40,320 nt of DNA, taken from positions 1-40,320 of IMG/VR virus record IMGVR_UViG_3300004807_001879; one strand, written 5' to 3'. The notes below the pieces were generated by a model. The model did no database searches and was not told the DNA's origin. It saw only the letters and a program-made list of their open reading frames with translations. Shown piece after piece: positions 1-40,320 of this stretch (its first letter is position 1; each line of letters begins with the position of its first letter). A program made the position numbers and the translations under genes. This DNA comes from a virus.

Positions 1-575
1 TCGTCGATTGTTTTGGTATTCAAGACACCGCCGTATAATTGATCGGCCATTTCTCCGTCAATGACAATATAGTTATTCAAAACTTCTTGGTTAACATCCA
101 GTTGAGAACTGTCAATAATTGAAAAGTTTGGCTTGATAAAGTTAAAAAAGAAATTTGGATTTTCGTATACACTGAATCGACTACAAGCAACGGTAATGTC
201 TTTGAAATCTGCAGGCTTTAAATTTTTTAAAATACTGGTCACAACCACTGTGGAATCAATTCCGCCACTCCAGTTGATTAACCATTTTTTATTTTTACTT
301 GACCACAATTGTTTTAATCTAAGATCAGTTACGTCGTCAAATGTCGCACGATAATCAGGATCGTAATCGGGCATACGACAATTTAAAATATCAACTATGT
401 CATTCTTTAATGGAAAACTGTTGACTCCGTGTCGGGTATAAGCTCCAAGACTGTCGGGATTGATCTTGGATAATCCTATATACAATTCCCAGTTTAAATC
501 GGGATAGTGTGCAATAACTTCTTTTATACGATCGTGTTCAAGCCCGGTAAATCTTACGTAAATTATTTTATCCAT
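1..575 (-). CDS. Asparagine-synthase-type PP-loop ATPase domain protein (3' end beyond window)
   Basis: The frame opens at an ATG at 575 and runs off the left edge, giving at least 191 residues. Residues 103-109 read SGGIDST, the pyrophosphate-binding PP-loop of N-type ATP pyrophosphatases. Residues 173-183 read DGEMADQLYGG, close to the GEGADELFGG motif in the synthetase half of asparagine synthetase B. The protein therefore probably adenylates a carboxyl group with ATP for amide formation. No N-terminal Ntn glutaminase domain is present, so ammonia may come from a partner; a class-I amidotransferase lies three genes upstream in the same operon. The start overlaps the preceding gene by 8 nt. 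The substrate is unknown. Confidence 0.72.
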   Translation of the reverse strand, partial: MDKIIYVRFTGLEHDRIKEVIAHYPDLNWELYIGLSKINPDSLGAYTRHGVNSFPLKNDIVDILNCRMPDYDPDYRATFDDVTDLRLKQLWSSKNKKWLINWSGGIDSTVVVTSILKNLKPADFKDITVACSRFSVYENPNFFFNFIKPNFSIIDSSQLDVNQEVLNNYIVIDGEMADQLYGGVLNTKTID

Positions 576-1191
576 GTTGATGTCTTTGCTCGTAATAGAA
601 TGGCAATTTTAGATCTTTGATCAACTCTTCTATTTCTTTTTCGGTGTCGTTGAGATTTCGTCCAAAGTAAAGAGCCCGTAATATATCTTTTCTAAGTTGG
701 TCGTTGACCAACGAGGAATCAGAATCAAGTCCAAGTTCGTTCAAGTTTAAAAAATCATTTAAAAATAAATCAATTTGACTATAGCCATGAGCCCCGTTGA
801 TTCCTAGGAAAAGAAGCCAGTACAAACAAAATACAGTCCATTCCTTTTCTTTAACAATGTTATATTTAGAATCATCAAACGGGGTATAACACAAACTTTT
901 GGCAATAACAGTATTATTGCCTTCATTTGTCAATGACTTAAAATCGATATCGCTTCGATTACTCAAAGACCAATTTTCACAACATAAATTATCTATATTA
1001 CTAGACAAAAAATTATCAGCTAGATTAATTTGTACAATATGTAATACATATCTTGAAGATAAAATATATTTTAATTTGGTAATATATTCTAAAGAATCAT
1101 GTAATATTAAAAAACAATCAATTACCGGCTCGTACAAAGCGTATGCATTGTTTTCAAATTTTTTATAATCAAAATACTTAAAATCAATCAC
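568..1191 (-). CDS. Protein of unknown function in accessory operon
   Basis: A 207-residue protein I do not recognise. It is rich in Asn, Asp, Leu and Ile, has a hydrophobic stretch near residues 118-133 (FCLYWLLFLGINGAHG) and ends in a basic, His-rich tail. It overlaps the sulfotransferase-like gene upstream by 8 nt and the PP-loop gene downstream by 8 nt, so it is translationally coupled within one operon. A role with one of these neighbours is possible but unproven. Confidence 0.6.
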   Translation of the reverse strand: MIDFKYFDYKKFENNAYALYEPVIDCFLILHDSLEYITKLKYILSSRYVLHIVQINLADNFLSSNIDNLCCENWSLSNRSDIDFKSLTNEGNNTVIAKSLCYTPFDDSKYNIVKEKEWTVFCLYWLLFLGINGAHGYSQIDLFLNDFLNLNELGLDSDSSLVNDQLRKDILRALYFGRNLNDTEKEIEELIKDLKLPFYYEQRHQHG

Positions 1192-1819
1192 TTATTACCT
1201 TTACTGTTATGTCATTCTCGACGTAATTTTGTTTGTATTCCGCGGGAGAAGCTGCTATGCCCAATGCTCGACACAATTGATAATTGTTTGTTGGTGTTGC
1301 TAGATTTCGGCTATGGTTGGACCAAGACTCTACTAGATTTGTATTCTGTTGTTGTATGCGCTTGGCCATGGTCTTCAAGTCCACGTAGTACTTGTGGTAT
1401 AGCGGATACGTAATATCAAAATGTCCGCATTTGACCCACCAACCTAGACAAGCATCGTCGCCGCGGTGTACAGTTACAACCGGACATTCGGGCCAAGTCC
1501 GACGTAAAAAATCTATGTGATTACAAAAGATGTGACTTTTAATAATACGTACACCATTGTTGTCTCGAGCGAACGGAGCATCAAATATGGCTTCTAAACT
1601 GGCCCGGCCATGAAAGTCCACTGCTTCAGGCAAGTCCGATTCCATACCGGGATCAAAATACGCACCCAAGTGCATTAGATCCCGTTTGCCACTGGCATCG
1701 TGCCAATACTCCCATTCTGGTCTATAGTCACTGCGATCTATATTGGGACTGTAATAAATGTTTTTTGCTACACTGCTCCATTTTGAGCCTGGAGCACCGG
1801 CTACAAAAATATATTTCAT
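1184..1819 (-). CDS. Sulfotransferase-like P-loop protein
   Basis: A 211-residue protein. The N-terminus has a strand followed by GAPGSKWS (residues 8-15), like the 5'-phosphosulfate-binding loop of PAPS-dependent sulfotransferases. Residues 114-128 (VVTVHRGDDACLGWW) resemble the beta-strand and helix with the conserved Arg and Ser/Asp that bind the 3'-phosphate of PAPS. Such enzymes move sulfate to sugars, lipids or small molecules. The conserved Ser of the 3'-PB motif is not clearly present, so substrate and activity are open. The ATG overlaps the stop of the TctC-like gene (1 nt shared at 1819). Confidence 0.62.
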   Translation of the reverse strand: MKYIFVAGAPGSKWSSVAKNIYYSPNIDRSDYRPEWEYWHDASGKRDLMHLGAYFDPGMESDLPEAVDFHGRASLEAIFDAPFARDNNGVRIIKSHIFCNHIDFLRRTWPECPVVTVHRGDDACLGWWVKCGHFDITYPLYHKYYVDLKTMAKRIQQQNTNLVESWSNHSRNLATPTNNYQLCRALGIAASPAEYKQNYVENDITVKVISD

Positions 1820-2784
1820 TAGTCTTTACTGATATCAATTTTTTCAAGTACTGGCAAAAATGTATCGCGCATTTTCTTTGCATCTTTGCGTACTGCATCG
1901 GGTGTTAATTCGTTCTCGTTGACATAAACAATATTCTCGTCACACCAACGTTTGAACTGTGGAGTTTTTACAGCAGCAGCAAATGTATTGACGTACCAAT
2001 CAATTATATCTTGCGGAGTACCTGGTGGCATGGTTATAGTCCAGGCCGCAGTCATATCCACGTTTAACAAAGCAACATCGGGATATTGGTGCATTCTTTT
2101 TGTACCACTGAATCCAATTATTTTTATTTTGCCAGAATCTAAAAGAGGTTTAGCAATAGTAATAGGCATAATACCAAATTCTGTTCCTAGTTTTCCGTCA
2201 TACTGTGCAACGCTGGTAACTGCCGGTAAGGGCCCTTGAAATTTTGAAACTTTTACTAAATCTTGATTGCCGTGATGTCTAAACATTAAAGTTTCAAATA
2301 CTGTACGATGTGCGCCACCGCCAACAGCAACGTATACTGGTATTGTAGTGGTTGCAATTAAATTTTCAAAGTCTTTTGGAGAATTAACTTTGCTTTTAAC
2401 TGATGCAACTAATGCTAAAGGACTTTTGCCTATGCTGAGTGTAAAAGGAAATGTGTCCCAGTGAAATTTCTTGATATCGCGTTCCCAAATATCATTGGTT
2501 ATATACATGCCACCATAACTAGGAGCCATAATATGATATCCATCTGTGGGTTGGGTTAATAAATTATTTAGAGCCACAACCCCGTCTGCACCTGGTTGAT
2601 TAATAATTACAAACTTAGGGCCGGGGTTGGTTTCTGATATAATTGCAGCTAACTCTCTAAATGCTAATTCATTTCCGGCACCGGGAGAATTGGGAACAAC
2701 AACTGTAATAGGTTTGTTTGCTTGTGGTTCCCAAGCAAATGCCAATACAGGTAGTAGTAATAATATTGTTAAAATTCGTTCCAT
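1819..2784 (-). CDS. TctC/Bug-family extracytoplasmic solute-binding protein
   Basis: A 321-residue protein, the usual size of Bug (tripartite tricarboxylate receptor, TctC) proteins. Residues 1-17 form a signal peptide (short charged start, LLLLPVLAFA, cleavage after AFA), so export to the periplasm is expected. The mature start KPITVVVPNSPGAGNE and the later FGIMPI and IIGFSGTKR segments match the two-lobed Bug fold, where the loop after the first strand holds the carboxylate ligand. Bug genes are greatly expanded in Burkholderiales and rare in phages. No TctA or TctB membrane partner is in the window, so it could feed a host transporter or have been re-used as a binding protein. The next gene starts 1 nt into its stop. 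Confidence 0.82.
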   Translation of the reverse strand: MERILTILLLLPVLAFAWEPQANKPITVVVPNSPGAGNELAFRELAAIISETNPGPKFVIINQPGADGVVALNNLLTQPTDGYHIMAPSYGGMYITNDIWERDIKKFHWDTFPFTLSIGKSPLALVASVKSKVNSPKDFENLIATTTIPVYVAVGGGAHRTVFETLMFRHHGNQDLVKVSKFQGPLPAVTSVAQYDGKLGTEFGIMPITIAKPLLDSGKIKIIGFSGTKRMHQYPDVALLNVDMTAAWTITMPPGTPQDIIDWYVNTFAAAVKTPQFKRWCDENIVYVNENELTPDAVRKDAKKMRDTFLPVLEKIDISKD

Positions 2785-2785
2785 G

Positions 2786-3340
2786 TCAAAGTCCTATTAA
2801 TTGATTTATTTCGTCAGGCATCCAAGCAACAGGCATACGTTCGGGATGCCATACTACTCCGGCTATTGCCAATTTGCTATCTATCCATGCTTCACAATTG
2901 CCGTCTTCGTCTGTGGCCAATACTGTTGCATCCGTGTGTGGTGCAGTGATACATAAATTGTGAAAACTATTCACAGTTCTCACTTCACCAAAATAATTTA
3001 TGTCATGTAGTGTGTCCACATGATCTTCTATAGTTCCTATTGTTCCGCCCAAATGTTCCATGAGCAAGAAAGCGCCATGACAAACTCCAACTATGGGTTT
3101 GCGTTGTTTCATTACTTCTGATGCTAATTTTAATTCTGTTATACGTCTAATTGCACTGTCATCACCACCGGTTAAGATAAGTGCATCAATTGATTCTGCT
3201 AGTTTTTTGAAATTCTGATCGCCCCTGTTGGGCACAAATGTAAGCGTATGCTCCCTTAAATATGAATACCATCCATGTTCAATTGAGTCATACGCTCGTC
3301 CTTTATGATACAGAACTCGTTGTGTGAGTCCTATCCGCAA
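2786..3340 (-). CDS. Class-I glutamine amidotransferase / peptidase C26-like hydrolase
   Basis: A 184-residue protein, short for the family but with the complete triad. LTGGDD (56-61) is the oxyanion-side loop. GVCHGAF places the nucleophile at Cys87. GVVWHPER gives His165 and Glu167. VNSFHN (123-128) matches the C26 motif VNSxHx seen in PuuD-type gamma-glutamyl hydrolases and in amidotransferases of some polysaccharide clusters. It may hydrolyse a gamma-glutamyl amide or pass ammonia to the PP-loop protein encoded downstream; the second idea is inference. It lies 1 nt from the ferritin-like gene and 1 nt from the TctC-like gene. Confidence 0.8.
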   Translation of the reverse strand: MRIGLTQRVLYHKGRAYDSIEHGWYSYLREHTLTFVPNRGDQNFKKLAESIDALILTGGDDSAIRRITELKLASEVMKQRKPIVGVCHGAFLLMEHLGGTIGTIEDHVDTLHDINYFGEVRTVNSFHNLCITAPHTDATVLATDEDGNCEAWIDSKLAIAGVVWHPERMPVAWMPDEINQLIGL

Positions 3341-3341
3341 A

Positions 3342-4037
3342 TTACCATCCGTAAGCGTCGGCTACTAGTTCACGACCAGCTTCGGCAGCTACAGTATTCC
3401 GGCAGCTAATTTCATACAAGTCCTTACGCATAGCTTCCACTAGTGCAGTTGCACGAGCTTGTGCTTCGGGAGTTGTTACCAGTTGCTCTAGTTTACGTGC
3501 ACCAATTTTGCTATGGAAACCTTCGTCCTTGGCAATCTTGGCATAAGCACCCGAAATAAATGCATCGTCGATACAATCGGCCATTTGATTCCAAACTGCT
3601 TCGGCACGGCCTTCAGCAACTAACTGATAAGCTGCCAATGCAATTGGATCGCTTTCGGCATCGTACTTGGCTAGTAAACCAGCACCTTTTGCAGTCGGCT
3701 TGGCAGCTTCGCGAGCAATAGCAGCTTCAACATCAACTGGGCTTCCTTGGATGTGCTCGATAACTTCCTTAACCAAACGGAAGTGCACTGCTTCATCTGC
3801 AGCTTGTTGTGTCAACAGTTGTAGTTCAACTGGATCGGCATCGGCAGGCATTGTTGCGATTGCTTGGCTGATTTCAACCATGTTCATGCGCTCGTTGACC
3901 ATACGACCAATAAAGTGATCGACTAGTTCTTGTTGAGCTGGCTTGCTGTCAAAATATGCTTTAACATTGATTTGACTTGCTTTAAATAACGCTTGATTGT
4001 CGGCCACTATTTTGGCAACAAATTGTTTCGAGTCCAT
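3342..4037 (-). CDS. Ferritin-like diiron four-helix protein
   Basis: A 231-residue, nearly all-helical protein. It carries two ExxH motifs (Glu82/His85 in DEAVH and Glu172/His175 in DEGFH) and acidic partners around Glu49, Glu55 and Glu142/Glu146, the ligand pattern of ferritin-like diiron carboxylate proteins. It could be an oxidase or oxygenase, a ribonucleotide-reductase-like small protein, or an iron/ROS scavenger. It lacks the radical tyrosine context needed to call it NrdB. First gene of a minus-strand operon, with AAGGAG 6-8 nt before the ATG and a late-type promoter about 70 nt upstream. Confidence 0.72.
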   Translation of the reverse strand: MDSKQFVAKIVADNQALFKASQINVKAYFDSKPAQQELVDHFIGRMVNERMNMVEISQAIATMPADADPVELQLLTQQAADEAVHFRLVKEVIEHIQGSPVDVEAAIAREAAKPTAKGAGLLAKYDAESDPIALAAYQLVAEGRAEAVWNQMADCIDDAFISGAYAKIAKDEGFHSKIGARKLEQLVTTPEAQARATALVEAMRKDLYEISCRNTVAAEAGRELVADAYGW

Positions 4038-4104
4038 ACTATCTCCTTAAATATATTTAATAGAATTTACAAGAGTGCAAAAATTTTTCTGCCTTTTGTA
4101 AAAA

Positions 4105-4112
4105 TATTTATG
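4105..4112 (-). promoter_or_regulatory. T4-type late promoter for the 4037 operon
   Basis: Minus-strand CATAAATA lies about 70 nt upstream of the ferritin-like ATG in the only sizeable gap nearby. It matches the TATAAATA late box read by gp55-type sigma factors. Confidence 0.5.
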
Positions 4113-4147
4113 ATTAATCAAAATTTTTTAACGAGAAGGTAGAAAAA

Positions 4148-5179
4148 ATGACTTTGAAGAAAATTCCTGTCAGATCAAATCAAATTATCAATTACCTAGG
4201 CATGATCAACGACGGATGGAGGAACAAGTTTTTTCGCGACATTCTCCAAGAACGAGCCCGTGACAAAATTGTATTAGATGTCGGCAGCGGCACTGGAATA
4301 TTGGGTGCTTATGCGCTCGAAGCCGGGGCAAAATTTTTGTATGCCGTAGACAGCAATCCCGAATCGGCACGCATGACCGAATACACACTGGGACAAATCT
4401 TTGATCGGTCTCGATTTAAAGTAATTGCCGGAAACTTTTGGACCAACAAAGTTGATCCGCATATTGATCAAAAGGTAGATATTTTGTTGTCCGAAACAGT
4501 GGGAGCCGGATTATTTGATCAAGGTATGATTCAGACTTGGCAATGTGCAAAGCAATTTCTTGCACCCGATGCTATCAGTATTCCCGATCGACTGCACTGT
4601 GATGTGCACATTTGGGATCACGAAGTTGATTTTGATTATATGTTGAACAATTCAAATCACATGCGAAATCAAAAGTTTCCTTTGTTGGTTCCCAGCGAGT
4701 TATTGTTTCCCAAGTTTGCCGACGCTCTAATCGACTACGAGCAAATACTTTTTCAAGAAAAACAAAAATTAAAAGATGCTCCAATTGATTATACCCAACC
4801 AGTAGAAAACGACTGGAGCAAGGTCAAACTCTACAACGTACCGCCAACTCAAATACTAACCGATGTTATAAACGTAACCAAAGACACACTACCCAAATTA
4901 GAGTTTGACAAGTTGCCCTTCCCAAATAATATTCATCCCGAGATTAAATTCTCTTTGGATTTGCCGCAGGGCCCAAATACAATAGCAATTGTTAACAAGA
5001 TATCTTTTGAAGAACGAACTCTTTTACTCCAAGATGCGTTGTACACTCCTTGGGAATTGAGTGCAACCTTTGTCTGCACCGAACCGGGAACTTATGAATT
5101 CGAACTAGCACCTTTGTTTGTCAAACATACTACGCCCAAGGAATGGGTAACAGTAACTTGGTACTGCAAAAAAATATAA
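4148..5179 (+). CDS. PRMT-like SAM-dependent methyltransferase
   Basis: A 343-residue protein. LDVGSGTGILGAYALEAGA (from residue 43) is the glycine-rich SAM loop and YAVDSNPES supplies the acidic residue for the SAM ribose. LSETVGAGLFDQG (about 114-126) sits where protein arginine methyltransferases carry the first Glu of the double-E loop. A C-terminal beta-rich region follows, as in PRMTs. This suggests N-methylation of a guanidino or related group, with the target unknown. Only one of the two double-E glutamates is evident, so another acceptor is possible. The ATG follows GAGAAGG. It heads a four-gene plus-strand run that ends with PhoH. Confidence 0.72.
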   Translation: MTLKKIPVRSNQIINYLGMINDGWRNKFFRDILQERARDKIVLDVGSGTGILGAYALEAGAKFLYAVDSNPESARMTEYTLGQIFDRSRFKVIAGNFWTNKVDPHIDQKVDILLSETVGAGLFDQGMIQTWQCAKQFLAPDAISIPDRLHCDVHIWDHEVDFDYMLNNSNHMRNQKFPLLVPSELLFPKFADALIDYEQILFQEKQKLKDAPIDYTQPVENDWSKVKLYNVPPTQILTDVINVTKDTLPKLEFDKLPFPNNIHPEIKFSLDLPQGPNTIAIVNKISFEERTLLLQDALYTPWELSATFVCTEPGTYEFELAPLFVKHTTPKEWVTVTWYCKKI

Positions 5180-5182
5180 TAT

Positions 5183-5908
5183 ATGAACACTAAAATTTAC
5201 AACCTAATCAAAGAAAATCTGCAGACAGCATTTAGTCTGCCGAAATATGCCAACATAGTAATAGATGAAACAACTCAAGTGGATGCACTACCCTGGACGC
5301 CTGCACGCTACCGCAAGTTCAAAGATGCGGTTGAATCAGAACTTGGCCTACCCTGTGACTATGTTGGTACCCTACGTAGCATAGTAGATGATTTAAGCGA
5401 ACGCTATATCTTACGCTTTTTTAGCGAGATATGGAAACCTCGAACCAACGACTATGACTATACTGGTTTTCAACTAGTGGACGAAATCAACAGCCAAAAT
5501 CCACAAAACGTACTAGATGTAGGTTGCGGCTACCACCCGTTTAAAGGACGCATAAAAAATCTAGTGGGAATTGATCCCTACAACAACTGTGCCGATTACG
5601 AAGTTGATATATTAGATTACAAAGTAAAGCACAAGTACGATCATATCTTGGCCCTGGGATCAATTAACTTTAACAGTCGAGACGAGATCGAAACACGTTT
5701 TGCACACTGTGTTGATTTGCTGGAAACAGGTGGTAAATTTTATCTACGTGCCAACCCCGGAATTCCACACAAGACCGGACCATACGTGGAAATATTTCCC
5801 TGGACCTTTGAAATAGTAAACGAGTTTGCAGATAAGTATAATTTAAAGTTATTAAAATACAAACAAGATACCAATGACAGGTTATATTTTGTATACGAGA
5901 AATTATGA
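5183..5908 (+). CDS. Class-I SAM-dependent methyltransferase-like protein
   Basis: A 241-residue protein. The first ~105 residues are a separate domain I do not recognise. DVGCGYHPFKG (112-122) is a SAM-binding motif I and GIDPYNNC (about 129) is motif II with its acidic residue. LLETGGKFYLRANPG fits the late strand of a Rossmann-type methyltransferase. It starts 3 nt after the PRMT-like gene and its stop overlaps the next ATG. The next protein shares the GC/DNPFKG and PWTF segments, so the pair are paralogues. Confidence 0.65.
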   Translation: MNTKIYNLIKENLQTAFSLPKYANIVIDETTQVDALPWTPARYRKFKDAVESELGLPCDYVGTLRSIVDDLSERYILRFFSEIWKPRTNDYDYTGFQLVDEINSQNPQNVLDVGCGYHPFKGRIKNLVGIDPYNNCADYEVDILDYKVKHKYDHILALGSINFNSRDEIETRFAHCVDLLETGGKFYLRANPGIPHKTGPYVEIFPWTFEIVNEFADKYNLKLLKYKQDTNDRLYFVYEKL

Positions 5909-6453
5909 ACCCAACCCCATTTAATCGAGAAGAAGAACAACTTAATTTATTTTACGGCGAACGTTGGCAACATCGAAACACCAGTTTAGATCAATACGAC
6001 TTCAGTGGCTACATACTTGGCGAGCAGGTGCGTGCCGGAGAACATGTAATACATATCAATTGCGGTGACAATCCTTTCAAAGGAATGATTGCAAATTTAC
6101 GTTCGATAGATCCTGTCAATCCCAATGCCGATGTGATATCTAGTTTACAGGATTATGCAAACACACACCGTACCAATAGATTCAATGTGGCTTTTTGTTT
6201 AAATGCATTTGACAATGGCGATGAAAGTTTTATACAAAGTCAAATTTCTTTAGTAAAACAGTTGATGGTTAAACGAGATGCTAGAATATATTGGAGAACC
6301 AGTACTGTGGGCACTTATCCCTGGACCTTTGATGCACACACTAGGTTAGCAGCACTGTTTGATTATAACATAGCCGGAATGTGTTATGACTTTGGGGACA
6401 ATATTTATGCCGAATGGGACAGTAACAATACCACTATAACACCCTACGGCTAG
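5905..6453 (+). CDS. Degenerate paralogue of the adjacent methyltransferase
   Basis: A 182-residue protein. Residues 52-60 (NCGDNPFKG) align with DVGCGYHPFKG of the upstream protein, and SIDP, TVGTYPWTFD and the C-terminal DNIYAEW match its GIDP, FPWTFE and DRLYFVY. It lacks the N-terminal domain of its neighbour and motif I has lost its leading Asp-Val-Gly. It may bind SAM poorly and act as a partner subunit instead. It overlaps the upstream stop as ATGA. Confidence 0.6.
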   Translation: MNPTPFNREEEQLNLFYGERWQHRNTSLDQYDFSGYILGEQVRAGEHVIHINCGDNPFKGMIANLRSIDPVNPNADVISSLQDYANTHRTNRFNVAFCLNAFDNGDESFIQSQISLVKQLMVKRDARIYWRTSTVGTYPWTFDAHTRLAALFDYNIAGMCYDFGDNIYAEWDSNNTTITPYG

Positions 6454-6555
6454 TCTAATACTTATGCCAATCGTAAAAAGTTATATACACACTTAAATCC
6501 TTTGCCCCCAGGTGTTTAAATACTTGCGTGAACATACTGTTGTTCGCACTACAGT

Positions 6556-7353
6556 ATGGAACATGACGACAACACCAAGGAGGCGCACTTGTCCAAACGA
6601 AAAAATCGATTAGTAGAAACAGTCCAATATCAACAACCCAAACAAAGAAAGTACATACCACCCGAATTAAAAGTAGTTAACGAAGACTATGTTCAACATC
6701 GAGCACGTAGAGTAGAACTTATCCCCAAAAGCCTAAATCAAGAAACATACATTGATTTATTAAACAACCCCCAAAAACTAATTATATTTGCAACAGGACC
6801 TGCTGGTACAGGTAAGACAATGCTGGCCGTTATGGCCGCTATCAAAGCCTACCAAGAAGGTGAATGTAAAAAGATTGTTATCACTCGCCCGGCAGTGGGT
6901 GTGGATGATGAACAACATGGGTTCTTGCCCGGAACGCTAAATGAAAAAATGGCACCTTGGACAAGACCCATAATGGATGTATTCGCTGAATACTACAGAC
7001 CTGCAGACATTGCTCGAATGCTAGATGAACAAATCATCGAGGTATCTCCCCTAGCATTTATGCGTGGACGGACATTTAAACAATCGTGGATCATTGCTGA
7101 CGAAATGCAGAATGCCACACCATCACAAATGAAAATGCTGTTGACACGTTTAGGCGATGGAAGCAAAATGGTAGTAACTGGCGATACGCAACAAGCGGAC
7201 CGTAAAGAAAACAACAACGGATTAATTGACTTCAAACGTCTGGTTGGCCAGTACGAAAATAGTCGCTATGTCGCAGGTGTTGAATTTGCCGGACGTGATA
7301 TACACCGACATGCTGCGGTAGTAGAAATTTTACGAATATACGGGGAGGTTTAA
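6556..7353 (+). CDS. phoH: PhoH-like P-loop ATPase
   Basis: A 265-residue protein (from ATG 6556) with Walker A GPAGTGKT at 81-88, Walker B in SWIIADEMQNA, and VVTGDTQQAD as sensor region, the PhoH/RecD-like NTPase core. PhoH-like proteins are common in T4-type environmental phages; an RNA-associated ATPase role is suspected but unsettled. A strong AAGGAGG at 6578-6584 lies just before an in-frame TTG at 6590, which may be the true start and would remove 11 residues. It ends 4 nt inside the convergent minus-strand gene. Confidence 0.9.
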   Translation: MEHDDNTKEAHLSKRKNRLVETVQYQQPKQRKYIPPELKVVNEDYVQHRARRVELIPKSLNQETYIDLLNNPQKLIIFATGPAGTGKTMLAVMAAIKAYQEGECKKIVITRPAVGVDDEQHGFLPGTLNEKMAPWTRPIMDVFAEYYRPADIARMLDEQIIEVSPLAFMRGRTFKQSWIIADEMQNATPSQMKMLLTRLGDGSKMVVTGDTQQADRKENNNGLIDFKRLVGQYENSRYVAGVEFAGRDIHRHAAVVEILRIYGEV

Positions 7354-7583
7354 CTACGTTTCTGTATAGTTTGATGTAATGCACTCAGGTAACTGGTTTG
7401 GTTTTGTAATTTACGTTCCAACTCAGTTACCCGTTGCTTTAGGTACGCAATATCAGTTGCTTGTTGTTCAATTGTAGACTTGGTGTCTTTTAGAACTTTT
7501 TCATGGCTTAACAAATTTGGACGAGGCGGAGCGTTCGGATCTACCGCTCGCTTCTTTTTTGTCTGATACATGTCTAGTGCCAT
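7350..7583 (-). CDS. Small coiled-coil late protein
   Basis: A 77-residue protein: basic N-terminus (TKKKRAVDPNAPPRPN), then a heptad-like coiled coil (about residues 28-72). No family recognised. The ATG lies 4 nt after a late-box ATAAATA, so its own transcript would be essentially leaderless. Convergent with phoH, overlapping by 4 nt. Confidence 0.6.
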   Translation of the reverse strand: MALDMYQTKKKRAVDPNAPPRPNLLSHEKVLKDTKSTIEQQATDIAYLKQRVTELERKLQNQTSYLSALHQTIQKRS

Positions 7584-7587
7584 AGTG

Positions 7588-7594
7588 TATTTAT
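7588..7594 (-). promoter_or_regulatory. Late promoter placing ATG 7583 at the transcript start
   Basis: Minus-strand ATAAATA followed by CACT and the ATG. It overlaps the stop codon of the upstream gene. No Shine-Dalgarno sequence can fit between box and start. Confidence 0.5.
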
Positions 7595-7962
7595 TCTGCT
7601 ACTGGTTCTGCTTTTTTAGAATCAAGTTCGGCTTGCATTTCGTCCAACATGCTGTTAAGGTACTCGGCATCCAATTGAGTCATTACTGCTGTAATATATT
7701 GGTGATATCCTTTGAAAAAGTGCTTGAAATACTCGTTAAACGGCGTATTGTGGCTCCAATTATTCTTCTCCACTGTCTTGGTACTAAGATTTAAAATTAC
7801 TTTTGCATTAATACTGTTCTTTTTTAATCCACGAGTCACTTCTACTTGTTCGTCGTAGCTGACGTTTGATGGATTGTTCATCCATCCGGCTTGGCTAGTG
7901 TTTACTCCGCGATTGGGTTTCATTGAGTAATGTGCCACTAGGTATATATTTTTTTGTTTCAT
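7591..7962 (-). CDS. Conserved-looking phage protein of unknown function
   Basis: A 123-residue protein with a beta-rich first half (IYLVAHYSMKPN at the start, AKVILNLSTKTV in the middle) and a helical acidic C-terminal third. No catalytic motif is visible. Its start overlaps the stop of the radical SAM gene by 4 nt (ATG inside the preceding end), suggesting coupling. Confidence 0.6.
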   Translation of the reverse strand: MKQKNIYLVAHYSMKPNRGVNTSQAGWMNNPSNVSYDEQVEVTRGLKKNSINAKVILNLSTKTVEKNNWSHNTPFNEYFKHFFKGYHQYITAVMTQLDAEYLNSMLDEMQAELDSKKAEPVAE

Positions 7963-9035
7963 GTTAGTCCTTTGTTGATATTGAGATAGTCTTGGTGGTT
8001 TATGTTTCGTCTTTGATCTAGTGCTTTGATATAATTTGATAATAACGACTCGTTGCCGTTACGGGCAATTTGTTTGATCAATTGATCTACTTTGCTTTTG
8101 AAATTTGGATCTTGCAAATAAAATTTACAAGACTTTAAATCACAGACTGAGTCTACGGCAACTTGCTTTAACGCATCGGGTATATTTTCTACCAATAATG
8201 ATTCTGGGCGAGTAAGAATAGTTAGATGCCAATTGGACGCATAATCTTCTAAACTCCTGAGCGCTTTGAATCCAAACACACTGACTGCGTCGGCAGTTGT
8301 GTTAAACATTATTTTTATATTATTAGACTTTACTGTGTCAAGATTACGCATAAACTTTTCCCACGACATTGGATATCTATGGTATTCGTTTACAGTGCCG
8401 TATGCATCAACCGATACTATTAAACAACAGTCTTTTAATCTTTTAAGTATGTCAATTACCGGGTCTGTGACCGCAGTAAGGTTAGTGTTAATCTGTACTT
8501 CGATGTTTAATTCTTCATCGGCAATGATTGATAATATTTCAATAAACTTATCTATGATCAAGGGCTCGCCGCCGGCAAAATATATTTTTTTAAGCGATCG
8601 TATTTGATCTATTGCAATGACCTCGGGAGTTACTGTGTCAACCTTGGAATCTAATTCCTTGGCCCATAGTGTGCTAAACTTGGGACTGCATGATATACAG
8701 GCCAAATTGCATTTGTTATCGTACCTTAAATCATAAAAATAAATTTTTGGTTCAACCGGAGTCGATTGAAAATACTGGTTTACTTCGGAATCTTTTAGCC
8801 ATTTGATAGATTCTGACAGTCTCGGGCTTACTACTTTATTTTCTTCTAAACGATAACATTTTTCACAGGCTTCAATTTTGACGCCATTCCAAATTTTCTC
8901 TCTCAGCGCAGATTCAGTTCCGGGCTCGATGCTAACATTCGAGTGACAACAAAAATAATTTTTGCCATCAAGCGTGGAATAATTCTGTATCCAAGGAAGT
9001 ACACAAAATGCGCCGTTTTTGATTTTAGATTTCAA
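7959..9035 (-). CDS. Radical SAM protein with twitch-type architecture
   Basis: A 358-residue protein. CNLACISC gives the Cys109-x3-Cys113-x2-Cys116 set that holds the SAM-cleaving 4Fe-4S cluster, and YFAGGEPLI is the GGEP SAM-binding motif. Further cysteines at 11, 29-30, 57 and 60 (FCVLPW, CCHS, CEKC) could hold an auxiliary cluster. The chemistry could be peptide or nucleic-acid modification; no substrate is indicated. The ATG overlaps the clamp-loader stop by 11 nt, an unexpected place because T4 phages usually keep gp62 beside gp44. Confidence 0.85.
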   Translation of the reverse strand: MKSKIKNGAFCVLPWIQNYSTLDGKNYFCCHSNVSIEPGTESALREKIWNGVKIEACEKCYRLEENKVVSPRLSESIKWLKDSEVNQYFQSTPVEPKIYFYDLRYDNKCNLACISCSPKFSTLWAKELDSKVDTVTPEVIAIDQIRSLKKIYFAGGEPLIIDKFIEILSIIADEELNIEVQINTNLTAVTDPVIDILKRLKDCCLIVSVDAYGTVNEYHRYPMSWEKFMRNLDTVKSNNIKIMFNTTADAVSVFGFKALRSLEDYASNWHLTILTRPESLLVENIPDALKQVAVDSVCDLKSCKFYLQDPNFKSKVDQLIKQIARNGNESLLSNYIKALDQRRNINHQDYLNINKGLT

Positions 9036-9948
9036 TTTGAGTTAGCTCTACCATGATGGCCGAGATATTGATTTCAGAATCGGCAATCATGCTGTGATTT
9101 ACAATTCCCTTGCGTATGATCAAAATAGCTTCATCTTGACCTTCGGGAGTCTTACTCCAAAGATCCAAGTTGTCATACATCCAACGAAACATAGAATCCA
9201 TGTCTTCGATACCGGCCTGTGAACATACTACAGCTCTTGCTTCTCTAAGTTTTTTGTTCTTTAACAACTCTACTGCTTCTAAACGCCATTCTCTAACAGT
9301 ACTGTCACTGGCAGTGGGGCGAGTCAGCACATTGTCAATGGTGTTTGTCTGCAATAATTTTAAACAATTACGCAAATCGGGATATGTGGCCTTTACATAA
9401 CTATCCAAAGTATCAATGTCAAACTCGACACCTTCTGTAACCAATACAGTTGCTGCTCTAGCAGTAAACTCGGTAGCATCACTTTTGTCTATGTGGAAAC
9501 TGGTAAATCTACTGTGCAGTGCCGGCATAATCTTATGTGGACTATTACAAGTTAAAATAAAACGTGCCTGTGCTTGATATGTTTCAGTCAGTCCACGCAT
9601 GATACCTTGTGCATTATGCGATAAGTAGTCGGCCTCGTCCATGAGCACAACTTTAAATTTGCCAAACGGCATAGTCTGCACAAAGCCTTCGACCTTGGTT
9701 TTAATAAAGTCTACACCGTTGTCACGACTAGCGTTAATTTGCAAGAAGTCGTATTCGTCAATGCCCAGTTCATTCACCAGGACCTTGGCCAATGTGGTCT
9801 TGCCTGTGCCCGGGCTACCACTCAGCATCAAATGCGGAATGGTCCCTTCTCGTACCCAGCCTTGGATAATTGATTGTTGTTTGGCATCTGTGAACACGTA
9901 ATCTGCCAATGTTTTAGGTCTATACTTTTCGGTCCAAAGTTCTATCAT
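9025..9948 (-). CDS. 44: Sliding-clamp loader large subunit (T4 gp44-like)
   Basis: A 307-residue AAA+ ATPase, close to T4 gp44 (319 aa). The N-terminus WTEKYRPKTLADYV is typical of RFC/DnaX/gp44. Walker A is GSPGTGKTT (44-52), Walker B is VVLMDEADYL with DEAD at 104-107, and the SRF motif lies near 146-148. It loads the clamp onto primer-template for the phage polymerase. The clamp (gp45) and small subunit (gp62) are not in the window. Overlaps both neighbours by a few nt. Confidence 0.95.
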   Translation of the reverse strand: MIELWTEKYRPKTLADYVFTDAKQQSIIQGWVREGTIPHLMLSGSPGTGKTTLAKVLVNELGIDEYDFLQINASRDNGVDFIKTKVEGFVQTMPFGKFKVVLMDEADYLSHNAQGIMRGLTETYQAQARFILTCNSPHKIMPALHSRFTSFHIDKSDATEFTARAATVLVTEGVEFDIDTLDSYVKATYPDLRNCLKLLQTNTIDNVLTRPTASDSTVREWRLEAVELLKNKKLREARAVVCSQAGIEDMDSMFRWMYDNLDLWSKTPEGQDEAILIIRKGIVNHSMIADSEINISAIMVELTQIEI

Positions 9949-10190
9949 TTAAAATCCATGTATGGTGCTATGTTGTTGTCGAATATCAAAGTCATTTGTC
10001 TATGTAACGTTTCGTTACTGTGTGTCATAAAAGTACGCCACATATTTTCAATCATCTCGTCTCGTTTTTTTGCATGGTCTGAGTTTTTGATTTCAATGGT
10101 GGAAATCTCTGAATGACTGCCATCACAATGTCCTTCAGGATCTCGTGTTCTACCACAACTACATTTGGGGGTGTCACCGACTCGCATCAT
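9945..10190 (-). CDS. CDGSH-type iron-sulfur domain-like small protein
   Basis: An 81-residue protein. Residues 10-26 read C-S-C-GRTRDPEGH-CDGSH, giving Cys10, Cys12, Cys22 and His26, the Cys3-His1 arrangement of CDGSH 2Fe-2S proteins. The spacer between the second and third Cys is 9 residues, one more than in mitoNEET, so a zinc site cannot be excluded. The helical C-terminal half is unrelated to known CDGSH proteins. It overlaps the clamp-loader start by 4 nt. Confidence 0.65.
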   Translation of the reverse strand: MMRVGDTPKCSCGRTRDPEGHCDGSHSEISTIEIKNSDHAKKRDEMIENMWRTFMTHSNETLHRQMTLIFDNNIAPYMDFK

Positions 10191-10191
10191 G

Positions 10192-10593
10192 TTACTCAGT
10201 TTTTGCAGGAGTTTGTTCCATTAAAACTTGTTTTGGTTCTTGTTTTGGTTCTGCTAGTGCCTGGCCCTGTGCTGCTACAAATGCTTGGTTTTCTTTATTA
10301 AGTTTAAAAAACATATTTTCAAATATAGCCAATAGTCCACTTAGCGGGAAAAATACTATTGCAAGAGTTGCAATCAATACAATACCCACAACATGAACAA
10401 ATTTAATATAAATTAAAAATATAATTTCCAATATCAAATTCCAGTACCCGTCAGTTCCGTAACTGTTGATTTGATTCTCAACATCACGTTCTTGATACTG
10501 TCTGTGCGTTTGTATGTGTTGTTTAAAATCTTCGTTTAATGCACTAGCACGTGCATTCAAGATATCAATTAAGCCGCGATATAAATGTAACAT
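10192..10593 (-). CDS. Membrane protein of unknown function
   Basis: Starting at the ATG at 10593 this is 133 residues: an amphipathic N-terminal helix, two adjacent hydrophobic segments around residues 48-83 (LILEIIFLIYIKFV and IVLIATLAIVFFPLSGLLAI), and a Gln/Pro-rich tail ending in QTPAKTE. The frame continues upstream to 10695 but that part is antisense-like filler over the neighbouring basic gene. No family recognised; a holin-like role is only a possibility. Confidence 0.62.
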   Translation of the reverse strand: MLHLYRGLIDILNARASALNEDFKQHIQTHRQYQERDVENQINSYGTDGYWNLILEIIFLIYIKFVHVVGIVLIATLAIVFFPLSGLLAIFENMFFKLNKENQAFVAAQGQALAEPKQEPKQVLMEQTPAKTE

Positions 10594-10594
10594 G

Positions 10595-10744
10595 TTATCC
10601 TTTTTTATCTTTACTTTTCTTTTTGTCCTTGTTTGAAGATTTTTTATCTTCTTCAATTTTTTTCTTACCAAAGATTTTATCCCAATTATTGTCAAACGTT
10701 TTAGTGTCGACGCTTAATGGTCTTGGTGCTGATCCTTTACTCAT
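10595..10744 (-). CDS. Small lysine-rich conserved phage protein
   Basis: A 49-residue ORF. The N-terminal part (SKGSAPRPLSVDTKTFDNNW, then DKIFGKKK) matches from memory a small protein family frequent in tailed phages, followed by a Lys/Asp-rich tail. It overlaps the stop of the upstream zinc-ribbon gene (ATGA) and ends 1 nt before the next ATG, so it fits the operon exactly. Confidence 0.75.
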   Translation of the reverse strand: MSKGSAPRPLSVDTKTFDNNWDKIFGKKKIEEDKKSSNKDKKKSKDKKG

Positions 10745-10929
10745 AGTTTCCACTCCTTCTTTGCTTGAGCCCAAACTCGGCGGGGATTAGTTATTGCCCA
10801 TATACCTATTATAAACGGCGCTGCTAATAATAGCAACCAAGTTGGTATAGTTGCGGGATGATTTGGGCAACGTCCCTGTCTATAATCACAGTCGGGACTA
10901 TATTCTTTGTGACAAGTTGTACATTTCAT
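10741..10929 (-). CDS. Zinc-ribbon plus single-membrane-segment small protein
   Basis: A 62-residue protein. C-x2-C (residues 3-6), Cys14 and Cys21 could form a small zinc site; residues about 29-46 (TWLLLLAAPFIIGIWAI) form one membrane helix, followed by a basic tail. It overlaps genes on both sides by 4 nt. Confidence 0.65.
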   Translation of the reverse strand: MKCTTCHKEYSPDCDYRQGRCPNHPATIPTWLLLLAAPFIIGIWAITNPRRVWAQAKKEWKL

Positions 10930-11162
10930 TTTTTAAGTATCCTCATAATACGCTCTTGCTCTTGTTCTTTGAGCCATTCTTGTTCGCCTGCATAAGTGCT
11001 ACAGGCTTCCAAACTTTCATCTACGAGCCATTTGAGTCGATACAACTCTTGTTTGGTGTTCCAAGTCACAAATCCATCGTTCATAGGATTTGTACATTCG
11101 GCACGCATACTCCAAATGCCATGTCGTATGGCATTTGCATCCCAGTCACGCCGGTATCCCAT
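10926..11162 (-). CDS. Conserved phage protein, unknown function
   Basis: A 78-residue helical protein (YRRDWDANAIRHGIW near the start, then PMNDGFVTW and an acidic/basic C-terminal helix). From memory similar small proteins occur near groES-like genes in T4-type environmental phages. No motif indicates activity. It begins 1 nt after the GroES-like stop. Confidence 0.65.
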   Translation of the reverse strand: MGYRRDWDANAIRHGIWSMRAECTNPMNDGFVTWNTKQELYRLKWLVDESLEACSTYAGEQEWLKEQEQERIMRILKK

Positions 11163-11163
11163 A

Positions 11164-11544
11164 TTAGGCCTTGTGTTCGACGTTTACGCTTGTTGAAATG
11201 GTATCGTCATAGCCGGGAGCTTCGTCACTGACCATTAGGATATCGTTGTTGTCCACACGACGTAGACTTTTCTTTTCACCATTGACTTCAATTTCGTTGG
11301 CACGTGTCCAACGTCCATGTGCCACTAGTATCCATTGTCCCACTCGAACATCTTGTTGTTCGGGACCAACGGCAAACACTTGACCCCAACGCGGTCTAAT
11401 ACCATCGCTTTTACCGTCGTCGCTCAGTAGCACAATACCACTACTGAGTTGACGTCCGCCAAATTGCATGTCAGTGACCAGCACGTGGTCTTTTAATGCT
11501 CGTAAGTTTTTGATCTGTTTGGGTGCGTATGCTGCTTTCTTCAT
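11164..11544 (-). CDS. GroES-like co-chaperonin (gp31-like role)
   Basis: A 126-residue protein aligning by eye with GroES: LRALKDHVLV for the first strand, SSGIVLL for the start of the mobile loop end, GQVFAVGPEQQDVRVGQWILV for the core barrel, and VDNNDILMV for the closing strand. Phage GroES analogues help host GroEL fold the major capsid protein. It is longer than GroES (about 97 aa) because of N- and C-terminal extensions. RBS AAAGGA precedes the ATG. Confidence 0.88.
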   Translation of the reverse strand: MKKAAYAPKQIKNLRALKDHVLVTDMQFGGRQLSSGIVLLSDDGKSDGIRPRWGQVFAVGPEQQDVRVGQWILVAHGRWTRANEIEVNGEKKSLRRVDNNDILMVSDEAPGYDDTISTSVNVEHKA

Positions 11545-11934
11545 TTAAATCCTTTGTGGTCCTTTGGGTTTGTACATGTCAGGGTCTAGCGTTTCCTGTG
11601 TCACAGTAACTTGTTTGGCAATGCTGTCGGCTAAGCTGCCACGTAGTTTTGGTTCTACAGGCTTAATTTCCTCATGAACTTCTTCGGGAGGATCAAAGCT
11701 GGTGCCATCGGGTGCTACATTAGGCACATTATCACTGGCAATTGGACTATGCATTTTGGGGTATTGTTGGCTCATTCTTTGGTTCCTTGTTTGTATTATT
11801 TGTCCGCCTTGCCCTAATTCGTCTCCGCGGGCGTTAATCTTCATATTTCCCACTGCTATACTTTTTTCATTCACTAATCGTAGTTTTTCCATATCGACCA
11901 TTTTGCCTTTTGATGATCTATGTAATTGTCCCAT
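11545..11934 (-). CDS. Conserved phage protein, probably virion-related
   Basis: A 129-residue, low-complexity, Pro/Gln/Asn-rich protein. The segment VGNMKINARGDELGQGG (about 28-44) resembles a small protein found in T4-type marine phages. GGAGAA lies 6 nt before the ATG. No enzymatic motif is visible. Confidence 0.62.
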   Translation of the reverse strand: MGQLHRSSKGKMVDMEKLRLVNEKSIAVGNMKINARGDELGQGGQIIQTRNQRMSQQYPKMHSPIASDNVPNVAPDGTSFDPPEEVHEEIKPVEPKLRGSLADSIAKQVTVTQETLDPDMYKPKGPQRI

Positions 11935-11945
11935 TTAATTCTCCG

Positions 11946-12464
11946 TTATTTTAAAAATTCTCGTATGTCTAAATCATAAAACATACTGTTGATCTTGTGT
12001 ACTCCCAGCAAGTATAACACATAACTGGCCACACTACTACCACGTCCCAGCCCCCACAACACTTGATTGGCTCGCATGGTATCTACAAAGTATTTAAGGT
12101 ATTGTAGCAAGGGAAATAGGTTTCTTTCCTGATACAATAGCAGTTCTTCACCTACCCGTTGCAATTCTGCATCTGTTTTGCAAAGACCTAATACATGCGA
12201 TGCAATATCTAAATCCTTGTATTCTTGGGGCATATACCACGTTTGTTGTTGGCTCCAGTGAAATAGTTCTACCGGTATTTCTTCGCGAGGTACTACATAT
12301 TGATTTACAGATTCAAATCCGCTAAAGGTCTGCATCACTGCTGTGTTATAGGGCAAACTGTCTACAACTCGAAACCGACTCAAATCCAATTCGGGATTGA
12401 GATAAAGCAAGTCGCAAAGTTCTCGAGTATCAGTGTAGGCTTGTCCGTAGACGTCGTAGTTCAT
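11946..12464 (-). CDS. Orphan fragment resembling the DnaE (Pol III alpha) pre-palm/palm junction
   Basis: A 172-residue protein. Its last 35 residues (LWGLGRGSSVASYVLYLLG, then YDLDIREFLK) follow bacterial DnaE around its GRGS-x3-S motif and end just where DnaE would continue to the catalytic PDFD aspartates. The preceding part (about 60-130) could correspond to the DnaE region between PHP and palm domains. It cannot be a polymerase by itself. The true partner or role is unknown. The ATG overlaps the upstream stop by 4 nt. Confidence 0.6.
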   Translation of the reverse strand: MNYDVYGQAYTDTRELCDLLYLNPELDLSRFRVVDSLPYNTAVMQTFSGFESVNQYVVPREEIPVELFHWSQQQTWYMPQEYKDLDIASHVLGLCKTDAELQRVGEELLLYQERNLFPLLQYLKYFVDTMRANQVLWGLGRGSSVASYVLYLLGVHKINSMFYDLDIREFLK

Positions 12465-12718
12465 TTAATGTCAATTATGTTTTTTAAACCCTTGCCGCCA
12501 TTTTTGTCCTTGTCCATTTTTTCCATCATTTCCTGCATGGCTTTGGCTTGTCGGCGTCGCATCTCTTCTTGATAGTCCTGCATCAGCATCTGTAGTTGTG
12601 GAATTATTTGTTGAGGTCCAAGTCTATAGGCCTGGTTAAATCGTTTGGATAATTCCCCAAACTTCTTGTTTAGTTCTTCGTCAGATAACTTGGATAAGTC
12701 ATTGCCCAGTGGATGCAT
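12461..12718 (-). CDS. Small charged helical phage protein
   Basis: From the ATG at 12718 this is 85 residues: LSDEELNKKFGELSKRFNQ, a Gln-rich middle, then a Met/Lys/Asp-rich helix. An upstream in-frame codon at 12769 lies inside the -35 box of its promoter, so the 12718 start (AAGGAG about 8 nt before) is preferred. From memory, similar LTDEEL-type small proteins occur in T4-type phages. Confidence 0.68.
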   Translation of the reverse strand: MHPLGNDLSKLSDEELNKKFGELSKRFNQAYRLGPQQIIPQLQMLMQDYQEEMRRRQAKAMQEMMEKMDKDKNGGKGLKNIIDIK

Positions 12719-12740
12719 AAAATGAAAACTCCTTGCGTTA

Positions 12741-12769
12741 ATTATATAGTAATTATCACAAGGAGTCAA
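12741..12769 (-). promoter_or_regulatory. Sigma70 promoter for the 12718 gene
   Basis: Minus strand TTGACT, 17 bp, TATAAT. The transcript would begin about 12 nt before the AAGGAG of the 12718 gene. Confidence 0.75.
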
Positions 12770-12785
12770 TGATTTTTGAATTATT

Positions 12786-14051
12786 TTACCAACTGGTTGA
12801 ATTCAATTGTACTCTATTCCAGGTATTAGCAGCCACACATACATAGAAATATGATGTGCCCGAACTTGTGCTCCATGCAATTTGCCCAACGTTGCCTGCT
12901 GAGGTATTGTGTACCGGAACATATGAACTATTTGCATTTGTAGAACCAAGTTGTCCCAATGTCAAATTACCAAAAATATGTGTACTTTGATCATTTTCAA
13001 TACCAACTGCTTGTGTGACGTTGTAGGGATTTGCTCCATTGCCGGCTACAGCAGTATACAATGCAATATTGCCGCCCAGTCCAGCTGCTACATTTGATCC
13101 AGTTGAGTGGAAATCAATTCTACTAGATTGACTAAATGTGTATCCTCCAGCAGTGTTGCCGGTATAAGTCACAGTGTTAATATATCCCAACAAGTCATTG
13201 CTTTGTGTTGGAGTAAATGTCAATGTCTGCAAGTTACCACGTGCACTGGTAATATTGTATCCGGCTAAGGGGCCAGTATCCAATGTAGAATAAGTTACAT
13301 TGGCAAGACTTAGGTTACCAAAACTGGCCGAGCTATACGAACCCGAGGCCATAACAGTATCTCGACCAGCATCGGATAAAATAGCATTGCCCAGGGCATT
13401 TTTAAATCCCACAAACAATGTAGTAACCACATTGTCGTTGAAGTAAAAATTGGTATCGCGCACAGTAGAATAGTTGCGAGTCAAATCTCTAATCAATACG
13501 CTTGTACCGGCATTGGTTGTAGAGAATTCAAATACATAAGTACCAGGCTGATCAAAGGTTATAACTCCTCCGTTGGGTCCGGGTAACCATCCGGCAATGT
13601 CCGCAGTACCTGTTATACTTGACGGTAAAGTCAATGTGTATGCCACGTTTGTGATAACAAAACCTACTCTAAATACACCCAACTGTCCAGTAGTGGGCCA
13701 AGTGCTGGCAAAACTCAATGTACTTGCAGCAATCAATGTGATCTGTTGTGCGCTGCCTAGACTGTAGTCCAGTGTAATAGTGCCGCTTGCGGCAGTTCCG
13801 TTACTATATCCATAACTGGGGCTGAACAATTGAGCATACTGAATTGGATTGTAGCCCATGTTATTGGTCAAAGTGCCGCCAGTTAGCGCACTGGTAGTAA
13901 GTGCTTTGGCTTGTAAATCACTTATTTCTGCAGCAGCATAAGTGAAATTATTCTGAATGTTTGTAAAGTTATCGCGAAAGCCTTGGCTATCGTTGTCTTG
14001 TCCGGCAATGGGATATGTGCCGTCGATACTTGTTGGATTGATGTTTGACAT
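12786..14051 (-). CDS. Fibre-like structural protein
   Basis: A 421-residue Gly/Ser/Thr/Asn-rich protein. The N-terminus (GTYPIAGQDNDSQGFRDNF at about residues 11-29) recurs in structural proteins of T4-type environmental phages and probably anchors the protein to the virion. The rest is beta-rich, and LGQLGSTNANSSYVP and WNRVQLNSTSW near the end look like a fibre tip. It is probably part of a tail fibre or neck/whisker structure. A late promoter pair lies just upstream. Confidence 0.78.
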   Translation of the reverse strand: MSNINPTSIDGTYPIAGQDNDSQGFRDNFTNIQNNFTYAAAEISDLQAKALTTSALTGGTLTNNMGYNPIQYAQLFSPSYGYSNGTAASGTITLDYSLGSAQQITLIAASTLSFASTWPTTGQLGVFRVGFVITNVAYTLTLPSSITGTADIAGWLPGPNGGVITFDQPGTYVFEFSTTNAGTSVLIRDLTRNYSTVRDTNFYFNDNVVTTLFVGFKNALGNAILSDAGRDTVMASGSYSSASFGNLSLANVTYSTLDTGPLAGYNITSARGNLQTLTFTPTQSNDLLGYINTVTYTGNTAGGYTFSQSSRIDFHSTGSNVAAGLGGNIALYTAVAGNGANPYNVTQAVGIENDQSTHIFGNLTLGQLGSTNANSSYVPVHNTSAGNVGQIAWSTSSGTSYFYVCVAANTWNRVQLNSTSW

Positions 14052-14077
14052 TGTTTAAAAAACTCCGGTCTTGTTAA

Positions 14078-14098
14078 TATTTAGCATACTGTATTTAT
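14078..14098 (-). promoter_or_regulatory. Late promoter pair upstream of the 14051 fibre gene
   Basis: Minus-strand ATAAATA (14092-14098) and CTAAATA (14078-14084). The second lies 27 nt before the ATG, with GGAG between. Confidence 0.6.
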
Positions 14099-16836
14099 TC
14101 GAAAACATTGGTCTTAGGGAAATTTAACCAAGTGTCTCTGACTTCGGGATCGGCATACAGATCTCGATTATTAATGAATTTAGTTCCGTAATTGTCAAAT
14201 CTTGTGCGTTCTTGGCTGGTATAGTAATAGGTTGTGATAGTATTGTATGCTGGAACTGTAAATCCAGGTTGAATCACCGGATTATAATGCACTATGGTGT
14301 TGCTTTGTCTTGCACCATAATTTATCTGTACATATTGTCCGGGCAATATTGCTCGAACAAATGTCAAAGTCACTACGTTTGAATTTGATATATTGATTTC
14401 CCAAATTCCGCTGCGTTGGTTTGTTATTGAAGGATTTATCAAGTTGGCCAAATAACCAGGTATTATGGTACTTCCCGAATTGGTTACCAAATTCCATCCA
14501 TCGTTGCCGTTTGTCTCGCCAACATAGGCTTCTTGTTGTAAGAACACTAAGGTATCGCCGGTGTTGAAACTGGTAACACCATCAAATCCACCAAGTGCTT
14601 GAATTTCTGCAACTGTGGCATTGTTTATCATGTCAAACGCCAAACCGCGTACTCCGTAGCTGGCCGATGCAGATACCACAACAGGTCTTACTATTCTATC
14701 AAAGGTTGTTTCTTTACCGGCAACAAATGTATCGGTTGTGGTATTATAGTTAGCAGTTAGTGCATTATCGAGATCGTATCGGTCAACAACAAAATCTATG
14801 CTGTTAAATGTTACACCATTGGCTTTTAGTCTATATGCAATCAAGTTGCTTGCTCCGGGAACTGTATAGGCCAAAACAATGGCTCGTGTAAATCCCAACT
14901 GTTTGTGATTCGACTGTGGACTGGTCATCCATTCGGGCAATGCAACTTGGTTTTCGTAGCCCAGGGCCGATCCAATAACACTGCTCATGTTCGTGAAACT
15001 ATTGGGGTAAACATTGGCCGATATAATGGTGTCATAGTCTACATTTGCCGGACTATTTCCCTTATAAGTTTCGGTGTCATTGAGTTCGATATAAACCACT
15101 TCGTACTTGACATTGAAATTTGCATCTAAGGCCTGTGCAGTTTTTATGTCACTGAACTCGATTCGTTTGCGATAGGTGTTGGTTTGCATTGCTGCATAAT
15201 AAACCGATACTTGACTCGGGTTCAATCCAGCTAAAAATAAACTGCGTATGTCTCGAGCACGACCAAACCAAGGATCACTCGAACGATAAATCAAATCCTC
15301 GGGGAATATCTCGGTATTGTTAACAATACTCAAGAATGTTTGTCGTTGATCTATAGTGGGCAATGCTTTCAGGTATAGATTTTCGTAAGGCGTTTTATTA
15401 TAGTTGTTGACCAGTATAGTAAATGTTCGTGTATTAGTTGCTGTGTTATCGGTAGTAGATGCTAATACAGTAAAATTATAAGTATTGTCAAAAGTACATC
15501 TGCCGCCGTCAAGTGTGGTTGTTCCTCCATCTAGACTAAAGTATTCGAATGTGGTTCGACCAACAATCAATCCCGAATCTAAAAATTCCAATCCTTGTGG
15601 CAAATGGCTTTCGCCGGATACCAAGTTGTAGGTCATTGGCTTGCCGGCGTTGCTGACTGCGCTTACATAAAACTCACTGATAGCTCCGTTGTCAATGACA
15701 CCAAGATTGCTAGTGGTTGTCCAGGAAACGGTGTTGTTGATATTGCCCAGCACCGTTAATGTATAGGTTATTGGTAAGCTGACATTTTCTGGGAATTCGG
15801 TCTCGTAGGCTGCAACTTCAAATGTGTATGTTTCGGTTGCAGCAGCCTGTGGTGCAAGATTTCCTGTTAGCCATCCGGTATTTGTGTCTAGATATAGCCC
15901 GGCTGGCAGTGCCAGAGTTGATTGATCAAAGCCGGTGTCGTCAAAACCAATTTGGTCAAATCCCGAACTAGCCGAACCCACTATCTCGTAGGACACCGGA
16001 TAATCGTTGGGATCAATGGCATTGAATTGAAATGCAAAATTACTGTTACTGCGTACCGGTGTGCTAGACAGTGCCTCGGGCGGAGTAGTCATTATGGGAA
16101 GATATCTATTATCTTCATCCACGGTCAAATTTGAATCCACAGTGTCAAAGGTGGTGTCGGCTTCCCATCGGCCCTTGGCAATGACTGAAATTTTATAAGT
16201 TAAACTATCGTAACCAATTCCGTCAAATACTCTTACTGTAAAATTATAATTGTTGTTTTGGTACTGTGCTGAATTTTCAAAACTAAATTCGTTAAACGGG
16301 CTGCTACCAAATCCAAGAGAACCATAGTTGCCCACAGTGGGTATTGGAGTAATAAATCCCGAAATCAATCCAGTGGAACTTAGTGTCAATCCATCGGGTA
16401 AACTGCCACTGGCCAAGGACCAGGTTAGGGTTGCATCGGGGTTAACTTCTACAGCTCTGAGTTGTAGACTATAAAAACTGCCATCAAATACTTCCCCAAG
16501 ATTGGTTGTTCTTGGTTCAATAACCGGCGGGATGATATTTGATATTGTTAAATTAAATGTACGATCCGACACCAATGGCTTTGGTGTTGTTGAGTCACTG
16601 GCACGAATAGTAAATGTATATCCGCTGTTTCGATTAGACAAATTTGTCAGTACCGGCACACCCTGTAAACTGCCGGCGGAAGTAACATAAACTCCTGGAG
16701 GAAATTCTCCAGCTAGAAACTTATACGTGACATTGCCCCCAGCCGGGTCGTGGGCTGCTAATTGCAATTTATAAAATTCGTTTTCGGGGATTAGCCCTAA
16801 ACTACCATTGGGAGTTGTCCAAACTGGATTTGCCAT
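14095..16836 (-). CDS. Large Ig-like/cadherin-type repeat adhesin or fibre protein
   Basis: A 913-residue protein built from repeats of putative Ig (He_PIG-like) domains. Recurring signatures are LPxGLxLxxxTGxIxG-type turns, for example SLPDGLTLSSTGLISG, ALPAGLYLDTNTGWLTG and LPQGLEFLDSGLIVG, over about residues 1-460. A second half without these repeats carries a C-terminal beta-rich region. Such proteins are usually surface-exposed virion parts binding glycans or host receptors. It ends 4 nt into the late box of the next gene and starts 1 nt after the small fibre-like gene upstream. Confidence 0.78.
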   Translation of the reverse strand: MANPVWTTPNGSLGLIPENEFYKLQLAAHDPAGGNVTYKFLAGEFPPGVYVTSAGSLQGVPVLTNLSNRNSGYTFTIRASDSTTPKPLVSDRTFNLTISNIIPPVIEPRTTNLGEVFDGSFYSLQLRAVEVNPDATLTWSLASGSLPDGLTLSSTGLISGFITPIPTVGNYGSLGFGSSPFNEFSFENSAQYQNNNYNFTVRVFDGIGYDSLTYKISVIAKGRWEADTTFDTVDSNLTVDEDNRYLPIMTTPPEALSSTPVRSNSNFAFQFNAIDPNDYPVSYEIVGSASSGFDQIGFDDTGFDQSTLALPAGLYLDTNTGWLTGNLAPQAAATETYTFEVAAYETEFPENVSLPITYTLTVLGNINNTVSWTTTSNLGVIDNGAISEFYVSAVSNAGKPMTYNLVSGESHLPQGLEFLDSGLIVGRTTFEYFSLDGGTTTLDGGRCTFDNTYNFTVLASTTDNTATNTRTFTILVNNYNKTPYENLYLKALPTIDQRQTFLSIVNNTEIFPEDLIYRSSDPWFGRARDIRSLFLAGLNPSQVSVYYAAMQTNTYRKRIEFSDIKTAQALDANFNVKYEVVYIELNDTETYKGNSPANVDYDTIISANVYPNSFTNMSSVIGSALGYENQVALPEWMTSPQSNHKQLGFTRAIVLAYTVPGASNLIAYRLKANGVTFNSIDFVVDRYDLDNALTANYNTTTDTFVAGKETTFDRIVRPVVVSASASYGVRGLAFDMINNATVAEIQALGGFDGVTSFNTGDTLVFLQQEAYVGETNGNDGWNLVTNSGSTIIPGYLANLINPSITNQRSGIWEINISNSNVVTLTFVRAILPGQYVQINYGARQSNTIVHYNPVIQPGFTVPAYNTITTYYYTSQERTRFDNYGTKFINNRDLYADPEVRDTWLNFPKTNVFE

Positions 16837-16837
16837 A

Positions 16838-17158
16838 TTAACTCAATGTTACGTTGGCCCATTTGGTGCCATTATAAACTTGTATATTGCCCGAAGTGTA
16901 ATTATAAACTGTCATACCCGGTGCAGGAGTTGCAATAGAGTTTACTTGACTAGTTGTAAGATTTGCAAACTGCAATACACTAGATAAAGTAATAGTTGTA
17001 AAACTAGCATTACTAGATATTGAATTTTGCAAGGAATTAACGGCAGTAACTACGTTACTAAAACTGTTATTGACTTTGATAAATGCTGCCTGGATGGTAT
17101 CGCCAGTGCCATCATTAGCAGTTGTTCCTGTGAAAACGGGTGAAATTGTTACGCTCAT
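16838..17158 (-). CDS. Small fibre-type structural protein
   Basis: A 106-residue protein. TTANDGTGDTIQAAFIKVNNSF (given in part) is the same N-terminal module as in the next upstream gene (NPGDGTGDPLRTAFETINSNF), the form NDGTGD-x5-AF-x3-N-x-F. The C-terminal YNGTKWANVTLS looks like a beta-strand tip. Probably a minor tail component or fibre attachment protein. It has its own late promoter. Confidence 0.68.
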   Translation of the reverse strand: MSVTISPVFTGTTANDGTGDTIQAAFIKVNNSFSNVVTAVNSLQNSISSNASFTTITLSSVLQFANLTTSQVNSIATPAPGMTVYNYTSGNIQVYNGTKWANVTLS

Positions 17159-17180
17159 AGACTAATTACCTAATATACAG

Positions 17181-17187
17181 TATTTAG
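17181..17187 (-). promoter_or_regulatory. Late promoter (CTAAATA) for the 17158 gene
   Basis: Minus-strand CTAAATACTGTATATTAGG; the box lies 22 nt before the ATG. Confidence 0.6.
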
Positions 17188-17199
17188 CCAATGAGAACT

Positions 17200-17517
17200 T
17201 TATAAATTGCCGGCTTTTAGTCTTGCGGCGATTTGATCTAGGGCTTGACTCACAGTATAAACCGGACTTGACCAGTTTGAGGTATTGCCCATGGTATAGG
17301 CCTGACCAATGACATTTGCCCCGATAATATCATTGACGGTTAGAACAATATTGCCGGTGCGTCCTGCCACTGTGGTCACTGGTGCTGTAACTGTGACATT
17401 GCCCGAGGCAATATTTGCAAAATTACTGTTTATTGTTTCAAAGGCTGTGCGTAAAGGATCGCCGGTTCCGTCGCCGGGATTTGTGCCTACATTTACGTTA
17501 CCAAAGGGATATGTCAT
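17200..17517 (-). CDS. Small fibre-type structural protein
   Basis: A 105-residue protein with GDGTGDPLRTAFETINSNFA (about residues 15-34), then VAGRTGNIVLTVNDI, a motif repeated in phage fibre proteins, and a final helix ALDQIAARLKAGNL. It is a paralogue of the 106-residue neighbour in its first third. A late promoter precedes it. Confidence 0.7.
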   Translation of the reverse strand: MTYPFGNVNVGTNPGDGTGDPLRTAFETINSNFANIASGNVTVTAPVTTVAGRTGNIVLTVNDIIGANVIGQAYTMGNTSNWSSPVYTVSQALDQIAARLKAGNL

Positions 17518-17537
17518 AAAATACTACCTAATAGTAG

Positions 17538-17544
17538 TATTTAG
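17538..17544 (-). promoter_or_regulatory. Late promoter (CTAAATA) for the 17517 gene
   Basis: Minus-strand CTAAATACTACTATTAGG, with the box 20 nt before the ATG. The arrangement matches the one at 17181. Confidence 0.6.
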
Positions 17545-17547
17545 CAG

Positions 17548-17874
17548 TTAGTACGGATTAAAACTGCTGCCGCAACCGCAGGTGGTCTCGGCGTTGGGGT
17601 TTTTGATGCTGAAACTTGCGCCCATTAAATCGTCTTTGTAGTCGATCTCGGCCCCGGTTAGATATTGCATACTCATTGAATCTACTAGAATTTCTACTCC
17701 TGATTCATTTAGTGTGAAATCATCTTCGTTTACGGCTTCGTCTAGAGTAAATCCATAACTCATGCCCGAACATCCGCCGCCCTGTACAAATACTCTGAGT
17801 TTGACGTCGGGGTTATTTTCTTCTGCAAGAATGTCTCGTAGTTTAACGGTTGCATTTTCTGTTATTGTAATCAT
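17548..17874 (-). CDS. A-type iron-sulfur carrier (ErpA/IscA/HesB family)
   Basis: A 108-residue protein of standard family length. The three ligand cysteines are present: Cys35 in [11 protein letters not shown] and Cys99/Cys101 in TTCGCGSSF. It would carry or deliver Fe-S clusters in the cytoplasm, for example to the radical SAM or CDGSH-like proteins of this phage or to host enzymes. The start overlaps the superoxide dismutase stop by 4 nt. Confidence 0.93.
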
Positions 17875-18416
17875 AGTCGTCTGTTAATAGCATCCCAATC
17901 CATGATGCGCCATAAGTTGTCTAGGTATTTTTCCTTGTTTGAGCCATAGTCATTGACCCAAGCATGTTCCCACCAATCAACTAATAGTGCAATGTCGGTG
18001 CGTTTTTGATGGTTGTGTATGGTTTTAATTGCGCCACTTTTGCTGAGATAGATCCAATTACTGCCCTGTAATTTCATTGCTTGTTCTTTGAATTTTTCTT
18101 TGAAGTCAATGAAACTTTTGTGATTGCGTGTCATTAAGTTCAGTATGGCGCCACGTGGCTGACTGGTTCTGGGACTGCGAAATTGTGCAAACCATATGGC
18201 ATGTAAAAATGCTCCGGCTTCGTTAAATCCAGGATCACCTTCGTGTTTGTTGTAGCGATCCACATAGCCTTTGTACAACTTGCCGTAATGCAAATCTATA
18301 GTGGCTTGACTCATTACCGGCGCAAGTGCGCTCTTGGCATAAGGCAATGAAATTTGCTCGAGCTCTTGTTTGTTTTTGGCTTCTAATAGGTCTAGGGTTT
18401 GTCTAATGTCGTTCAT
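17871..18416 (-). CDS. Fe/Mn superoxide dismutase
   Basis: A 181-residue protein, slightly shorter than host SodB (about 193). The four metal ligands can be placed as His43 (IDLHYGKLY), His72 ([13 protein letters not shown]), Asp147 and His151 ([10 protein letters not shown]). The usual NxxFxHxxFW helix is altered to [10 protein letters not shown]. It dismutates superoxide in the cytoplasm. It is coupled to the Fe-S carrier downstream. The ATG is 4 nt after a late-type box that overlaps the infA stop, so a leaderless late transcript is possible besides readthrough from the promoter at 19073. Confidence 0.9.
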
Positions 18417-18419
18417 ACA

Positions 18420-18638
18420 TTATTTATTGCGATACACCACTCGCCCGCGATTCATATCGTAAGGCGACATTTCGATTTCGACACGATCGCCTAATAATAT
18501 GCGTATATTATTTTGTCTAAGTTTACCACCAATTGTGGCCATGACCCGGTGTTGGTTCTCCAACACAATTCTGAACATGGCATTGGGAAGAACTTCTTCC
18601 ACAACGCCGGCCATTCTAATTAAATCTTCTTTGCTCAA
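18420..18638 (-). CDS. infA: Translation initiation factor IF-1
   Basis: A 72-residue protein, exactly the length of bacterial IF-1. It keeps [46 protein letters not shown] and the final [15 protein letters not shown], the OB-fold signature of IF-1. IF-1 binds the 30S A site and controls initiation-complete assembly. The sequence differs from host-type IF-1 at many positions (for example RQNN for RMNY), so it looks phage-adapted rather than recently captured. It lies between the dismutase and a conserved phage gene. Confidence 0.95.
18421..18427 (-). promoter_or_regulatory. Late-type box directly before the superoxide dismutase ATG
   Basis: Minus-strand ATAAATA then ATGT then the ATG at 18416. 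It overlaps the infA stop codon, so part of the match is forced by coding sequence. Confidence 0.35.
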
Positions 18639-18645
18639 TGTTTTA

Positions 18646-19041
18646 TTATCTCCTCATTTTACTTATCTCCACAGCCTCATCGTTGGAGAATACTGGTACA
18701 GCATTTGACTTGTGCATGGTACCAATGCCTAATATCTTGGTGCCGGTGTACTGCGGAATGGCCTTGCTGGCCACTGCACCACTGTGTCCGGTGTCGCGAC
18801 TGGCAATCTCGTGCCCTGTACTACGACCCACAGGAGTTGACAGTTTGTAAGTCAGTGCCGGAGCCTTCATTGCACGATTTACTTTCTTGGCTTCAATTTC
18901 GGCACCTTGGCGTTTGAGCAATTCTTTCCATTCTGCAGTCAAACGCTCGTGCTCGCGTTTGGCTTCTGAGCTTTTAAATTTCATTTTACCTTTACGTTTA
19001 CCTACTGTGCTGAGCCAAGGGCCTTCTAAATGCATGGTCAT
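18646..19041 (-). CDS. Conserved tailed-phage protein of unknown function
   Basis: A 131-residue basic protein. [19 protein letters not shown] near the start and [20 protein letters not shown] near the end recur in many T4-type environmental phages. The middle is a charged helix (about 25-55). No catalytic residues are evident; a DNA- or virion-associated role is possible. The start may be ATG 19041 or 19035. First gene behind the 19073 promoter. Confidence 0.8.
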
Positions 19042-19072
19042 AGTGTCACCTATATTAGTACGTCAGAAATTA

Positions 19073-19123
19073 ATTATAGCAGATCTGTCATTATCGAGCA
19101 AATCACTGTTGTATTTTTGCAAC
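19073..19123 (-). promoter_or_regulatory. Sigma70 promoter with GTTG-N8-CAAC dyad, for 19041-17548 operon
   Basis: Minus strand: dyad at 19108-19123, 6 bp, TTGCTC (19096-19101), 17-bp spacer carrying AATG, TATAAT (19073-19078). It drives the conserved protein, IF-1, dismutase and Fe-S carrier. Confidence 0.8.
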
Positions 19124-19124
19124 A

Positions 19125-19787
19125 CTACCATTTTAGGGATTCACCATTGTAACCAAGGAATTGACCCGAATCTTTGATGGTTAATTTTTCAATTTCGGAA
19201 AGCATTAGTGCAACACTTTCCGAAACTTCTAGATCGGCTTGATCTCCGCCCATGTCGGTTTTGACCCATCCCGGATTCATTACCGACATAACAATATCGG
19301 GATAGTTGTTTGATGCACTTTTAACGGCCATGTTTAGTGCTGCCTTAGACACACGATAAATCCATCCCGTACTGCCCTTTGCAGATTCTATACTGGCCAA
19401 TTCACTACTGATAAAAATAAATTTACCCCGGGGCTTGACAAGCTCGGCCAGTAACGGTATAGACTGCATGGCACCCAATACATTGGTGTGCATGACCAAA
19501 TCAAAATCGCTGGCGGTTGGCAATTGTCTAGCATTATCAACAGTGCCGTATACTCCGGCTACGTATACAATCAAGTCAAACTCGACATCTTGTATTTGTT
19601 GCCGTAAGTGAGTAATGCAGGCAGTATCGGTTACATCTACATTGATCGAAACCATGCCCTGTGCAATTAAATGATTCAATGCGAGTCGATCTCGGGCAGT
19701 GGCATAAACTGTGTGGTCTTTAGCTAACGACTGTGCCATTTCTAGACCAATGCCTCTAGATGCTCCAATTACCAATGCTGTTTTCAT
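19125..19787 (-). CDS. Short-chain dehydrogenase/reductase
   Basis: From ATG 19787 (overlapping the amidinotransferase stop as ATGA) this is 220 residues, a classical SDR. ALVIGASRGIG is the NAD(P)-binding loop, YVAGVYG replaces the usual NNAG, FIFISSELAS gives the catalytic Ser, and YRVSK the Tyr-x3-Lys pair; MNPGWVKTDMGG is the typical PG motif. The substrate is unknown. Coupling to the amidinotransferases suggests a short biosynthetic route for a guanidino or amino compound. Confidence 0.85.
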   Translation of the reverse strand: MKTALVIGASRGIGLEMAQSLAKDHTVYATARDRLALNHLIAQGMVSINVDVTDTACITHLRQQIQDVEFDLIVYVAGVYGTVDNARQLPTASDFDLVMHTNVLGAMQSIPLLAELVKPRGKFIFISSELASIESAKGSTGWIYRVSKAALNMAVKSASNNYPDIVMSVMNPGWVKTDMGGDQADLEVSESVALMLSEIEKLTIKDSGQFLGYNGESLKW

Positions 19788-20788
19788 GTTCGTCCGGGCC
19801 AATAATCAACACAATCTCCACTGCGTCTAATGTCTGTGGTCAAACAATGTATGCCACCGTCCCAAAAACTTCTACAACGAAAATCAATCACGTGCGGAGT
19901 AATTCCCAAGGACTCGAGTTTCCTCAAAGCAGTTTCGTCTTCGTTGATGCAGATCAAATTCTTTTCGTCTACAATCAACATATTAACTTCAAATACAGTT
20001 TCTTTGAAATCACCGATCCAGTCTGCGGCTCGGTTTAAAATGTGTTGATTAAAAACTGCATTGTCCACTCCCGGCAACCACCATTTGCCGTTAAAGCCGT
20101 TATTGTATTTTGCACGATTGACTGTGGTATCTTTAAGATAATAAACTTCCCAACCAGGGAAACTGTCAGAATAAGAATCAAAATAGTGTGTGCTAAAGAT
20201 ATAACCCGGCTTGATCGGACAAAATATTGCATCGTTATGTCCGCCGGTTTTGATCAAATGCACACGATACTCTTGCGAGAACTTTTCTGCAACTTTTTCT
20301 ATTTCCGGAGAATGATGCTCGATAAACAAGTCTCGACCCACTCGTGTCACACTTGGTGGATTCATGAAACACAACGGGTCTGGAGATTTAGAAAATCTAT
20401 TCAGTACTTGTACATCTCCGCCGTGTTCTCGATAGTGATCCAATGTGTCCTGCCAGGGTTCAACATTATGCCCTTGTGGAATAAGATAAAGAGTTTTGCC
20501 CAAAGCAATCACATAGTCTCGTGGACAAATAGGAGGCTTGACTAGATTGTTGGTATAATCCATATAGTCTTGCGGATTATTACTAAATTTCGGTCTACGT
20601 ACTGTGACTCCCAATTCAGTCAACTTGTTTTCCAGCAAGTTTAGATCGTGTTTGGTCCACTCGGTTATTTGATAAAAAGAATCACGAACTTCGGGACTTA
20701 AATGATCGTAGAAATGTGCAGGATAAGTATCGCCAACCAATACTTCTTCCAAGGGTTGAAATCCCGAATAACTGGAAATAATGCTCAT
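19784..20788 (-). CDS. Glycine/inosamine-amidinotransferase-like enzyme A (pentein fold)
   Basis: From ATG 20788 (ATGA overlap with the DUF6614-like gene) this is 334 residues. GGIHCLTTDIRR near the end places the catalytic Cys in the arginine:glycine amidinotransferase GG-x-HC signature. KTGGHNDAIFCP (about 185) supplies the catalytic His with its Asp. The N-terminus EEVLVGDTYPAHFYD and the GKWWLPGVD segment match the same family. It would move an amidino group from arginine to an amine acceptor through an amidino-Cys intermediate. Acceptor unknown. The paralogue lies two genes upstream. Confidence 0.85.
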   Translation of the reverse strand: MSIISSYSGFQPLEEVLVGDTYPAHFYDHLSPEVRDSFYQITEWTKHDLNLLENKLTELGVTVRRPKFSNNPQDYMDYTNNLVKPPICPRDYVIALGKTLYLIPQGHNVEPWQDTLDHYREHGGDVQVLNRFSKSPDPLCFMNPPSVTRVGRDLFIEHHSPEIEKVAEKFSQEYRVHLIKTGGHNDAIFCPIKPGYIFSTHYFDSYSDSFPGWEVYYLKDTTVNRAKYNNGFNGKWWLPGVDNAVFNQHILNRAADWIGDFKETVFEVNMLIVDEKNLICINEDETALRKLESLGITPHVIDFRCRSFWDGGIHCLTTDIRRSGDCVDYWPGRT

Positions 20789-21111
20789 AGATTGTCGGGC
20801 CAATCTCTAAAATAAGCATGTTGTAGATTTTCTGCAAATCTATTAAAACTCACATGCTTGGCTTCTAGTTCGCCCTCTAAGGGAGCAACACGTTGAAAAG
20901 CCGTTTCCAATTGTGTCATATCCCGAAACTCCATCATGATATGCCATTCGGGAATGTCCATGCTACGGAATCCCATTTTACAACGTGTTACTCTATAGCT
21001 CTCCATTTTGCCTTCATGGACCAAATGATCCAAGAAACTTCGCATGTTGTTGACCCAGTCAAGGTCTTTGATATCGCCTTTTTTATCACACCAAACGTGA
21101 TAGATGTCCAT
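20785..21111 (-). CDS. DUF6614-like small protein
   Basis: A 108-residue protein of likely ferredoxin-like (alpha-beta) fold. MDIYHVWCDKKGDIKDLDW, RVTRCKMGFR and EWHIMMEFRDMTQLETAF resemble the DUF6614 family as I recall it. It sits between the two amidinotransferases with 1-nt gap and ATGA overlap, so it is probably a partner, accessory or monooxygenase-like enzyme of the same pathway. Function unknown. Confidence 0.65.
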   Translation of the reverse strand: MDIYHVWCDKKGDIKDLDWVNNMRSFLDHLVHEGKMESYRVTRCKMGFRSMDIPEWHIMMEFRDMTQLETAFQRVAPLEGELEAKHVSFNRFAENLQHAYFRDWPDNL

Positions 21112-21112
21112 G

Positions 21113-22264
21113 TTATCGCCTTTCTGGAAAATAATCTTTTATTGTGCCTTCTCGATGTACGTCGCTGGTTATACAATGCAGTCCGCCATCCCAAAAATAT
21201 CTGTGTCTAAAATTAACCACGTGTGGTGTTACTCTGTGACGTTCAAATGCATCAAAAACTTTTTTATTGTAATTATTACAGATAACGTTGTGTTCGTCAA
21301 TGACTAACATGTTCACATCAAAAACTGTTTCTTCTACATAACCAACCCAATGCGTCAACCAACTTTCAACAAACTCGGTAAATTCATTGTTTAGCTCTTC
21401 CCCGGGAACCCACCATTTGCCTGCATTTTTTTCTTTTAATTTTAAAAAATCTTTTACCTGTGTCCAACTTTGTCCCGGAAGATAAACAACTTCCCACTCG
21501 GGATATGTTTCGGCGTATGTGGGCACATCATTGAGACTCACAATCAATCCCGGTTTGACCGGACAGTATGTACCATCACTGTGCCCGCCAGTGTCGACTA
21601 TGTGACATCTATAGTCGAGGAACATTGAAGAATATTTGTTTTTTAATTTTATTAAATCAAGTCCGTAACTTTCGGTGCCAAAATACAAGTCGTTGCCAAT
21701 TCGAGACACAGTTGCACTATTGATACCTTTGTTCAAAATAACATTGTTGGTGCTTTTAATTTTTTCTATTACCGTGGTCCACGGACTTTCGATCACAATA
21801 TTAATATCTGGTTTGTATTTGAGTATTTCGTCCTTGATAAATTCGGGCAATTTATCAAATTCATTTTTGTCACTTGGAGGATCTAGTGGCCAATCACTGC
21901 CCCTCCATTCTTGCCATTTATTTCTTTCTATATATTCTCTTGAAAAATTATCATCATCTACATAAAAAGTCGATCCAATCATGGCCGAATAATCTCGCGG
22001 AGTCATTGGCGGGCGTTGTATTGTGTTGTGTTTATACACATAGTCTCGGTAATCGATCGATTTAAATGATGGTCGTAATACTTCAACACCAAAAGACTGC
22101 AACAACTTTATTAATTTTTGATAGTCTTCTTCGGTCTCTTGAGCTATGCGCTCCATTACTGCACGTACTCTAGTATTTGTAATAAAATTATAAAATTCTG
22201 GAGGGTAGCTCTGTCCCACCATGCAGACTTTCAATGGATCCCAATGTTGGTATACACTATACAT
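21113..22264 (-). CDS. Glycine/inosamine-amidinotransferase-like enzyme B (pentein fold)
   Basis: A 383-residue paralogue of enzyme A with insertions, mainly around residues 100-170. The catalytic Cys is in GGLHCITSDVHR near the C-terminus and the His in DTGGHSDGTYCPVKPG. PPMTPRDYSAMIG and GKWWVPGEELN align with PPICPRDYVIALG and GKWWLPGVD of A. Two such enzymes in one operon recall pathways with two amidino-transfer steps (as in streptidine formation), but no aminocyclitol genes are present. ATG follows the stop of the transferase-like gene by overlap at 22264. Confidence 0.85.
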   Translation of the reverse strand: MYSVYQHWDPLKVCMVGQSYPPEFYNFITNTRVRAVMERIAQETEEDYQKLIKLLQSFGVEVLRPSFKSIDYRDYVYKHNTIQRPPMTPRDYSAMIGSTFYVDDDNFSREYIERNKWQEWRGSDWPLDPPSDKNEFDKLPEFIKDEILKYKPDINIVIESPWTTVIEKIKSTNNVILNKGINSATVSRIGNDLYFGTESYGLDLIKLKNKYSSMFLDYRCHIVDTGGHSDGTYCPVKPGLIVSLNDVPTYAETYPEWEVVYLPGQSWTQVKDFLKLKEKNAGKWWVPGEELNNEFTEFVESWLTHWVGYVEETVFDVNMLVIDEHNVICNNYNKKVFDAFERHRVTPHVVNFRHRYFWDGGLHCITSDVHREGTIKDYFPERR

Positions 22265-22677
22265 TAAATTGGTCCTAGGACTTCGTACCCGTCAAATTGG
22301 CGCTTATATTCTGCATCTTGTCCTAGATATAGATATCGAAATCCTCGTGCTTTATAAACAGCACATTCATTTTCGAGACTGACTATGCCCAATCGATATT
22401 CTGGATTCTTATAATCCCATGCAAATTGCACACACTCGGCGTTGTCTTGATCCCAGCACCTAATCAAACTAAACCCAATCAAGCCACTGTCGTAATAGCC
22501 AATTATTTCCATGGTGTTGTCAACGAACAGGGGCATCACACTCGAGAATTGTTTATATCTACAGTATTTGATATAAATTTCATTTAATTCTGCGTAGTCG
22601 CGAATGGTTAAATATTTAAATTTATCTGTATGTGTGTAATTGGTTTTTGATAAGTCTATTCTAGCGAACTTCATCAT
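22264..22677 (-). CDS. GNAT-like acyl/aminoacyl-transferase domain protein
   Basis: A 137-residue protein. The C-terminal half (FAWDYKNPEYRLGIVSL, then YKARGFRYLYLGQDAEYKRQF) resembles the GNAT-fold second half of arginyl/leucyl-tRNA-protein transferases (ATE/Bpt), where RSLG and YYLGYY-x-YK motifs occur. It lacks their Cys-containing N-terminal domain. It could transfer an aminoacyl or acyl group to the amidinotransferase product; this is inference. It overlaps the preceding gene by 17 nt. Confidence 0.58.
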   Translation of the reverse strand: MMKFARIDLSKTNYTHTDKFKYLTIRDYAELNEIYIKYCRYKQFSSVMPLFVDNTMEIIGYYDSGLIGFSLIRCWDQDNAECVQFAWDYKNPEYRLGIVSLENECAVYKARGFRYLYLGQDAEYKRQFDGYEVLGPI

Positions 22678-23164
22678 GTATATATCGCCAACTCACAACC
22701 GAGTCTAAAGAAGCTTGGTCCCAAGAATCATAATAGCCTTGTGATCTTAATTTGTCTGCGGCTTGGTTTAATTGATCCAATCGTTGCACAATCAATAACC
22801 CACAGTGACCAAAGTTCATTTTTACACCATTGACATATTCAGGTCCGTTGGGATGATCTTCCAAGACAACATAGTCGAGTGGCATTAATTTTTTATTTAA
22901 ATATCCAACAGTTTCTTGTAGTGTAACAACATCAATTTGTTCATGATCAAAATAGATCACAACAACTTCCATAGAGTCTAAGTCTGACAAACAATTATTG
23001 GTATCTGTGTACAAATCGTTAGCATTACTTTTAATTATTTTGATTTTATTGTTTATTCTCGCAGCTCTTGCAAACGGGCACGGAGCAAAATTACCTAATT
23101 TGGGGTTAGGTACTTCAACGAAGGATTGCATCCATTCGTTGATCTTAGTCGTCATATCCTTCAT
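22661..23164 (-). CDS. Unknown protein linked to amidinotransferase operon
   Basis: From ATG 23164, with AGGTGG 9 nt upstream, this is 167 residues. NPKLGNFAPCPFARAAR (about 20-36) has a CPFA motif, and MEVVVIYFDHEQID and CGLLIVQRLDQL are buried-strand candidates of an alpha/beta fold. From memory CPFA near the start also occurs in DUF1415, but the rest is not clearly that family. It overlaps the upstream gene by about 20 nt and the transferase-like gene by 17 nt. Confidence 0.6.
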   Translation of the reverse strand: MKDMTTKINEWMQSFVEVPNPKLGNFAPCPFARAARINNKIKIIKSNANDLYTDTNNCLSDLDSMEVVVIYFDHEQIDVVTLQETVGYLNKKLMPLDYVVLEDHPNGPEYVNGVKMNFGHCGLLIVQRLDQLNQAADKLRSQGYYDSWDQASLDSVVSWRYIHDEVR

Positions 23165-23519
23165 ATAATGGCACCACCTTTTTGATTTTTTGCATGTCGT
23201 TGACACTATTACGTATTACTGTAGATAAATTTAACGCAGCTTGTTTACTTAGTATCAAAGTACTTTCTTGTCGAACATATCCACGTGTCAACATGGCCCA
23301 AATTTGACGCCAACGATCAAGTCTGTACCACGGGCTAGTTGTTTCTACATAAAATGTCACTGTGACGTTTTGCAGTTCCGCATCCGATTCGTCGCCGACT
23401 TCGATCCACATCTGCGGATAATGTTCACGCCCACCGCATTCGCAGGCAATTGTATAACTTCGGGCATCGCCCCAGTTTCGGTCTAGCATAATTCCTTGTG
23501 CAGGTGTTTGAGGTTTCAT
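23145..23519 (-). CDS. Conserved T4-type phage protein of unknown function
   Basis: From ATG 23519 (ATGA overlap with the micro-ORF upstream, AGGA nearby) this is 124 residues. LDRNWGDARSYTIACECGG, VTVTFYVETTSPWYRL and ILSKQAALNLSTVI recur in small proteins of marine T4-type phages. Two Cys in ACECGG may bind a metal. Function unknown. Confidence 0.72.
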   Translation of the reverse strand: MKPQTPAQGIMLDRNWGDARSYTIACECGGREHYPQMWIEVGDESDAELQNVTVTFYVETTSPWYRLDRWRQIWAMLTRGYVRQESTLILSKQAALNLSTVIRNSVNDMQKIKKVVPLYEGYDD

Positions 23520-23620
23520 CTTGAATATCCTATAGTGGTATGATTGAAGTATTTTGGGGGTAGGTTTTGGCAAGCCATTAGTGCCACAATGCTTAAAAAT
23601 ATCAACAATTCTCGCATCAT
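23516..23620 (-). CDS. 34-residue putative lipoprotein
   Basis: A very small ORF with ATGA overlaps at both ends. The N-terminus MMRELLIFLSIVALMAC is a short signal peptide ending in a lipobox (L-M-A-C, Cys17), followed by QNLPPKYFNHTT. The exact fit between coupled neighbours makes it likely real. An outer-membrane lipoprotein of lysis (o-spanin-like) is one idea, without a visible i-spanin partner. Confidence 0.5.
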   Translation of the reverse strand: MMRELLIFLSIVALMACQNLPPKYFNHTTIGYSR

Positions 23621-24012
23621 TTATTGATTACTTTTTCTGCCAACATCTTGCCAATCTCGTCGGGATCTTTAATTTCCCGCATTTTGAAATCGGGTCCGGC
23701 CATGTAATATTTCTCGCTGACAAGAAATATATGATCTCGCCAACGTGCCTTTAGTCCTTCAACTAATTCTTCATCATTACGTCCCTGTGTGATAAACACA
23801 TCGGTATTCTCATCAAAGAAGTAAATGACATCACCATGTTTCTCGCTTTTGACTGCATGTATAATGGAACTTAAATATTTCTTTACCTGTTCCCCAGTTT
23901 CACTTACGTCTTGTGCAAAGTCAAAAAACTCAAGTATAAACCTTGTTAGTTTGTAGGCTGCATAAAATATTAGTGCTTGGCCACAGGCCGTTACAAATTC
24001 ATTAAACTCCAT
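23617..24012 (-). CDS. Unknown protein with hydrophobic N-terminal segment
   Basis: A 131-residue protein. Residues about 8-32 (ACGQALIFYAAYKLTRFILEFF) form an amphipathic or weak membrane helix, then a mixed alpha/beta domain containing DVIYFFDENTDVFITQ. No family recognised. It lies 9 nt after the phosphoesterase gene and couples to the lipoprotein ORF by ATGA. Confidence 0.6.
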   Translation of the reverse strand: MEFNEFVTACGQALIFYAAYKLTRFILEFFDFAQDVSETGEQVKKYLSSIIHAVKSEKHGDVIYFFDENTDVFITQGRNDEELVEGLKARWRDHIFLVSEKYYMAGPDFKMREIKDPDEIGKMLAEKVINK

Positions 24013-24021
24013 CTTCGCTCC

Positions 24022-24870
24022 TTAAATGTCAAAACCAATTGTGGGATCAAACTCATCTGCTCGCTCTTCGTAATATTTATAACCACGGGGATTACAAATA
24101 ACTCTAGTACTACCAACCATATAGTCAAAGGTGTCATGTGTATGTCCATGCGTCCATACTCGGATCTCGGGATGATCTAAAATAAATTCACTTAGGTCAC
24201 TGCTGTAAGCGCCATTCATCAGCACATCCTTTTGGTACTTGGGCTTGGTGCTTAACTTGCTGGGACTATGATGCGTTACTACCACAACAGGCAGTGCGCC
24301 ACCTTCGCGAGCACGATTCTCTGCAAGAGCAGTAGTAAAATACTCTATGGTCCGTAAATGTTCTTGCACAGTCCGTTCGGGTTGCAGTCTATGATAATCA
24401 CCGGTGCGTTCATTAAGCATGGTAATTTGACGATAGTCATTCATAGCACCCTGCATGTGATACAGTGTCAGTGCATCCTGCCGGTTCATGTCGGTCCACA
24501 GTGTTGCACCCAAGAATAGTACACCATCAAGTTCTAAACTTTCTTTTTCCAACAAATACACATTGTCGGGCAGTTGACTTTTAATGTGTTCATAAGTTTT
24601 GTGAAACTGAAAGCGATAGTGCTCGTGATTGCCCATGACCATTATAACTTTGCGGTACTTGGCACTGCACTCTTCTAGAATAAATCTATAGTATCTATCG
24701 GGTCGCTTGTCCTCTTGCTCGTGTTCTAACAACACCATTTCGGGGTTGTATATTTCCTTTTTAAAGCTCTTGGCTTCAAATATATCGCCGGAGAGTATTA
24801 ACACATCACCTCCAGGCAATGTTAAATCTGCAAAATCAATGTGCAGGTCGCTGATTACATTTACTCTCAT
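24022..24870 (-). CDS. Calcineurin-like metallophosphoesterase
   Basis: From ATG 24870 (1 nt after the upstream stop) this is 282 residues. The five motifs are in order: ISDLHIDF (D-x-H), LSGDIFEA (GD), VMGNHEHY (GNHE), VVTHHSPS (H) and WTHGHTHDTFDY (GHxH). These bind two metals in phosphoesterases acting on nucleotides or nucleic acids. Similar enzymes are common in phages. Substrate unknown. Confidence 0.92.
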   Translation of the reverse strand: MRVNVISDLHIDFADLTLPGGDVLILSGDIFEAKSFKKEIYNPEMVLLEHEQEDKRPDRYYRFILEECSAKYRKVIMVMGNHEHYRFQFHKTYEHIKSQLPDNVYLLEKESLELDGVLFLGATLWTDMNRQDALTLYHMQGAMNDYRQITMLNERTGDYHRLQPERTVQEHLRTIEYFTTALAENRAREGGALPVVVVTHHSPSKLSTKPKYQKDVLMNGAYSSDLSEFILDHPEIRVWTHGHTHDTFDYMVGSTRVICNPRGYKYYEERADEFDPTIGFDI

Positions 24871-24871
24871 A

Positions 24872-25447
24872 TTAATCCCACATTCCTCTATAATATTTGC
24901 CAAATAATCTTAGCCCATTTGCAATGCGTTCGTCCACTTCTTGATAACCCTCTCGGTCAAATCCCTTGTCGGTGTGAAACTCTGTTTCCCAATCACTGTC
25001 AGGATGTAAGTGTTCAAAGGTCCAAATCATTTCACTTAGTATCCAGGCCCAACGCTCGTGTAAGGTGTTGTCACAGTAGCCGTTGCTGGGACCGGCTTCT
25101 TCTGAGGGGTATAACTCCTCGGGGCAATCTTCGGGATCGGTCAAGGGACTGCCGTGTTTGTCCAATTGAAGTCGTTTCAACATGGGCAAAATAATTATGG
25201 CCAATGTTGCATCCATGCTCCAAGTATCGTACCGGTCAATTCGGACATATCTAATCCTGGGATGCACACGATCTAAAACCCATTTTATGCCTATGCTAAT
25301 GAATTCAATACGATCGCTCCAACGTTCAACCCATTCGGGATATGTGGTACTGTCTTCTCGAGCCCAATCACACCAAAAGAATATCCGCTCCATAATGGTA
25401 TATGGACTTATCCAGTGATTGCGATAGTTGGAAATATAAATTTTCAT
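24872..25447 (-). CDS. Conserved T4-type phage protein of unknown function
   Basis: A 191-residue protein. It begins MKIYISNYRNHWISPYTI and contains RYVRIDRYDTWSMDATLAII and LPMLKRLQLDKHGSP, features of a family frequent in cyanophages and other T4-type phages. It is Trp- and acid-rich. The ATG lies 6 nt after a sigma70 -10 box, so the mRNA would be leaderless. Confidence 0.8.
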   Translation of the reverse strand: MKIYISNYRNHWISPYTIMERIFFWCDWAREDSTTYPEWVERWSDRIEFISIGIKWVLDRVHPRIRYVRIDRYDTWSMDATLAIIILPMLKRLQLDKHGSPLTDPEDCPEELYPSEEAGPSNGYCDNTLHERWAWILSEMIWTFEHLHPDSDWETEFHTDKGFDREGYQEVDERIANGLRLFGKYYRGMWD

Positions 25448-25453
25448 ATGTGT

Positions 25454-25482
25454 ATTATAACAGGTTTTTCATTATGTGTCAA
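25454..25482 (-). promoter_or_regulatory. Sigma70 promoter, leaderless, for the 25447 operon
   Basis: Minus strand TTGACA, 17 bp with AATG at positions 4-7, TATAAT, 6 nt, ATG. Transcription would start at or within 1-2 nt of the ATG. Confidence 0.75.
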
Positions 25483-25488
25483 ATCCAA

Positions 25489-25495
25489 ATAAATA
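25489..25495 (+). promoter_or_regulatory. Late promoter, leaderless, for the 25501 gene
   Basis: Plus-strand ATAAATA, 5 nt (CTTAT), then ATG 25501. With the late box at -13 to -6, position +1 is the A of the ATG. Confidence 0.65.
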
Positions 25496-25500
25496 CTTAT

Positions 25501-25944
25501 ATGAAAATCTCAGAAATAATTGCCGAAATTGACATGAGTCGTAGACGTTTCCTTAGACGAGGAGCTGCTGCTTTGGGAGCCGCAGCAGTTGGTGCCGGAG
25601 CTCAAACTTTGATCAATCCCGAAACCGACCTTGCACAGGGTGCCGGTGATTTGAGCCGAACCGATTTTGAGCACGGAAGACCTGTAGACATTGGTGCCAA
25701 TAGACAAATGGTTAGATATCGACCCTTTGACAATGGAGCCAAATTTGTTGGTGTTGATCAGCGCCTAACCGACCGAGACACTGTGGGTGCTGGAGTTGGT
25801 GGTGGATCCAAACATGGTAATTTGGATTTTCATGCACAACACAATTTTGACGATAATGGAAAAAACATACGTGGTAGTGTTGAAGTTGATCCAACCGACT
25901 CTAGAAAAACACGTGTTGGGGCCAAACTAAACATTCCTTTCTAA
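25501..25944 (+). CDS. Late protein with KISEI leader and TAT-like signal
   Basis: From ATG 25501 this is 147 residues. The start MKISEIIAEI is followed by DMSRRRFLRRGAAALGAAAV, a twin-arginine (SRRxFL) motif with a hydrophobic Ala-rich core. The mature part is a Gly/Asp-rich beta protein (VGAGVGGGSKHG, then NLDFHAQHNF and VEVDPTDSRKTRVGAKL), like an outer-membrane or beta-barrel strand set. An upstream in-frame start at 25402 lies antisense over a neighbour and is rejected. It is the only plus-strand gene between two minus operons. Function unknown. Confidence 0.65.
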   Translation: MKISEIIAEIDMSRRRFLRRGAAALGAAAVGAGAQTLINPETDLAQGAGDLSRTDFEHGRPVDIGANRQMVRYRPFDNGAKFVGVDQRLTDRDTVGAGVGGGSKHGNLDFHAQHNFDDNGKNIRGSVEVDPTDSRKTRVGAKLNIPF

Positions 25945-25951
25945 TTATTGG

Positions 25952-26212
25952 TCATCGAGTATACTTTAATAAAAACATCAAGTACTTTTGTTCGTCCACA
26001 ATCCTGACTTCGGGCGTGATTGTGTCTATCTCCTCGTTGGACCACTGTAATTCAATTCCATAGGTTTCTTGAAACCATTGATGCATTGACCGCGAAGTTT
26101 TACAATGTTCCCGGCCTTCGCCATCTCGGCATTGGCGCATGCCGGTCCAAAAATCTGCACTGCCCACGACTGTATCTAATCTACGCTCATGGTTATTGTA
26201 TAATTCATTCAT
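25952..26212 (-). CDS. FxLRW-family small protein 11
   Basis: An 86-residue protein, last of the eleven-gene array. It ends VDEQKYLMFLLKYTR, the family's C-terminal strand. The N-terminal part has DFWTGMRQCRDGEGREHC and HQWFQETYGIELQW. No function recognised. ATG overlaps the previous stop. Confidence 0.7.
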   Translation of the reverse strand: MNELYNNHERRLDTVVGSADFWTGMRQCRDGEGREHCKTSRSMHQWFQETYGIELQWSNEEIDTITPEVRIVDEQKYLMFLLKYTR

Positions 26213-26427
26213 AGGTAAGTCAATGTAAACAAGGTGGCCAATTCTTCACGATAAAATGTAAACACAGTTTTTGGCGGAATTTCGCCCGTCATGTCGTCCC
26301 AACGTCGTTGACAAAATGCAAAGTCAAAATCTTGACCCTGTCGCCATCCCTGTGCTCGTAGCTCTTCTACCAGAGCCAATATTGGACCTGCTTCCCGATT
26401 GTTTACAGTGACTTGGATCAATTCCAC
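26209..26427 (-). CDS. FxLRW-family small protein 10
   Basis: A 72-residue protein, GTG start formed by the AGG-TGG (Arg-Trp) codons of the preceding gene. Ends VFTFYREELATLFTLTYL. A helix (about 14-27) precedes QGQDFDFAF. Confidence 0.7.
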   Translation of the reverse strand: MELIQVTVNNREAGPILALVEELRAQGWRQGQDFDFAFCQRRWDDMTGEIPPKTVFTFYREELATLFTLTYL

Positions 26428-26657
26428 CTCAATAAAAACAGGGTGCGATCTTGTTCACGTTTAAACTCAAAAACACCTTCGCCCACAAAACGCCATCCCG
26501 GCCCCCATACAGTCTCTCCTATACCGCCTCCAAATGTTTCCACACACCATTCCATGCAAGGTCGCCAACCCGGATACACATGTTTGCTGACGCGGTCTCG
26601 AATCGGTGCCTCAATACTGGCCACATACCAATTGTTTAACTCGTTCTTCATGCCCAT
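26418..26657 (-). CDS. FxLRW-family small protein 9
   Basis: A 79-residue protein ending FKREQDRTLFLLRWN. WYVASIEAPIRDRVSKHVY and GWRPCMEWCVETFGG form the variable part; the latter resembles the WCWETGIG segment of the next member. ATG formed on the preceding AGA-TGG codons (10-nt overlap). Confidence 0.72.
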   Translation of the reverse strand: MGMKNELNNWYVASIEAPIRDRVSKHVYPGWRPCMEWCVETFGGGIGETVWGPGWRFVGEGVFEFKREQDRTLFLLRWN

Positions 26658-26866
26658 CTCAATAAAAACATTGTTATTTCTTTTTCGGTTTTAAATTGAA
26701 ATGTATCAAAGCTCATACGCTTACCTATACCAGTTTCCCAACACCAATGTTGAACAGGATCCATATCCTGTTCATTGAGACCCCACCCGGGATTACTGGG
26801 CCAAAGTCCATGATCTCCTTCGGCTCGTAACTGCATTCCAGTTCTAATCCAATTGATTTTATTCAC
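26648..26866 (-). CDS. FxLRW-family small protein 8
   Basis: A 72-residue protein ending FKTEKEITMFLLRWA. VQHWCWETGIGKRMSF aligns with the CVETFGGGIGETVWG region of protein 9. GTG start, 8-nt overlap. Confidence 0.72.
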   Translation of the reverse strand: MNKINWIRTGMQLRAEGDHGLWPSNPGWGLNEQDMDPVQHWCWETGIGKRMSFDTFQFKTEKEITMFLLRWA

Positions 26867-27095
26867 GATTTAAATATCTAAGTCTAAACCAAGTTTCTTT
26901 TACATCATCATAGAAGTCCAAAAAGACTTGACGTTCTGTGCCGTGTTGATCGGAATACCAACGATGTTCGCGAACTGTAAATCCCAGTTCGCGCTTCATT
27001 ACACTACGCATCACAACATAACTTCTTGGCCAGTCATTGCGTAACTGATCCCGAATCCTGTTCCATTCTAATGGAGTTAGTGTAATCATGACCAC
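26859..27095 (-). CDS. FxLRW-family small protein 7
   Basis: A 78-residue protein ending FYDDVKETWFRLRYLNRE. GTG start on the AGG-TGG codons of the preceding gene; an ATG two codons later is an alternative. MKRELGFTVREHRWYSD is the central segment. Confidence 0.7.
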   Translation of the reverse strand: MVMITLTPLEWNRIRDQLRNDWPRSYVVMRSVMKRELGFTVREHRWYSDQHGTERQVFLDFYDDVKETWFRLRYLNRE

Positions 27096-27355
27096 CTCAA
27101 TACAAATGCAGTATGACTGCTTTCTTCATCCCAACGTAGATACATGCCCTGTGTGCTGGTTACAATCAATCTACCACCTAATGGTTTTAATTTATAGTTG
27201 ATTACGGTTTTAATGTCCCATCCATTTTTCTCGGCTATTTTGGCACAATATGAGGAAAAGTTACTAAAATAACCAGGCCAATCCTCGGCATCATATCTAC
27301 CAGTTGTTACTGCAACACGAAATTTATCATCATATATGATCTTGTTCATGCCCAC
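27086..27355 (-). CDS. FxLRW-family small protein 6
   Basis: An 89-residue protein ending LRWDEESSHTAFVLRWS. GTG start on the preceding AGG-TGG codons (10-nt overlap), with an ATG two codons later. Confidence 0.72.
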   Translation of the reverse strand: MGMNKIIYDDKFRVAVTTGRYDAEDWPGYFSNFSSYCAKIAEKNGWDIKTVINYKLKPLGGRLIVTSTQGMYLRWDEESSHTAFVLRWS

Positions 27356-27579
27356 CTCAGTGCAAATAGTGTTCGTTGATGGTTATCTGGGATATACAAG
27401 TCACAATGAAAAGTTTGTCGACCCTGTCGAGTACGACTGTGTTCGCCTTGCCATTCATACTCAACTCCATTGTCCTTACACCAATCATAAACGTCGTGTA
27501 AAAAATCTCGTACTGTGCGATATTGCTCTGCAGAAGCCGTTCCGGTTACGATATGTTCTTCAGGTCGTCTCATAGCCAC
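27346..27579 (-). CDS. FxLRW-family small protein 5
   Basis: A 77-residue protein ending YIPDNHQRTLFALRWA. DVYDWCKDNGVEYEWQGEH is the central helix-strand. GTG start formed on the ATG-TGG (Met-Trp) codons of the preceding gene. Confidence 0.72.
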   Translation of the reverse strand: MAMRRPEEHIVTGTASAEQYRTVRDFLHDVYDWCKDNGVEYEWQGEHSRTRQGRQTFHCDLYIPDNHQRTLFALRWA

Positions 27580-27797
27580 ATCAGGGTAAAATAACTTGCA
27601 TCTTCAGGACGTCGAAATCTAAAACTAAAACCTTTGGCTCCAACTAAACCACTGAGGTGATATTCCCCGCCCGCCGCAGTCGCAATCCAATCCAGTATTT
27701 TTCTTATAGGGTATTCAGGACCGCCCAAAACATCCTCCCAAAGTATTCGTACTTCGGTCCAGTCTTCGGGAGGAGGCCAAAATTCAAGTTGTTTCAA
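27570..27797 (-). CDS. FxLRW-family small protein 4
   Basis: A 75-residue protein ending FRRPEDASYFTLMWL, almost the same as the end of protein 1 (FRNPKDASHFALKWR). TTG start overlapping the previous gene by 14 nt. Confidence 0.72.
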   Translation of the reverse strand: MKQLEFWPPPEDWTEVRILWEDVLGGPEYPIRKILDWIATAAGGEYHLSGLVGAKGFSFRFRRPEDASYFTLMWL

Positions 27798-28044
27798 AAC
27801 GTTTGTATTTTAAATTAAAATAAGTCAAATTGTGTTCTTCTAAATCACCATACAGATGAACCTTGTATCCATATCCATAAATATCAGCACCTATTCCGTA
27901 TGATAATGATTTGGGAACACAATTCTTCATGCACCATTTACCAGCTTCGCTTTGTTGCCATTCCCAAATTGAACCTGCAGCATATATTTCGGGATCATCA
28001 TTATCACCCATTCTAAATTCATGTAATACTGTTCTTATAACCAT
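27784..28044 (-). CDS. FxLRW-family small protein 3
   Basis: An 86-residue protein whose C-terminus LYGDLEEHNLTYFNLKYKRF fits the family with Tyr for Trp and a short extension. WEWQQSEAGKWCMKNCVP is the central helix with the Trp-Cys pattern seen in others. Starts 3 nt after the previous stop. Confidence 0.68.
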   Translation of the reverse strand: MVIRTVLHEFRMGDNDDPEIYAAGSIWEWQQSEAGKWCMKNCVPKSLSYGIGADIYGYGYKVHLYGDLEEHNLTYFNLKYKRFETT

Positions 28045-28047
28045 TTG

Positions 28048-28290
28048 CTAAAATACTCCGTTGTCATATTGATTCGTGTTTATTCGCTCACTGTATCCAC
28101 AATACAATTGAAACATAAGTGCATCATGTTCGTCCGCAAAAACGAAATCCATATGATTTGCCTTGGCACGCCATGCGTATCGTTCAGTGTTGGGCATGCC
28201 AAATCGTTCTATTGACCATGCACATAACTCGTTCCACGCCGCATCATTGTTGTAAGGCGATTGCCAGGGTACTCGTACAGTTATCGCCAT
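28048..28290 (-). CDS. FxLRW-family small protein 2
   Basis: An 80-residue protein. The family strand is VFADEHDALMFQLYCGY, followed by a 12-residue tail. ELCAWSIERFGMPNTE is the central helix. ATG formed on the AAA-TGG (Lys-Trp) codons of protein 1 (10-nt overlap). Confidence 0.7.
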   Translation of the reverse strand: MAITVRVPWQSPYNNDAAWNELCAWSIERFGMPNTERYAWRAKANHMDFVFADEHDALMFQLYCGYSERINTNQYDNGVF

Positions 28291-28457
28291 TTTAGTGCAA
28301 AGTGACTTGCGTCTTTGGGGTTGCGGAATCGAAAACGATATCGAGGATTTGGACCAAGCCCCAAATCCATATCAATTTCGTAATCAATGTTGTGTATCAA
28401 AAGCCAAGTGCCAGCGTCCAACGCTCGATCGGCACCTTCAATGGTTATAGTGGTCAT
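28281..28457 (-). CDS. FxLRW-family small protein 1
   Basis: A 58-residue ORF, first of the array. MTTITIEGADRALDAGTW begins it and RFRNPKDASHFALKWR ends it. The ATG lies 5 nt after a perfect sigma70 promoter, so no Shine-Dalgarno can be present. Confidence 0.75.
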   Translation of the reverse strand: MTTITIEGADRALDAGTWLLIHNIDYEIDMDLGLGPNPRYRFRFRNPKDASHFALKWR

Positions 28458-28462
28458 ACTGT

Positions 28463-28491
28463 ATTATACACTATCTGCCATTTAGTGTCAA
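28463..28491 (-). promoter_or_regulatory. Sigma70 promoter for the eleven-gene array
   Basis: Minus strand TTGACA, 17 bp with AATG, TATAAT, then 5 nt to ATG 28457. The predicted transcript is leaderless. Confidence 0.8.
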
Positions 28492-28850
28492 AACGTCTGT
28501 TGTTTTAATGTTTCCCATACCTTTTTCTGGTCCAGGAACTTTTGGCGCAATCGCTCATATTCTTTGGCACAGGCTCTAAGTTCTTCAAATTCCTCCTCCA
28601 ACTTGGGGTCTGGTGTCAGCATACCAAGTTGGCTTCGAATTTCTCTCAGTGTTTCCATTAAACTAGCATCTCCAAATAGTATGTCGGCACCTTCATCCAT
28701 TTGCAGTGTCTTGCCCTGTATAACAGTACTTGAACTCCAAGCGGGGCTTATCGAAGTATTGACATAGTACTGTCCACTAGCACTTGATAAATTTTGCCAG
28801 GGATTTGCCGGCACTGTAACGTTTCCATAGTTTGTGGGGTAGTGACTCAT
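28488..28850 (-). CDS. Unknown protein with C-terminal coiled coil
   Basis: From ATG 28850 this is 120 residues: a Ser/Asn/Pro-rich first half (HYPTNYGNVTVPANPW), an ILFGDASLMETLREIRSQLGML linker, and a charged coiled coil (about 78-118). The FGDASLMETLREI segment is reminiscent of small phage accessory virion proteins. A longer start at 28910 would run across its own promoter and is rejected. The ATG is 6 nt after the -10 box. Confidence 0.65.
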   Translation of the reverse strand: MSHYPTNYGNVTVPANPWQNLSSASGQYYVNTSISPAWSSSTVIQGKTLQMDEGADILFGDASLMETLREIRSQLGMLTPDPKLEEEFEELRACAKEYERLRQKFLDQKKVWETLKQQTF

Positions 28851-28855
28851 AAATA
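28848..28855 (+). promoter_or_regulatory. Late promoter for the 28904-30087 pair
   Basis: Plus-strand CATAAATA about 48 nt before ATG 28904, which has its own TTAGGAG. Its first three bases are the reverse complement of the 28850 start codon. Confidence 0.6.
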
Positions 28856-28856
28856 C

Positions 28857-28886
28857 ATTATACAAGACTTTGTTGCACGAAGTCAA
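28857..28886 (-). promoter_or_regulatory. Sigma70 promoter, leaderless, for the 28850 gene
   Basis: Minus strand TTGACT, 18 bp, TATAAT, 6 nt, ATG. It overlaps the divergent plus-strand late promoter. Confidence 0.6.
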
Positions 28887-28903
28887 CAAAATTAGGAGAT
28901 AAA

Positions 28904-29545
28904 ATGGCAAACAGTTATAATGTAGTTATTACAACTACTAGACCTTCAACTAGTGTACCTTGGGCACGAGAATACGCTTTTAATTATTGGGGAGAACTAT
29001 ATAACGAAAGCGGAACGAGATTGAACAGCCATCCGGGAATTTCTGCCGGTCCTATCACAATCGACCACGATCTTGATGGAATTACTCCATTTTTTGACTA
29101 TAACCCCGATAGACAAGGTCTAATAACTCAGGTAACGATTTCTCCATATGCAACCATAAGAACTCTAGGTCCATTTGTTGCAAATACCAGTGTTGTTTCG
29201 GCTCAACCCGCGGGATATACTCCCCAAATTGGCGGACACGGTGTCATTAACGGCAGTTTTTATCTTGGAGCAATCTTACCCGGTATCACTTTTGGCACTG
29301 ATGGAACTGGATTGTCAAACACATCAACTGTGCAAAATAATTGGTACACAGTGGCCAATGCACTTGCAGTTTCGGGATGGACCACCAACAGTAGCGGATT
29401 GACCACACTATTCATAAATTCAAAGCTATCGCAAGCCAACACAGTTGATTCATCGGGACAACTTTGGAGAAGTTTAAATTTTCAATATAATGTTTATCCA
29501 CAACGAGTTGGTATAACCTTTACAGCAACGGCAACTCCAATCTAA
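28904..29545 (+). CDS. Late structural-type protein, paralogue pair member 1
   Basis: A 213-residue, beta-rich, Thr/Ser/Asn-rich protein. It shares with the next protein: N-terminal NxFNVVxT-type strand, IDHDLDGI-x-P-x-x-DY/DF, GW-x-T-x-S-x-x-L-x-x-LF, AN-T-x-DS-G, and NVYP-x-x-x-G-T-x-TATATP at the end. The DHDLDG loop may bind a metal such as calcium. Probably a virion decoration or fibre component. RBS TTAGGAG. Confidence 0.68.
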   Translation: MANSYNVVITTTRPSTSVPWAREYAFNYWGELYNESGTRLNSHPGISAGPITIDHDLDGITPFFDYNPDRQGLITQVTISPYATIRTLGPFVANTSVVSAQPAGYTPQIGGHGVINGSFYLGAILPGITFGTDGTGLSNTSTVQNNWYTVANALAVSGWTTNSSGLTTLFINSKLSQANTVDSSGQLWRSLNFQYNVYPQRVGITFTATATPI

Positions 29546-29559
29546 TCAATTTAAATTTT

Positions 29560-30087
29560 ATGTCAAATAAATTCAATGTAGTCTTCACCTGGGTCAAAAA
29601 GGCCGACGATCTCGGTCCCGGAAAATATGCACACCAATATTGGCTCGAGCTGGCAAGAAATGCAGTAGAAATTGATCACGATCTTGATGGAATACCTCCC
29701 TTGTATGATTTTTCTGAAGATCCAACCAAGAGATTCACCGAACCCTATATGACCTTGTATACCATGGACCCGTTTGCAGCCGACATGTCGGTAAATGGTG
29801 AAAATGTTACACCACCCGGAGCACCCGGTGTCGAGTGTGATCCGCCCACTGCGTCCTGGGCCTGGACTCAAAGACGATTTTATACCACGGTTAATGACGC
29901 AACCACTGTGCCCGGCTGGGCCACCGACAGCGACAGTCTAGTGGCGTTGTTTTTAGCGACCAAAATAGAACAAGCCAATACCCTGGATTCAACTGGAGTA
30001 TTGGCCAAATTTGTCAATTGGTATTATAATGTTTATCCTAATTCAAAAGGATTTACAATTACAGCAACTGCAACACCTGCAGATTAA
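29560..30087 (+). CDS. Late structural-type protein, paralogue pair member 2
   Basis: A 175-residue paralogue of the upstream protein, with the same EIDHDLDGIPPLYDF and NVYPNSKGFTITATATP segments and a shorter middle. It shares the upstream late promoter. No strong SD before the ATG (TTAAATTTT), so coupling is likely. It ends 2 nt before the convergent gene. Confidence 0.68.
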   Translation: MSNKFNVVFTWVKKADDLGPGKYAHQYWLELARNAVEIDHDLDGIPPLYDFSEDPTKRFTEPYMTLYTMDPFAADMSVNGENVTPPGAPGVECDPPTASWAWTQRRFYTTVNDATTVPGWATDSDSLVALFLATKIEQANTLDSTGVLAKFVNWYYNVYPNSKGFTITATATPAD

Positions 30088-30089
30088 GT

Positions 30090-30320
30090 TTATTTTCCGT
30101 AAGGATTGACACCACTTGCAGGTGGAGCTATGGCTGCCTGTGTATGTGGCACATAGCCACCATTGTGCACCGGTTGTGCAATGGCCGGAACAGTGGGCAA
30201 CACTTGATCTTTTACTACAACTGCGGTAACTGGTGCTGTTGTTCCTTTAGGTCCTGCTCCGCGAGTGGGCTCTTGCGCTGCTTTGTTGTTGTTTAAACTG
30301 GCGATATTTTGTGCTGACAT
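30090..30320 (-). CDS. Small Pro/Ala-rich late protein
   Basis: From ATG 30320 (AAAGGA 7 nt before) this is 76 residues, Ala/Pro/Val-rich and ending SGVNPYGK. No fold recognised; probably a disordered virion-associated or scaffold-type protein. A late promoter precedes it. Confidence 0.62.
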   Translation of the reverse strand: MSAQNIASLNNNKAAQEPTRGAGPKGTTAPVTAVVVKDQVLPTVPAIAQPVHNGGYVPHTQAAIAPPASGVNPYGK

Positions 30321-30342
30321 TACAATTCCTTTAAATATAATA

Positions 30343-30350
30343 TATTTATG
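30343..30350 (-). promoter_or_regulatory. Late promoter (CATAAATA) for the 30320 gene
   Basis: Minus-strand CATAAATA 22 nt before the ATG, just below the terminator of the gene upstream. Confidence 0.6.
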
Positions 30351-30359
30351 TAAGGAAAT

Positions 30360-30384
30360 AGAAAAACCCGCTGACAGCGGGTTT
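30360..30384 (-). terminator. Rho-independent terminator after the 30405 gene
   Basis: Minus-strand AAACCCGCT, 3-nt loop, AGCGGGTTT, then TTC. The stem is 9 bp. Confidence 0.8.
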
Positions 30385-30404
30385 GTCATTAAGTGCTTAG
30401 TTAA

Positions 30405-30671
30405 TTAAACTAGGCCCATTGCCAATGCTCGGTAACCAGCGGCTACAACTTTGCGACTTGGTTTGCCATGTACATACTCGGTAACATGAACACCGTTTGC
30501 TGCCTTACGACCATTTGCATGGATTGCAAAACCAGCTTGACGGATACGTGTAACTTCTGCGCTCAAGTTACCGATACCAAAACGCTTTTTAGCTTCGCTT
30601 GGTGTCAATGTTTCGCCATTCAATACCAACGCTTTAAATGCTTTACCAGTTTTTGTTTGTAAGTTAATCAT
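30405..30671 (-). CDS. Small helix-turn-helix/winged-helix DNA-binding protein
   Basis: An 88-residue basic protein. TPSEAKKRFGIGNLSAEVTRIRQAG (given in part) reads as helix-turn-helix with recognition helix SAEVTRIRQ, followed by a beta wing (FAIHANGRK and VTEYVHG). Likely a transcription regulator or nucleoid-type protein. It is monocistronic, with its own sigma70 promoter and terminator, indicating strong early expression. Confidence 0.72.
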   Translation of the reverse strand: MINLQTKTGKAFKALVLNGETLTPSEAKKRFGIGNLSAEVTRIRQAGFAIHANGRKAANGVHVTEYVHGKPSRKVVAAGYRALAMGLV

Positions 30672-30717
30672 TTTGTTTTCCTTTAAAATATTTGCAGTTT
30701 ACTTGACTGCTGATTCT

Positions 30718-30746
30718 ATTATAACAAATGCATTGCAGGATTACAA
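30718..30746 (-). promoter_or_regulatory. Sigma70 promoter for the 30671 gene
   Basis: Minus strand TTGTAA, 17 bp, TATAAT, about 45 nt leader with AAAGGA before the ATG. Confidence 0.7.
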
Positions 30747-30755
30747 CACATTTGG

Positions 30756-31121
30756 TTAAAAATTATCGTTTTGCTCGTCCAAAACTTGCCAACCCAGTTT
30801 ACGCAAATCTTCTTCTATTTCCTCTGTGACCACACCTTCTTGAACATATCCTTCGATGTAAGATCCTTCGTTCATGATACCCGAGCAGTACCACGTCAAG
30901 TAGTCACCTTCTTCCCTAATATCAGCCACCACACCACCGGCCCGTCGCCAACTGCAACCCCATGACTCATCTTTGAGTAGAGCCCAAGGTTCCATTTTTT
31001 GAAAGTCGTTGTTGCACATGGCGGCATAGAGATTTTGAGCGTATGTTTCGCTGGTTCGCACCTTGGTTATAAACCACGCACTGGCCATCATATCCTCGAA
31101 CATATTTGGGGTATTGCTCAT
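30756..31121 (-). CDS. Conserved T4-type phage protein of unknown function
   Basis: A 121-residue acidic protein. WGCSWRRAGGVVADIREEGDY, YCSGI and EEDLRKLGWQVL recur in small proteins of marine T4-type phages. Cys/Trp-rich middle. It overlaps the upstream stop by 4 nt. Confidence 0.78.
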   Translation of the reverse strand: MSNTPNMFEDMMASAWFITKVRTSETYAQNLYAAMCNNDFQKMEPWALLKDESWGCSWRRAGGVVADIREEGDYLTWYCSGIMNEGSYIEGYVQEGVVTEEIEEDLRKLGWQVLDEQNDNF

Positions 31122-31453
31122 ACTATTACAGGTGCGGTTTTTGCTCGGTCACTGTATATTACAGTACCACGAGCACGTATTAGGTTTACTGCCTCTTGCG
31201 GATCGCCCTCAAATATATTCCGCATATCTTCTGTCGTTACATTGGAATCTACGGTTATTGTATATATCTCGTAGAATCTGTGTGCATTGCTACGGGCCCG
31301 CCATATCATTTCCACAATAGGCAACCTAGGTGGTTGGGTGTTGCTTAACTTTGCCCACATTAGTTTTTGTTCGTAGGTACTGATATCAAGGACAGACTCT
31401 AAGCCTTGATTGTCCCACATCACTAAAAATTTATTAGGTTCCCGCTTGCTCAT
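31118..31453 (-). CDS. Conserved T4-type phage protein of unknown function
   Basis: A 111-residue protein. FLVMWDNQGLESVLDIS, RARSNAHRFYEIYTITVD and NLIRARGTVIYSDR match a small family frequent in T4-type phages. No known activity. 4-nt overlaps on both sides. Confidence 0.78.
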   Translation of the reverse strand: MSKREPNKFLVMWDNQGLESVLDISTYEQKLMWAKLSNTQPPRLPIVEMIWRARSNAHRFYEIYTITVDSNVTTEDMRNIFEGDPQEAVNLIRARGTVIYSDRAKTAPVIV

Positions 31454-31695
31454 TTTACATTGATGATCTCAATCTTGGTCACATTGGCAACTTTAAAACT
31501 ACGCCATTCGGATTTATCTAAACACCAAGCACTTATTACGCTTTCGTTTTTTGTACGTTTACTTTCTGTAAGTTTTGCCGGCAATGCCGCTGCCCGTAAA
31601 GTACAGGGCATGACTCGCACACTGCCATCTACTTTGGTAAAAGTAACTTCACAGTCGTTGTTGGACAATAAATCTAAAATTTCTTCGTGGCTCAT
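31450..31695 (-). CDS. DUF2693-like small beta-barrel protein
   Basis: An 81-residue protein. CEVTFTKVDGSVRVMPCTL and VISAWCLDKSEWRSFKVANV match the DUF2693 (SH3-like) phage family. Function unknown. TAATG overlap with the gene upstream. Confidence 0.78.
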   Translation of the reverse strand: MSHEEILDLLSNNDCEVTFTKVDGSVRVMPCTLRAAALPAKLTESKRTKNESVISAWCLDKSEWRSFKVANVTKIEIINVK

Positions 31696-31856
31696 TATGC
31701 GGCTTTATCTTTCTTGTTGGTACGAATCTTGGACTCGTTCTCGATAACTCGCACAAAACTGCGAATAAATGCTCCACGTTGATGTCTATCAGTGTAAGCG
31801 GCCGCACTGCGTTTTACTTGTTTGGGTAATTTAATTGCTCGTGAATCGTATGCCAT
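31695..31856 (-). CDS. Small basic protein
   Basis: A 53-residue ORF, rich in Arg/Lys (LPKQVKRSAAAY, RHQRGAFIRSFVRVIE). A GGAAAA lies before the ATG at 31856, and its TAA shares a base with the next ATG. It fills an otherwise empty gap, so it is probably real. Nucleic-acid binding is possible. Confidence 0.65.
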   Translation of the reverse strand: MAYDSRAIKLPKQVKRSAAAYTDRHQRGAFIRSFVRVIENESKIRTNKKDKAA

Positions 31857-31871
31857 TTTGTTTTCCTTTGG

Positions 31872-32774
31872 TTAAATTGTATCGGGATCTACTGCTATCC
31901 CCTGCCACGCTTTGATTTTGACTTCTTCATCATTGTATACATTGGTCCACTGCTCGCCGGTCCATTTAGCTTGATGTTCCCATGTACTTTTGCCTGCAGG
32001 TTTGATCATATAGTTGCCTATACGTACCGGCTTGATCTTTCGAGGGAACCATTCAGTCATTGGATATTCAATGTCATCCATGTTTGAATACTTTTCCCAA
32101 TTGCCCTTGGCATCTCGACTACCGGCAATGTAAAAGCCAAAACTACTGCTCTTACCATTTGTGCTACCACCCCAGTTCTCAATTCCTTCGCCATCATATA
32201 ACACTGAGTTAATGATAGGTTCACCATCAATTTCATCGTAGCCCAATGTTAGTTTGGTGATGTCAAATGGTTGTGTTAGTTCAATATTGCCTTCAAAGAA
32301 TATGCCTTTCTCGCTACTGTCGCCCAAGAATACTACAGTGCCTGGCTCTTCTTGATCAATCCACACTTCATCATTACATTCAAATTGGGGTTCGGGTTCT
32401 TCTTCATCAAAGCCAGTTAAGCCATCCAGTTGACGTTCGTATACTGTTTCACCTGTTTCGTCTTCAATTTGAATAGTACCGGCATCTCTATTAACGCCAC
32501 AGGCATGTGCTAAATTATCTCCCTCGTACCACGAGCCTGGCGGGAATGGTTGAAACTCCTCGGGTATCTCGTGTTCCTCGAAATAGTCACCATGCCAAGC
32601 ATAGTCACTTAGATCCAGTCTACGACTTTTAAAGTAATCGTAAATTTTACGATCCACTGTGCCCATGACCTTTTCACCACCATAGCCCCACAAGCTAATT
32701 TTGTAGGTACGTGGTGTAAACTTTAACACTTCCATTAATTTTTCATGTTCGGGATTTGAGATTTCTTCAGACAT
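31872..32774 (-). CDS. Large acidic phage protein of unknown function
   Basis: A 300-residue, very acidic protein. WGYGGEKVMGTVDRKIYDYF near the start, LDGLTGFDEEEPEPQFECND in the centre and SFGFYIAGSRDAKGNWEKY later are its main features. I do not recognise a domain. Similar proteins, as I recall, occur in T4-type cyanophages. AGGAA precedes the start. Confidence 0.68.
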   Translation of the reverse strand: MSEEISNPEHEKLMEVLKFTPRTYKISLWGYGGEKVMGTVDRKIYDYFKSRRLDLSDYAWHGDYFEEHEIPEEFQPFPPGSWYEGDNLAHACGVNRDAGTIQIEDETGETVYERQLDGLTGFDEEEPEPQFECNDEVWIDQEEPGTVVFLGDSSEKGIFFEGNIELTQPFDITKLTLGYDEIDGEPIINSVLYDGEGIENWGGSTNGKSSSFGFYIAGSRDAKGNWEKYSNMDDIEYPMTEWFPRKIKPVRIGNYMIKPAGKSTWEHQAKWTGEQWTNVYNDEEVKIKAWQGIAVDPDTI

Positions 32775-32783
32775 TTTTGATTC

Positions 32784-32981
32784 CTATTGATGATTCAGTT
32801 GCCACCATGCCAACCATTGCGTAAAACTATTATACACTTCTCTTGCTTCTTTGTCATCCTGTTCGAGCTTTTTGCCCCTAACATAAAACCCATCGGGTCC
32901 AATACGCAACCATTCCTCGGGTTCGTCGTTGTCGTTTGTTAAAAATGTAATGGTGTTAGTTATTCCTTTAGTATCAACCAT
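32784..32981 (-). CDS. Conserved small phage protein
   Basis: From ATG 32981 this is 65 residues. ITNTITFLTNDNDEPEEWLRIGPDGFYVRG and VYNSFTQWLAWW (given in part) match a small protein widespread in tailed phages. Overlaps the previous gene by about 20 nt. Confidence 0.72.
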   Translation of the reverse strand: MVDTKGITNTITFLTNDNDEPEEWLRIGPDGFYVRGKKLEQDDKEAREVYNSFTQWLAWWQLNHQ

Positions 32982-33166
32982 GCGTACTCCTCTTCGGTAA
33001 ATGTCGCATTCATTCGGATCCAACCTTGATTAAGTGCTTGTTGAATCGCTGCTTGAATATGTATGGGGCAAGCTGGGGTAATTTCAAGAAAGGCTCTATT
33101 GCCCACCATCAAGCCATCCGAAACTGTGTAGCCGGGATCATCTTGTTTTACTATTTTAAACGCCAT
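32960..33166 (-). CDS. Small phage protein of unknown function
   Basis: A 68-residue protein ending ATFTEEEYAWLILKE. MVGNRAFLEITPACPIHIQ is central. The C-terminal hydrophobic strand recalls the FxLRW family but lacks the Arg-Trp pair. Overlaps both neighbours. Confidence 0.6.
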   Translation of the reverse strand: MAFKIVKQDDPGYTVSDGLMVGNRAFLEITPACPIHIQAAIQQALNQGWIRMNATFTEEEYAWLILKE

Positions 33167-33366
33167 TACTTGCCAATCCTTTGTATATAAAAAATATCTT
33201 TGAATATATCCATTATGGCTTGAGTACGTGTACGTCCACGACTCATACGTTCTCGAATATTGATTTTTATCAACATCACCGCAATGACCACAAAATATCC
33301 CATCATAAGGAGATTCATTAGGTCTAAAAATATACTAAACATTCGGTTTCCAATGTTGATTATCAT
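33166..33366 (-). CDS. Small single-pass membrane protein
   Basis: A 66-residue protein with a membrane helix at about residues 10-33 (FLDLMNLLMMGYFVVIAVMLI) and a strongly basic tail. Possibly holin- or superinfection-related; nothing specific is visible. Confidence 0.6.
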   Translation of the reverse strand: MIINIGNRMFSIFLDLMNLLMMGYFVVIAVMLIKINIRERMSRGRTRTQAIMDIFKDIFYIQRIGK

Positions 33367-33377
33367 TTATCATATAC

Positions 33378-34229
33378 TTAATAAATTGTTATGTTTGAAA
33401 AAGTGCCATGTGATTCGGGAGTTAATGTAGGCCAAATTGCCTCATCTTTTTTAAAGAAGTCGTCAAAATATCTTTCTCGAGGATTGACATCTAAAAAATC
33501 TTGTATTAATTTTATCACAGTTGATTGGGATCGGTTTACTGTTTCCTTGGTAGCATCATTGAAATCATGATCAAATACTGTTTGTAAATAAGTCAATGCT
33601 TCTATAGGCATGGGATGTCCATCATCTAATTTGGGATGTATTAGTTTTTCCATTTTTCTTTTGTAAGACAAATCATTATTCCAAAGCACTTCAAAAAAAC
33701 TTTTTTGCACACTTGCAAGAACATCACTGTAGTTCTCGGTCAGTGTATGGTTGTTGAATTTGTCTGTGTTGTTCCAAGTATCCATTAAATCAAAATCACA
33801 CATCTTTAAAAAATGATATTGGCACTGTCTTTTCTCTAAAAACTCCTTGACTGCTTTGATTATAGCATAATCTCGTAACAGGTAGTACATGGGATCTGCC
33901 CATTTTTTAATGTACTTTTCATCGTAGGTGTTCTGCGAATATATATTGCCCGGAGTGTACCATCGTCCATCCAAATATCGATCTTCTCGAGCAACGCTGG
34001 TCCAACAAATTATCACCAGATCATTTTCGTTGATTTGAAAATAATTGTCGGCCTGCATTAGTTTATTGAATGCATATTGATTACTAGATCCACCTCGTCC
34101 AAAATTGTTAACAGTTAAACCAAGCTCGTGCCCTACTATGTCGGCCCAAGTTGGCCAACGATGTTGTGTAAAGCTACATCCAAATGCAAAAAACCTACCG
34201 GGAGCACGAGTGATTAATTTGGGTCTCAC
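33378..34229 (-). CDS. SGNH/GDSL-like hydrolase-fold protein
   Basis: A 283-residue protein. FGCSFT (about 15-20) is block I with the nucleophile Ser, GRGGSSN is the Gly block, and DGHPMP near residue 205 is the D-x-H block with the catalytic Asp and His. IICWTSVAR fits the third block with T for the usual N. Such enzymes deacylate lipids or glycans. Role in the phage unknown. It overlaps the ligase stop by 4 nt. Confidence 0.72.
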   Translation of the reverse strand: MRPKLITRAPGRFFAFGCSFTQHRWPTWADIVGHELGLTVNNFGRGGSSNQYAFNKLMQADNYFQINENDLVIICWTSVAREDRYLDGRWYTPGNIYSQNTYDEKYIKKWADPMYYLLRDYAIIKAVKEFLEKRQCQYHFLKMCDFDLMDTWNNTDKFNNHTLTENYSDVLASVQKSFFEVLWNNDLSYKRKMEKLIHPKLDDGHPMPIEALTYLQTVFDHDFNDATKETVNRSQSTVIKLIQDFLDVNPRERYFDDFFKKDEAIWPTLTPESHGTFSNITIY

Positions 34230-35536
34230 AACTTTTCACCTGCTGCAAAACCTCTAAAACTTTTGAATCTTGGAAAGCGCAAACTGTATGACCCGTCTTG
34301 ATTCTGTGTAACTGCATCAGCACGTACTTCAACTATTTGTCCAATAGTGCCTGCACGATCTGCCCATACTGCATCACGCAATTCGTCACTCAAGCCACCG
34401 CCTACACTCACACGAATCAGTCGACCATCGTCCTCACCTTCACAGATCAAGTTGCCCAGTCTGTGTTCGTTCTTGCCGGTGCCTTCTTCACAGTCGACTA
34501 CAGTAAGTGATACTTCAATAAACGGTTTGAGTTTAAGCCAACTACGTCCACGCTTGCATTCATAAACTGCGTTAGGATCCTTGATCATGATGCCTTCGTA
34601 ACCTCCGGCTACTGCTTGAGTATTGATCATTTTATATCGAGCTTGACCTTTGACAGTGTCAAGATCAACAACCTCTTGTCCCACTACAGTGACATTGGGC
34701 ATGTGGTCGCTGATTAGTGTGTACCAACTATTTAATTGTTGGCTACGTTGTACCTGTGTTTGAATACCACGTCCCGCACTGAATTCGTCTAGGGTAACAA
34801 TATCAAACAGGTTCAATACTGCATCCTGTGTCTGTACATTGTCTTTTCTACGTGCCTGCTTCATTAGGTCTTGAAAACTTGCACTCATTACCTCACCATC
34901 AAGTACTGTAGGTACCTTGAACAACTTGGCATGCTTACTTATTTGTTCTCGAATGTGCGGAAAGTTTACCAGCTCTTTGCCGTTACGACTGTATTGATCT
35001 ACCCTGCCATCAGGATAAACAATAGTGATCACACGCATGCCATCTAGTTTTACTTCGACAATTTTTTCACCAACAAGTAAATCTTCGTGATGCGTACTGT
35101 CGCTAGCCAGCTGGCAAGAAAAAATAGGAATTGAGTACTTGTCATTTATTTTTGCTACCACTTTGTTTACAGTTTTTTCGCTTACCCCACAACGCAGATC
35201 TTTAATTAAAATTCTACGGTACCAGCCATTCCATTCTTGAACAGTGGCTTGATTCATCATGTGCACTATGGCCACACGAGCTGCATCGCCGGTCAACTGT
35301 CGTTTTGCTAATTTTTCAGCAGTGGCCCAAAATGTATCGGGCTTGAGTCCACGGCCATCTTTTACTGCCTCGGGCACTTGCTTAACGCCATATGTAATCA
35401 TGGGATCAAGAGCAGCACGAATACCGCGGAACAATTCCGCATTGCCGGCTCGGGCTTCGGCTTCAAGTATTGCTTCTTTGTTTAAACGACTGGCATGATC
35501 TTCTAAACTGCCAATAACACGATAACATTCTGACAT
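34226..35536 (-). CDS. ATP-dependent DNA ligase
   Basis: A 436-residue protein. EVKLDGMRV (about 160) is motif I with the adenylated Lys (KxDG); VLDGEV is motif III, GYEGIMIKD motif IV, and SWLKLKP motif V, and a C-terminal OB-fold follows. It seals nicks in replication and repair. Slightly shorter than T4 gp30 (487 aa). Sigma70 promoter directly upstream; AAGGAA before the ATG. Confidence 0.95.
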   Translation of the reverse strand: MSECYRVIGSLEDHASRLNKEAILEAEARAGNAELFRGIRAALDPMITYGVKQVPEAVKDGRGLKPDTFWATAEKLAKRQLTGDAARVAIVHMMNQATVQEWNGWYRRILIKDLRCGVSEKTVNKVVAKINDKYSIPIFSCQLASDSTHHEDLLVGEKIVEVKLDGMRVITIVYPDGRVDQYSRNGKELVNFPHIREQISKHAKLFKVPTVLDGEVMSASFQDLMKQARRKDNVQTQDAVLNLFDIVTLDEFSAGRGIQTQVQRSQQLNSWYTLISDHMPNVTVVGQEVVDLDTVKGQARYKMINTQAVAGGYEGIMIKDPNAVYECKRGRSWLKLKPFIEVSLTVVDCEEGTGKNEHRLGNLICEGEDDGRLIRVSVGGGLSDELRDAVWADRAGTIGQIVEVRADAVTQNQDGSYSLRFPRFKSFRGFAAGEKL

Positions 35537-35565
35537 TGCAATTCCTTATTTCTTAATATGTACAT

Positions 35566-35594
35566 ATTATAGCACACTTGCCATTTGGTGTCAA
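35566..35594 (-). promoter_or_regulatory. Sigma70 promoter for the ligase operon
   Basis: Minus strand TTGACA, 17 bp with AATG, TATAAT. Located just after the stop of the upstream gene. Confidence 0.82.
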
Positions 35595-35595
35595 A

Positions 35596-35841
35596 TCAGG
35601 ATTCTTGTGCTTTTGTCAACAAGAACATGGTGACATCTGCGCTATCAACTTTGACACATTGTGAGCTGTATCTTGTGATGGTTTTTCGCCAATTATAACT
35701 ATTGTTCTCGGTCAACGCCGTCAATGCGGCCTGCTTGGGCGTGAACTTTTCGATCCTGCCCAAGACCAATCCACCACCATTGACACCTTCAAAGGCAACT
35801 ACATCACCTACCGCCAATTCTCGTCCTAGAAAATCTTTCAT
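35596..35841 (-). CDS. SH3-like small phage protein
   Basis: An 81-residue protein. DFLGRELAVGDVVAFEGVNGG is a strand-turn-strand of small SH3-like barrels common in T4-type phages; IEKFTPKQAAL follows. The end VDSADVTMFLLTKAQES resembles the C-termini of the FxLRW family and of the 40065 gene. Confidence 0.7.
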   Translation of the reverse strand: MKDFLGRELAVGDVVAFEGVNGGGLVLGRIEKFTPKQAALTALTENNSYNWRKTITRYSSQCVKVDSADVTMFLLTKAQES

Positions 35842-36185
35842 TTTGCAAACGCCTTAACGTGTCGGCAGTCACCCCTAAACTTGAATCCTGAGCAACTGCA
35901 ACTATATACACCGTCTTCTAATCGCACAATATACAAGTCGCCTTTGCTACCAGTAACTTCCCAACGATTGGGGTTTGTGGTTTCTTCTACCGTAAAATTA
36001 TTGGGGTCGGCAATTTCTTTGAACTTACGACCACGTGTATCTATGCGTATGGGCGTTTTAAATTTAAAAACTGCCTTGTCGCCAGCCTTGATATACGCAA
36101 ACATCTTGCTCTTACCGTCATCCATGTAATAAGCATGATTGGGAGTTGAATCGGGCCAGTCGGTTGTTTCTTGAAACAATTTCAT
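35838..36185 (-). CDS. SWIM zinc-finger protein
   Basis: From ATG 36185 (ATGA-type overlap upstream) this is 115 residues. The end SCSCSGFKFRGDCRHVKAF gives C-x-C-x8-C-x-H, a SWIM-type zinc motif. It could bind nucleic acid or protein. Start at 36248 rejected because it would deeply overlap the neighbour. Confidence 0.78.
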   Translation of the reverse strand: MKLFQETTDWPDSTPNHAYYMDDGKSKMFAYIKAGDKAVFKFKTPIRIDTRGRKFKEIADPNNFTVEETTNPNRWEVTGSKGDLYIVRLEDGVYSCSCSGFKFRGDCRHVKAFAK

Positions 36186-36508
36186 TTTGTGATCCTGAAA
36201 ATGATACCTTGTGCGGTATGTACTTTTTCGTAACCGCGTTCTTTGCAAATCAAATCAATTTCTTTTGCCATTCTACGATCACGTACCTGTCCTCGGTCAA
36301 CTTTTACTGTGATAAACTTTTTACGATAAGTCGGTTCTTTAAGAACATTGGTGTATGCAAGATCGACTATATCTCTAAAAGATTCAGCACGTGCTCGTTG
36401 TGCTGGAGTATAAATTACACGACATTCGTCACTGTATTGATACGCATTTTTGGCAGCAGCCCAAGCATACGAACCTGCACTTTTAGTTTCTAATTCTTTT
36501 GTAGCCAT
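36182..36508 (-). CDS. Unknown basic helical protein
   Basis: A 108-residue Lys/Arg-rich protein: AGSYAWAAAKNAYQYSDE, YTPAQRARAESFRDIVDLAY, then VDRGQVRDRRMAKEIDLIC. No family recognised. First gene after the 36539 promoter; GGAGCAAC before the ATG. Confidence 0.65.
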   Translation of the reverse strand: MATKELETKSAGSYAWAAAKNAYQYSDECRVIYTPAQRARAESFRDIVDLAYTNVLKEPTYRKKFITVKVDRGQVRDRRMAKEIDLICKERGYEKVHTAQGIIFRITK

Positions 36509-36538
36509 TTGTTGCTCCTAATCGTTTACTATATACAT

Positions 36539-36590
36539 ATTATAGCAAATCTTTCATTTCTGAGCAAATGGGATGTTGTATTTGAGCAAC
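36539..36590 (-). promoter_or_regulatory. Sigma70 promoter with GTTG-N8-CAAC dyad for the 36508 operon
   Basis: Minus strand: dyad 36575-36590, 7 bp, TTGCTC (36562-36567), 17-bp spacer with AATG, TATAAT (36539-36544). Confidence 0.82.
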
Positions 36591-36616
36591 AAAGAAAAAG
36601 CCCCAAAAATGGGGCT
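36590..36616 (-). terminator. Rho-independent terminator after the 36635 gene
   Basis: Minus-strand AGCCCC, loop, GGGGCT, then TTTTCTTT. It abuts the dyad of the downstream promoter. Confidence 0.85.
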
Positions 36617-36634
36617 GATTAAATCTTTTTGAGC

Positions 36635-37066
36635 TTAAGTATTTGTAACTGTATACCAGCCTGCGGGGAAAGTAACATTGGCAGTATCTGCTAGGAATCG
36701 ATTCCAATAATGTTCCCAGGTTGGGAAAGATGGCATCTCTATATTTCCAAAATGTGTAACGGTATTGTTGGAATATATAAACCCAGGTTGATAAGTGTGT
36801 ATGTCAATAACGTGTCTGCTGGCTTCAAAACTGGGAAGAGTTACCGGAACGCTATTGGCAGTATAGTTGATATTGGTCATAAAAACAATGGTATTGTTTG
36901 AATAAAACGCAGCAAGTGCTGCATTTCTTTCGGCTTCGGCAGAGATATATTCGGTTGCTTCGGCGCTAGACAATACAATATTTGCCCAATCTGATATGGT
37001 AACATCGGTTACGTTCCCGTTAATTGACATTGTTGGACTGTTGGGCAAATGAATTACTGTAGGCAT
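36635..37066 (-). CDS. Late structural-type protein
   Basis: A 143-residue Thr/Asn-rich beta protein with a central helix (about 28-53, SAEATEYISAEAERNAALAAF). SPTMSINGNVTDVTISDWANIV begins it; FPTWEHYWNRFLADTANVTFP is a possible tip. Probably a virion accessory. A consensus late promoter and AAGGAA precede it; a terminator follows. Confidence 0.65.
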   Translation of the reverse strand: MPTVIHLPNSPTMSINGNVTDVTISDWANIVLSSAEATEYISAEAERNAALAAFYSNNTIVFMTNINYTANSVPVTLPSFEASRHVIDIHTYQPGFIYSNNTVTHFGNIEMPSFPTWEHYWNRFLADTANVTFPAGWYTVTNT

Positions 37067-37087
37067 ATTATCTTTCCTTAATAATAC

Positions 37088-37095
37088 TATTTATA
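37088..37095 (-). promoter_or_regulatory. Consensus T4-type late promoter (TATAAATA)
   Basis: Exact minus-strand TATAAATA 21 nt before ATG 37066, immediately after the tmRNA terminator. Confidence 0.8.
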
Positions 37096-37096
37096 G

Positions 37097-37120
37097 AAAA
37101 ACCCGCCGGAGCGGGTTTTT
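37097..37120 (-). terminator. Rho-independent terminator after the tmRNA coding piece
   Basis: AAAAACCCGC, 4-nt loop, GCGGGTTTTT: a perfect 10-bp stem with A and T flanks, so it can act on both strands. It ends the tmRNA transcript. Confidence 0.88.
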
Positions 37121-37121
37121 T

Positions 37122-37299
37122 GGTGGTTTCTGTTACGAGGTATTTCCTACCCTAGGCCGAGTTTAGGCAGCCAATGCGAACAGTTCGTCGTTTGCAGTTA
37201 CGTTTTTGCTTCTTCGACCGGGTCACCCCAATCCTAACGGGTTCTACATTCCCGAGTTGCCGTCGTTACTATCTAGCCCTGTCGAAACTATGCAGGCCC
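37122..37299 (-). ncRNA. ssrA: tmRNA coding piece
   Basis: It begins GGGCCTGCATAGTTTCGACA, the usual 5' tmRNA start with D-loop-like TTCGAC. It continues to a GC-rich pseudoknot-like region (about 37270-37210), an A-rich run (GAAGCAAAAACGTAACT) before the resume codon, and the tag ORF. After the tag only about 40 nt remain, with a small hairpin (GGGTA/TACCT), so the pseudoknots 2-4 of one-piece tmRNA are missing, as in other two-piece forms. The 3' end is uncertain. Confidence 0.9.
37163..37195 (-). other. tmRNA proteolysis tag reading frame
   Basis: Resume codon GCA at 37195-37193, then a frame encoding ANDELFALAA and TAA at 37165-37163. The ANDE start and LAA end are the classical tmRNA tag, where the end is read by ClpXP. 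Confidence 0.95.
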
Positions 37300-37311
37300 A
37301 TCATAAAAAGA

Positions 37312-37767
37312 TTAACTTGGCTTTCCTAAATATCTTGATGCATCAATGTTCTTTGCTAATCCAGTTTTGACAAACTGAATATATCCTGTTGGATCATAAA
37401 CATTACCCTGTTTATCCTGTAACCAATAGTGCGGTATCTTTTTCCATTCCTCACTATACTCTGGGTCACTTTTGATAAACTGTTTTCTTGCAGTTGGATC
37501 ATTAAAATCCAAACCTTGTTTAATAAACTCACGCTTCATTTCTTTTGTGAAGTCTGCTTTGTCATAAACAACGTTGTCTGCCAAAAAATAACCACCGTAT
37601 CTCTGTAATTCTAAACCTTTTTCTTTGGCCCAATCCATCATGTGAAGTGCGGCAGGCCCGCAATTATCTCTAATAGAATAGTATCTTAATTCTTTAGGAG
37701 ATATACTCTGTAGGAATTCAGGTACCAAATCATTAGTAGATTCGGTTAATATTTCATTTATACGCAT
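37312..37767 (-). CDS. Papain-like protease-type protein encoded inside the tmRNA intervening segment
   Basis: A 151-residue protein. It begins MRINEILTES, like MKISEIIAEI of the 25501 late protein. NCGPAALHMMDWAKEKG (about 34-50) with Cys35 at a helix start and HYWLQDKQGNVYDPTGY (about 112-128) with His112 and Asp125 match the Cys-His-Asp layout of papain/transglutaminase-like enzymes. The substrate is unknown. It is neither a LAGLIDADG nor an HNH protein. The ATG is 4 nt after an ATAAATA late box; AAGGAG is 16 nt upstream. The stop lies 12 nt before the coding piece and the start 23 nt after the acceptor CCA. Confidence 0.8.
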   Translation of the reverse strand: MRINEILTESTNDLVPEFLQSISPKELRYYSIRDNCGPAALHMMDWAKEKGLELQRYGGYFLADNVVYDKADFTKEMKREFIKQGLDFNDPTARKQFIKSDPEYSEEWKKIPHYWLQDKQGNVYDPTGYIQFVKTGLAKNIDASRYLGKPS

Positions 37768-37771
37768 CTAA

Positions 37772-37778
37772 TATTTAT
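37772..37778 (-). promoter_or_regulatory. Late box inside the tmRNA intervening segment
   Basis: Minus-strand ATAAATA, 4 nt, ATG 37767. A transcript from here would contain the ORF and coding piece but not the acceptor piece. Confidence 0.45.
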
Positions 37779-37790
37779 TCAATCTCCTTA

Positions 37791-37854
37791 TGGTGGACCT
37801 GGGGGGATTCGCACCCCCGTCCAAGACTCCTTCGCTCGGAAGGGATTACAACCA
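37791..37854 (-). ncRNA. ssrA: tmRNA acceptor piece
   Basis: From the 3' end: CCA (37793-37791), A73, CAGGTCC, then T-arm GGGGG/TGCGAAT/CCCCC (37818-37802), then AGTCTT (37828-37823) able to pair with AGGGCT of the coding piece as P2, and a hairpin CCTTC-CGAGC-GAAGG (37843-37829). The T-loop has G where most tRNAs have T/pseudouridine 55. A TGGTT (37854-37850) could pair with AACCA near the end of the coding piece (37128-37124), a weak second joining helix. Confidence 0.92.
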
Positions 37855-37858
37855 TTCT

Positions 37859-37981
37859 TTAAAAGTTGTCACGCCACAACTTTTCTAATTCGGGATCTTC
37901 ACGAGCTGGATCATGAAGTACGAGGCCTATCACACTTGTTACAAACCACAGTACTCCAAAAATCCAACCATATTGTGCCAT
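37859..37981 (-). CDS. 40-residue membrane protein upstream of the tmRNA acceptor piece
   Basis: MAQYGWIFGVLWFVTSVIG begins a single membrane helix, followed by an acidic tail (HDPAREDPELEKLWRDNF). The ATG lies 4 nt after an ATAAATA late box that overlaps the upstream stop. The TAA is 5 nt from the tmRNA acceptor piece, so both may be on one transcript. Confidence 0.6.
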   Translation of the reverse strand: MAQYGWIFGVLWFVTSVIGLVLHDPAREDPELEKLWRDNF

Positions 37982-37985
37982 AAAG

Positions 37986-37992
37986 TATTTAT
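37986..37992 (-). promoter_or_regulatory. Late box for the 37981 ORF and tmRNA
   Basis: Minus-strand ATAAATA, CTTT, ATG. It would make a transcript with the small membrane ORF, acceptor piece, IVS gene and coding piece. Confidence 0.5.
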
Positions 37993-38339
37993 TACTCAGC
38001 TACAGTTTCAGTGGCTTCTTTCTTGGCACGTGCCTTGATAGCTTCCATGCTAGGAGCCGCTTTAACCTTAGTACCAGTTGCCTTGACTGTGGCAACTGCA
38101 TTGTACTTGCTATCGGCATTGTCAATTGCCTCGCGGTACGCAGAATTTGCATACAACTCGCTAGACTTCAAAAACGCTACAACCTCGCTCTTGGTCATAC
38201 CATTGGGCAATTCCATCAGCTGGATGTCCTCATCGCTTTTGCTTAAAATCTTAATACGGCTTACCAAGTCGTTAGCAAAACGAACTTTGTATGCACCTTT
38301 ATTCTTGCTAACACCAGCCACTGTAAATAATTTATCCAT
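37992..38339 (-). CDS. Conserved T4-type phage protein of unknown function
   Basis: A 115-residue protein. LFTVAGVSKNKGAYKVRFANDL and IQLMELPNGMTKSEVVAFL match a family common in T4-type environmental phages; an Ala/Lys-rich tail follows. Possibly DNA-associated. CGAGG precedes the ATG. Confidence 0.78.
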   Translation of the reverse strand: MDKLFTVAGVSKNKGAYKVRFANDLVSRIKILSKSDEDIQLMELPNGMTKSEVVAFLKSSELYANSAYREAIDNADSKYNAVATVKATGTKVKAAPSMEAIKARAKKEATETVAE

Positions 38340-38400
38340 TTGAAAACCTCGTTAAGTTAAGTTGAAAAAATAATGCCAATTTCATTACTGGCATATTCAA

Positions 38401-38429
38401 ATTGTACTATCTTTCGAATTTGGTGTCAA
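38401..38429 (-). promoter_or_regulatory. Sigma70 promoter for the 38339 gene
   Basis: Minus strand TTGACA, 17 bp, TACAAT, then a 60-nt leader. A near-perfect palindrome (38450-38464) lies upstream. Confidence 0.72.
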
Positions 38430-38455
38430 GTACATTTTGAATTTGATTTGCCCAA

Positions 38456-38584
38456 TCATTGGGCGAGTTCTTTAGATTCGGATTTGACCTTGTCAATACC
38501 ATGGTCCAGCATTTTAGCAACACCACTAAAGCCCACGGTAGCAACAACCACGCCCAAAACAAAACCAATTATTAAATTACGCAT
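38456..38584 (-). CDS. Small single-pass membrane protein
   Basis: A 42-residue ORF: MRNLIIGFVLGVVVATVGF is a membrane helix, then SGVAKMLDHGIDKVKSESKELAQ an amphipathic helix. As I recall, GFSGVAKMLD-type small proteins occur in T4-type phages. It starts 3 nt after the upstream stop. Confidence 0.7.
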   Translation of the reverse strand: MRNLIIGFVLGVVVATVGFSGVAKMLDHGIDKVKSESKELAQ

Positions 38585-38586
38585 GA

Positions 38587-38769
38587 TCAGTCCTTTCTAA
38601 CAACATTGCCTTTAAATACTCCGCCTAGTAGAATCACTGCGGCCCAAGTATCAAAACTCATGGGAATATTGAGACTGGGGAATAATGTATTCAAACTCCA
38701 AATGGTGCACAAAGGCCCAAATATTATCATCAATACCATAAACGCCACTGCACCTAACACCTTATCCAT
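38587..38769 (-). CDS. Small membrane protein with conserved FGPLxTIWxLNTLFP motif
   Basis: From ATG 38769 (8-nt overlap with the gene upstream) this is 60 residues with two hydrophobic segments. IIFGPLCTIWSLNTLFPSLN is a motif frequent in small phage membrane proteins. A longer frame to 38895 is antisense filler over its neighbour. Confidence 0.72.
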   Translation of the reverse strand: MDKVLGAVAFMVLMIIFGPLCTIWSLNTLFPSLNIPMSFDTWAAVILLGGVFKGNVVRKD

Positions 38770-38986
38770 TTGAACACTCCTTTTTAAACCGTTGATAAAA
38801 ATCCTCGTTGATAGCATCCATTTCGGATTGCTCAACATAGAAGTCGGTACGTGGGTCATAGTATTGTCCTTCACGTGCATCATAGTAGAGCACACGTCCG
38901 CTAAAATTAAACGGACCTTCTAGTCCCTTGCGTGGTCCATAATTGTCACGCATGGCATCTATTGTGTTAACGACTCTATAACCCAT
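38762..38986 (-). CDS. Conserved T4-type phage protein of unknown function
   Basis: A 74-residue acidic protein. YGPRKGLEGPFNFSGRVLYY and YYDPRTDFYVEQSEMD recur in marine T4-type phages. First gene after the 39016 promoter. Confidence 0.75.
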   Translation of the reverse strand: MGYRVVNTIDAMRDNYGPRKGLEGPFNFSGRVLYYDAREGQYYDPRTDFYVEQSEMDAINEDFYQRFKKECSNG

Positions 38987-39015
38987 TTACTGCTCCTTGT
39001 TGTTTACTATCGCTT

Positions 39016-39044
39016 ATTATAGCACTCTAATCATTTCTGGTCAA
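39016..39044 (-). promoter_or_regulatory. Sigma70 promoter for the 38986 operon
   Basis: Minus strand TTGACC, 17-bp spacer beginning AGAAATG, TATAAT. It overlaps the end of the upstream gene. Confidence 0.8.
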
Positions 39045-39255
39045 ATTTGGTGTCTTGTTGGCTCTTGAGCTTCATAAGTTCAATTTGATACAGATTGTAC
39101 ATACAAAAAAGCATTAACAAAACACTTGCCGACCCTATCAAAATGTTAGTTGGTACTAGCACAACCAATGCGGAGCCGGCTAAAACTAGGGCCAAAGCAA
39201 TCAAAAACTTTGACATTAAATTTACGAATGCTTGGACCTGTATTGATAATTTCAT
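39031..39255 (-). CDS. Small two-helix membrane protein
   Basis: A 74-residue protein with membrane segments at about 16-33 (FLIALALVLAGSALVVLV) and 36-56 (ILIGSASVLLMLFCMYNLY), then a basic tail. Holin-like topology but no proof. Its own dyad-type promoter precedes it. Confidence 0.65.
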   Translation of the reverse strand: MKLSIQVQAFVNLMSKFLIALALVLAGSALVVLVPTNILIGSASVLLMLFCMYNLYQIELMKLKSQQDTKFDQK

Positions 39256-39278
39256 ATATTTCCTTTGTTTAAAATTGT

Positions 39279-39330
39279 ATTATAGCACGATGCCCATTTC
39301 TGGGCAAATAGACTGTTGCGTTTATGCAAC
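39279..39330 (-). promoter_or_regulatory. Sigma70 promoter with GTTGC-N6-GCAAC dyad for the 39255 gene
   Basis: Minus strand: dyad 39315-39330, 7 bp, TTGCCC (39302-39307), 17-bp spacer AGAAATG..., TATAAT (39279-39284). The dyad covers the 3' end of the gene upstream. Confidence 0.82.
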
Positions 39331-39573
39331 TGCCAACGACACTTGTCGTTTAACATTTTCGTCTGCTAGTTCAAGTGTCTTTTGTTGCAGGCCTCGTTGC
39401 ATCATGCTGAGATACATCTCTTGCTTTTGAGCAGGAAGTTCTGCGAACAACATCAAAAGACTGCTTTCGTAGTAGCCTGAAGCGTAAGCATAATCACCGT
39501 ATAGGGCTCTAGTTACTTTTGTGAAGTTATCCACTGCGTTTTGCATCAAAGCCTGATTAATTTCTTTTGACAT
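39322..39573 (-). CDS. Small helical phage protein
   Basis: An 83-residue protein: INQALMQNAVDNFTKVTRAL, YAYASGYYESSLLMLFAELP, then a Gln/Glu-rich helix ending VSLAVA. All-helical, no family named. GGAG precedes the ATG. Confidence 0.7.
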   Translation of the reverse strand: MSKEINQALMQNAVDNFTKVTRALYGDYAYASGYYESSLLMLFAELPAQKQEMYLSMMQRGLQQKTLELADENVKRQVSLAVA

Positions 39574-39602
39574 TTCAACTCCTTATTACTTACTATACTC
39601 AT

Positions 39603-39654
39603 ATTATAGCGCCTTTGCCATTTCTGGGCAAACGGGGTGTTGTTAATGTGCAAC
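39603..39654 (-). promoter_or_regulatory. Sigma70 promoter with GTTG-N8-CAAC dyad for the 39573 gene
   Basis: Minus strand: dyad 39639-39654, 7 bp, TTGCCC (39626-39631), 17-bp spacer AGAAATG..., TATAAT (39603-39608). Confidence 0.82.
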
Positions 39655-40068
39655 ATCCTCGGGTAATACTAAAGCATTATGCAATTGATCCCGGGGCACT
39701 CCGTGATCGCAATAGCCTTCTAGAACCATGTCAAAATAACTTTGACTGGGCAAACTGTCTTCGTGTCCCTCTACCATGAAATAAGTTGTGGCATTTACAA
39801 TCTCACCATCATGCTCAACTTGCAAAGGTGCACGATTGTAGTAGTAGGGATAGCCTTCAAGTATATCCAAGGCCATCAAGCACTCGGGTGTGATGTCCCA
39901 AAGTACACCATCCACATAACTACCGGGCTCAACCACAACATCTGCAGGGCCTGCAAATCTAAATGCATGATCCAGTAGTCGTGCAGGACCCAGCGAGATC
40001 GCGCTAGGGCATCTATAGGCCATGCCCTCTCTGTTAGTATTCATACCATATGCGAAATATAACATCAT
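39643..40068 (-). CDS. Gamma-glutamylcyclotransferase-like (GGCT/AIG2) protein
   Basis: A 141-residue protein, normal length for the family. YFAYGMNTNREGM is the substrate-loop motif (YGSN in others), DGVLWDIT the next strand, and LDILEGYPYYYNR carries the catalytic Glu in the E-GYP-x-Y motif. It would release 5-oxoproline from a gamma-glutamyl compound or gamma-glutamylamine. It may connect with the C26 hydrolase and amidinotransferases only at pathway level. It overlaps the next gene upstream by 4 nt. Confidence 0.85.
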   Translation of the reverse strand: MMLYFAYGMNTNREGMAYRCPSAISLGPARLLDHAFRFAGPADVVVEPGSYVDGVLWDITPECLMALDILEGYPYYYNRAPLQVEHDGEIVNATTYFMVEGHEDSLPSQSYFDMVLEGYCDHGVPRDQLHNALVLPEDVAH

Positions 40069-40320
40069 TGCTCCAAGGTTAATAACATCAGCGTGACTTC
40101 GGCTTCGTCACGCAAATAAATCTTGCTCTTACGTGTATTGCCACTGTAAAACTGTGTACGCCAGTTTTCATTGTGGGTGTGATTTTCCCAATCAACACTA
40201 GGACCAAATCTAGCCCTAAAATAGTCTGTGGCACGACTACGCATCATCTTGTCTTTAAGACTACCATCAAACTCAATGATAGTAGTAAAACCCTGTTTAA
40301 AATAATTACGTCTGCCGTCG
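40065..40320 (-). CDS. Small protein with FLL/MLL C-terminal strand (5' end beyond window)
   Basis: The frame is open to the right edge, at least 84 residues. RFGPSVDWENHTHNENWRTQFY is central and YLRDEAEVTLMLLTLEQ ends it, resembling the FxLRW family and the 35596 protein. An internal ATG pair at 40247 could be a start, but the frame upstream (NYFKQGFTTIIEFDGSLKD) looks coding. Confidence 0.6.
   Translation of the reverse strand, partial: DGRRNYFKQGFTTIIEFDGSLKDKMMRSRATDYFRARFGPSVDWENHTHNENWRTQFYSGNTRKSKIYLRDEAEVTLMLLTLEQ

Follow-up and report, generated by a model that had tools for sequence, protein, structure and literature searches.

Two-piece tmRNA genes of uncultivated, mostly giant phages probably use the intervening sequence (IVS) between their halves as a slot in which protein genes are exchanged, as comparison of related viral sequences indicates. 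One such gene lies in the window, the whole stretch of 40,320 nucleotides analysed here (IMG/VR virus record IMGVR_UViG_3300004807_001879, positions 1 to 40,320). Positions 37853-37122 on its minus strand match the Rfam model RF04321 from end to end (model positions 1-213, 97 bits, E 8.7e-18, gathering score 47), and the gene is confirmed as a circularly permuted tmRNA; ARAGORN makes no call here, the excessive length of the IVS being the probable reason. An earlier note, made from the letters alone, had placed the acceptor half ahead of the coding half on the minus strand, joined GGGCCTG and CAGGTCC in a 7-bp stem with G3-U70, A73 and an encoded CCA, read the tag as ANDELFALAA, and seen in the 491-nt segment between the halves a single 151-codon gene with 23 and 12 nt to spare. 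All of this is found again in the parts listed below. Its P2 pairing (AGGGCT with AGTCTT) also holds, with 7 bp rather than the 6 proposed.

37859..37981, minus strand: ORF of 40 aa lying directly upstream of the acceptor half; ATAAATA (37992-37986) precedes its ATG by 11 nt
37791..37853, minus strand: tmRNA acceptor half, transcribed first and matching the first half of RF04321; contains the 5' part of P2, the T arm (37818-37802, loop TGCGAAT), CAGGTCC, A73 and the encoded CCA
37801-37795, minus strand: acceptor 3' strand CAGGTCC, pairing with GGGCCTG at 37299-37293, including G3-U70
37794-37791, minus strand: A73-CCA, encoded
37281-37275 with 37828-37822, minus strand: P2, CAGGGCT with AGTCTTG, 7 bp between the halves
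37300..37790, minus strand: IVS, the proposed gene slot, 491 nt (23 + 456 + 12)
37780..37790, minus strand: 5' strand of the IVS-closing helix, TAAGGAGATTG, holding a Shine-Dalgarno-like AAGGAG; 11 of 11 positions pair with 37314-37304
37772..37778, minus strand: ATAAATA, candidate T4-like late promoter, 11 nt before the ORF start, a leaderless-type position
37312..37767, minus strand: slot ORF of 151 aa (MRINEILTES...), dN/dS about 0.09
37304..37314, minus strand: 3' strand of the IVS-closing helix, TAATCTTTTTA, including the ORF stop TAA and followed by TGAT opposite ACCA
37122..37299, minus strand: tmRNA coding half, matched by RF04321 to 37163, its 3' end set by inference before the terminator; contains GGGCCTG, the D-loop CATAGTT, the 3' part of P2, the pseudoknot region, the tag and the 3' part
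37163..37195, minus strand: tag reading frame ANDELFALAA with its stop, a degron with an ALAA-type end; relatives have tags of the ANDxxFALAA type
37096..37120, minus strand: intrinsic terminator, AAAAACCCGCTCCGGCGGGTTTTTC, predicted from sequence
37095-37088, minus strand: TATAAATA motif between the terminator and the next gene

The 40-aa ORF and its ATAAATA may possibly mark the start of the transcript; homology of this ORF to a slot ORF of locus L192 is not significant.

For a structural test the two halves of related viral tmRNAs were joined, giving 118 distinct composites. All 118 have a paired acceptor stem and G3-U70, P2 is paired in 107-118 of them with many types of compensatory change, and the T stem covaries as well. 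Pairing of the halves by chance is ruled out by the RF04321 match together with this covariation, and the relatives show conserved pairing and no pattern of unpaired remnants, a possibility that the earlier note had raised. The tag reading frame is present in 125 of 150 viral tmRNAs by a strict pattern. The window T loop (37813-37807) reads TGCGAAT in place of TTCGAAT, that is, U55 is a G. In the same set of 150, all 81 sequences with G55 have a D loop (37292-37286 in the window) without GG and with AG instead, and all 69 with U55 have GG, the two changes being linked without exception. This reads as a covarying tertiary contact that went from G18-U55 to A18-G55, and the linked change argues for a folded, functional RNA. 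No SmpB gene was detected in 19 virus records, so the SmpB of the host is assumed to serve the phage tmRNA.

The 150 distinct viral permuted tmRNAs were collected with DNA patterns for either half, and their IVSs measure 25-494 nt. An IVS was counted as ORF-filled when one ORF starts no more than 26 nt from the CCA and stops in the last 20 nt. This is the case for 60 of the 73 IVSs of at least 130 nt, where shuffles that keep the ends lead one to expect 0.8. Two of the patterns contain TAAGG and favour cassettes with a Shine-Dalgarno sequence, and the loci found with coding-half patterns only were used as a check; here 22 of 25 long IVSs are ORF-filled. Altogether 48 clusters are formed by the 91 spanning ORFs, of which some of the very shortest probably arose by chance; some other IVSs (L192, L193 and L285) hold two ORFs. 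The encoded proteins are diverse: among them are a thioredoxin (L181, 4e-21), a GNAT acetyltransferase (L211), a Cys-rich protein with CxxCxxCC (L263) and tiny proteins of ~21-26 aa, each resembling one membrane span, and most of the ten largest types tested are without a known family. No homing endonuclease or intron domain was found among these ten slot ORFs, by which an intron or homing endonuclease in the IVS was ruled out. Purifying selection is seen in most ORF clusters with several members. The contigs are metagenomic and any one of them may contain an assembly error; the recurrence of the arrangement argues against this as a general explanation. The gene inside the tmRNA that the earlier note described is real, and it is not a single oddity, since the arrangement recurs with dozens of unrelated genes in related viral tmRNAs.

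The slot ORF of the window itself is under purifying selection. A scan of IMG/VR gave 12 relatives, and the comparison with the one in L003 gives a dN of 0.086 and a dS of 0.97. L003 is an independent virus contig of 108 kb, in which the same gene lies between the same halves (RF04321, 65 bits, 4916-5664), an arrangement identical to that of the window. This conservation and the shuffle counts rule out a spurious ORF. A one-off insertion or a false join in assembly is likewise ruled out, by L003 and the further cassettes. The gene also occurs in other settings. In L004 and L005 the acceptor half before it is decayed, and ~1.3 kb downstream lies an intact tmRNA whose non-coding IVS measures 65 nt; in L006-L008 it is present with no adjacent tmRNA match. 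C36, H113 and D125 are invariant in nine aligned sequences, a set of residues like that of papain-like hydrolases, and the AlphaFold model has a pLDDT of 86.5. The protein is probably, on weak grounds, a papain-like cysteine hydrolase; a Foldseek search of the PDB gave nothing significant (best staphopain, E 0.28), and no Pfam family was found. The beginning of this ORF (window 37767-37733) and the slot ORFs of L155, L198, L211, L273 and L277 have a common N-terminus, M[RKQ]Ix[ED][ILV], and are otherwise unrelated; this may resemble the capsid-targeting sequences of T4. Among named phages no close relative of the window or of L015 was matched, and for L197 and L181 mainly the acceptor half was matched. 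No bacterial donor with an identical coding half was matched in the genome contigs searched.

Exchange of cassettes between tmRNAs is seen in several loci. L285 contains the cassette of L110 and then that of L305 in tandem, joined at TTTCTTTA/TAAGGAAG. L152 and L153 have coding halves that are 99.4% identical, one with a non-coding IVS of 53 nt and the other with an ORF-bearing IVS of 138 nt, and L105 and L177 are a similar pair (coding halves 99.1% identical). Conversely, L201 and L329 have an identical cassette with coding halves that are 81% identical, and the same cassette can be 99-100% identical where the coding halves are only 75-87% identical. In L219 a single coding half is preceded by two acceptor halves (upstream of position 10247), and behind each of these lies an ORF of its own. 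Tandem cassettes, near-identical tmRNAs with a different cassette or none, and identical cassettes in different tmRNAs all point to the IVS as an exchangeable gene slot. Their spread is most simply read as homologous recombination, which would probably run through the conserved tmRNA halves and the shared ends of the IVS.

The ends of the IVS are also paired with each other. The first 11 nt pair with nt 5-15 from the IVS end, and this helix continues the acceptor stem. In IVSs longer than 130 nt it has a mean of 9.7-10 consecutive bp, falling to near zero when one strand is slid by 3, 5, 6 or 7. Compensatory changes are found (e.g. TAAGGAGATTG/TAATCTTTTTA in the window vs TAAGAGGTCTA/TAGACTTTTTA in L263), and non-coding IVSs form the same helix with different letters. 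Swapping the ends among long IVSs still gives 8.2-8.6 bp as compared to 9.7-10, so part of the conservation is shared sequence, and the covariation is clearer across classes than within the long IVSs. In the common class of cassette the leader is only ~8-13 nt long and reads TAAGGAAGTTTA-ATG, the Shine-Dalgarno sequence being the 5' strand of the helix itself. It is found in the helix strand of 31 of 35 ORF-spanning IVSs as against 3 of 32 others (p 2e-11, coding-half set), and those three are all two-ORF cassettes. Folding predicts that the Shine-Dalgarno sequence is unpaired with a probability of 0.03 in the precursor and of 0.59 while the RNA is nascent and the 3' strand still missing. For the excised IVS the value is 0.14; there it would stay mostly paired, which makes translation after excision doubtful.

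The window belongs to a second class, in which the 23-nt leader contains ATAAATA; in the window itself AAGGAG lies ~16 nt from the ATG, probably too far. Six cassettes have this motif in the leader (window, L003, L155, L211, L277 and L358). Around 1903 ORF starts in these loci ATAAATA peaks at 11-12 nt before the start (29 sense vs 1 antisense), which makes leaderless late mRNAs likely, and a second, broad peak lies ~25-37 nt before ORF starts. The 198 nt that precede the acceptor half also contain the motif in 49 of 144 cases, vs 31 of 750 random stretches, with a peak of 24 cases at 70-89 nt from the CCA.

The earlier note had pointed out that excision of the two RNA pieces would have to cut on either side of an active message. 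This concern is real, and the conserved helix at the IVS ends, together with the late-promoter motif before the ATG in the window, suggests how tmRNA and message might be separated. A single transcript would fold through the acceptor stem and the IVS-closing helix, ~20 bp in all. By analogy with bacterial two-piece tmRNA, RNase P would then cut before G1 and a 3' nuclease after the CCA, which would free the acceptor and coding RNAs and release the IVS as a mini-mRNA. For cassettes of the common class the gene would be translated on nascent RNA before the 3' helix strand is made, and folding of the tmRNA would then shut translation down, giving a self-limiting window of expression. Taken by itself this step is slightly more doubtful than an even bet. 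For the second class a leaderless late mRNA of its own is probable, made from the ATAAATA 11 nt before the ATG, and the slot ORF would then not have to share the tmRNA precursor. A broader reading would make this a bifunctional RNA gene, with one transcript as both two-piece tmRNA precursor and mRNA, the closing helix as a timer, the halves as recombination handles and the tmRNA gene as a cassette platform of giant phages; we hold it tentatively, at just under even chances. Were it true, the helix that closes the tmRNA would let the gene between the halves be translated while the RNA is nascent or unfolded, and at no other time. Apart from this reading, one gene is repeatedly shared here by a structural RNA of stable fold and by messages for proteins, so that evolution has apparently found a means of expressing the two from interleaved sequence. 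The tmRNAs that are nearly identical but differ in whether they enclose a gene are a natural test set for two-piece processing and for the reason for the split, and giant phages have a site for small-protein cassettes that annotation has overlooked, as ARAGORN did with the tmRNA of the window.

Other explanations have to be weighed against the exchangeable slot. The halves could be separately transcribed genes with their own promoters that flank a protein gene by chance and assemble in trans, with no common precursor. With an ATAAATA within the IVS, as in the window and five further cassettes, the coding half could indeed be reached without the acceptor half, and the 24 motifs upstream of the CCA fit such a picture as well. 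However, most cassettes are without an internal late motif, closely related tmRNAs have IVSs of only 25-60 nt, and a precise, covarying helix that extends the acceptor stem, whether or not the IVS is coding, is meaningful only in one precursor, which leaves this explanation improbable. Still far less probable is that the tmRNA is a non-functional relic tolerating the insertion of selfish or random genes. Single loci can be read in this way, such as L004, where the copy of the window ORF has only a decayed acceptor half before it and the intact tmRNA is a separate one, or L219 with its two acceptor halves for one coding half. Taken as a group, the viral tmRNAs do not look like relics, given the acceptor stem and G3-U70 in every composite, the covarying P2, the tag frame in most sequences and the linkage of D-loop and T-loop changes in all 81 and all 69.

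A further possibility, compatible with the slot, is that the tmRNA itself controls the slot ORFs. In 32 of the 48 clusters exactly 1 nt lies between the TGA stop and G1 of the coding half; if RNase P cuts there, slight trimming would turn the mRNA into a non-stop message whose product is tagged and degraded, as is the case for ArfA of E. coli. The stop of the window and of 15 other clusters lies 8-13 nt earlier, though, and conservation of the TTTATGAT helix strand may be enough to fix where the TGA stands, so that this kind of control is rather unlikely.

Permuted tmRNAs are known from bacteria (Alphaproteobacteria, Betaproteobacteria and Cyanobacteria; RF01849, RF01850 and RF01851, merged as RF04321), and the window resembles them in half order, G3-U70 acceptor, T arm, P2 and tag. 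Their IVSs are short and, as far as seen, non-coding, while that of the window has a gene; 105 alphaproteobacterial matches span 182-419 nt including the IVS, and the longest IVS inspected contains repeats and no described gene. Permuted tmRNAs of phages had already been described: 53 of 133 phage tmRNA structures have been called two-piece, with phage Melnitz as an example (PMC9004378). What appears to be new is the protein-gene cassettes. The closest cases come from a 2025 tmRNA database paper (PMC11915505). Its tmRNA_intron also has a protein gene inside a tmRNA gene, but in a self-splicing group I intron in the T loop that sometimes carries a homing-endonuclease gene, whereas the slot is a permuted IVS with dozens of proteins and no intron or endonuclease found. 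The permuted tmRNA of GCA-2688965 has a gene in its IVS, called a unique feature, but it is an RNA gene (tRNA-Ala) and not a protein gene, and the longest permuted IVS holds a repetitive element. No protein gene in a permuted IVS appears in the literature searched, including the accessible part of PMC11915505; supplements and subscription papers such as Mao et al. 2009 were outside its scope, so an earlier report is possible.

Ten cultured phages were examined (Xanthomonas X1, Rb1 and XacN1; Stenotrophomonas QDWS359 and DLP_6; Alcaligenes QDWS595; Pseudomonas UF_RH6 and SM1; Acinetobacter BUCT628; Sinorhizobium Phosso). Their tmRNAs are two-piece like that of the window, with TGAT before the acceptor in most and an IVS-closing helix visible by eye, but their IVSs are 26-126 nt long (about 390 in Phosso) as compared to the gene-filled 491 nt of the window. 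None of the ten has an annotated gene in its IVS; the long one of Phosso was considered as a candidate and has inverted repeats instead. As for the uncultivated carriers, many locus-bearing contigs are 100-524 kb long, and Terminase_6N was matched in 15 of 18 virus records tested. The terminase of L388 is nearest to those of Sinorhizobium phage Phosso, Pseudomonas PA5oct-like phages and Agrobacterium Atu_ph07, which are T4-like jumbo phages, and judging from L003 the window would be part of such a genome.

It is worth recording that some cultured phages carry unannotated permuted tmRNAs (PV764938.1, 349596-350198; OQ427096.1, PQ569993.1, AP018399.1 and NC_070849.1), and that the one of XacN1 lies ~1 kb from a GOLLD RNA. 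In L015, ARAGORN finds a tRNA with the anticodon CUA (1932-2007, labelled tRNA-Pyl, possibly a suppressor) close to the slot-bearing tmRNA.
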